This document shows positions 1 to 36,439 of a stretch of 36,439 nt of DNA, one piece after another. A program made the position numbers and the translations under genes. This DNA comes from Chitinophagaceae bacterium (lineage in GTDB: Bacteria > Bacteroidota > Bacteroidia > Chitinophagales > Chitinophagaceae). The notes under the pieces were generated by a model. The model did no database searches and was not told where the DNA came from. It worked only from the letters and a program-made list of their open reading frames with translations. Location of the stretch: the NCBI GenBank assembly GCA_025934485.1, contig JAICXX010000044.1, positions 1-36,439 on the forward strand, written 5' to 3'. How positions within the stretch are numbered: the stretch's first letter is position 1; every line of letters begins with the position of its first letter.

Positions 1-3
1 AAG

Positions 4-77
4 TCGGGAAGACAGGATTCGAACCTGCGACCCCTACGTCCCGAACGTAGTGCGCTACCGGGCTGCGCTACTTCCCG
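4..77 (-). tRNA. tRNA-Pro (anticodon CGG)
   Basis: A complete 74-nt cloverleaf can be folded on the reverse strand. The acceptor arm CGGGAAG pairs with CTTCCCG. The D arm is GCGC-AGCCCGGTA-GCGC. The anticodon stem CTACG/CGTAG encloses the loop TTCGGGA, which gives anticodon CGG (complement of 41-43) for proline codon CCG. The T arm is GCAGG-TTCGAAT-CCTGT. The discriminator base is A at position 4. CCA is not encoded, since the next bases read CTT, so it must be added after transcription. Confidence 0.97.
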
Positions 78-80
78 AGC

Positions 81-101
81 TTGACCAGCGAAGCCGGTCA
101 A
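81..101. repeat. hairpin in tRNA-Pro leader
   Basis: TTGACC-A-GC-GAA-GC-C-GGTCAA is an imperfect palindrome with one mismatch pair and a GAA loop. It lies 4 nt upstream of the tRNA 5' end and inside the predicted primary transcript. It could guide 5' processing of the precursor or be a trace of a small palindromic repeat. The pairing is seen; any role is inferred. Confidence 0.6.
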
Positions 102-109
102 ACGGGACG

Positions 110-140
110 CAAAAATACGGTGCTTCGGCAACCTGGCAAA
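110..140 (-). promoter_or_regulatory. Bacteroidota housekeeping promoter for tRNA-Pro
   Basis: On the reverse strand TTTG (140 to 137) is followed after 19 nt by TATTTTTG (117 to 110). This is a full match to the Bacteroidota -33/-7 consensus TTTG/TAnnTTTG. Transcription should start near 103, about 25 nt before the tRNA. The promoter sits just past the nnr stop codon, so the tRNA need not rely on readthrough. Confidence 0.85.
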
Positions 141-144
141 ATGA

Positions 145-1740
145 TTATTGGCTTTTCTGTATGAGCTGGAAGGCATTACCCAGCTGTTCGATGAGATCGG
201 TGGGCAGCATGCTTTCCTGGGAATCGGCGGCGGCGGCGAGATCGCCGGCCAGCCCGTGCAGATAGACGCCTAGCAGCGCCGCTTCACCGGGGGAGTAGCT
301 CTGCCCGAGCAGGGCCGTAAGAATCCCCGTGAGCACATCGCCACTGCCGCCCTTGGCCATCCCCGCATTGCCGGTGGAGTTGAAATAGCTCTTCCCGCCC
401 GGCATGGCGATAAATGTATAGTGCCCTTTGAGCACGATAACGCATTGATGCCGGCGCGCCATCTCGCGGGCTTTGTCGAGCCTGGCGTAATCGTCGGCCG
501 ACGGGCCAAAAAGCCGTTCGAACTCCTTGGGGTGGGGAGTAAGGATGGAGTAGGGGGGAAGGAGGCCCATCATGTCGGGATTCGCGCCCAGGATGTTTAG
601 GGCATCGGCGTCGACGACCATCGGCTTGCGGTAGCGCCGCAGGAGCTCCCATAAAAAAGCGACGGTTCGCGGGTCCTGACCGAGCCCCGGCCCCACGCCG
701 ACAACGGAATATTTGTCGAGCACCGCGTCTGTGTGGCCACCGGATGCGGTGCGGGAGTCGCCTTTATCGCTGCCGCCCGGAATGCCGCGATCGCCGCCGG
801 GTTCGGCGGGCGGCAGCACCGTATGGATCTTCTCATCCTCGTCCGTGAGGACCATGGCTTCGGGCAGCGTCGTCTGGATGATCGCGTACCCACAGCGCGG
901 CACCAGGATAGTCACGAGGCCGGCGCCGGTCCTGAGACAGGAACGACCGGAAAGCACGGCGGCGCCGATCTTGCCATAGGCGCCCGTGACCAGCAGGGCA
1001 TGACCGAAATTGCCTTTATGTGCAAAGCTGTTCCGCGGCTTATAGATCGCGCGGATGATCCCGGTGTCCAGCAGTTCCGCGTCGCTATTCGTTCTTTGAA
1101 GAAAACCGGGAAGTAACCCGATATCCAGGATATGCACTTCACCCACCCAGGCTTCGTTATCGGGCATCAGAAAGGCCGGCTTATAGACCTGGAAAGCGAG
1201 GGTATGCGAAGCCCGGACGATGCTGTTGCCTTTCGAGCTCTTGCTGACGAACAGGCCGCTGGGGATATCGATGGCGATGATCTCGTTGCCGCTCCGGTTG
1301 AGATGGTCTACCAGCGCGGCGGTGACGCCCTCCAGCTTTCGGTTGAGCCCCGAGCCGAATAGCGCGTCGATGAGGATGTCGCCGGGGGGGATAGGATGAA
1401 AATGTTCTTCGGTCTGGACGAACCGGACTTCGACCGGCGTTTCGTGGAGCAAGGCCAGGTTGGCCTGGAAATCCTCCGTACCGATATGCCCGAACTCCAA
1501 AATATGCACCGAGACGGCGCAATCCAGCGAGGACAACATACGTGCGAGCGCCAGGCCGTCCCCGCCGTTATTGCCCTTGCCGCAATAAATGGAAAAAGAT
1601 CGTCCCAGATAACCCGCCTTTTCGAGCCAGGACAAACAGCTGCCCGCGGCCCGCTCCATCAGGTCGATGGAGGCGATGGGTTCATGTTGCATGGTATAGG
1701 CATCCCATGCGCGGATCTGTTCGGCAGATAAGATTTCCAT
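145..1740 (-). CDS. nnr: Bifunctional NAD(P)HX epimerase/dehydratase
   Basis: This cytosolic metabolite-repair enzyme converts damaged hydrated NADH and NADPH back to the active cofactor. The N-terminal half (about 1-215) is the YjeF_N epimerase, with the motif GKGNNGGDGLALARM and IDALFGSGL. The C-terminal half (about 220-531) is the ribokinase-like ADP/ATP-dependent dehydratase, with VVGVGPGLGQD, ILTPHPKEFERL and the nucleotide/catalytic motif GMAKGGSGDVLTG. The length of 531 aa fits the fused bacterial form. The start is ATG. An unusual Gly/Asp-rich insert of about 30 residues (PPAEPGGDRGIPGG and following) lies in the dehydratase half just before VVGVGPGLGQD. A weak -7-like TAAATTTC lies only 3 nt before the ATG, so the message may be leaderless. 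Confidence 0.95.
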   Translation of the reverse strand: MEILSAEQIRAWDAYTMQHEPIASIDLMERAAGSCLSWLEKAGYLGRSFSIYCGKGNNGGDGLALARMLSSLDCAVSVHILEFGHIGTEDFQANLALLHETPVEVRFVQTEEHFHPIPPGDILIDALFGSGLNRKLEGVTAALVDHLNRSGNEIIAIDIPSGLFVSKSSKGNSIVRASHTLAFQVYKPAFLMPDNEAWVGEVHILDIGLLPGFLQRTNSDAELLDTGIIRAIYKPRNSFAHKGNFGHALLVTGAYGKIGAAVLSGRSCLRTGAGLVTILVPRCGYAIIQTTLPEAMVLTDEDEKIHTVLPPAEPGGDRGIPGGSDKGDSRTASGGHTDAVLDKYSVVGVGPGLGQDPRTVAFLWELLRRYRKPMVVDADALNILGANPDMMGLLPPYSILTPHPKEFERLFGPSADDYARLDKAREMARRHQCVIVLKGHYTFIAMPGGKSYFNSTGNAGMAKGGSGDVLTGILTALLGQSYSPGEAALLGVYLHGLAGDLAAAADSQESMLPTDLIEQLGNAFQLIQKSQ

Positions 1741-1825
1741 GCGGAAATTTAGCGAAATTCAGCGAGCCGGCAATCGGGCGGGGCGCGATTCGGCAATCAG
1801 CGGACGAGGCGCGATCTACTGGCCG

Positions 1826-3208
1826 TTACGCCGACTGCTGCGTCTGACCGCTCTTTTTGCGGACTGGCTTGTGCTTGACGTAATGCGCTACCTTTCGGTG
1901 GGCGGAGTGGTGAATGGTATGGCGATGGCCGGCCGGCTCGGGCGCGACGGAAAAGGCTACGGGACCCCTTTTCGCCGGAGCGACCGTATCGGGGCTGAAA
2001 GTTATGGCATTGCCGCCGGTGCTGTCGGCCGGGTCCGGTTCTTCGTCGAAGCTTTCGCGGCTCTGCAGCTGATGATAGTCGCCGAAGAGATCGGCCAGCC
2101 GTTTGGCCGTATAGACGGGCGTATAATCGTCATTACAGAGAGCAATAATGGTGGCGTCCTCATCCAAACACCGGACAAACACCGTGCGGTTGCCGTGCCA
2201 CCAGCCATTGTGATAGATGAGTTTCTTGCCGTTAGGGATCAACAGCATCCGCCAGCCCAGGCCATAATTACGCTGACCGGGCTTTTCGAAGCTGTAGCCG
2301 GCATAGGCGCTGTCCAGCACGCCCTTGGTAAATAAGCTGCCCGAGCGCAGGGCCTGGTCCCATTTGTACATGTCGCGGACGGTACTGTATACATTCTTGT
2401 CGCCATAGACCAGATCGAGGAACTCCATGCGGAAGGGCCTGCCGTATATGGAATACGAACCCGTCGCCTTGGCCGAATCGGCGAGCGTGTAGACGTAAGA
2501 GTCCGTCATCCCCAGCGGCTGAAAGAAGGTCCTACTGATAAATTCGGGATAAGGTAGACCCGAAACCTTTTCGATGATCAGCGCCAGGAGCGCGAAATTG
2601 GTATTGGAATATTCAAAATGCCGATTGGCCTGGCCGGTAAATACGTCGCGATCGCCCGAATGGTCGATGATGTATTGCAGCACATCGCCATTGCTGAGGA
2701 ATTTATGCTTGTTGACAAATGGCTTGACCATGAAATGAACATAGTTGTGCAGACCGCTCCGGTGATTCAGCAGCGTTTCGATGGTAACAGCGGGGTAGGG
2801 GAAGCCGGTGAGGTATTTGGCTACGGGGTCATGGATGTCGAGTTTTCCATCCTGCCAGAGCTTGAGCGTGCCCATGGCGGTGAAGGTCTTGGAGACCGAA
2901 GCCAGATGAAAAGCCGTATGCGCGGTGATGGAGTCCCGATGATGCAGCGGATCGGAAAAACCTTTGTATTTCTCGTAGAGGATGACGCCGTTCTTGGCGA
3001 CCAGGATACTGCCGTTGAATCGACCAGCGAGCATCGGCTCAAAGAAATGCGCGGTAAGCGAAGAATAGCGTTCGATCTCAGGTCCGGTAAGCTTGGGAGC
3101 GGCGACAGGAGCGGGCTGTACGGTATCCGTGTGTATCACCGCTTTTGCCGTCTGAGCATGACCACACGATACAACCGCCAAGGCTACGGATAGCACTAAA
3201 TATCCCAT
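1826..3208 (-). CDS. Secreted serine hydrolase, class C beta-lactamase family
   Basis: This is a penicillin-binding-protein-like serine hydrolase. The nucleophile motif S104-V-S-K107 (SxxK) lies in HLASVSKTFTAM. The second motif is YSN in FEYSNTNFALL, and HNG-W-WHG near the end fits the third (K/H)xG-type motif. These proteins act on D-amino-acid peptides, esters or amides; the substrate here is unknown. The N-terminus is hydrophobic with a lipobox-like VVSC at 12-15, suggesting an envelope lipoprotein. About 70 residues after the catalytic domain form a basic His/Lys-rich tail, which is unusual. I chose ATG 3208; a TTG at 3220 would add MLTR and a positive charge to the signal peptide, so it remains possible. 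Confidence 0.9.
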   Translation of the reverse strand: MGYLVLSVALAVVSCGHAQTAKAVIHTDTVQPAPVAAPKLTGPEIERYSSLTAHFFEPMLAGRFNGSILVAKNGVILYEKYKGFSDPLHHRDSITAHTAFHLASVSKTFTAMGTLKLWQDGKLDIHDPVAKYLTGFPYPAVTIETLLNHRSGLHNYVHFMVKPFVNKHKFLSNGDVLQYIIDHSGDRDVFTGQANRHFEYSNTNFALLALIIEKVSGLPYPEFISRTFFQPLGMTDSYVYTLADSAKATGSYSIYGRPFRMEFLDLVYGDKNVYSTVRDMYKWDQALRSGSLFTKGVLDSAYAGYSFEKPGQRNYGLGWRMLLIPNGKKLIYHNGWWHGNRTVFVRCLDEDATIIALCNDDYTPVYTAKRLADLFGDYHQLQSRESFDEEPDPADSTGGNAITFSPDTVAPAKRGPVAFSVAPEPAGHRHTIHHSAHRKVAHYVKHKPVRKKSGQTQQSA

Positions 3209-3247
3209 ACGAGTCAACAACTAAAATTTTTTTGGGTTAGAAAACGG

Positions 3248-3255
3248 CAAAATTA
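3248..3255 (-). promoter_or_regulatory. -7 promoter element for serine hydrolase
   Basis: The reverse strand reads TAATTTTG, a full match to TAnnTTTG, about 40 nt upstream of the hydrolase start. No clear TTTG is found at the usual -33 distance, so the call is moderate. The 3209-3318 gap also has to hold the divergent serA promoter; there the nearest match is the imperfect TTAATTTG. Confidence 0.45.
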
Positions 3256-3318
3256 AAATATTCCGATGTTAATTTGCATTCCAATTCGGAAAAGTAACGC
3301 AAAAAGCACGGTAAAATT

Positions 3319-4557
3319 ATGGCGGAAAAAGAAACTACAAGCTATCCAAAAGAAAAGATTAATATTCTCTTCTTAGAAAACATCAGTGATGCTGCCGTAA
3401 AACATTTCAAGGAGTCCGGCTACGCCTCCGTACGCAAGTTGGGCGGTGCGCTTTCTGAAGAACAGCTGATCAAAGAGATCAAGGATGTCCATCTGCTGGG
3501 CATCCGGTCAAAGACGCAGATCACGCCCAAGGTACTGGCAGCCGCAAAAAAGCTACAGGCTATCGGCTGTTTTTGTATCGGTGTCAATCAGGTAGACCTC
3601 AAAGCAGCCAAAGGGGCAGGGGTCGTTGTCTTCAACGCGCCCTATTCGAATACGCGCAGCGTTGCGGAGCTGATCATCGGCCTGTCCGTCATGCTGATCC
3701 GCCGCATCCCCGACAAAAGCAAAGCCGCCCATGAAGGCATCTGGCTCAAAGAATCCAAAGGCAGCTATGAATTGAGAGGTAAAACACTGGGTATCATAGG
3801 ATACGGAAATATCGGTTCGCAGGTAAGCGTCCTGGCGGAAGCCATGGGCATGAAGGTCATTTACTACGACACGGTGACCAAATTGCCCCTCGGCAATGCC
3901 GCACAGAAAAAGACGCTGAAAGAGGTCGTAGGCCTGGCGGACATCGTGACCCTCCACGTTCCCGACACTGCACAGACAAAAAATTTAATTAACAAGAACG
4001 TTCTCAAGCAGTTCAAGAAGGGCTCGATCCTTCTGAACTATGCCCGGGGCGAGGTGGTCGATCTCGAAGCCCTGGCGAAAGGGTTACAGGAAGGTCAATT
4101 CTCCGGCGCGGCCGTGGACGTATATCCCTGGGAGCCAGAGAAAAACGGCGACAAGTTTACCACGCCGCTGCAGGGCCTGCCCAATGTGATTCTCACGCCG
4201 CATATCGGCGGGTCCACGGAGGAGGCACAGGAGAATATCGGCGAAGACGTCAGCAATAAGCTCTTTCAGTACCTGGAGACGGGCATGACCATCGGCAGCC
4301 ATACGGTCCCGCCGCTTACGTTGCCGCACCAGGAAGGGACGCACCGCATCCTGCATATTCACAAGAATGTTCCGGGGGTGCTTTCCGAGATAAATAGCAC
4401 GCTTTCCAATCACAATATCAACATCCTTGGTCAATATCTTAAGACCAACGATGAGATCGGCTATGTGGTGCTGGACATCGACAAACGACTGTCCAACCAG
4501 GCCCTGCAGCTGCTGAAGGAAGTGCGTCAAACCATAAAAACCCGTTTGTTGTACTAA
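3319..4557 (+). CDS. serA: D-3-phosphoglycerate dehydrogenase
   Basis: This enzyme catalyses the first step of serine synthesis, oxidation of 3-phosphoglycerate to 3-phosphohydroxypyruvate with NAD. The 412 aa are the size of the E. coli-type enzyme. The Rossmann motif GIIGYGNIG is followed by the acidic end of the NAD-binding strand (VIYYD). NYARGEVVD carries the catalytic Arg, and TPHIGGSTEEAQENIG carries the catalytic His. A C-terminal ACT domain (about 340-412, from HRILHIHKNVPGVLSEI) indicates feedback control by serine. It stands alone here, 12 bp before a DUF2071 gene that may be co-transcribed. The ATG at 3319 gives an N-terminus typical of the family. Confidence 0.97.
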   Translation: MAEKETTSYPKEKINILFLENISDAAVKHFKESGYASVRKLGGALSEEQLIKEIKDVHLLGIRSKTQITPKVLAAAKKLQAIGCFCIGVNQVDLKAAKGAGVVVFNAPYSNTRSVAELIIGLSVMLIRRIPDKSKAAHEGIWLKESKGSYELRGKTLGIIGYGNIGSQVSVLAEAMGMKVIYYDTVTKLPLGNAAQKKTLKEVVGLADIVTLHVPDTAQTKNLINKNVLKQFKKGSILLNYARGEVVDLEALAKGLQEGQFSGAAVDVYPWEPEKNGDKFTTPLQGLPNVILTPHIGGSTEEAQENIGEDVSNKLFQYLETGMTIGSHTVPPLTLPHQEGTHRILHIHKNVPGVLSEINSTLSNHNINILGQYLKTNDEIGYVVLDIDKRLSNQALQLLKEVRQTIKTRLLY

Positions 4558-4569
4558 AATCTTCCCAGC

Positions 4570-5283
4570 ATGGCCCCGATCTTTCTCACGGCGGAATGGA
4601 GGAAACTGGCCATGGCGAATTATCCGGTGGAGCGGGAGGCTTTGCTTCCTTTTCTGCCGGCGAAGACTGAATTGGATACCTGGGCCGGCGATCCTTATGT
4701 AAGCCTGGTAGGGTTCCAGTTCAGAGAGGTAAGGGTCAGGGGTCGCCGTATCCCGTATCATACGCATTTCCCGGAGGTCAATCTGCGTTTTTATGTCCGT
4801 TACAAAGACGGTTCCGAATGGAAAAGAGGCGTCGTGTTCATCCGGGAGATCGTGCCGCTTCGGGCGGTCGCATGGGTGGCCAATACGCTTTTCGGGGAAC
4901 GCTATATTTCGCTGCCCATGCGCTATGTGGAAGCCGGCGACGCCACCGCGCTTCGCACGGCCTATCACTGGTGGTACAAGAGCCGTTGGAATTCCATCTC
5001 GCTAAAAGCCGCCGGCCGGTCCGTTGCCCTGCAGGAAGGCAGCCAGGAAGAATTTATCACCGAACATTTCTGGGGTTATGCCAAGGCCGGAGCAAACCGG
5101 ACGAACGAATACCAGGTAGCCCATCCCCGTTGGGCCATCTATCCCGTAGTCGAATGTCTGGTGGATTGCGATTTCGGCCGGCTCTATGGTCCGGCCTTCG
5201 CCAATCTCGGGGAGCGAAGACCTCAGAGTGCCTTTCTGGCTGAGGGCTCGGCAATAGAAGTCTATAAGAAAAAGCGGCTTTGA
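4570..5283 (+). CDS. DUF2071 (YqjF-like) protein
   Basis: This 237-aa protein matches the DUF2071/COG3361 family by its pattern: FLTAEWRKLAMANYPV at the start, YVSLVGFQF, VNLRFYVRY, GVVFIREIVPL, and TEHFWGY near residue 160. The biochemical role of the family is unknown. No signal peptide or membrane segment is visible, so it is probably cytosolic. It begins 12 bp after serA on the same strand, probably as a transcriptional passenger; nothing in the sequence links it to serine synthesis. Confidence 0.85.
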   Translation: MAPIFLTAEWRKLAMANYPVEREALLPFLPAKTELDTWAGDPYVSLVGFQFREVRVRGRRIPYHTHFPEVNLRFYVRYKDGSEWKRGVVFIREIVPLRAVAWVANTLFGERYISLPMRYVEAGDATALRTAYHWWYKSRWNSISLKAAGRSVALQEGSQEEFITEHFWGYAKAGANRTNEYQVAHPRWAIYPVVECLVDCDFGRLYGPAFANLGERRPQSAFLAEGSAIEVYKKKRL

Positions 5284-5290
5284 TGGCGCC

Positions 5291-5302
5291 CATACATGTA
5301 TG
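5291..5302. repeat. 12-bp perfect palindrome between convergent genes
   Basis: CATACATGTATG is a perfect palindrome in the 36-bp gap between the stops of the DUF2071 gene and the HEAT-like gene. There is no T run, so it is not a standard terminator. It may be an operator-like site or chance. Confidence 0.5.
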
Positions 5303-5319
5303 AAGCCGCTCGCTAAAGG

Positions 5320-5835
5320 CTAAAGGGCCTTCAGCACCTTTCGGGCCCGGCTGCGAAAGGCTGGCGTGGCGTGTTCCCATTGTTCTTCGATGATCAGCTT
5401 CAACTCGCTGCGGATATCCGGATAGCGGGCTGCCAGATCGCCCAGGATCGTCAGCGAAAAGGCCTTGACGGCGATGGGCGTTTCCGGCTGCTGGATAAAC
5501 TCGAAACAAGTGCTCATCACCCGTCCGTGATAGCGGCGGGGTATTTCGACGTCCTGCAACAATCGGACGGTGTTGCGGACCACGGCGACAGGAATGTCCT
5601 TTCGGGCCAGGTTGTCGAGTATCGCTTTGAAATATGGCCGAATCAGTTCCGGATGTGCACGGACACAGTAGCTTAATGGCCAGGCAGCTCGTTGCGTAAT
5701 TCGATATTCCCCCTTGAAAAAGAGCTCGATTAGCTCCGCAAAACGCGTTTTGTCGTTACCGATATAGCGGACGATGCGGTCGGTTTGCTTTTTGCTGTGT
5801 TCTTGCAGGAGAAGTTGATGGATGTTGATCGACAT
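5320..5835 (-). CDS. HEAT-repeat-like hypothetical protein
   Basis: This all-helical 171-aa protein has repeating helix pairs, for example IVRYIGNDKTRFAELIELFF, RAAWPLSYCVRAHPELI, VRNTVRLLQDVEIP and AVKAFSLTILGDLAARYPDI. The pattern resembles HEAT/armadillo repeats of the DNA-alkylation-repair (AlkD) fold, but no catalytic residues can be assigned. It has no signal peptide and is probably a cytosolic protein-binding scaffold. It is divergent from the aldo/keto reductase with only 31 bp between starts, and the symmetric TAAATTTA at 5840-5847 could serve as -7 element on both strands. Confidence 0.75.
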   Translation of the reverse strand: MSINIHQLLLQEHSKKQTDRIVRYIGNDKTRFAELIELFFKGEYRITQRAAWPLSYCVRAHPELIRPYFKAILDNLARKDIPVAVVRNTVRLLQDVEIPRRYHGRVMSTCFEFIQQPETPIAVKAFSLTILGDLAARYPDIRSELKLIIEEQWEHATPAFRSRARKVLKAL

Positions 5836-5866
5836 TGACTAAATTTAACGCATAATTCCTTTACAC

Positions 5867-6856
5867 ATGCCCTACACTCCCTGCAATACCCGTTATGATG
5901 CCATGGAATACCGTCGCTGCGGTCACAGTGGACTGCTGTTGCCCGCCGTGTCGCTCGGTCTCTGGCATAACTTCGGCTATGTGGACACGCAGGAGAACTG
6001 CCGGCAGATCCTGCAACTGGCCTTCGACGCCGGGATCACGCATTTCGATCTCGCCAATAACTATGGGCCGCCCCCCGGTTCCGCGGAGGAGAACTTTGGC
6101 CGCATCCTGAAACAGGACTTTCATGGTTACCGGGATGAGCTGATCATTTCCACCAAGGCCGGCTACTATATGTGGCCGGGGCCTTATGGGGAATGGGGGT
6201 CCAAAAAATACCTGGTAGCCAGCCTGAACCAGAGTCTCAAACGCATGGGACTCGATTATGTCGATATCTTCTATCATCACCGGCCCGATCCCAATACACC
6301 ACTCGAAGAGACCATGGCGGCGCTGGACCTTATCGTCCGCCAGGGTAAGGCGCTGTATGTCGGCATCTCGAACTACAAAGCGGACGAGGCCGCGAAGGCC
6401 ATCAATATTCTGCGGCAGCTTGGCACGCCCTGCGTGATCCATCAGCCCAAATATTCGATGTTCGAGCGCTGGGTCGAAGACGGCCTGCTGAACCTGCTCG
6501 AAAAAGAAGGGGTTGGATGTATCCCGTTCTCGCCTTTGGCCCAGGGCCTCCTAACCAACAAATACCTCAAGGGCATCCCCGAAGATTCCCGCGCCCATAA
6601 ATCCACCGGTTTTTTGCAGGAGAAGGACATCACGCCCGAAAAGATCGAAAAGGTGAAGAAACTCAACGAGTTGGCCGTCAGGAGGGATCAGACCCTGGCC
6701 CAGATGGCGCTGGCCTGGATCCTCCGGGACAAACGGATCACCAGCGTACTGATCGGCGTGAGCCGGCCGGAGCAGGTCACGGACTCCCTACAGTGTTTCC
6801 GAAATACCTGGTTCTCAACGGAGGAGCTCGAGCAAATCGAAGCTATTCTGCGCTAG
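5867..6856 (+). CDS. yghZ: Aldo/keto reductase, L-glyceraldehyde-3-phosphate reductase type (YghZ)
   Basis: This is a 329-aa NADPH-dependent reductase of the aldo-keto reductase superfamily. The N-terminus (RYDAMEYRRCGHSGL, LGLWHNFG), ITHFDLANNYGPPPGSAEEN, ISTKAGYYMWPGPYG and YVDIFYHHRPD follow E. coli YghZ (Gpr) closely. The catalytic Asp-Tyr-Lys-His set is in place (D and Y in FDLANNY, K in STKAG, H in YHHRPD). In E. coli the enzyme reduces L-glyceraldehyde 3-phosphate and methylglyoxal; the same detoxifying role is likely here. The first ATG is preferred because the family also has about 12 residues before the MEYR equivalent. Confidence 0.92.
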   Translation: MPYTPCNTRYDAMEYRRCGHSGLLLPAVSLGLWHNFGYVDTQENCRQILQLAFDAGITHFDLANNYGPPPGSAEENFGRILKQDFHGYRDELIISTKAGYYMWPGPYGEWGSKKYLVASLNQSLKRMGLDYVDIFYHHRPDPNTPLEETMAALDLIVRQGKALYVGISNYKADEAAKAINILRQLGTPCVIHQPKYSMFERWVEDGLLNLLEKEGVGCIPFSPLAQGLLTNKYLKGIPEDSRAHKSTGFLQEKDITPEKIEKVKKLNELAVRRDQTLAQMALAWILRDKRITSVLIGVSRPEQVTDSLQCFRNTWFSTEELEQIEAILR

Positions 6857-6985
6857 GCCTGTTCCGGGAATACCCGTTCCCATTGGTGGAAAGACCCCGG
6901 GCTCCTCGATTTCTCAATTTGCTGTTTTTCAACTTGTTGCGATTTGGCATTGCGATTGAATTATTTTCGGCATAATCGCACCTTT

Positions 6986-7456
6986 ATGAAACAGTTTATC
7001 GTTTACCTCTTAACCCTGGTTGTCTGCGTCGCTGCAGAAGCCAACCCCGGTCCCAGCCCGGTCCCGGCTACCAATGCCGCTGCTGCCACTAAGACGCTCG
7101 CCAATGTAGGCGCCGTTCGTTTCCAGTTCAACCAGATCGTGACTACGCAGGATCACACCGATTCAGTGCTGGTTATTTTCGACCGTTTCGATCACACGGG
7201 CGCTGGTATAATCTACCAACTGTATGCCGCCGACGCTCAGCAGGGTATCGATATCTCCACCGTTCCTGCCGGCAAGTACTTTGTTACGATCAAATTTCTG
7301 GGTGTACATCGTGATGAGATCGAAAAAGTGATCACCATCAAGTCGAAAAAGAGCGAAAAAGTTCGCATCCAATTGGGCGAAACCCAGACTTTCTCCAAAG
7401 ACAATGTTGTGATCCCCGCTTTCCGTCCTGATTTTTCCGACCTCGCTACCAAGTAA
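6986..7456 (+). CDS. Small secreted beta-rich protein, unknown function
   Basis: The 156-aa protein has a clear signal peptide (MKQFIVYLLTLVVCVAAEA, cleavage before NPG), a Pro/Ala-rich linker, then a beta-sandwich-like domain with VRFQFNQIVTT, DSVLVIFDRF and PAGKYFVTIKFLGV. The last motif resembles carboxypeptidase-regulatory/PEGA-like domains, so an envelope-associated binding role is possible. The ATG at 6986 was chosen because it starts a proper signal peptide; an upstream TTG at 6944 would add 14 residues with no signal function. A weak promoter (TTTG, 15 nt, TATTTTCG) precedes it. Confidence 0.75.
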   Translation: MKQFIVYLLTLVVCVAAEANPGPSPVPATNAAAATKTLANVGAVRFQFNQIVTTQDHTDSVLVIFDRFDHTGAGIIYQLYAADAQQGIDISTVPAGKYFVTIKFLGVHRDEIEKVITIKSKKSEKVRIQLGETQTFSKDNVVIPAFRPDFSDLATK

Positions 7457-7463
7457 TCCGCCG

Positions 7464-7535
7464 ATATCCTCCTTTCGTTTTTTCTCTCCATATCCTCCTC
7501 CTTCGCCAAGTCAATATCCTCCGGTTCAATATCCC
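7464..7535. repeat. Short direct repeats in convergent gap
   Basis: ATATCCTCC occurs at 7464-7472, 7490-7498 and 7514-7522, followed by a shortened ATATCCC at 7529-7535 in the 3' end of the ABC permease gene. On the reverse strand these read GGAGGATAT, spaced 26, 24 and 15 nt. They may derive from duplication of the permease gene end (GGGATATTGA includes its stop codon). Confidence 0.6.
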
Positions 7536-8596
7536 TTCCAAAACAGCAATACCGCTGTCGCCAAAAAGAATCCCGACATTCCGATCAACAGATCGCCCAG
7601 AACACAGCCATACAGTATCCCAAAAAGAACCAGACATAGTTTAAGATAGTCGCCTATTGCAATTGTTGCAGCACATATATAAAGTAGCAACAACACGCTG
7701 TAACCCGACAAGATAAAGGACACGCTGTCCCCGATCCGTATGGGATCCGGTGTCAGCCACGCCATTATCAACATTTCCGGGATAAGCAACAGACTACAGA
7801 AAAGAGCTATCTGGATAAAACGACGCATACGCGGCACCGGCAGGTTCCGGTACCACAGCAGTCTTGTCGTTTCCAGCTCCCGGCAACGGTAGAGCAGGAG
7901 ACCATGGCCAAATAATGCCAGGCTGAAGACAAAATAAGGCAGCCGCAGGTCATAGTCGTCGGGGGTCTGGGTGCGGAGCATGGCATACAACATCGAACAG
8001 CTAAAGAGCTTGATGCCGATCAGCAGCCATCTGTTCTGCGCGATCAGAAACCGCCCCAGGATCGACCAATAGGGGATGAACTTCTTCCTCCGTCTGTCTA
8101 CAGCGCTCTTTTCCTCTGACCGATGCATGAACCGATAGGTAAAACAGGCCGCGCCTGCAAAGACCAGGAGCAACACATACGACGATACGCCCACGGTATA
8201 ACCCGGCGTCTTTCGTTGCCAGGCCACACCCGCAACCGCCACCGCATAACCCCACACGGGAAGCATTAGCCAGACCTGGATGCGGACAAACTGCGCGTAT
8301 AGCTGCCGCGTGGACAGATTCAGCAGCTTATACATAAAAAGATGTTCCGGTGACCGCAAGATGCGGTTGACAAAGCGATCTACTTTGGCCGCATAGCCAA
8401 GCCAGACCAGGGCGACCAGCCCCATGAAGACGGGCGCTTCGAGCATGCCCCGGATCAGCGAATAATGATAGGCGAGCTGCATCGATGGCGCAACGGCCCC
8501 AAAAAAGACCAGGAATATAAAAAAGATGAACCCGGACTGTTCCCTGTACCATGTTTTGACTATAATTTTATTTAAAATAGCCGCCGTAGATTTCAT
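7526..8596 (-). CDS. ABC transporter integral membrane subunit
   Basis: This 356-aa polytopic membrane protein is translationally coupled to an upstream ABC ATPase gene: the ATPase stop and the permease ATG overlap as ATGA at 8593-8596. Several hydrophobic stretches are visible, including FIFFIFLVFFGAVAP, YVLLLVFAGAACFTY, LLIPEMLIMAWL, YSVLLLLYICAATIAIG and CLVLFGILYGCVLGDLLIG. A charged cytoplasmic loop (RSEEKSAVDRRRKKF) lies near the middle. The sequence does not match a family whose substrate I can name; the pairing with a single small ATPase suggests an ABC-2-like exporter. Confidence 0.82.
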   Translation of the reverse strand: MKSTAAILNKIIVKTWYREQSGFIFFIFLVFFGAVAPSMQLAYHYSLIRGMLEAPVFMGLVALVWLGYAAKVDRFVNRILRSPEHLFMYKLLNLSTRQLYAQFVRIQVWLMLPVWGYAVAVAGVAWQRKTPGYTVGVSSYVLLLVFAGAACFTYRFMHRSEEKSAVDRRRKKFIPYWSILGRFLIAQNRWLLIGIKLFSCSMLYAMLRTQTPDDYDLRLPYFVFSLALFGHGLLLYRCRELETTRLLWYRNLPVPRMRRFIQIALFCSLLLIPEMLIMAWLTPDPIRIGDSVSFILSGYSVLLLLYICAATIAIGDYLKLCLVLFGILYGCVLGDLLIGMSGFFLATAVLLFWKGY

Positions 8597-9216
8597 GGGA
8601 TCAGCTCAATAGATTTTTCGTTAATCCTGATGTGATGCGGCACTTGCAGGCCCATTTCCTGGTGCGAGGTCAGCAAAAATGTCGTTCCGTAGTGCCGGTG
8701 GTATTCGCCGATAAGCCCGGATAGCTCGCGTACGCCGGCCTCGTCGAGCGTTATGAAGGGCTCGTCCAGGAGCGCGAGCGCCGGCCGGCCCAGTAGCGCC
8801 AGGAAGAGCGAGATCTTTTTTGTCATTCCGCTTGACCAGGTGGCGGCACGCGTGTTCAGCCAGGAACCGATGCGCAGCCGGTCACAGAGGCGTTCGATCT
8901 GGCCGGTTTCGGGTTTCAGGAGTTGTCGGTAAAAGCTCAGCAGATCGGCGCCGCTCAGAAAACCCGGATATAGCGGCTCGGCATCTGCCCAGTTAACCAG
9001 CCGGCGGTAGTTCACCGGTTCTTTTTGGAGACTGTGGCCCTGGAGCCGGATATCGCCTTTGAACCTTTCGATTCCGGCAATGATCCGGAGTAGGGTTGTC
9101 TTGCCGGCGCCGTTGGGTCCCTGAAGCCAATACAATCCATTTGGCAGCCGGAAATGTGGGATATCGAGCACACGCTGGGCGCCGTAATTCTTTTGAACCT
9201 GGATAAATTCCAACAT
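8593..9216 (-). CDS. ABC transporter ATP-binding protein
   Basis: This 207-aa nucleotide-binding subunit has Walker A GPNGAGKTT, a degenerate signature region WSSGMTKKISLFLALLG, Walker B ALALLDEPF and the H-loop LLTSHQEMG. It powers the permease encoded directly downstream with a 4-bp overlap. ATG 9216 starts at the usual MLEFIQVQKNYG first strand; an in-frame ATG at 9321 would add 35 residues lacking domain similarity. The relaxed signature (SSGM in place of LSGGQ) is common in Bacteroidota exporters of this size. Confidence 0.93.
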   Translation of the reverse strand: MLEFIQVQKNYGAQRVLDIPHFRLPNGLYWLQGPNGAGKTTLLRIIAGIERFKGDIRLQGHSLQKEPVNYRRLVNWADAEPLYPGFLSGADLLSFYRQLLKPETGQIERLCDRLRIGSWLNTRAATWSSGMTKKISLFLALLGRPALALLDEPFITLDEAGVRELSGLIGEYHRHYGTTFLLTSHQEMGLQVPHHIRINEKSIELIP

Positions 9217-9390
9217 ACCGGATTGGTCGCCGGATGGCGTGAATTGTTTCAGCAAGCTCGTCTGGATTCGGGTGTACTTTTGTCTTATAATTAATATTAT
9301 GTTAAATACGAAATGGTGCATACAATATTCATGAACAAGATATAGTGCTTCCCGCTATTCCTTCTCCCCATTTTTAAAAATGGTTAGAAA

Positions 9391-9409
9391 GTGGGATCAT
9401 TAATCCCAC
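9391..9409. promoter_or_regulatory. Palindromic operator candidate upstream of fic
   Basis: GTGGGAT-CATTA-ATCCCAC is a 7-bp perfect inverted repeat. It covers the place where the -33 element of the fic promoter should be, which lacks a TTTG. That position suggests a repressor or activator site. No DNA-binding protein is encoded next to it. Confidence 0.5.
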
Positions 9410-9418
9410 ACAATTTCA

Positions 9419-9426
9419 TATATTTG
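9419..9426 (+). promoter_or_regulatory. -7 promoter element for fic
   Basis: TATATTTG is a full match to TAnnTTTG and lies 22 nt before the fic ATG. The -33 region is non-consensus and overlaps the 9391-9409 palindrome, which fits a regulated promoter. Confidence 0.6.
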
Positions 9427-9448
9427 ATTATCAGCATATTATTAAGAA

Positions 9449-10270
9449 ATGCCGGATAACATCTCCATATTGTTGAGCCGCTATAGGGAATTGAACCTGC
9501 AGGATGTTTTGGATCACGAAAGGTTCAACGAATATGCTATCGTGCATCACTCGTCCAGCATAGAGGGATCGACTTTAACCGAAATAGAGACGCGATTGCT
9601 CCTAGAAGAGGATATAACTCCCAAGTGTAAGCCTCTGACCCATAGTCTTATGGTTAAGGATCACTACGCCGCGCTCCGTTACGTGTTGGAAGCCGCAGTT
9701 ACCAAAAAAGCCATCTCAGTTGACTTTATCCAGCAAATCAATGCTCTCGTAATGAAAAATACCGGGAGCATATACAACACAGTTTTGGGTGAGGCTGATG
9801 CTACCAAAGGAATGTTCCGCAAGGGAAACGTCAGTGCCGGAGGGAGCTACTTTCCCAACTATGATAAAGTGATACCATATACGGCGGAACTGGTTAAACG
9901 TCTGGACGAAAATCTTCGAAAAGTCAGAGGCGATGAGGAGCAATTAAAGCTATCTTTTTCCGCCCACTTTGATCTTGTCTCAATCCATCCCTTTTACGAT
10001 GGCAACGGTCGCACCAGCCGGCTGCTGATGAATTATATCCAGGCATATCATGGATTGCCACTGGCGATTGTATTTAAAGAAGATAAAGCGGATTATTACT
10101 TAGCACTCCAGGAGACGCGGAAGCAAGAGGATATGCAAATTTTCTATGCGTTCATGTTCGGACAATATCAAAAGCACCTCGAACAAGAAATTACTTCTTA
10201 TAATGAGGCTATGTCTGAGAAGGCTGAACCCAAAAAAGGCAAAGGAAGTGGTTACTCGCTATTTTTTTGA
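9449..10270 (+). CDS. fic: Fic-domain protein (predicted AMP transferase)
   Basis: The 273-aa protein carries the full Fic motif HPFYDGNGRTSRL with catalytic His180. Fic enzymes usually transfer AMP from ATP to a hydroxyl of a target protein. An N-terminal inhibitory motif of the (S/T)xxxE(G/N) type is present at S35-SSI-E39-G40, so this is a class II enzyme expected to hold itself inactive. The Lys-rich C-terminus (EPKKGKGSG) is probably disordered. No antitoxin gene adjoins it, which fits built-in inhibition. The gene and its flanks look AT-richer than the neighbours, hinting at acquisition. Its 3' end overlaps the convergent lipoprotein gene by 19 bp. Confidence 0.93.
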   Translation: MPDNISILLSRYRELNLQDVLDHERFNEYAIVHHSSSIEGSTLTEIETRLLLEEDITPKCKPLTHSLMVKDHYAALRYVLEAAVTKKAISVDFIQQINALVMKNTGSIYNTVLGEADATKGMFRKGNVSAGGSYFPNYDKVIPYTAELVKRLDENLRKVRGDEEQLKLSFSAHFDLVSIHPFYDGNGRTSRLLMNYIQAYHGLPLAIVFKEDKADYYLALQETRKQEDMQIFYAFMFGQYQKHLEQEITSYNEAMSEKAEPKKGKGSGYSLFF

Positions 10271-10809
10271 CTTTTCCGCAACGCCCCAAGCCTTCGATAG
10301 CTTTCCTTTTTAAAATTCGATGCAGGTACGTAAGGTTGCCCTTTGGAAAGCAGGGTGATCTCCTTGCTGCGTTCAATGATGCTTAAGGTGTCATATGATC
10401 CGTCCATATTACAAACAATCTGACTTTGGCTCGATTGATAGGTGCCTTTGTGCATTTCCACGTTCTCGACGCCAAAAAGGATACTATCCTCATAGAAACA
10501 GATCGCTGTGTCGTTGTAAACCTTGCTTTTTGTGTCATAGATGCTAGTGTCCCTGCAGACTACCCTTTTGTCGTTTATACAATCAAAAGCAAAAAACGTA
10601 GAATCCCGGCTGAAATAGTATGTTCGGAATTTTGCGTACTGATCCACATGTATATCCCTTGAGTTGTCGTCGGAATGCCAGGCAATGTTTTTTGGCACGA
10701 TGGGGCGATCCACCAACCGCGTGTCCAACGGTACAGGAGCCGTTTCCTTTGCAATACAGGAACTTAGCTGCAGAGTAATGGTGATTGCCGGAATCAGGTA
10801 TGTTCTCAT
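10252..10809 (-). CDS. Hypothetical lipoprotein
   Basis: The 185-aa protein has a lipoprotein signal, MRTYLIPAITITLQLSSC, with lipobox LSSC and Cys18 as lipidation site. The mature part is hydrophilic with beta character (KFRTYYFSRDSTFFAFDC, MDGSYDTLSIIERSKEI) and several Cys residues. No family was recognised. It follows the SdpI-like gene by 29 bp and probably ends that operon. Its last 19 bp overlap the fic gene on the other strand. Confidence 0.7.
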   Translation of the reverse strand: MRTYLIPAITITLQLSSCIAKETAPVPLDTRLVDRPIVPKNIAWHSDDNSRDIHVDQYAKFRTYYFSRDSTFFAFDCINDKRVVCRDTSIYDTKSKVYNDTAICFYEDSILFGVENVEMHKGTYQSSQSQIVCNMDGSYDTLSIIERSKEITLLSKGQPYVPASNFKKESYRRLGALRKSQKNSE

Positions 10810-10838
10810 AGATAGACCTCGCTTCTTATTTTTTTGAA

Positions 10839-11495
10839 TTAGTGTTTTTTAAAATACACGAAAGAGTAGATAAGAGGGGCCAGAGTCATTACGGCGATAC
10901 ACCCTTCGAGTATCCATATTGACGCCTTGACGGGGGCCAGCAGCGTTCCGACCATGATAAAAAGCCCCCCTGCGAAAAACAACTTGCTTCCGAACCGGTG
11001 AGTGGCCCTCCAGTTATCTTCGTTCTCCAGGGTCCATGGCGAACGGATCCCGATAAAATAATTGGGCTTGACGCTATACATCAGGTTGCCGAGATAAACA
11101 AAAAACAACCCAAGGATCGGAAAGAGCACGTGGACGACATTATGGCCGCGGTAAAATGCCGAATAGACGATTATGATATTGATGGCGGAAAGTAAAGAAG
11201 CCACCCCAATTGCTACCTTCTGGTAGGTCTGCGGGGAAGTGCCGGCCGACTTTTTCGGATCGATTGAAGGGATGCTTCTTACAAGCAGGTAAAGCCCCGT
11301 CGCCAGCAAGGTCAACAGCAGGATGATAGCCCACAGGTTTTTTTTTGTACTGAAACCATTGGCTTTGCCTTCGGCGTTGAAATGAATAGGTACCGTATCC
11401 GGCATCGAGGGATACAGGAAGGCAAGATAGGCGACCGGCAACAAGAGAACGACCACGATAAACAGGACCTCTTTTAAGGAATATTTGGGTTTCAT
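10839..11495 (-). CDS. SdpI-family / DUF1648 membrane protein
   Basis: The 218-aa membrane protein fits the SdpI layout: an N-terminal DUF1648 block (LLLPVAYLAFLYPSMPDTVP followed by HFNAEGKANGFSTKK) and a C-terminal SdpI block (YFIGIRSPWTLENEDNWRATHRFGSKLFFAGG). About six membrane segments are visible. In Bacillus, SdpI gives immunity against the toxin SdpC and signals to the repressor SdpR. Neither SdpC nor SdpR is recognisable here, so only the fold is claimed. Tandem copies of TGATCGG lie in the leader. Confidence 0.88.
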   Translation of the reverse strand: MKPKYSLKEVLFIVVVLLLPVAYLAFLYPSMPDTVPIHFNAEGKANGFSTKKNLWAIILLLTLLATGLYLLVRSIPSIDPKKSAGTSPQTYQKVAIGVASLLSAINIIIVYSAFYRGHNVVHVLFPILGLFFVYLGNLMYSVKPNYFIGIRSPWTLENEDNWRATHRFGSKLFFAGGLFIMVGTLLAPVKASIWILEGCIAVMTLAPLIYSFVYFKKH

Positions 11496-11534
11496 ATATA
11501 AGGTTGATCGGTGATCGGTCCGGCAGTACCGATG

Positions 11535-11837
11535 TTATTGCGTCTTATAGATCCCTATCATGGTCAGAAATAGCGCAAGCCCTATCGCCAAGCCTAAGAT
11601 CGAGGATAATTTACCTACAAAAGGGTATTTCAAATAAAAAGCGGCAATCGAAGCAACCACTAAAACCGGCATGCCCTTCCAGGCGATCAGCAGTAAGAAA
11701 TCCGCGAGTTTTACCAGAAACTTTGTACCCGGCTTTTCCTGATCGAGATTGCCCGGAATACCCATGATGCTGATCAGCAGGAATAAATAGCCGATAGCGT
11801 TAAAAGAAAGATAGAGCAGGATCCTGGATAATTGCAT
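11535..11837 (-). CDS. Small membrane protein, unknown function
   Basis: The 100-aa protein has three to four hydrophobic segments (ILLYLSFNAIGYLFLLISIM, FLLLIAWKGMPVLVVASIAAF, ILGLAIGLALFLTMIGIY). It sits 39 bp before the SdpI-like gene and 31 bp after the DUF5071-like gene, so it is probably co-transcribed with both. ATG 11837 (MQLSRILLY) is preferred over an upstream TTG. No family was recognised. Confidence 0.65.
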   Translation of the reverse strand: MQLSRILLYLSFNAIGYLFLLISIMGIPGNLDQEKPGTKFLVKLADFLLLIAWKGMPVLVVASIAAFYLKYPFVGKLSSILGLAIGLALFLTMIGIYKTQ

Positions 11838-11868
11838 GTGATAAGATTGGCAGTCAATATACGTCAAC

Positions 11869-13005
11869 TCATTCTTCCGTCAAAATACTCTTTGCATGCT
11901 GCAGCATTTCCAGCCAGGGCCCATTGCTCGTGGCGGTGGCCTGTTCTATGGCGTCATCAAGGTACTGCATGGCCCCATTTTCCGGGTTGTTTAAAAATTC
12001 GTAGGCTTCAAAAGCGCCCGGCCAATTGATGTCGGCCATGAAGCTGAGCAATCGTTCCATATCGTCCGGGCTCACCGGTGGTTGCTGCAGGATCTCCACC
12101 AATGAAGGCCAGGAACCCTTCACTGCTTCCATACAGGTTTCGTAAAGACGATCCCACTCTTCCGTCGTTTTTTTTGTTGTCCAATAGGCAATGCTCCGCT
12201 TGCGTGCCGGTGTATCTTCCCACCATTGCATCTGGTCGATCCAGACAGCATGTTCAAAACCTTCGGCAGCGTACGCCGGAATATCCGGCAGGTGTTCAAC
12301 GGGATAATTGACGGAAATATCATGCGGCGCTCCCGCCGATTGCGTCTGATGAAAGGTGGCCGGTTTCCCTTCGGAGAATCGTTCGACTAATTGGTTCGCG
12401 GCAGACCACAGCTGTTGCCTGATCCGGCCGAAATCGACTTCCCCGGTTTCCCACGCCCGCAGGCGGTCCGCCAGTATACCCGCCTCCCCCCCTGTTTGCC
12501 CATCTCTTCCTACAGACTGCAGGGAACGGAAAACTTTCTCGACGGCTTCGAATTGAAGATGCCGGCAACCCCAGGTTCCGGGAACGATAGCGATGCGGAT
12601 GATCGAATAAGGCTTTTCATAGCCGATATTCCGGGTCAAATGGAGTGAAATGGGAAATACCGGATTCCGCTCAGGGGTCATGAACCCCAATATCCATTGA
12701 TCGGCGCCGGCTATTCCAGGCCGATAGAGCGGGAGGCCAAAATGTCCTTCGAGGACCTCGAAATCTCCTGACCGCAGGACTTCGGGTCCCGGCACAACGA
12801 TCGATCCCGCATCTTTTGTAACGGCGACCTGGTGCTGATGGTCCCAGGAGCGTTCGTCCTGATCCCACGCGGCAGCCCCCAGGTACGGGAAGGGACCGGC
12901 AACTCCCTGCCAGTATTGAATGATTTCCAATAGGGTAAATTTCGGATCGACTAAAGCGGATAACAGATCGCCATTACGGTCAATGATATTCGAATGCTCA
13001 GCCAT
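11869..13005 (-). CDS. DUF5071-like C-terminal domain protein
   Basis: The 378-aa cytosolic-looking protein has a Trp-rich N-terminal part (IIQYWQGVAGPFPYLGAAAWD and on) of unknown family. The C-terminal region, about 285-378 (MERLLSFMADINWPGAFEAYEFL), fits the DUF5071 pattern of a W/F-x-D-x-NWP-x-A helix followed by helical repeats. Function is unknown. It is probably first in a four-gene reverse-strand run. ATG 13005 is used; an upstream GTG at 13035 would overlap the SGNH remnant. The start lies only 15 bp below that remnant's stop codon. Confidence 0.6.
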   Translation of the reverse strand: MAEHSNIIDRNGDLLSALVDPKFTLLEIIQYWQGVAGPFPYLGAAAWDQDERSWDHQHQVAVTKDAGSIVVPGPEVLRSGDFEVLEGHFGLPLYRPGIAGADQWILGFMTPERNPVFPISLHLTRNIGYEKPYSIIRIAIVPGTWGCRHLQFEAVEKVFRSLQSVGRDGQTGGEAGILADRLRAWETGEVDFGRIRQQLWSAANQLVERFSEGKPATFHQTQSAGAPHDISVNYPVEHLPDIPAYAAEGFEHAVWIDQMQWWEDTPARKRSIAYWTTKKTTEEWDRLYETCMEAVKGSWPSLVEILQQPPVSPDDMERLLSFMADINWPGAFEAYEFLNNPENGAMQYLDDAIEQATATSNGPWLEMLQHAKSILTEE

Positions 13006-13019
13006 GAGCCAATATACGA

Positions 13020-13149
13020 CTATTCCTTTAGCCACCCCGCGATCTCAGGCGCCAGGCGGGCATAGCCGGCGGCATCGGGATGCAGCCCGTCCACGAAGAG
13101 CGTCTCACCGATGCTGCCGTCCGCACGAAGCAGCAGCCTAAACAAAAAA
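13020..13149 (-). pseudogene. C-terminal remnant of an SGNH/GDSL hydrolase
   Basis: Reading the reverse strand in the frame that stops at 13020-13022 gives LLLRADGSIGETLFVDGLHP followed by DAAGYARLAPEIAGWLKE. This is the typical block V end of SGNH hydrolases, with the catalytic Asp-x-x-His as D-G-L-H. Only about 40 residues remain. Upstream the frame meets stop codons inside the end of the CHAT gene, and no start or GDS nucleophile block exists. The parent gene appears to have been cut, probably when the CHAT cluster came to lie beside it. Confidence 0.75.
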
Positions 13150-15879
13150 TCAGCGTTTTACCCTTAGTGCGCGGGAAAAAAATTTTATGGCGATCAGCGG
13201 CGTTAGAGCAACAAGCAACCACCATAGCCACCTACCCGCGGTCCTATGGGCTGAAGCCAGCCCGCTATGGCTGCCGGGGTCAAAAGGCATGGGGTTTCCC
13301 TGATAATTCAACGCGGCCCAATAATAAGGCAGCTGAAGCAGCTGCGAACGGCCCGGCTCGCTGAGCCAGGCCAGCTTGCATTGTCGCAGGGCTAGCGCCG
13401 CGTTTTCCGCACCACCCGGCTGCGCCGCCATCTGTGTGTAAAAATCAGCCATTAGTTTCGCCGTCGCCTCATCGTTGACATTCCACCACCCCGCCACGAC
13501 CGCGGCGGCGCCGCCTGCCGTAAAGGCCCGTGCAAGGCTTTGAACGCCTTCGCCCGATACAAAACGTCCATCGCCCGTACGACAGGCGCTCAGGACGACA
13601 AGCGAAGGATGGCAGTCGAGACCTTGCATGTCGAAGACATAGAACGGGCCGTCGTAGAACTCGATATGCGGCGCATCCAGGCTGTCCTTAGCAGTAAAGG
13701 CATGCGAGCTGATGTGCACGATCGAGGCGCCGCCCAGGGCCGTGCGGAACGCAGCCATTGTAGCCTGGCTATCGACATACCAATGTGCATCGGCAACGGA
13801 CGGCCCGATACCGCTTTTCTCCGACAACACCGCCTGCAGTCCGGGCAGGTCATGCCGGCCGGCAGAAAGGAAGAAGCCCGAGAACCCTTTACCACGACCA
13901 TGCTCCCGCTGTTGCCACAAGGTTTGCAGACTGTAGCCGTAGGCTATCGTCGTCTGGCGGATTACGTATGGCCAGGTTGAGGGAGCGTCGGAAAAATGAT
14001 CCGGCAAGGTGATCAATGCCTCCACCGGCAATAGATTCAAGGCACCGTCGGGTAACAGCAAGTAGGCCTTACCCGAAGAAAAGGGGTGCGATCCGAAAAA
14101 CCGCACATATAGGCTATGGGCATCACGATAGAAATCCGCAGGATCATCGATCATATTGTTGACGCCGGAATCAAACCAATGATGCATAAAAGCCCGGATG
14201 CTGTCCTGCCAGCCGGCAGCCATCGATAGCCTGTCCACATAACGCAGCCCCTGGCGTCCGCATTCGATGGTATATAATACCTTCTCGCCGGCAAAATAGC
14301 TTCGCGTGAGCCAGTGGGCAGGCAGCAGGTTAATCATGCTATCGATCTTAAATCCCGACACCGGGGCAACCCGGTGTTTCTTTTCCAGCTTCGACAGCTC
14401 CCAGCCGGTCTCCCGAAGCTGCGACAAAACGGTGCTGTCGCCGTCACCGATGCGTTCCCGTTCATAATAAGCTTTTGCTTTTTCAAGCAGCCGGATGCGC
14501 TGTGACAAAGGATCGCCCGGGTGTAGCCCCTGTTGCTGCCGCACTTCGTCGAGTAACAGCTGCGCCTTGCTGCTCTCCATAAAACGAAGCATCGCATAAG
14601 CATATTTCTGCTGCCGGGTACGGCTCCACGCCCCCCATGCGAAGGCGATGGCCTCCTCGTAGCGGCGACGGGAATCCCCTACCCACCTTTCTTTGGAGCT
14701 GGTCGTGATCAGCTGCTGCCGCCCCTTCCGGTCGGTCTCAAAGGACAGCTCATAATAAAAGATCGCCTTGTCAGCATCGGCTTGCAGGCCGGCCAGCGTA
14801 TACAACGCATCGGCCAGTGTGTTCTCGGCATAAAGATCGGCAGCCTGCAGGGCCGCCGGTTTCTTTCCCGGTACCAGCACAGCTACACAGGAATCCAGCC
14901 AGCTCGCGGCCTCGTCCTTCCGCCCCAACTCGCCATACACGGCGCCTAAACGTTCGTACAACTTGGCCCTGTCCCTTTGCCGCAAGTTACCTGGCGCTGA
15001 CGCCAACCGTCGTTGCAACACAAGCGCCCGCTGATAAAAGCCGAGCGCTTGTCTTGTCGGCCCGTACAGATCACCCGCTTGCCGATAAGCTACGAACAAC
15101 CAATTGCCCGCGGAAGGATGATCATGCGCCCGCTGTAAGATGTCGATACTTTGCTGTAAGACGCGTTTTGCGCTGTCCGTCTTGCCCAGTTCACCATAAG
15201 CATCGGCGAGTTCCGACAGAAGCAGGCCGGCGATCGCGGTGCGAGGTCTGGCCACGGCAAGTCCCTTCCGGCAATAATCCCGTGCCGCCCAAGGCCGGCC
15301 CATATTGCCACAGGTATTCGCCAGGTTGCTGTACACACCCGCCAGCGCCTCATGATCCCCGAGCGCCAGGGCAAGCGCCGCGGCTTTTTGATGGATGTAC
15401 AAAGCCTGCTCATAATCGCCCAGCCGGGTATAGTTATTCCCCAATGGCTTCAATACCGACTCCAGCACAAGCCCGGCATCCACGACCGCCGGATGCGACC
15501 GGGCAAAATCATAGGCGGCAGTATAGGCATCGGTGGAGGGGACGATCGCGCCGCCGAGCAGCAGGCTATAGCCTTCGTTCGCAAGCAGGTCCAGCCAGGC
15601 CTGCTGTTCTTCGGGTGTCACAGGCGCACGCCAGGTTTGCCGTACGGCCCATAGCAGCCGACCACTGCGTTTTGCCGGGGCCTTCGCCGTCCATTCCAGC
15701 TGGGCATAGATCCAGCCGGAGAGATCATCTTTGGCGCGAAGCGCAGAAAGCCGCGACGAGAGTGTTGCATCGAATGGCGGGAGTGCCGCATTGGACGACG
15801 AGAGTGCCGCATCAGATTGGGAAAAGACCTGGCCTGCGAGGAACAAAAATAAAAAGGGTATCGTCAGAAATTTCTTCAA
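13150..15879 (-). CDS. Exported TPR-CHAT (caspase-like) protein
   Basis: The 909-aa protein starts at a TTG giving a good signal peptide (MKKFLTIPFLFLFLAGQVFSQ); an earlier TTG at 15897 would add six residues. Residues about 110-430 carry tetratricopeptide repeats, such as NYTRLGDYEQALYIHQKAAA and YSNLANTCGNMGRPWAARDY. The C-terminal CHAT domain has the caspase-type dyad: His726 in VHISSHAF and Cys766 in VVLSACRTG, then GEGVQSLARAF and the final block YYWAALNYQGNP. A membrane helix (WLWWLLVALTPLIAIKFF) and a basic tail end the protein, so the protease should face the periplasm. The gene follows the PKD gene with no real spacer, as one operon. CHAT domains are peptidases; the target here is unknown. 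Confidence 0.9.
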   Translation of the reverse strand: MKKFLTIPFLFLFLAGQVFSQSDAALSSSNAALPPFDATLSSRLSALRAKDDLSGWIYAQLEWTAKAPAKRSGRLLWAVRQTWRAPVTPEEQQAWLDLLANEGYSLLLGGAIVPSTDAYTAAYDFARSHPAVVDAGLVLESVLKPLGNNYTRLGDYEQALYIHQKAAALALALGDHEALAGVYSNLANTCGNMGRPWAARDYCRKGLAVARPRTAIAGLLLSELADAYGELGKTDSAKRVLQQSIDILQRAHDHPSAGNWLFVAYRQAGDLYGPTRQALGFYQRALVLQRRLASAPGNLRQRDRAKLYERLGAVYGELGRKDEAASWLDSCVAVLVPGKKPAALQAADLYAENTLADALYTLAGLQADADKAIFYYELSFETDRKGRQQLITTSSKERWVGDSRRRYEEAIAFAWGAWSRTRQQKYAYAMLRFMESSKAQLLLDEVRQQQGLHPGDPLSQRIRLLEKAKAYYERERIGDGDSTVLSQLRETGWELSKLEKKHRVAPVSGFKIDSMINLLPAHWLTRSYFAGEKVLYTIECGRQGLRYVDRLSMAAGWQDSIRAFMHHWFDSGVNNMIDDPADFYRDAHSLYVRFFGSHPFSSGKAYLLLPDGALNLLPVEALITLPDHFSDAPSTWPYVIRQTTIAYGYSLQTLWQQREHGRGKGFSGFFLSAGRHDLPGLQAVLSEKSGIGPSVADAHWYVDSQATMAAFRTALGGASIVHISSHAFTAKDSLDAPHIEFYDGPFYVFDMQGLDCHPSLVVLSACRTGDGRFVSGEGVQSLARAFTAGGAAAVVAGWWNVNDEATAKLMADFYTQMAAQPGGAENAALALRQCKLAWLSEPGRSQLLQLPYYWAALNYQGNPMPFDPGSHSGLASAHRTAGRWLWWLLVALTPLIAIKFFSRALRVKR

Positions 15880-15897
15880 CGACCCCAAGATAATCAA

Positions 15898-17904
15898 TCA
15901 AAGCTTAAATCCGGCGTAGAGCCAAAAGCGGTTCGTTACCTGCCCGGACAAAAGCCGCATATACCGGACGCCCGCGACCGGCCCATGCCGAACCGCGCCA
16001 AACTGCAGATCGATAAAAGGCGCTGCATTGACACTGCCCAGATAAGTTACGGCAGATTTGGTCGTGGTCACGGCAGTCTGAACGTTCTGCGAGAGCAGCT
16101 GTGTGACGAAATAGGCGCGGTTCTCGGTGGTCGTCTGTTCGGAAATGTTGATCTGCGCCATGGCGCCGGCTCCAACACCGAAATATTTGCCGAGATTATA
16201 TCGAAAATGCAGGGGCGTCAGCTCAAAGCTGTTGCGGTTAACGGTAGTTTTTGTCTGTCTTCCCGTGATGATAAAAGGCAGCCCGCCGATAAGCGTGTCG
16301 CTGTTATCCTTTGCTATCGTGCTGGTAAAGGCGTCCTGCTGGAGCAAGCCCACGAAGGCCTCTACCTGAAAATAAGGCCGGAACGGCGAATACGGCGCAA
16401 GCACATACCCAAACTGCAAGGGTCCGCTGGCGGTATAGCCCCCGTTACCCGGCAGTACACTGTAGCCCACCATGATGCCCGGCGAAAGCCCCTTGATAAA
16501 CCGCGCCGTCGCCTTGTTTGTCACCAGGGGAGCCTGCCGGTCGAAAGCGATAGCCGCCTGCGTGCTGAACGGTATCTTCTTTGGCTTCCGCTTAAATCGT
16601 ATCGCGTATTCCACAAAGCCGGTGGTGCTGTCCTTGTCCCCCACCCCCTCCTGCTGGATGCCCGGGAGATAGATGTTGTCGAATACAAAATAGATCGAAT
16701 CGCCACGACGGATCGTATCGATACAACTCGCGCGGGCATAGGTCGAGTCACACCACTTACACACGGGCTTTATGGCATTCAGCCGGATGCTTTCGGGGTC
16801 GAGCTGGTGCGGGATGGCCAGGCCCACGGAGATATGACGCGCGGGTCCGGTACCGGTATTTTGAAATTCTACGCGGTAAAGCAGCTCCTTCTTTTGTTTG
16901 AAGAACCGGTAGTTGATGCGACGCGACCGCAGCATCATCCTATTGGGATCATGGGATGACACCACCTGCATATCCAACGCATACAGCTGTGGTGGCTGGC
17001 TGGGATCGTCCGGCACCAGCATGGCTGAAAGCCCCACCGTGGCATTGGTATCCTGAAGCATTTCGGGTAGTGTATTCATATCCATGAAGACAAACTGCTC
17101 CGTGCCCCTCGCGATCGAATGAAAATGTACCACGGCATGACTGCTATAGTTGTCTTCGAGGGAATGCAGCATGCTCTGGGTCTCGCTTGAAAAATCCGCG
17201 ACCACGCGCTCCCCCGCCCCGCCGGCTCCTTCGTCAGGCGCGTTATCAGTGCCAATCATGGGCCCATGCCCTGTCGCCTCGAAGGCCACCTCTTCCTTCA
17301 GCGCCTGCTCGTCGACCCGCGCCGTGAGCGACTGAAGATTTCCGCCATCCTCGTTGTGATAAAACCGCTGTTCGGCCAGCGAAAAACCCTGACGGTCCAG
17401 CTGCCGGTCGTTATAGAACAACACAATACTCCCACTTAGACTGTCCTGGTACTGGTTACGATAGCCGAGGATCGCCACGAAGTCTTCACCGGGCTTCGGA
17501 TAGCGATTGATCTTTAGCTCGACATCCCCGCTGCCATGAAAAAAATGGGAGACCCAGGCATCTTTGGTCAAAGACTTTTTTTTGATCCTGACCTTTCTGG
17601 GCCGGGTTGGCGGCGCCTTGCCGTCGTCGTAATTGTTCGTAGCGTAGAGCCGGATAGCATAGGTGCCGGTATCATGATAGGCATATACGGGCGCCTTGTC
17701 GAAGCTAAAATGACCGTCGCCGAGTTCCCAGAAATAGCTGTAGAACGCCGGGGGCGCCCCTGCTATTTGTCTCAACGGCCTCAGTGTAGCCGATAGCCGC
17801 ACACTATCGCCTGTCTCCCCGATATGCAGGGCAGGCGGAATGGTGTCCTGGGAAAAAGCACGCAGCTCCAGAATCGACAAGAGGCAAAAGATCATCACCT
17901 TCAT
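15898..17904 (-). CDS. Secreted PKD-domain protein with beta-rich C-terminus
   Basis: The 668-aa protein has a signal peptide (MKVMIFCLLSILELRAFSQ) and a PKD domain at about 25-105 (YFWELGDGHFSF, VYAYHDTGTYAIRLYATN). A middle region contains a DUF11-like stretch (LLYRVEFQNTGTGPARHISV). The last 200 residues alternate polar and nonpolar residues in beta-strand fashion (YFQVEAFVGLLQ, LHFRYNLGKYFGVGAGAMAQ) and end in WLYAGFKL, like an outer-membrane barrel. It is probably a surface or outer-membrane protein with a periplasmic or exposed PKD sensor. It is first in the operon with the CHAT gene and lies behind an ECF-type promoter. The ATG is only about two bases after the predicted transcript start, so the mRNA may be leaderless. 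Confidence 0.82.
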   Translation of the reverse strand: MKVMIFCLLSILELRAFSQDTIPPALHIGETGDSVRLSATLRPLRQIAGAPPAFYSYFWELGDGHFSFDKAPVYAYHDTGTYAIRLYATNNYDDGKAPPTRPRKVRIKKKSLTKDAWVSHFFHGSGDVELKINRYPKPGEDFVAILGYRNQYQDSLSGSIVLFYNDRQLDRQGFSLAEQRFYHNEDGGNLQSLTARVDEQALKEEVAFEATGHGPMIGTDNAPDEGAGGAGERVVADFSSETQSMLHSLEDNYSSHAVVHFHSIARGTEQFVFMDMNTLPEMLQDTNATVGLSAMLVPDDPSQPPQLYALDMQVVSSHDPNRMMLRSRRINYRFFKQKKELLYRVEFQNTGTGPARHISVGLAIPHQLDPESIRLNAIKPVCKWCDSTYARASCIDTIRRGDSIYFVFDNIYLPGIQQEGVGDKDSTTGFVEYAIRFKRKPKKIPFSTQAAIAFDRQAPLVTNKATARFIKGLSPGIMVGYSVLPGNGGYTASGPLQFGYVLAPYSPFRPYFQVEAFVGLLQQDAFTSTIAKDNSDTLIGGLPFIITGRQTKTTVNRNSFELTPLHFRYNLGKYFGVGAGAMAQINISEQTTTENRAYFVTQLLSQNVQTAVTTTKSAVTYLGSVNAAPFIDLQFGAVRHGPVAGVRYMRLLSGQVTNRFWLYAGFKL

Positions 17905-17906
17905 AC

Positions 17907-17936
17907 TTTAAAGATATCAACCAACGCATAGTTTTG
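17907..17936 (+). promoter_or_regulatory. Housekeeping promoter of the sigma gene
   Basis: TTTA (17907-17910), 18 nt, then TAGTTTTG (17929-17936) matches TAnnTTTG fully and the -33 element at three of four bases. It is 46 nt upstream of the sigma ATG. It physically overlaps the divergent ECF promoter at 17913-17944, so the two polymerase complexes should exclude each other. Confidence 0.6.
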
Positions 17937-17944
17937 TTACCCCC
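17913..17944 (-). promoter_or_regulatory. ECF-type promoter of the PKD-CHAT operon
   Basis: The reverse strand reads GGGGGTAACAAA, with GTAAC at 17940-17936, then 17 nt, then GATATC at 17918-17913. The same arrangement with the same spacing lies at 19301-19332 before the Ala-rich gene. A purine/A-rich CGGCAAA precedes both. The -35 core GGTAAC has the AAC typical of ECF sigma promoters. Confidence 0.75.
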
Positions 17945-17982
17945 TTTGCCGTATTTTTTTATATTCGTTCAAAATCTTTGGA

Positions 17983-18540
17983 ATGGCGATACATCCGGAC
18001 CAGCGTTTTATCGGGGGTTTATTAGCCAACGACGGCCCCACGGTGGACGAGATCTACCGGAAATATGCCGGCACCATCCGGAATTTTATTTGCAAGAACG
18101 GCGGGTCCGAGGATGACGCGGCCGATATCTTTCAAGAGGCGCTGATCGATCTGTATAACCAGGCCCGCTACAAGGACCTGCAGCTTAGCTGTCCTTTTGA
18201 GGCCTTTCTGTTGCTGGTGTGCAAAAGGAAATGGTACACTATCCAAAAGAAAAAAGGGCTGCACCGGGTAACAAATTCCACAGAAGAAGTATCTCTTGTG
18301 GGAGAAGACGTATTTGCCCGGGCGGAGCAGCTTGCGGCCGAGGAGTCACGCGCCCGGCTTTTTCTCGAACAATTTGCCCGGCTGGCGGACAAATGCAAGG
18401 AGATCCTTACACTGAGTCTCACGGGTGAGGCCCAGGAAAAGATCGCCGAACGGCTCGGCGTCACGTATGGCTATCTGCGAAAAAAGAAATCCGAATGTAT
18501 GGCGACACTGTTATCCTATATACAAGCACAGAAATTGTAA
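17983..18540 (+). CDS. ECF-type RNA polymerase sigma factor
   Basis: The 185-aa sigma-70 family protein has region 2 (VDEIYRKYAGTIRNFICKNG, EDDAADIFQEALIDLYNQ, and the KRKWYTIQKKK end) and region 4 (LADKCKEILTLSLTGEAQEK followed by IAERLGVTYGYLRKKKSEC). Region 3 is absent, as in ECF factors. It is followed after 3 bp by an anti-sigma-like gene, the standard arrangement. Its likely targets are the two matching promoters at 17913-17944 and 19301-19332. Confidence 0.93.
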   Translation: MAIHPDQRFIGGLLANDGPTVDEIYRKYAGTIRNFICKNGGSEDDAADIFQEALIDLYNQARYKDLQLSCPFEAFLLLVCKRKWYTIQKKKGLHRVTNSTEEVSLVGEDVFARAEQLAAEESRARLFLEQFARLADKCKEILTLSLTGEAQEKIAERLGVTYGYLRKKKSECMATLLSYIQAQKL

Positions 18541-18543
18541 ACT

Positions 18544-19290
18544 ATGGCCACTTACGATAATCAATGGATCATCCGTTATGTGGATGACGAGCTGAGTCCC
18601 GAAGAGTTGGGGGCTTTCGAAGCGGCGATGCACACCGATCCCCAACTTGCCGCGCAAGTGGCGGAGTACCGGGAACTGAAAGCGATTCTGCAGGAGCGGC
18701 TCCCCGAGGATCAAATCCGCCAAGCGCTGAAACAACGAACTACCCAGCTCAATAAACTATACTTTGAACCGGGGACATCCAAGCCAGCCACCGGCAGGGT
18801 CCGTATGCTTCGGTGGCTTGCGCCGGTAGCCGCCGCGGCCTGCATCCTTGCGGCCACAGTCTTATTATGGCCCAGCGACTATAATCATAAACTCGACCAG
18901 CTCGGCCAGACGGAGATGATCGGTGTTACGGAAAGAGGGGTTCAAACCGACAGTCTTTTGCAAGAAGCGGCCGTGTACTTTAATCAAAAGCAGTTCGACA
19001 AGGCCCTGCCGCTTTTGAATGGGGCGGTCGTCGCCGATACCAGCAGCCAGCTGGCGCTTTTCTATCTCGGGATAGCGGCCTGGCACACGGGCGACGTGGT
19101 GCTCGCACGGAGCTCCCTGACACAGGTATATGACCGCGGTTCGGTTATGAAGAACGATGCCGCTTTCTATATGGCGTTGACCTATGCCCAGGAAAAAAAC
19201 AAACGCATGGCGCTGGATTGGTTGCGGAAGATCCCAACGATGGCTCCTGAGCATTTGAAATCCAACGAGTTAGAAAATCTTATGAAATAA
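18544..19290 (+). CDS. Membrane anti-sigma-like protein with periplasmic TPRs
   Basis: The 248-aa protein has an N-terminal cytoplasmic helical region (IIRYVDDELSPEELGAFEAA), which matches the start of anti-sigma domains, but the zinc ligands HxxxCxxC are absent. One membrane helix is at about 90-109 (RWLAPVAAAACILAATVLLW). The C-terminal part carries about three tetratricopeptide repeats at 136-239 (AAVYFNQKQFDKALPLLNGA, ALFYLGIAAWHTGDVVLARS). It is coupled to the sigma gene by a 3-bp gap. I infer that it holds the sigma factor at the membrane and reads a periplasmic protein partner through its TPRs, possibly the PKD or CHAT protein. Confidence 0.85.
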   Translation: MATYDNQWIIRYVDDELSPEELGAFEAAMHTDPQLAAQVAEYRELKAILQERLPEDQIRQALKQRTTQLNKLYFEPGTSKPATGRVRMLRWLAPVAAAACILAATVLLWPSDYNHKLDQLGQTEMIGVTERGVQTDSLLQEAAVYFNQKQFDKALPLLNGAVVADTSSQLALFYLGIAAWHTGDVVLARSSLTQVYDRGSVMKNDAAFYMALTYAQEKNKRMALDWLRKIPTMAPEHLKSNELENLMK

Positions 19291-19300
19291 CGGCGAAAAA

Positions 19301-19332
19301 GGGGGTAACAAATTCCCGGTTGGCTGGATATA
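19301..19332 (+). promoter_or_regulatory. ECF-type promoter of the Ala-rich gene
   Basis: GGGGGTAACAAA (GTAAC at 19305-19309), 17 nt, then GATATA at 19327-19332. It repeats the 17913-17944 promoter in sequence and spacing, with CGGCGAAAAA just upstream. The start codon of the Ala-rich gene lies 17 nt beyond the GATATA. It sits within the 59-bp gap after the anti-sigma gene. Confidence 0.75.
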
Positions 19333-19349
19333 GTTTCAAAATCACTTTT

Positions 19350-19853
19350 ATGAAACGTATCATCATCGCAACCATTGTTATCGCATCTTTTGGAATCGTA
19401 AATCAGGCTTCCGCCCAGATCCGGCTCGGCGCCGTCGCTAATACGCGGGTAACCTCTGCCGCGAGTGTCAATACGCCGGCCATCAGCCATGCGCTGAGGG
19501 CGACCGCTGCGACGAGCAACGCGGCCGTAAAGGCATCCACGGCAACGGCCGGCGCTGCTGCCAGGGCTTCGGTATCCACGGCATCCAAAGCCGCTCAGAC
19601 AACGGCGACAACGGCTAACAGCGCGGTGCATACGACGGTCGACGCCTCCAGCAATGCCGCTCATGTGACTACAGCAGCAGCCAAGTCCGCCGCAAGCAAC
19701 ACGTCAGCGGCAACTTCGGTTCAATCAACGACCGCCGCAGGCACCTCCGGCACGTCTGCAAGTACCAGCAACAGCACCAGCGCCGCAGTCAACACCAAAC
19801 CCATCAACGCCGGTGCTTCGGTAAGGACGTCCGGTAAAGTGTCCGTTCATTAA
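19350..19853 (+). CDS. Ala/Ser/Thr-rich secreted low-complexity protein
   Basis: The 167-aa protein has a signal peptide (MKRIIIATIVIASFGIVNQASAQ) and a mature chain made almost only of Ala, Ser, Thr, Val, Asn and Gly with a few Lys/Arg/His. It has no aromatic residue, no Glu, no Cys and one Asp. Alanine clusters with spaced Lys/Arg (NAAVKAS, AAARAS, SKAAQTT, AAAKSAAS) could form amphipathic helix or stay disordered. It resembles LEA-like, antifreeze-like or matrix proteins in composition only. ATG 19350 starts the signal peptide; an upstream TTG at 19320 is less likely. It is controlled by the ECF-type promoter. Confidence 0.75.
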   Translation: MKRIIIATIVIASFGIVNQASAQIRLGAVANTRVTSAASVNTPAISHALRATAATSNAAVKASTATAGAAARASVSTASKAAQTTATTANSAVHTTVDASSNAAHVTTAAAKSAASNTSAATSVQSTTAAGTSGTSASTSNSTSAAVNTKPINAGASVRTSGKVSVH

Positions 19854-19869
19854 TCCATCCCCTTTTTGT

Positions 19870-19903
19870 GACCGGGGCAGCCAGGGTTGTCCCGGTCTTT
19901 TTT
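19870..19903 (+). terminator. Rho-independent terminator
   Basis: GACCGGG (19870-19876) pairs with CCCGGTC (19891-19897) across a 14-nt loop, followed by TTTTTT. It follows the Ala-rich gene stop by 16 nt. The next gene's ATG is only 13 nt past the T run, with no promoter visible between, so readthrough or attenuation is implied. Confidence 0.82.
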
Positions 19904-19916
19904 AAAACACCCAGCT

Positions 19917-20729
19917 ATGTCACGCCTCTTCCATTTAACCCTCGCGCTCCTGCTCGTTGCGCAAATGAGTCATGCCCAGGACTCTGCTTTTGTCCACGTC
20001 AACGGTGGCGTCCTCTACAATTCCGGTCTTAACTATTATGGCCGCGTAGACAGCCTGAGAAGCAAGGGCGTGTGTCCGTTCCTCGGATTTTCACTGAAGA
20101 ATGGACTCTATGTCAACTCGACTTTCGTGTTTATCGGGAACAGCCTTCAATCTCAGTATGCCGCTACCCTGCTGGAAGCCGGCTACAATTTCAGCGATAG
20201 CGCCGGCAAACATTGGGCAGGAAATCTGTCCGTCTCGCGTTTTCTCTATCAGCCCGGGATCGATCTCGTCGAATCCGTGGTCAGGGAGATGGCGTCGGCC
20301 AGCATTACCCAGCTGAACAAGGTGGCCAATATTACCCTTACCGCCAGCGCCCGCTGGAGTAACCAGGTCGACTATAACACCCAGGCAGGATTGGATCACA
20401 TCATCCGTATCCCGAACGTGTTCAGCAAAAAGGGCGTCCTCGTCTTCGATCCCACGGCAACCATCGCCGCCGGTACCCAAAACTTTACGACCACCTATTA
20501 CCAGGAGAAGCAATTCCTTTTCATCCCCGTGCAACAGCAGCAGATCACGGCCATCAGCGAGCAATTCAATCTTCTCGCCTACGAGGTCAGCTGCCCGGTG
20601 GTCTACGGGCTCGGCAAGATCAAATTGATGCTCACACCTGCCTATGTGCTGCCACAGCATGTCATTGCGGGATCGGAGACCGGTTCCAATCTGTTCTATG
20701 TGACGGCGCTGGTGAAAGTGAGCTTTTAA
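19917..20729 (+). CDS. Outer-membrane beta-barrel-like secreted protein
   Basis: The 270-aa protein has a signal peptide (MSRLFHLTLALLLVAQMSHA) and alternating beta-strand patterns (YVNSTFVFIGNSLQSQYAAT, LLEAGYNFSDSAGKHWAGNL, ITLTASARWSNQVDYNTQAG). It ends in VKVSF, with a terminal Phe typical of outer-membrane barrels. Function is unknown. ATG 19917 is chosen because it starts the signal peptide; the TTG at 19887 falls inside the terminator hairpin. Expression probably depends on readthrough from the Ala-rich gene. The stop overlaps the convergent BNR gene by 4 bp. Confidence 0.75.
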   Translation: MSRLFHLTLALLLVAQMSHAQDSAFVHVNGGVLYNSGLNYYGRVDSLRSKGVCPFLGFSLKNGLYVNSTFVFIGNSLQSQYAATLLEAGYNFSDSAGKHWAGNLSVSRFLYQPGIDLVESVVREMASASITQLNKVANITLTASARWSNQVDYNTQAGLDHIIRIPNVFSKKGVLVFDPTATIAAGTQNFTTTYYQEKQFLFIPVQQQQITAISEQFNLLAYEVSCPVVYGLGKIKLMLTPAYVLPQHVIAGSETGSNLFYVTALVKVSF

Positions 20730-22435
20730 AGCTGCGCATTGATCTGTGCGATCTGTGCGTTAGCCCGATCGACGATATTCTGTAAAGCCGCTTTTTGCAT
20801 TTCCAGACCTGCCGGAGCATTCGATTCCGTCGCTAACCGGTATTCTGCCAGGCTCACGAGGTAGTCCCAAACGGGTCCCGGATCGCCAGGCCCAACGATA
20901 TGCACGCCCTGGCCATCGATATATACTCCACCTCCATCGTTGATGATGCCGAACAAAATGATGATGACCATGCCGATGAAATTCAGCCCGGGCAGTTGTA
21001 CGGAAGGGGGGATGTAGGCCGTTTCGAAAAAGAAGGGATCGATAGACGGCGCCACCGGCGTTTGGTTATTGACATCAAAAAGACTCACGGCATTGTGGTT
21101 CCGTTGAAAGCGCACCCCTTGGGGCCAATGCGTCGAAGCCGGGTCGTTTAAGGTGCAGAACACGCCGTAAAAATTTTTGCCTACGGTCATGAGATTGGTA
21201 TAGTCGCCGATAAAGGGGAAAAATGGCGTTAAGGTGACTGCTTCCGCGTTCGCCAGCACGGTATCGCTCCATTGGATAGCATTGCTGGAAAAACCGAGGC
21301 GTGTTTCCCATCGCAGGTTGTTCGCGGGGCCCGTGAGCTGCTGGTAGAGCAGGCCCACCTGTCCCTGGTCATTTATCGCCAGTCCGGGAGCCTTGGCGTT
21401 TTTAAGCGCGGGCAACCCCACGGGGTGCCAGGTCTGGCCTCTGTTCGTCGACCGGCGGACCTGCAGATGAATGGTGGTTTGGTTGCCGGCCGTGCCGGTT
21501 TGCCATTCCGTCCAGGCAATATAGACGATCGAACTATGGTTGGGATCTACCGCGATCGACAGATCACCGCCAAGCTGTTCAAAACCCAGTGTGCCGTCAA
21601 ATAGCAGGGGAACGCTTTTCGCTACGCGCTGGCCGGCGATGCCATCGCCGCTATCCACGAGCGAGCCATAAGGATCGGAAGCCTGGCCCCAATCGTCATC
21701 GCGCACGACCACCACATCGGCGGTCACCAAAGCGGGGCCTTGGCCCGTGTCGGCCCATGTCTTCCAGCTATAGAAGACGGCGTAGACCGTTCCGTCCTTG
21801 TGAACGGCCGGTCTTACCTGCGGGCCGTTCCGCGGAGGCGTCAGGTCTTGCAACGCGCCCGGTGTCTTTGGCCGGCGATCCAGCAGGATGCTTTCAAAAA
21901 CAGGAGCCGACGTGAGGCCGTCCATGGTCTGCCGGATCGCCGACGTGAGCCCGGAGCCGAAGGGGCCTGTCGCGCTCAGATCGTTCAATCCCACATAGAG
22001 CCGGTCCTTTCCGGCATCCGGTCCACTCGGGACGGTGCCGACGGCTATATAGGGCTGTTCCACATTTTCTCCGGTGTTGTCCACCGCCTCCATCAGCGCA
22101 CCGGCAGCGGGATCGACGGTGCGCAGGATCTCCAATTGATCAAATGTGTTCCCGTTCACAATGGCCGAATAGAGCCCGTTGATATTTCGGCCATACTTTA
22201 CTGTTATACCGCCCGTTCCGGTGGGGCCGTCACCGGGAACGATGGTCTTCGCCGACCAGGTAGTGCCTCCGTTCGTTGAGACGAAGACGGGCGCATTGGG
22301 GCCGCCATTGGGGTCCCTCGTCATGGTGGCGATAACGATCTCACTGGTGTTATTGGGATTTACGGCAATGCTGCCGCCTACGTCCTGGCGGCTTTCCCCG
22401 CTCATGTTGTGGGGAATGACATCAACAATTTTCAT
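20726..22435 (-). CDS. BNR-repeat sialidase-like protein
   Basis: The 569-aa protein has a beta-propeller of the sialidase superfamily with Asp-box motifs STNGGTTW and STNRGQTW. The opening MKIVDVIPHNMSGESRQDVG followed by GSIAVNPNN matches a group usually named exo-alpha-sialidase, but the catalytic Arg triad and Tyr/Glu cannot be assigned with confidence. No signal peptide is present. A hydrophobic segment (LNFIGMVIIILFGII) lies at about 484-498, followed by a Gly-rich stretch and a helical tail (ALQNIVDRANAQIAQINAQL). It is transcribed alone from a strong consensus promoter. Enzymatic activity is uncertain. Confidence 0.78.
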   Translation of the reverse strand: MKIVDVIPHNMSGESRQDVGGSIAVNPNNTSEIVIATMTRDPNGGPNAPVFVSTNGGTTWSAKTIVPGDGPTGTGGITVKYGRNINGLYSAIVNGNTFDQLEILRTVDPAAGALMEAVDNTGENVEQPYIAVGTVPSGPDAGKDRLYVGLNDLSATGPFGSGLTSAIRQTMDGLTSAPVFESILLDRRPKTPGALQDLTPPRNGPQVRPAVHKDGTVYAVFYSWKTWADTGQGPALVTADVVVVRDDDWGQASDPYGSLVDSGDGIAGQRVAKSVPLLFDGTLGFEQLGGDLSIAVDPNHSSIVYIAWTEWQTGTAGNQTTIHLQVRRSTNRGQTWHPVGLPALKNAKAPGLAINDQGQVGLLYQQLTGPANNLRWETRLGFSSNAIQWSDTVLANAEAVTLTPFFPFIGDYTNLMTVGKNFYGVFCTLNDPASTHWPQGVRFQRNHNAVSLFDVNNQTPVAPSIDPFFFETAYIPPSVQLPGLNFIGMVIIILFGIINDGGGVYIDGQGVHIVGPGDPGPVWDYLVSLAEYRLATESNAPAGLEMQKAALQNIVDRANAQIAQINAQL

Positions 22436-22466
22436 TGAAAAGGCTTTTGGGGTTAATGGTATGATG

Positions 22467-22497
22467 CAAAGCTAGGACACACGATAGTGTCGTCAAA
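22467..22497 (-). promoter_or_regulatory. Bacteroidota promoter of the BNR gene
   Basis: On the reverse strand TTTG (22497-22494) is followed after exactly 19 nt by TAGCTTTG (22474-22467), a full match to the -33/-7 consensus. The -33 element begins inside the stop region of the upstream oxidase gene. Transcription should start about 25 nt before the ATG. Confidence 0.8.
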
Positions 22498-23788
22498 TAC
22501 CATTTTGTGGGAATACTTTAAATTCAGTGGTGATCATGTCTGCGTCGATGTCGTCGAGAGTGCGGCAGCCTGCGAGGCGCGCGGTGAGCTCGAAATCGTT
22601 CAGGAGGTTGAGGATCGTGTCGCGTACACCGTTATGCCGGTCGATCGCCAGGCCATACGCATAGGGGCGACCTAACAGCACCGCGTCGGCGCCCAGGGCC
22701 AGCGCTTTGAACATATCACTGCCGCTGCGGATGCCGCTGTCCAATAGAACGGGAAATGGCCGGGGTAATTGTTGGCGGATGGCGGAAAGTGCGCGTAGCG
22801 TAGACACGGCCCCGTCGACCTGCCGGCCGCCATGGTTGGAGACGATGATGCCATTGGCGCCGCAGTCACGCGCCTGGAGGGCGTCTTCGGTCCGCAGGAT
22901 GCCTTTGACGAGGATCGGCAGTCGTGTCTGCGTACGCAGCCACCGCAGCTTGTCCCAGCTCAGGGCAGGATTGGAATAGATGTTGATGAAAAGCCTTACG
23001 GCCTCCAGCGGCTCGCTGCTGCGAAGATTTTTCCAGAACCCACCAGGGTAGTTACTTTTGAGCCGGAGCATAGCGGCGATCGTTGCCAGGGTGATGGGCG
23101 GTTTGGGCGCAGCCGCCTGAGGGGTTGCGCCGCCTTTCCGCAGCAATTCCAGGAATACGGGATCGGAGGTATACTGGGCGATGCCCATGCCGCGGAGAAA
23201 AGGCAGATAGCCAAGTTCGAGGTCACGGCTACGCCAGCCCAGCAGGGTCGTGTCCACGGTGAGGACAAGCGCACTGCAGCCCGCGGCTTCCGCCCGCCGG
23301 ACAAAAGACATCACGAGCTCATCGGATCTGCTCCAATAGAGCTGCATCCAGCGTGGGTTATCGCTCATCACCTGCGCACAGGTTTCCATGGCCGTGCCGG
23401 CCTGGTTGGAGAAGATGAAGGGCACACCGGTGTCGGCACATTGCCGCGCGACATGAAGATCGGCCTTCGGGCAGATCAGGTCGAGGACGCCTATAGGCGC
23501 CAGCAACACGGGAAAGGCAAGGGGTATGCCGAGTAGGGTACTGGAGAAGTCGGCCGTTTCGTTGGGATGCATCATCCGCGGCCGGATATGTACGTGAGAA
23601 AAAGCGGATCGATTCGATTGGATGGTCTCTTCGTTGCCTGCGCCGCCGTCGATATAGGCCCAGGCGCGGGCAGACATGCTTTGTTGTGCCAGGTCACGGA
23701 GCGCCTCCGCATGGAAGGGAACGTTGGACCGTTTTCCGGCCAGGCCATGCAGAAAGATAGTGCGTTGCCGGTCGAGTGCCTGGATCAT
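22493..23788 (-). CDS. FMN-dependent alpha-hydroxy-acid oxidase / lactate 2-monooxygenase-like
   Basis: The 431-aa protein belongs to the FMN-linked alpha-hydroxy-acid dehydrogenase family, a TIM barrel that oxidises L-lactate or similar acids. AWAYIDGGAGNEETIQSNR, IPLAFPVLLAPIGVLDLICP, WMQLYWSRSDELVMSFVRRA and ALVLTVDTTLLGWRSRDLEL resemble lactate 2-monooxygenase more than LldD. LPILVKGILRTEDAL carries the catalytic Lys, and NGIIVSNHGGRQVDG the catalytic His with the conserved HGGRQ. ATG 23788 is chosen since it lies 5 bp after the mini membrane gene stop; the GTG at 23830 would overlap that gene. The substrate is not fixed by the sequence. Confidence 0.9.
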   Translation of the reverse strand: MIQALDRQRTIFLHGLAGKRSNVPFHAEALRDLAQQSMSARAWAYIDGGAGNEETIQSNRSAFSHVHIRPRMMHPNETADFSSTLLGIPLAFPVLLAPIGVLDLICPKADLHVARQCADTGVPFIFSNQAGTAMETCAQVMSDNPRWMQLYWSRSDELVMSFVRRAEAAGCSALVLTVDTTLLGWRSRDLELGYLPFLRGMGIAQYTSDPVFLELLRKGGATPQAAAPKPPITLATIAAMLRLKSNYPGGFWKNLRSSEPLEAVRLFINIYSNPALSWDKLRWLRTQTRLPILVKGILRTEDALQARDCGANGIIVSNHGGRQVDGAVSTLRALSAIRQQLPRPFPVLLDSGIRSGSDMFKALALGADAVLLGRPYAYGLAIDRHNGVRDTILNLLNDFELTARLAGCRTLDDIDADMITTEFKVFPQNGI

Positions 23789-23793
23789 TGTAC

Positions 23794-23964
23794 CTACAAG
23801 GTACGGAAAAGATCGTGTTTGCGGATCCACACCGAAACACCGGCGATGGAAGCTACGACGAGAGAATAAGCGGCGAGGAGTTCGCCTTGTGTATACAGAG
23901 AAGCGCTGAAGAAATAAGCGGCTACGATAGCGATAAGCGTGATGATGCTGATAAACGTTTTCAT
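23794..23964 (-). CDS. Mini membrane protein, paralog 2
   Basis: This 56-aa reading frame begins MKTFISIITLIAIVAAYFFS and ends VWIRKHDLFRTL. Two hydrophobic stretches (TLIAIVAAYFFSASLY and LLAAYSLVVASIAGVSVWI) with a TQGE turn suggest a two-helix membrane protein. It is clearly paralogous to the 61-aa gene at 24022-24207: MKT[LF]IS, SASLY, QGEL, AY, SIAG and S.WI are shared. It ends 5 bp before the oxidase ATG, so the two are probably translated from one message. Confidence 0.8.
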   Translation of the reverse strand: MKTFISIITLIAIVAAYFFSASLYTQGELLAAYSLVVASIAGVSVWIRKHDLFRTL

Positions 23965-24021
23965 GGTGTGTTACTTTTGTGGTGAGGAGGAAGCTGACGT
24001 GTCTACTGCGATGGAATGAAG

Positions 24022-24207
24022 TTATTCGGCGTTGCGGGCGTTAACCTTAAGGACGTCATGCGATTGGATCCACGACGAGATGCCGGCGATGGAGGAGATA
24101 ACGAGCAGATAAGCGGAAACTAATTCTCCCTGAACATAAAGGGAAGCGCTAAGAACATACGCAAATACAATTGCGGTGAGCGTGAGGAGGCTGATCAAAG
24201 TTTTCAT
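24022..24207 (-). CDS. Mini membrane protein, paralog 1
   Basis: The 61-aa protein (MKTLISLLTLTAIVFAYVLS at the start) has two hydrophobic helices and the central turn VQGEL shared with the 56-aa paralog downstream. The pair looks like a tandem duplication, and the second copy has a divergent tail (DVLKVNARNAE here, DLFRTL there). No family was recognised. The leader between 24208 and the predicted promoter at 24373 is long, about 160 nt, and contains the inverted repeat GACTATG/CATAGTC (24231-24237, 24267-24273). Confidence 0.8.
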   Translation of the reverse strand: MKTLISLLTLTAIVFAYVLSASLYVQGELVSAYLLVISSIAGISSWIQSHDVLKVNARNAE

Positions 24208-24372
24208 TGCGGGTACATTTAGTGATTAAAGACTATGTTGAATACGAATAAGCTCTTGGAAAAGCTCATAGTCATTGGACCGCGGCAATTACAGAGGATA
24301 CCAGAAAACTTTGCGAGGAGAGATCTTTAGAGAGGGTGTTTCGTGGGAATTGGGTACGAATGCTTGGTAGTA

Positions 24373-24403
24373 CAAACATAATATGCGCTTTTGAATTATG
24401 CAA
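24373..24403 (-). promoter_or_regulatory. Promoter candidate for the mini-protein/oxidase operon
   Basis: The reverse strand carries TATGTTTG (24380-24373), a full TAnnTTTG match. A TTG (24403-24401) lies 20 nt upstream of it. The start codon is about 160 nt downstream, leaving a long leader. Confidence 0.5.
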
Positions 24404-24433
24404 CCTTTCGTGAAATTTTTTTTATCTTGTCGC

Positions 24434-24991
24434 ATGTCGTCACCCAATAAATTTGCTACATGGGGCCTGCTGCTCATTGCGGGCGTCATCTTTCTAAGCG
24501 TTGGCATTCTTGCTTTTATCGACCCGCTGAGCAGCTATGTCAAACTTACCAAGTTCGCCGGTGTGGGGCTGCTCCTCAACGGGGGACTGCTAACGGCAAT
24601 GATCATCATCCGGCCCATGCGGTCACGCGAACGCAACTGGCTACAGGCGGAAAGTATCCTGCATCTTTTTTTTGGCATCCTCTTTTTACTCAACCCGTTG
24701 CTCGCTTTTATCGCCCTGCCATATTTTATAGGCTCCTGGCTCTTCCTCGTAGGCCTGCTCAAGATCATGGCCGCCATTTCGCTGCGTAACCAGGTGCGCG
24801 GCTGGCCATATGTGATGGCCATGGGGGTGATCTTCGCAGTATTCGGATTCCTGCTCCTTTTTAGCTCATTCGCCCGCGCCACCAGCATCACCTTGCTCAT
24901 CGGCGGTTTTGGGGTGATCATGGGCGGATTGTACATCATCGACTCCTTTCGGTTCAGGAATATGGAGAACACCATGGATATGCTCCTTTAA
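24434..24991 (+). CDS. HdeD / DUF308 family membrane protein
   Basis: The 185-aa protein has six hydrophobic segments in a repeated pattern, for example WGLLLIAGVIFLSVGILAFI, LHLFFGILFLLNPLLAFIA, YVMAMGVIFAVFGFLLLFSS and ITLLIGGFGVIMGGLYIIDS. The glycine-rich repeated helices fit the DUF308/HdeD family, known in enterobacteria for acid resistance; the role here is unproven. ATG 24434 (MSSPNKFATW) is preferred; an in-frame ATG at 24398 would add 12 residues. The stop codon overlaps the double-hairpin element at 24990. Confidence 0.8.
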   Translation: MSSPNKFATWGLLLIAGVIFLSVGILAFIDPLSSYVKLTKFAGVGLLLNGGLLTAMIIIRPMRSRERNWLQAESILHLFFGILFLLNPLLAFIALPYFIGSWLFLVGLLKIMAAISLRNQVRGWPYVMAMGVIFAVFGFLLLFSSFARATSITLLIGGFGVIMGGLYIIDSFRFRNMENTMDMLL

Positions 24992-25020
24992 ACCGCCGGT
25001 AGGCGGTTTGTCCGAAGGAC
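24990..25020. repeat. Double-hairpin element, copy A
   Basis: AAACCGCC-GGTA-GGCGGTTT is directly followed by GTCC-GAA-GGAC. The first stem has 8 bp and the second 4 bp. It has the same layout as the elements at 34916-34950 and 36405-36434. It can also terminate transcription after the HdeD gene, though no long T run follows. Confidence 0.7.
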
Positions 25021-25053
25021 TGGCCGATGCACGCATGGCTTGCTGTTTTTCAT

Positions 25054-25061
25054 TAGTTTTG
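25054..25061 (+). promoter_or_regulatory. -7 promoter element for the MscS gene
   Basis: TAGTTTTG is a full TAnnTTTG match 20 nt before the ATG. No TTTG stands at the usual -33 distance. Confidence 0.5.
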
Positions 25062-25081
25062 TAGCTAACCGCGCACAACTC

Positions 25082-27508
25082 ATGAAAAATATCCTATTCG
25101 TACTTGGGATACTGGTGTCCCTTGGTGTCCATGGTCAGGATACTACCAGTCGCCCCCCGGTTGCCAAAAAGGATTCAGTGAAACCGGAAAGGTTACGCAA
25201 GAAGAGCGATTTCTATAAGGAGACCTTCAAACATGTCCGCCGTAAGTTCGACTCCACGCTGTTTGAAGCAAGCCCGCAGCCTACCACCAGCGACTACGCA
25301 GAAGACCTGGAACATCTGTTTCAGCTCCTCGACAAGGTACCGGAGATCACTGAATCCTTTTCCGATCTTTCGGAGATCGACAATGCCCTGGATACCGAAG
25401 ACTCGGCGCTCAATATTCTAAAAGAGCGAATGGCCGCGCCGCAAAACGATCGGTCGCTGAACATCCGCAATCTGCAAATGTTCAACACGCTGCTGGATGC
25501 GCTGGCCCTGAATGTACACGGCTACTCGAAGACGTTGAACAAGTATGATACGGCGCTGGACGGTATCCGGAAAGAGATCGCGGGGTTGCGCAAGGATACC
25601 CTGATCCTCCATGTCTTCCGGGATAGCGCGCTAAAAGACACCTTCGCGCTTCAGCTAACGCAGCTTAAAACCAAATGGCGGCAGGTAGACAGCCTGGTGT
25701 CGGTGAACAGCCAAATGGTAAATGTGTTAAAAGCCGAGGCCTCGACGCATACCATCGCCATAAACGAGCTGACCTACCAGGTAGATCTGGCACTCAAGTC
25801 GGTAGGCTCCCGGGCGTTTGGAAAAGAAAGGCGTTATCTCTGGGAGCCACGGACGAGCAACCGATCCTATTCGGGCAACTTGGCGAAGAGCGTATCGAGC
25901 GAGCGGGAATTGGCCCGTTTCTATTTCCAAAATACCCGCACCAAACGTTTCTGGCTGCTGCTTACCGGCCTGCTCTTTTTCTTATGGGTCTGGTATAATT
26001 TCCGCAGCATGCGCAGGCTCGACCGGTTGACGGCTATCGAGGCTTTTCACTTTAGTTTCCTCAGGCCCTACCCTATTGGCGGCGCGCTGATCTTTATCGG
26101 CAGCCTGGCGCCGCTGTTCGATCTCCATGCCCCCGCGATCTACATTGAAAGCGTCGAATTCCTCCTGATGATCGTGCTGACCTTTATCCTGAAGAAACAT
26201 CTTTCCCGGTATCTTTTTTATGGCTGGCTGCTCTTCCTGCTCCTTTTCCTGCTCCTGCCCATCATCCGCATCCTGGGGCTGCCCTTGTCGGCGCAGCGCT
26301 GGGCCGAGTTCCTTGTAGACCTGGGCTCGGTGGTCTTTATGGCCTGGTATATCTTCGGCAAACAGCGCATCGGTAAGCATTTGAAATTCGTCTATGCCGC
26401 GGCGAGTCTTTACTTGCTCTTGAACCTGCTGGCGGTGGTCTGCAACCTTTTCGGCCGGGTGACGCTCTCGCAGATCTTTGGCGCCACGGCCGTGTATTCT
26501 TTTGCCCAGACCATCAGCCTCGCCGTATTTGTCAAGCTGGTCGAAGAAGCGTTCCTGTTGCAGATCCAGAGCAGCCGGGTACGCAAAGGCTATCCCGAAA
26601 CTTTCGACCTGGCGCCGGTGACGCGGTCGATCCGGCGGTTTGCTTTTCTACTGGCCGCCCTGCTGTGGCTGATCGTCTTCACGACCAACCTCAATCTCTT
26701 CGATTCGCTTAACGACTGGCTCGAGGATTTCTTCACTTCGCCGCGCGACGTGGGCAGTTTTTCTTTCACCATCGGCGGGATTGTCCTTTTCCTCGGCATC
26801 ATCTGGCTCGCCAATTTTCTGCAGCGGTTCATCGCCTATTTCTTTGGCGATACCGGGGATGACGCGGCGATGGACGACCGCGGACAGCGCTCGCGGCTGC
26901 TTATCACGCGGCTGGTGTTGCTCATCGGCGGATTTTTGCTGGCGGTGGCTGCGTCGGGCCTTAGTGTGGACCGGATCACGGTGATCCTAGGCGCCCTGGG
27001 CGTAGGTGTGGGTCTGGGTCTGCAGAATATCGTCAACAATTTTGTCTCGGGTATCATTCTCATCTTCGACCGGCCGGTGCGTATCGGTGATACGGTGGAG
27101 CTCGGCGACAAAAGGGGCCGCGTGAAAGAGATCGGCATCCGCAGCAGCACGCTGCTCACGGAAGAAGGGGCCGAAGTGATTGTTCCCAATGGGGACGTGC
27201 TTAGCAGCCGGATTGTCAACTGGACGCTGAGCAATAACCACGTCCGCATCGCACTTACCTTTAGCATTCAGAAACCGGTTGATCCTGCGGCCATCGATCA
27301 GGAAGCCATCAAAGACCTGGTGCGGAAACATCCCAATGTGCTCGATCGCCGTGACCCGGAGGTGCTGCTCAACACAGTGAGCTCCAAAGCGGAAGAGCTG
27401 CGGGTTTATTTCTGGATAAAAGATATCACGAAGACGGCGTACACTACCGGTGAGATCCGCACAGAGATCTATCAGCTGCTGGATGAAAAGGGATTGGTGG
27501 TGTCTTAA
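25082..27508 (+). CDS. Large MscS-family mechanosensitive channel
   Basis: The 808-aa protein has a signal peptide (MKNILFVLGILVSLGVHGQD) and a periplasmic helical domain of about 250 residues (LDKVPEITESFSDLSEIDNA, LKTKWRQVDSLVSVNSQMVN). Many membrane helices follow, then a C-terminal MscS channel domain. The pore helix region is VILGALGVGVGLGLQNIVNN, followed by FDRPVRIGDTVELGDKRGRV and the MscS beta domain (EEGAEVIVPNGDVLSSRIVN). The layout is like MscK or YbiO-type channels, which release solutes on hypo-osmotic shock. ATG 25082 starts the signal peptide; the upstream TTG is not used. Confidence 0.93.
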   Translation: MKNILFVLGILVSLGVHGQDTTSRPPVAKKDSVKPERLRKKSDFYKETFKHVRRKFDSTLFEASPQPTTSDYAEDLEHLFQLLDKVPEITESFSDLSEIDNALDTEDSALNILKERMAAPQNDRSLNIRNLQMFNTLLDALALNVHGYSKTLNKYDTALDGIRKEIAGLRKDTLILHVFRDSALKDTFALQLTQLKTKWRQVDSLVSVNSQMVNVLKAEASTHTIAINELTYQVDLALKSVGSRAFGKERRYLWEPRTSNRSYSGNLAKSVSSERELARFYFQNTRTKRFWLLLTGLLFFLWVWYNFRSMRRLDRLTAIEAFHFSFLRPYPIGGALIFIGSLAPLFDLHAPAIYIESVEFLLMIVLTFILKKHLSRYLFYGWLLFLLLFLLLPIIRILGLPLSAQRWAEFLVDLGSVVFMAWYIFGKQRIGKHLKFVYAAASLYLLLNLLAVVCNLFGRVTLSQIFGATAVYSFAQTISLAVFVKLVEEAFLLQIQSSRVRKGYPETFDLAPVTRSIRRFAFLLAALLWLIVFTTNLNLFDSLNDWLEDFFTSPRDVGSFSFTIGGIVLFLGIIWLANFLQRFIAYFFGDTGDDAAMDDRGQRSRLLITRLVLLIGGFLLAVAASGLSVDRITVILGALGVGVGLGLQNIVNNFVSGIILIFDRPVRIGDTVELGDKRGRVKEIGIRSSTLLTEEGAEVIVPNGDVLSSRIVNWTLSNNHVRIALTFSIQKPVDPAAIDQEAIKDLVRKHPNVLDRRDPEVLLNTVSSKAEELRVYFWIKDITKTAYTTGEIRTEIYQLLDEKGLVVS

Positions 27509-27538
27509 AAAAAAAGCCCCTTGCGGGGCTTTTTTTTA
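27507..27538. terminator. Bidirectional Rho-independent terminator
   Basis: An A run is followed by AGCCCC-TTGC-GGGGCT and a T run. The stem is 27515-27520 with 27525-27530, and the flanking A and T runs extend it and serve both directions. It separates the convergent MscS and TPR genes. Confidence 0.92.
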
Positions 27539-27544
27539 AGAAGA

Positions 27545-28831
27545 TTAGTGGTCTTTATCGACGTTGTTGTACTTGTTCGTCCAATAGTCGATCTTATCCT
27601 TGATGTTCTTGTCGGTGTAGATATTCGTCAGCAGATCATACGCATCTTTGAGTGCGCTCTTTTCGTCCATCTTGAGCTTTCCTTTCGAACCCAGGTCTTT
27701 GTCCACCTGCTCGAAATAAGGGATGGCTTCATCGAACTTCTTGCCGGCGGCGATCCGCAAATCGGCCCTTTTCTTGATATCCTCGGGAGCCTTGCCGGGG
27801 ATCTTCTTCGTTGCAGCCTGCATGTCGATAGCCTGGTTGTAGTAGATCTGTCCCAGGACCAATGAAGCCTGCGGATAGTCGGGTTCGAGCGCCAGACAGG
27901 CTTTCAGCTCGACCTGAGCCTTACCAATGAGGGTATCATAGTTGGCGGGACGATGACCGGAGCTGGTATCGTTGGCATATTGATAGAGTTCCAGACCGTA
28001 GTTAAAGAAGAACAGGTGGTTCTTGGGGAATTTCGTCGTGATGGTGTCATATTCCGCCCACAGGGAATCTTTGTTGCCTTTCTCGCGGAGGATGTCCAGG
28101 CGGGTACTGGGCCAGAAAAGGTCGTCGGGATATTTGTTTTCGGCCAGCCGCAGGTATTTCTGGGTGTTGGCGTCATCCTTTTTATTATTGTAATAGTCCA
28201 CGAGCCATTTGTAGATGTCGATCATGTTCGTCCCGTTGATGCTGGAGATACCGGCATCGGCGAGTTTACCATAATAGATGGCTGCCGTGTCTTTCTTCTG
28301 CGCTTTTTCGGCGGAGATACCGGCGTACAGGGTGGAAGTGGTATCGATGGGGAGCTTGGTCCAGCCTTTGGCCGTCATATAGGTGCTGGTGCGGATGGCG
28401 CCCTCGAAATTTTCCAGCGCGTCGTTGTACTTGCCCGAATTGTAATCGGCGGCGCCTACCTGGAAATAACCCTGATAGATCTCGTTGACGGGTTTATAAC
28501 CATCCATCTGGAGGAGGAGAAGCTTCTTGTCCTTTTCATCCAGGTCGACGTATTTCTGCAACGCGATGAAGGCGGTGTCACGGGCATTGGGATACTGGGC
28601 GCGCAGCTGGTCATTAGCGGCGATGGCATTGTAGATCTTCAGTTCATAGTACCAGGCTTCTGCGTCCTTTTGATGCTTTGGGTTCGTTAGCGCATTGTCG
28701 ATCTGCGCTTTGGCATCGGCGATTTTACCGGCTTTCAGCAGATCTTTTGCTTTGTCGACGCTCTGTGCGAACAGGCCCATACCGACCATGGCAAGGAAAC
28801 CAGTTAGGAAGAGTCTTTTACTCACATTCAT
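27545..28831 (-). CDS. Secreted TPR-repeat protein
   Basis: The 428-aa protein has a signal peptide (MNVSKRLFLTGFLAMVGMGLFAQ) and tetratricopeptide repeats in most of the chain: AKDLLKAGKIADAKAQIDNA, GAADYNSGKYNDALENFEGA and others towards the C-terminus (PQASLVLGQIYYNQAIDMQA). It is a periplasmic helical scaffold of unknown partner. It lies 74 bp downstream of gyrA on the same strand and may be co-transcribed with it. The start codon gives the signal peptide directly. Confidence 0.88.
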   Translation of the reverse strand: MNVSKRLFLTGFLAMVGMGLFAQSVDKAKDLLKAGKIADAKAQIDNALTNPKHQKDAEAWYYELKIYNAIAANDQLRAQYPNARDTAFIALQKYVDLDEKDKKLLLLQMDGYKPVNEIYQGYFQVGAADYNSGKYNDALENFEGAIRTSTYMTAKGWTKLPIDTTSTLYAGISAEKAQKKDTAAIYYGKLADAGISSINGTNMIDIYKWLVDYYNNKKDDANTQKYLRLAENKYPDDLFWPSTRLDILREKGNKDSLWAEYDTITTKFPKNHLFFFNYGLELYQYANDTSSGHRPANYDTLIGKAQVELKACLALEPDYPQASLVLGQIYYNQAIDMQAATKKIPGKAPEDIKKRADLRIAAGKKFDEAIPYFEQVDKDLGSKGKLKMDEKSALKDAYDLLTNIYTDKNIKDKIDYWTNKYNNVDKDH

Positions 28832-28905
28832 AATGATTTTTTTAAAGGAGTTCGTGAACCTCCGGTTTCATTTTTTAAATGTTTATTTGATATACGATTT
28901 CTAAC

Positions 28906-31545
28906 CTATTGATTATCATCCGTTGGTTCGCTTTCGGCAGCCTCGCCCGCATCGGTAGCCCCGCCTTGCTCCTCACTTTCGCCGGCGTCCCCGGTGGCCG
29001 TAGGGAGGCCGTTCCCTTCGGCAGCGGCAGAAGCTTCTCCCTGATTGTGGCCATTGCTCTCCTCCTCTAATTTATCCAGCTTGGTAATGGCGGCGATCTC
29101 ATCGGTTTCATCCAGCCGGATGAGCTTAACCCCCTGGGTGGCCCGTCCCTGCTCGCTGATACCGGCTATCGACATACGGATCGTAACGCCGCTTTTACAG
29201 GTGATCATAAGGTCCTCGTCCTCGGTAGTGTCGAGAATGCCGACTAATTTACCGGTTTTTTCTGTGACACTAATAGTTTTTACCCCTTTCCCGCCACGAT
29301 TGGTGATCCGGTATTCGTCGATCGGCGTCCTTTTTCCATAGCCTTTCTCGCTGACCACGAGAACGGTCCTGGACTTATCGGTTCTATTGACACAGATCAT
29401 GCCAATGACTTCGTCGCCCTTGTCGTCGACCTCGATACCCGCCACTCCGATGGCGCCACGGCCCGTGGTCCGCACCTTTTCTTCCTCGAAGCGGATGGCC
29501 CGGCCGCTCTTCACCGCCATGAGGATCTCGCAGTTCCCGTCCGTCATCCGGGCTTCCAGCAGCTCGTCGCCTTCGTTGATGGTGATGGCGTTGACGCCCG
29601 TTTGCCGCGGGCGGCTGAATTCTTCCACGGAGGTCTTTTTGATGATCCCTTGTTTTGTACAGAGGACGATATGATGGGTGTTGACGAAGGCTTCGTCCTT
29701 CAGGTCCTTGACGTCGACAATGGCCCTGATCTTGTCGTCCGGGGGAAGCTGTATCAAATTTTGGACCGCCCTGCCCTTGCCGTTCTTTTCCCCTTCGGGG
29801 ATCTCATAGACGTTGAGCCAGTAACACCGGCCTTTCTCGGTAAAGAACAGCATCGTGTGGTGGGTGGAAGCCACAAAAAGATGTTCGATATAATCTTCGT
29901 CCCTGGTACGCCCGCCGATGGCCCCGCGTCCGCCACGACGCTGCTGGCGGAATTCGGTGGCGGAGGTACGCTTGATATAGCCCAGATGGGAGATCGTGAT
30001 GACAACATCTTCTTCCCGGATGAGGTCTTTGATGCTGACCTCGTTGTCCAGATAGGTGATCTCGGTTTTGCGGGCATCGCCGAATTTGTCCTTTACCTCC
30101 TGCAGTTCCTTGCGGATGACGTCGTAGCGTTTGCCTTCATCGGCCAGCAGTTCCTGCAGATGAGCGATCAGCTTCATCAGCTGGTCGTATTCTTCGCGGA
30201 TCTTATCGCGTTCCATGCCGGTGAGCCGTTGGAGGCGTAATTCGAGGATGGCCTTGGCCTGGACCTCATCCAGCCCCCAGCCGGCGTTGATCAGGCTTTC
30301 CTTGGCCATCTCCGGTGTAGCGGAAGCTCGTATAAGGGCGATGACCTCGTCGAGATGGTCAAGTGCGATCAGATAGCCTTGCAGGATATGCGCCTTTTTC
30401 TGAGCTTCCTTAAGCTCGAAACGGGTCCGGCGGGTGACCACCTCCATACGGAAATCCACGAACTCGCTGATCATCTCGCGCAGGCTGAGGGTCCTGGGGC
30501 GGCCCTTGACCAGGGCTACGTTGTTGATACCATAGGAGGTCTGGAGCTCGCTGTGTTTATAGAGCTGGTTGATCACGATATTCGCCACCGCATCCCGTTT
30601 GAGATCGATGACGATACGTGTACCTTCCCGTTTATTCGATTCATTATTGATATGTGCGATGCCTTCGATGATCTTTTCGTTGACGAGCTGGCCGATACGA
30701 TCGCAAAGCGCGTCGCGGTTCACCTGGTAAGGCACTTCCGTTACGATGATCGTCTCGCGGCCGCTGGCTTTGGTGTCGACGTGGAGCTTGCCTCTCAGGA
30801 CTACGCGGCCGCGCCCGAAATGCATGGCGGCCTTTACCCCTTCCATTCCGTAGATGATGCCACCCGTGGGAAAATCGGGGGCCTTGACGTGCTGCATGAG
30901 CTCGTCCGTGGTGATGTCCTGCTTGTCGATATAAGCCATGCACCCGTCGATGACCTCGCTCAGGTTATGCGGCATCATATTGGTCGCCATACCTACCGCA
31001 ATCCCGCTCGACCCGTTGATCAGGAGCTGGGGCAGCCGGGTAGGCAGGACCATCGGTTCCTTTTGGGTATCGTCGAAATTGTTCTGAAAATCGACCGTAT
31101 CCTTGTCGATGTCTTCGAGCATGTATTCGGCCTGACGGTGGAGTCGGGCTTCGATGTAACGCATGGCCGCGGGGCCGTCGCCATCCTGGTTCCCGAAGTT
31201 ACCCTGGCCGTCTACGAGGAGGTAGCGCATGCTCCATTCCTGGGCCATGCGGACCATGGCGTCGAAGATGGAGGCGTCGCCATGCGGGTGGTATTTACCC
31301 ATCACCTCCCCTACGATACGGGCGGCCTTTTTGTGTGGTTTATTGCTGTGGTTACCCAGCTCGTTCATGCCGTGAAGGATACGGCGGTGTACCGGTTTCA
31401 ATCCGTCTCTGACGTCCGGGAGGGCCCGGCCGACGATCACCGACATCGAATAATCGATGTAGGCCGTTTTCATCTGCTCTTCGATATTTACAGGGACAAT
31501 GCGATTGTTATCCTGGGTTTCTGTTGGAGTGTTATTATCTTCCAT
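28906..31545 (-). CDS. gyrA: DNA gyrase subunit A
   Basis: The 879-aa protein introduces negative supercoils as A2B2 with GyrB. It has the quinolone-pocket motif KYHPHGDASIFDAMVRMAQ and the catalytic tyrosine Y130 in AAMRYIEARL. The GyrA box QRRGGRG in the C-terminal half marks it as gyrase and not topoisomerase IV. The acidic tail of about 60 residues (SEEQGGATDAGEAAESEPTD) is disordered. At the E. coli Ser83 position it has Ala91 followed by Ser92, and the Asp87 equivalent is D95; Ala at this site is seen in Mycobacterium tuberculosis. The gyrB gene is not in the window. Confidence 0.98.
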   Translation of the reverse strand: MEDNNTPTETQDNNRIVPVNIEEQMKTAYIDYSMSVIVGRALPDVRDGLKPVHRRILHGMNELGNHSNKPHKKAARIVGEVMGKYHPHGDASIFDAMVRMAQEWSMRYLLVDGQGNFGNQDGDGPAAMRYIEARLHRQAEYMLEDIDKDTVDFQNNFDDTQKEPMVLPTRLPQLLINGSSGIAVGMATNMMPHNLSEVIDGCMAYIDKQDITTDELMQHVKAPDFPTGGIIYGMEGVKAAMHFGRGRVVLRGKLHVDTKASGRETIIVTEVPYQVNRDALCDRIGQLVNEKIIEGIAHINNESNKREGTRIVIDLKRDAVANIVINQLYKHSELQTSYGINNVALVKGRPRTLSLREMISEFVDFRMEVVTRRTRFELKEAQKKAHILQGYLIALDHLDEVIALIRASATPEMAKESLINAGWGLDEVQAKAILELRLQRLTGMERDKIREEYDQLMKLIAHLQELLADEGKRYDVIRKELQEVKDKFGDARKTEITYLDNEVSIKDLIREEDVVITISHLGYIKRTSATEFRQQRRGGRGAIGGRTRDEDYIEHLFVASTHHTMLFFTEKGRCYWLNVYEIPEGEKNGKGRAVQNLIQLPPDDKIRAIVDVKDLKDEAFVNTHHIVLCTKQGIIKKTSVEEFSRPRQTGVNAITINEGDELLEARMTDGNCEILMAVKSGRAIRFEEEKVRTTGRGAIGVAGIEVDDKGDEVIGMICVNRTDKSRTVLVVSEKGYGKRTPIDEYRITNRGGKGVKTISVTEKTGKLVGILDTTEDEDLMITCKSGVTIRMSIAGISEQGRATQGVKLIRLDETDEIAAITKLDKLEEESNGHNQGEASAAAEGNGLPTATGDAGESEEQGGATDAGEAAESEPTDDNQ

Positions 31546-31558
31546 GATTTATATTCTT

Positions 31559-31587
31559 CCCCGCGCGGCGGGGGGAGGGCAAATTTA
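31559..31587 (-). promoter_or_regulatory. gyrA -7 element and leader hairpin
   Basis: The reverse strand carries TAAATTTG (31587-31580), a full TAnnTTTG match. Downstream of it the predicted leader holds CCCCGC-GCG-GCGGGG (31559-31573), a 6-bp GC stem 13 nt before the ATG. A hairpin this close to the start could limit translation; the usual -33 TTTG is not obvious. Confidence 0.5.
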
Positions 31588-31678
31588 CCCCTTTTGGGCT
31601 TGAAAACCCGGGTATTCGGGGCTTTTTTTGCCTGTCAATTTTCCACCAATGTGGATAGAGCCGGGCATTTCCAGGGGC

Positions 31679-32176
31679 TTACTCAAGCCAGGCGCCCCGT
31701 ACCTGGTCCCCCTCCACTTCGACATTGATATGCTCCTGCAAGGTGGTCGACAGGGACAATCCGGTATAATCCGGCTGCACCGGAAAGGCTTTGTGGCTGC
31801 GCTCCACCAGCACCAGCGACTCGATCTTCCGGGGACGGAATTCCAGAAAGGGTTTCATCGCATAGAGCAGTGTCCTGCCACTGTTCGCGACGTCGTCTAT
31901 GACGATAATGACCCGGTCGTCGAAAGAAAGGGATTCGCTCAGCGTCACGGTCCCGGGATTCTTTTTGTCCAGCGAGATCGAGATCAGCGTCGTTTGGAGG
32001 ACATCTCCGGCGATCTCCCTGAGTTGCTGCTGGATGACGCGGGCGATGACGCTGCCGCTTTCCCGGATACCTGCGAGGATCAGCTGTTGTTCCCCCGCGT
32101 TGTTCTCAAGGATCTCGTAGGCCATACGACGGAGCTTTTTTTCCGCCACCTGCTGCGTCAGAATGTAATTTTTCAT
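31679..32176 (-). CDS. Phosphoribosyltransferase, PyrR-like
   Basis: The 165-aa protein has the PRPP-binding loop VIIVIDDVANSGRTLLYAM at about 89-107 and the upstream AGIRESG motif. These place it in the type I phosphoribosyltransferases, near PyrR. PyrR proteins bind pyrimidine-operon RNA and also have uracil phosphoribosyltransferase activity; other family members act on purines. Pyrimidine genes are absent here, so the substrate stays open. ATG 32176 (MKNYILTQQ) is chosen; a GTG at 32185 would add three residues. It is divergent from the Fe-S gene with only 40 bp between. Confidence 0.85.
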   Translation of the reverse strand: MKNYILTQQVAEKKLRRMAYEILENNAGEQQLILAGIRESGSVIARVIQQQLREIAGDVLQTTLISISLDKKNPGTVTLSESLSFDDRVIIVIDDVANSGRTLLYAMKPFLEFRPRKIESLVLVERSHKAFPVQPDYTGLSLSTTLQEHINVEVEGDQVRGAWLE

Positions 32177-32216
32177 TGCCGCCACAAATTAAGGCAATCT
32201 CGCTTATCTTAGGCGA

Positions 32217-33551
32217 ATGAATATGCTCCTTTTTCAGCAGATCGTGTTCATCCCGGTGCTTGTCCTGGCCATCTACCTCTTCGTTCGTAAGATCCGCCGG
32301 GTACGCCGCAATATCCTTTTGGGGAAGGACGAAGATTATTCGGGTGACAGCGGCCGCCGCTGGAAGAACCTGCTGCTGCTGGCCTTCGGGCAGAAGAAGA
32401 TGTTCCGGAATCCGCTGGTGGCGGTGATGCATTTCGTGATCTATGCCGGGTTCATCATCATCAATATCGAGGTGCTGGAGATCATGGTGGACGGCATCCT
32501 CGGAACGCACCGCCTATTTTCGGGGTTCTTGGGTCCGGTATATATCGGGCTCATCGATGGGTTCGAAGTGTTGGCTGTGGGCGTCTTCCTCGCCTGTGTG
32601 ATCTTCCTCTCGCGCCGCAACATCGTCAAGCTGCGCCGGTTCATCAGCCATGATCTCGACGGCTGGCCGCGGAGCGACGCGAACTATATCCTCCTCACGG
32701 AGATCGTCCTGATGACCCTGTTCCTGACCATGAATGCCGCCGACACGCTGCTTCAATCCCGCGGCTATGGACACTATGGGCTGCATCTTACCGGTGATTT
32801 CCTTTTCTCCCATTGGCTCCATCCCCTGCTCAATGGCTGGAGCAGCGCGGCGCTCGTGGTACTGGAACGCGTCTGCTGGTGGCTGCATATCCTGGGCATC
32901 CTGGCATTCCTCAACTACCTGCCTTACTCGAAACACCTGCATATCCTGCTGGCTTTTCCGAACGCGTATTATGCAAGGCTTCAGCCCGAAGGGAAGCTGC
33001 GGAACATGCCGGCCGTGCAAAACGAGGTCCTGTATGCCATGCAACCGGAGACGGCGCCGCCCGCACCTGCCGATGGCTCGGCTGCTCCCCCACCCCGATT
33101 CGGTGCCAAAGACGTGTTCGATCTTTCCTGGCGCAACCTGCTCGATGCCTATTCCTGTACGGAATGCGGGCGGTGCTCCGCGGCGTGCCCCGCCAATCTC
33201 ACCGGAAAGGTCCTCTCCCCGCGCAAGATCATGATGAGTACCCGTGACCGACTGGAAGAAGTGGGCCGGAATATCGATGCCAATGGAAAGTTCACGGACG
33301 ACGGCAAGACGTTGCTCGATTATATCAGCGTGGAGGAGCTACGCGCCTGTACGAGCTGCAATGCCTGCGTGGAAGAATGTCCCGTGAGCATCAGCCCGCT
33401 GGAGATCATCGTCGAGATGCGCCGGGCGCTGATCATGGAAGACAGCAATGCGCCGCAGGAATGGAATGCGCTTTTCAGCAATATCGAGAACAATTTCGCG
33501 CCCTGGAAATTCTCGCCCGATGACCGGGATGGTTGGACGGCCGAAGGCTGA
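32217..33551 (+). CDS. Membrane Fe-S protein, NarI-like heme plus 2[4Fe-4S] (split EMO-like)
   Basis: The 444-aa protein has a membrane half (about 1-250) with helices and conserved histidines H72, H224 and H240 (MHFVIYAGF, WWLHILGILAFLNYLPYSKH), as in NarI-type heme b anchors. The second half carries two ferredoxin clusters, C314TECGRCSAACP and C378TSCNACVEECP, each CxxCxxCxxxCP. The arrangement is that of the N-terminal part of ETF:quinone oxidoreductase-type membrane proteins (DUF224/EMO). The CCG domain missing from it is encoded separately at 35002-35781. I infer electron transfer between ETF and menaquinone; the donor is unproven. Confidence 0.85.
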   Translation: MNMLLFQQIVFIPVLVLAIYLFVRKIRRVRRNILLGKDEDYSGDSGRRWKNLLLLAFGQKKMFRNPLVAVMHFVIYAGFIIINIEVLEIMVDGILGTHRLFSGFLGPVYIGLIDGFEVLAVGVFLACVIFLSRRNIVKLRRFISHDLDGWPRSDANYILLTEIVLMTLFLTMNAADTLLQSRGYGHYGLHLTGDFLFSHWLHPLLNGWSSAALVVLERVCWWLHILGILAFLNYLPYSKHLHILLAFPNAYYARLQPEGKLRNMPAVQNEVLYAMQPETAPPAPADGSAAPPPRFGAKDVFDLSWRNLLDAYSCTECGRCSAACPANLTGKVLSPRKIMMSTRDRLEEVGRNIDANGKFTDDGKTLLDYISVEELRACTSCNACVEECPVSISPLEIIVEMRRALIMEDSNAPQEWNALFSNIENNFAPWKFSPDDRDGWTAEG

Positions 33552-33601
33552 CACCCGCTGGGATCGCCGGACCATCGGCCGCACGCCGCGTCCGCCAAAG
33601 C

Positions 33602-34138
33602 CTACTGCCTTTTCGCCAGCACGGTGAGCGAGACCCTCAGGTCGTTGGAGATCGTGCTGGAGCCACCGACACCGAAATCTTTCCGGTTGATGGTGAACTC
33701 TCCCTTGAAGATATAGTCCTCCCCCATCGGCGTGGCAATGAACGGAAACTCCAGATCCTTTGTCGTGCTCTTTATGGTAAGTTTCCCGTGGAAGATGTAA
33801 TGGCCGCCTTTCTCCGTGACGCTCGTGGAGACCATCCGGATACGGGGATACTGCGTCACATCAAAATACGTGTCCCCCCGTAAGTGACCATCCCGCATAT
33901 CGTTATCCGTAGTGATCGTGGCGGCCCCGATACTCACGTCGAAAACCGATTTGGCCGGGTCTTTGGCATCCCAGGTGATCGTGCCGTCGAGACCGCTGAA
34001 CGACCCCTTGGTATTGAACCCGAAATTCTTGATCTGGAAATCGATCGCAGACCCCTGATCAATAGGCTTATACTGCTGCGCCCGGATCGTACCCGTGCCA
34101 AAAAGAACCAATAAAGTACCCAAAAAAAACTTTGTCAT
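33602..34138 (-). CDS. YceI-family periplasmic protein
   Basis: The 178-aa protein has a signal peptide (MTKFFLGTLLVLFGTGTIRA) and the YceI lipocalin-like fold: QGSAIDFQIKNFGFNTKGSF, NDMRDGHLRGDTYFDVTQYP and EFPFIATPMG. YceI proteins bind polyprenyl or other long-chain lipids in the periplasm. The start overlaps the stop of the Crp/Fnr regulator by 4 bp, so translation is coupled and the regulator gene comes first in the message. Confidence 0.93.
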   Translation of the reverse strand: MTKFFLGTLLVLFGTGTIRAQQYKPIDQGSAIDFQIKNFGFNTKGSFSGLDGTITWDAKDPAKSVFDVSIGAATITTDNDMRDGHLRGDTYFDVTQYPRIRMVSTSVTEKGGHYIFHGKLTIKSTTKDLEFPFIATPMGEDYIFKGEFTINRKDFGVGGSSTISNDLRVSLTVLAKRQ

Positions 34139-34833
34139 GCTTGAACGCGCTTTTGCAATTTTTTCACATCGAGGAAACAGATCTCCTGCCGGTTATACGA
34201 AAGGATGCCTTCCGTTTCCAGCTCGTTGATCATGGTCGTGACCGTCTGGCGGCTGCTGCCGATGAGACTGGCGATATCCTCATGCGTGAGGTAATTGGGC
34301 ATGCAAAACCCTTCTGCGGTATTCTCGCCGAGGTTTTGTTCTACCAGCTGCCAGAGAAAGTGGATCAGCCGGGTCTTGACATCTTTATTGAGGAGATTGA
34401 TAAGCCGGTTCTCGATATTGCGCAGCTTGGCGCCGACTACCTTGCTGTATTTGAGGGCCAGGTCGGGACGATTCTTGAGTAGCCGCTCGAAATCATCGAT
34501 GGTAAAGGCGCAGATGCTCACATTCTCTTTATACGCCTGGGCGAACTCGCCATGCAGGTTGCTGCGTTCCAGACTGAACTGCCCGAAGAGCTCCCCCTTT
34601 CGGATGATCTCCTTGACCTTTTCGTTCCCGTCGTCATCGATATAGCCGATCTTGACATTGCCTTCTTTGATAAAATAGATCTTATTGTGATTATAGGCCT
34701 CGAAATAGATGTATTCGCCCCGCGGTACTTCGATCACGGCATGTTCCACCTTGAGCTCTTTGTATTCTTGGTCGGACAATTGACACCACAGATCATAGTT
34801 CTTTATCCATAATAGGCTATCGTCGCCTGCCAT
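34135..34833 (-). CDS. Crp/Fnr-family transcriptional regulator
   Basis: The 232-aa protein has an N-terminal cyclic-nucleotide-binding-type fold (about 25-130, GEYIYFEAYNHNKIYFIKEG) and a C-terminal winged helix (ASLIGSSRQTVTTMINELET). In the pocket, GELFGQFSLERSNLHGEFAQ lacks the Arg-Ser phosphate contact of cAMP-binding CRP, so another ligand or none is likely. No N-terminal Cys cluster of the FNR type is present. It is divergent from the CCG protein gene, with palindromes between, and heads the operon with yceI; control of the adjacent Fe-S genes is an inference. Confidence 0.92.
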   Translation of the reverse strand: MAGDDSLLWIKNYDLWCQLSDQEYKELKVEHAVIEVPRGEYIYFEAYNHNKIYFIKEGNVKIGYIDDDGNEKVKEIIRKGELFGQFSLERSNLHGEFAQAYKENVSICAFTIDDFERLLKNRPDLALKYSKVVGAKLRNIENRLINLLNKDVKTRLIHFLWQLVEQNLGENTAEGFCMPNYLTHEDIASLIGSSRQTVTTMINELETEGILSYNRQEICFLDVKKLQKRVQA

Positions 34834-34861
34834 ATCGAAATCATTTTAGCGATTGTTGAAA

Positions 34862-34901
34862 TTCGGCAAAAAATTCCCAGGAAAAATAATTTTTTGCCGA
34901 A
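34862..34901. promoter_or_regulatory. 14-bp perfect inverted repeat between crp and CCG genes
   Basis: TTCGGCAAAAAATT (34862-34875) and AATTTTTTGCCGAA (34888-34901) are perfect inverted arms with a 12-nt spacer. They sit between two divergent genes, one a Crp/Fnr regulator. The left arm read on the reverse strand supplies a TTTTTTG -33-like element for crp. It may be an operator or a transcribed hairpin. Confidence 0.65.
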
Positions 34902-34915
34902 AACCATTTATGTCT

Positions 34916-34950
34916 GCAGCCTTCGGCTGCGAACTGAACTCCGTTCAGTT
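34916..34950. repeat. Double-hairpin element, copy C
   Basis: On the reverse strand AACTGAAC-GGA-GTTCAGTT is followed by C and then GCAGCC-GAA-GGCTGC. Both stems are perfect (8 and 6 bp). The layout (large stem with a GG-start loop, then small stem with a GAA loop) is the same as at 24990-25020 and 36405-36434, but the stem sequences differ. Confidence 0.65.
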
Positions 34951-35001
34951 AACTGCGCTAAAGTTAGTTCGGAATCCTTAGATTTACGAAAAATATCCGC
35001 T

Positions 35002-35781
35002 ATGCAGGTGACAACGATGGCCGAATGGGCAGCCAGGGGAGAAACACCGGAGATCCTGTTCTGGGTCGGCTGTTCCGGAAGCTACGATCAGCGGGCCCAA
35101 AAGATCACCAGGGCCTTCGCCACCATCCTGGATAAGGCCGGAGTCCGCTATGCCATTCTGGGCAAAGAAGAGGCCTGTACAGGCGATCCCGCACGCCGGG
35201 CCGGCAATGAGTTCCTTTTTCAGATGATGGCCTATCAGAATATCCAAACCCTGAACAATTACGGCGTCAAAAAGATCGTCACGGCCTGTCCGCATTGTTT
35301 CAATATCCTCGGCAACGAATATCCCGAGCTGGGTGGCCGGTACGAGGTCATACACCACACTACTTTTCTGCAACAGCTTATCGACGAGGGCAAGATCAGG
35401 ATCAAAGAAAGCGGGCCCTTCAAGGGCAAACGCATCACCTATCACGACAGCTGTTATCTCGGCCGCGGTAACGACATCTATGAGGCGCCGCGCAAGGTGC
35501 TCGAAGCCCTGGACGCGGAACTCGTCGAGATGAAGCGCTGCCGCAGTAAAGGGCTTTGTTGCGGTGCCGGCGGTGCACAGATGTTCAAGGAAGAAGAAAA
35601 GGGAACGACGCGGATCAATTTCGAACGCAGCCACGAGGCCGTGGGTACGGGCGCGGGAGTGATCGCTGCCGCCTGTCCATTCTGCAATACCATGCTCACC
35701 GATGGCGTCAAACAGGAGGAAAAGGAAGAGACCGTAAAGGTCATGGACATCGCCGAACTGATTGCCAGCTCGATTGCCTAA
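35002..35781 (+). CDS. CCG-domain (HdrB-like) Fe-S protein
   Basis: The 260-aa protein has two cysteine-rich CCG motifs: C24, C59 and C96-x-x-C99 (WVGCSG, EACTGD, ACPHC), then C151, C186-C187 and C225-x-x-C228 (HDSCYLGRGN, LCCGAGGAQM, CPFCNTM). These bind the noncubane 4Fe-4S clusters of heterodisulfide reductase HdrB and related proteins. With the membrane Fe-S protein at 32217-33551 it would complete an ETF:quinone-oxidoreductase-like complex. ATG 35002 (MQVTTMAEWA) is chosen since the upstream frame lacks similarity. It is followed after 11 bp by a conserved small gene. Confidence 0.9.
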   Translation: MQVTTMAEWAARGETPEILFWVGCSGSYDQRAQKITRAFATILDKAGVRYAILGKEEACTGDPARRAGNEFLFQMMAYQNIQTLNNYGVKKIVTACPHCFNILGNEYPELGGRYEVIHHTTFLQQLIDEGKIRIKESGPFKGKRITYHDSCYLGRGNDIYEAPRKVLEALDAELVEMKRCRSKGLCCGAGGAQMFKEEEKGTTRINFERSHEAVGTGAGVIAAACPFCNTMLTDGVKQEEKEETVKVMDIAELIASSIA

Positions 35782-35792
35782 CTTTGTAAATT

Positions 35793-36347
35793 ATGAACGC
35801 ACATCACAACGAGTTGTTACCCGAAGATTTTGCCGGTGATTCGCGGGTATGGGTCTACCAGAGCCCACGGCTTTTCTTTCTATCGGAGGCGCTGCAGATC
35901 GAGGAAATGCTGGAAGCCTTTGTCCGCGACTGGAAATCACATGGCACCCCCGTGAAAGGCTATGCCAATCTCTTCTATGGCCAGTTCATCGTGCTGATGG
36001 CCGATGAGCATGCCACCGGCGTCAGCGGCTGCAGTACAGATAGTTCGGTGCATCTGATCAAGGAGATCGAAAAACAGTTTGGCGTCAATCTGTTCGACCG
36101 GCTGATGCTGGCTTTCCAGGTCGACGCAAAAGTCGGTCCTTCGGACAATCTGCCTGCGGCTCGCAAGGTGCAGATGGTTCCCCTTTCGCAGCTGCCCCAC
36201 GCGCTAACAAACGGCAATATCGACGGTGATACACTCTATTTCAACAATACCGTACAGACTAAAGCAGAATTGGAGAACAAGTGGCTGATTCCGCTGAAAG
36301 ACAGCTGGTTGGGTGAGCGATATTTGAAGGTTCCTGTGAAGGGATAA
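35793..36347 (+). CDS. Conserved Bacteroidota protein, often misnamed ABC transporter ATPase
   Basis: The 184-aa protein has DSRVWVYQSPRLF, GQFIVLMADEHATGVSGCST, DSSVHLIKEIEKQF and YFNNTVQTKAELENKWLIP, which match a conserved Bacteroidota family. It is sometimes annotated as ABC transporter ATPase, but no Walker A or B motif is present. Function is unknown. It follows the CCG gene by 11 bp, so it may be co-transcribed and tied to that Fe-S system. Confidence 0.8.
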   Translation: MNAHHNELLPEDFAGDSRVWVYQSPRLFFLSEALQIEEMLEAFVRDWKSHGTPVKGYANLFYGQFIVLMADEHATGVSGCSTDSSVHLIKEIEKQFGVNLFDRLMLAFQVDAKVGPSDNLPAARKVQMVPLSQLPHALTNGNIDGDTLYFNNTVQTKAELENKWLIPLKDSWLGERYLKVPVKG

Positions 36348-36352
36348 AAATA

Positions 36353-36385
36353 TTTTTACGCGAAAGCGGCAACCCCGTATATTTG
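36353..36385 (+). promoter_or_regulatory. Promoter candidate pointing out of the window
   Basis: TATATTTG (36378-36385) is a full TAnnTTTG match, with a T run (36353-36357) about 20 nt upstream in the -33 place. It should start a gene or RNA beyond the right edge, where the double hairpin at 36405-36434 would lie in the leader. Confidence 0.6.
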
Positions 36386-36404
36386 CCCTCCGGATTTTAA
36401 AATT

Positions 36405-36434
36405 GTCCTTACGGACGAGCCGCCACCGGCGGCT
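36405..36434. repeat. Double-hairpin element, copy B
   Basis: On the reverse strand AGCCGCC-GGT-GGCGGCT is followed by C and then GTCC-GTAA-GGAC. Both stems are perfect. Its sequence is very close to copy A at 24990-25020, which has the same GCC-rich first stem and the same GTCC/GGAC second stem. Confidence 0.7.
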
Positions 36435-36439
36435 TTGGT

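Follow-up and report, generated by a model that had tools for sequence, protein, structure and literature searches.

A Conserved Promoter-Like Site inside an ECF σ Factor Gene May Serve the Downstream Anti-σ Gene

Introduction

Which genes does an ECF σ factor read when its own gene and that of its likely inhibitor are flanked by two copies of one promoter-like sequence, and how is the inhibitor itself supplied? The question is raised by a contig of 36,439 nucleotides from a Chitinophagaceae bacterium (JAICXX010000044.1), the whole of which is referred to below as the window. The initial annotation, made from the sequence of the window, took the two copies for ECF promoters that define a small regulon. 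Here, we follow this proposal through the window, the genome it comes from and orthologous loci, and describe a third copy of the motif, which lies within the σ gene.

Results

The σ/Anti-σ Locus

The σ gene (17983..18540, + strand) encodes a protein of 185 amino acids that matches Pfam Sigma70_r2 (25.2 bits, cut-off 24) and NCBIfam TIGR02937 (54.4 bits, cut-off 42.9). Both its size and the helices that lie on either side of a linker in the structural model are those of an ECF σ factor. Against the model of the Bacteroides-type σ70 subfamily, TIGR02985, the protein scored 44 bits, below the cut-off of 126.4. The next gene (18544..19290, + strand) likely encodes the anti-σ factor, a protein with an anti-σ-like N-terminal region, a hydrophobic stretch near residue 91 and TPR repeats. 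Its matches to anti-σ models all stayed below the curated cut-offs; NF052375, for example, was matched with an E-value of 8.5e-12 and 45.5 bits, under the cut-off of 100.

A divergent operon begins to the left of the σ gene. Its first gene (15898..17904, - strand) encodes a PKD-DUF7619-DUF7849 protein as defined by Pfam, and the second (13150..15897, - strand) encodes a protein with Pfam TPR and CHAT domains and, as judged by hydrophobicity, a hydrophobic stretch at each end. By eye, the TPR-CHAT protein carries the sequences VHISSHA and SACRTG. Given these sequences and the two hydrophobic stretches, it is possibly a membrane-anchored exported protease and, by analogy with CRISPR-linked CHAT systems, might act on the anti-σ protein. 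A strict text pattern for the CHAT catalytic pair was matched at only 30 of the 111 orthologous loci described below, a count on which we base no conclusion. To the right of the anti-σ gene, on the + strand, lie a gene for an Ala-rich protein with an N-terminal hydrophobic stretch and no Pfam family (19350..19853) and a gene whose product has no Pfam match (19917..20729), homologs of which adjoin the Ala-rich gene in other loci.

Two Copies of a Two-Part Motif Flank the Gene Pair

Both copies reported in the initial annotation are present where it had placed them. The left copy (17914..17944, - strand) consists of GGGGGTAACAAA at 17944-17933 and GATAT at 17918-17914 and is the predicted ECF promoter of the PKD-CHAT operon; the right copy (19301..19331, + strand) consists of GGGGGTAACAAA at 19301-19312 and GATAT at 19327-19331 and is the predicted ECF promoter of the Ala-rich gene. 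The gap from the end of GTAAC to GATAT is exactly 17 nt in both, as had been noticed. CGGC, which together with an A tract had been counted as part of the pattern, does precede both window copies but is absent from the family consensus given below, and an A-rich stretch at positions -8 to -5 is weakly conserved across the family.

If transcription started 5-9 nt past GATAT, the 5′ end of the PKD transcript would fall at about 17909-17905, right before the ATG at 17904. With 17904 as the start codon, this predicted transcript would be nearly leaderless; another ATG is located at 17895.

A chance origin of the flanking copies was considered and rejected. Short or loose patterns are not enriched: with two mismatches allowed, GTAAC-N17-GATAT is found 24 times in the window versus 19.2 expected, which is at chance level (10 of 100 shuffles were as high), and without the G tract the exact pattern occurs seven times in the genome versus six for the backwards pattern. 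The longer motif, however, is enriched. With at most one mismatch, GGGGGTAACAAA is present twice in the window versus 0.12 expected, and none of 100 shuffles reached two. In the whole 6.75-Mb genome, GGGGTAACAAA occurs three times, namely in the two flanking copies and once within a reading frame (C57); the genome's matches to GTAAC-N17-GATAT do not include this last occurrence.

Ortholog Sets

A search of 294 genomes of the family with the σ protein returned 45 matches at an E-value of 1e-25 or better. The first set consists of 41 of them, the window included; the four weakest (L087-L090, 32-36% identical) were dropped by a cut that was chosen after the motif table had been viewed, and these distant relatives are without the intragenic site described below. 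The second set comprised the best 80 of 333 named loci, which came from another collection and were selected by protein patterns with the DNA motif unused. Ten of the 80 duplicated a first-set sequence over the stretch compared and were dropped; the 70 new sequences together with the first 41 make up 111 distinct σ orthologs. These span Chitinophaga, Niastella, Pedobacter, Mucilaginibacter and Indibacter, among others, and include 40 Sphingobacteriaceae, assigned by record title. A phylum-wide search with the σ protein gave matches at 1e-25 in 55 of 395 genomes; the weaker of these matches are probably other ECF families.

The Motif and Its Spacing Are Conserved beside the σ Gene

Within 600 nt upstream of the σ gene, GGTAAC-N17-GAT[AC]T was found on the opposite strand in 83 of the 111 loci; the same search with spacers of 12-16 and 18-22 nt found it in 0 of 111. 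A looser -10 element raised the number of loci with opposite-strand copies to 91, and the consensus of these 91 copies is gGGGGTAACAaatt ... TTGATATa.

The initial annotation had suggested asking whether the motif clusters beside this σ family in related genomes, and it does. In 41 genomes that carry the σ gene, GGTAACA-N16-GATAT is present at 107 sites versus 34 for the reversed control, and 43 of the 107 sites, distributed over 31 of the 41 genomes, lie within 8 kb of the σ gene, where 0.27 would be expected. In 41 genomes that have no close ortholog, 21 sites were found versus 16 for the reversed control; these genomes were hand-picked: 19 of them lack any match at 1e-15, and the top match of the other 22 is no better than 3.9e-22. 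Carrier genomes are on average larger than non-carriers, a difference for which the reversed control compensates.

Twenty sites unlinked to the σ gene were chosen by eye out of the 107, with a bias toward good motifs. Fifteen of them were called intergenic, and 14 of the 15 have a same-strand gene 6-52 nt downstream; the other five (L136, L137, L138, L143 and L144) are inside open frames, three of which are long. PKD-like genes follow at L130, L131, L133 and L134, with 27-30 nt between GATAT and ATG. The PKD identity was confirmed by Pfam for L130, and the σ loci of the genus to which these four belong are without a PKD gene in the fetched stretch. Other genes downstream of unlinked sites are lipoprotein-like or outer-membrane-like, with OmpA domains in two of ten scanned; a Pfam scan of the lipoprotein look-alikes L127, L139 and L142 returned no match.

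The fixed 17-nt spacing and the enrichment both by the σ gene and before distant targets thus bear out the initial reading of the motif as an ECF promoter. An AAC-type -35 element and a -10 element at fixed spacing, as in ECF promoters, are conserved beside the σ gene, and recognition by the σ factor is predicted on these grounds; a promoter read by the adjacent ECF σ factor is strongly supported by the comparison of loci and genomes. One can ask whether the motif instead binds another regulator, such as an activator or a repressor, since two half-sites at a fixed distance might in principle accommodate a dimer. However, the two halves are, by eye, neither direct nor inverted repeats, their spacing is that of -35 and -10 elements, the copies are located shortly before start codons, and the site co-occurs with the σ family studied here. 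We consider such a regulator very unlikely.

A Third Copy Lies within the σ Gene

The initial annotation listed two copies. A third, with the same architecture as the flanking ones, is located inside the σ gene (18267..18294, + strand), with GGTAAC at 18267-18272 and, after 17 nt, TATCT at 18290-18294; we propose it as a promoter of the anti-σ gene. All 111 orthologs have GTAAC at the same σ codons, at nt 285 in most of the first set. In the first set, GTAAC is present in all 41 genes, the preceding G in 40, NATNT after 17 nt in 40, and GGTAAC together with NATNT in 39. In one thousand within-gene synonymous permutations, this last combination averaged 1.4 genes and never exceeded 8. Among the best 80 of the 333 named loci, GGTAAC occupies the intragenic place in all 80.

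Constraint on third bases was scored per codon column against the codon usage of the gene itself. In the first set, ranks 1-5 of 183 all fall to the five third-position columns of the motif, as do ranks 1-5 of 177 when all 111 sequences are taken; the ranks of these columns are 1, 2, 3, 4 and 7 of 177 for the 70 new sequences and 1, 2, 3, 10 and 11 of 176 for the 40 Sphingobacteriaceae. For Pedobacter and its relatives, the strongest signal again comes from the -35 part; the -10 part, mostly TATTA, is weaker. On a tree with a total length of 22.3, the third bases of the motif underwent 0, 0, 0, 1 and 2 changes versus 34 for the median column. The third base of the last motif codon is T in 70 of 111 sequences and mostly A in the others. 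Outside the promoter core, the third base of a lysine codon, AAA, six codons upstream of GTA shows two changes on the tree.

Scored in the same manner, 30 sequences of a paralogous ECF family, which share 65-100% identity with the query, have no fixed low-expectation third-base column, their largest z being 6.3; four random samples of 30 sequences from the σ orthologs gave largest z values of 9.2-11.3 and 2-4 such columns. Conservation of this kind is evidence of selection on DNA, though not of which process is selected.

Could the σ protein account for the conservation, so that the likeness to a promoter is a coincidence? The linker residues V96 and T97 are indeed invariant in 111 of 111 proteins. 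However, at three of the five motif codons the amino acid is variable and the third base little variable: G precedes GTA in 110 of 111 genes although the residue is P, G, K, Q, V or R, and A is found at the first -10 codon in all 111 although L, V, G, Q, A and others are encoded. The site corresponds to residues 95-104, between helices, and residues 94-108 are the sole stretch of the model with pLDDT below 50, so the linker encoded there is probably disordered. In addition, the intragenic and intergenic copies share the same spacing. A constraint from the protein is therefore strongly disfavoured, and we regard it as extremely improbable.

Gene Order at Orthologous Loci

The regulon proposed in the initial annotation, i.e., the PKD-CHAT operon and the Ala-rich gene, fits the window but is incomplete, with the usual lipoprotein gene and, probably, the anti-σ gene missing from it. 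Among the first genes after the 91 divergent copies, 71 are homologous to lipoprotein queries (three queries with a GGTKITIPAGAF-like stretch were used), 16 to the PKD protein and four to neither. The usual first divergent gene is accordingly one for a lipoprotein with a GGTKITIPAGAF-like stretch, as in L047, L052 and L151; it is not at that place in the window. Where an Ala-rich gene follows the anti-σ gene, a motif copy is located before it in each of seven distinct loci (the window, L048, L049, L147, L148, L153 and L162).

When CHAT is upstream on the - strand, the opposite-strand site is present in 80 of 86 loci and missing in six. When CHAT is downstream on the + strand, the opposite-strand site is present in 0 of nine loci, which are related to one another to some degree and so do not stand for nine independent events. 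The σ, anti-σ and CHAT genes are on one strand in the seven of these nine loci for which genes are listed; in L069-L072, a gene of 488-553 amino acids separates the anti-σ gene from CHAT.

These nine loci bear on what the intragenic site may do. Its -10 element is usually off consensus (TATCT, TATTA, CATAT and others), with GATAT in seven of 111 genes, and a promoter there may for this reason be weak. Alternatively, the site might bind the σ holoenzyme unproductively and act as a σ-dependent pause or roadblock that lowers transcription of the σ gene. A -35 element and spacing identical to those of the intergenic copies, together with a -10 that usually deviates, count in favour of such a roadblock. 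It is harder to reconcile with the nine same-strand CHAT loci: at the intragenic -10, seven of them read GATAT or GATTT, and six of them have no other copy with a 17-nt spacer in the DNA retrieved around the locus (for L085, this DNA starts only 672 nt upstream). The other three have further + strand copies, at +5517 beyond CHAT in L068, at +2877 inside CHAT in L075 and at +1727 in L225; the copy in L225, with GATAT before CHAT, could drive CHAT there instead of the intragenic site. Also against a roadblock, an open reading frame of anti-σ size (at least 150 amino acids) comes next after the σ gene in 110 of 111 loci, with its start codon between 17 nt before and 115 nt after the σ stop; the exception is L086, where the contig ends early. 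We thus consider a roadblock unlikely and prefer to view the intragenic copy as a putative promoter.

Transcription of the σ Gene

On the + strand within 600 nt upstream of the σ gene, the pattern with [GT]AT[ACT]T as the -10 element was found in 0 of 111 loci; when the -10 was relaxed to any NATNN, a match appeared in one locus (L050). A Bacteroidota promoter of the TAnnTTTG type upstream of the σ gene was looked for as well and gave no clear signal (19 of 111 loci versus 14.0 in shuffles); TAnnTTnG is present in 53 of 111 versus 32.6. An internal start producing a shortened σ protein was rejected, no in-frame ATG past the intragenic site being conserved (the commonest is present in 35 of 111 genes). 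A literature search for published transcript starts of Pedobacter, Chitinophaga and Mucilaginibacter found none.

Discussion

The motif, its spacing, its position, its conservation at the DNA level and the order of genes around it are plain from the sequences analysed. We propose that the flanking copies would function as -35/-10 promoters (GGGGTAACA, 17 nt after GTAAC, TTGATATA) read by the ECF σ factor encoded between them, the left one driving the PKD-CHAT operon and the right one the Ala-rich gene. The intragenic copy, located in codons of the σ2-σ4 linker, would also be a promoter of its own σ factor, giving a transcript that carries the anti-σ gene without the whole σ gene. A signal that frees the σ factor would then lead to synthesis of the targets and of extra anti-σ factor. 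Because active σ would add anti-σ while its own gene has no such promoter upstream, the response would brake itself. The internal promoter would drive CHAT too at loci where this gene comes after the anti-σ gene on the same strand. In this scheme, we infer three things from the sequence comparisons: that the σ factor recognises the motif, that transcription begins at the internal site, and that the response is braked.

We consider it likely that all three copies are read by the σ factor of the locus and that the intragenic one drives the anti-σ gene as a self-brake. A broader statement, also likely but made with somewhat less confidence, is that an ancestral anti-σ promoter is written into the linker codons of the σ gene and in part dictates the protein (Val-Thr), that it hard-wires negative feedback, and that it drives the output operon where CHAT is located downstream.

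A literature search found no account of the ECF σ family studied here, to which we can now assign a regulon of few genes and a promoter code that is well defined. The promoter-like site inside the coding sequence exceeds every other synonymous site of the gene in conservation, and it makes the setting of the σ-to-inhibitor ratio testable. It also serves as a warning that codon conservation in σ genes can hide promoters.

In E. coli RpoE-RseA and B. subtilis SigW-RsiW, promoters are located upstream of the σ gene and raise the level of σ as well. The present system resembles these pairs in having a gene for a putative membrane-bound anti-σ factor right after the σ gene and an AAC-type -35 element, and differs from them in that a consensus-form promoter upstream of the σ gene on the + strand is present in 0 of 111 loci. 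In Craspase-type systems, a CHAT protease activated by a CRISPR effector cleaves a protein that controls an ECF σ factor; the likeness here is limited to a TPR-CHAT gene near the σ/anti-σ pair. The σ factor FliA, to which we turn next, does not belong to the ECF group.

In Escherichia coli, a FliA promoter inside flhC is described as driving motAB-cheAW (PMC4183435). This arrangement shares with ours a σ-dependent promoter that is located in a regulator gene and drives a downstream operon, but flhC is not the gene of the σ factor and the target is not an anti-σ factor (PMC4183435). In Caulobacter vibrioides, the sigV promoter is described as lying inside the upstream gene cabp (PMC13171946), i.e., also within a coding sequence of an ECF regulatory circuit; that promoter, however, sits in another gene and drives the σ gene rather than an inhibitor (PMC13171946).

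The closest parallel is PrshA of Corynebacterium glutamicum, a SigH-dependent promoter within sigH from which rshA alone is transcribed. Northern blots and primer extension demonstrated this promoter, and a role in shutting down the response has been proposed for it (PMC3489674). As with PrshA (PMC3489674), a putative promoter of the σ factor's own is located in the coding region of an ECF σ gene and would feed the downstream anti-σ gene; the consensus of the same σ factor is thus found inside the σ gene upstream of the anti-σ gene, this consensus being an inferred one from which the intragenic -10 usually deviates. The passages of PMC3489674, PMC4183435 and PMC13171946 that deal with PrshA, the flhC promoter and the cabp promoter do not report how deeply these sites are conserved. 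Transcription from PrshA starts 62-66 nt before rshA (PMC3489674), whereas the site described here is in mid-gene, in the linker, some 240 nt before the anti-σ gene. Unlike PrshA (PMC3489674), it belongs to another phylum, has another consensus, is fixed in 111 orthologs and is known from sequence. An internal promoter for an anti-σ gene is already known from C. glutamicum (PMC3489674); the putative one described here adds a case from a different phylum, with a different consensus and at a different position in the σ gene.
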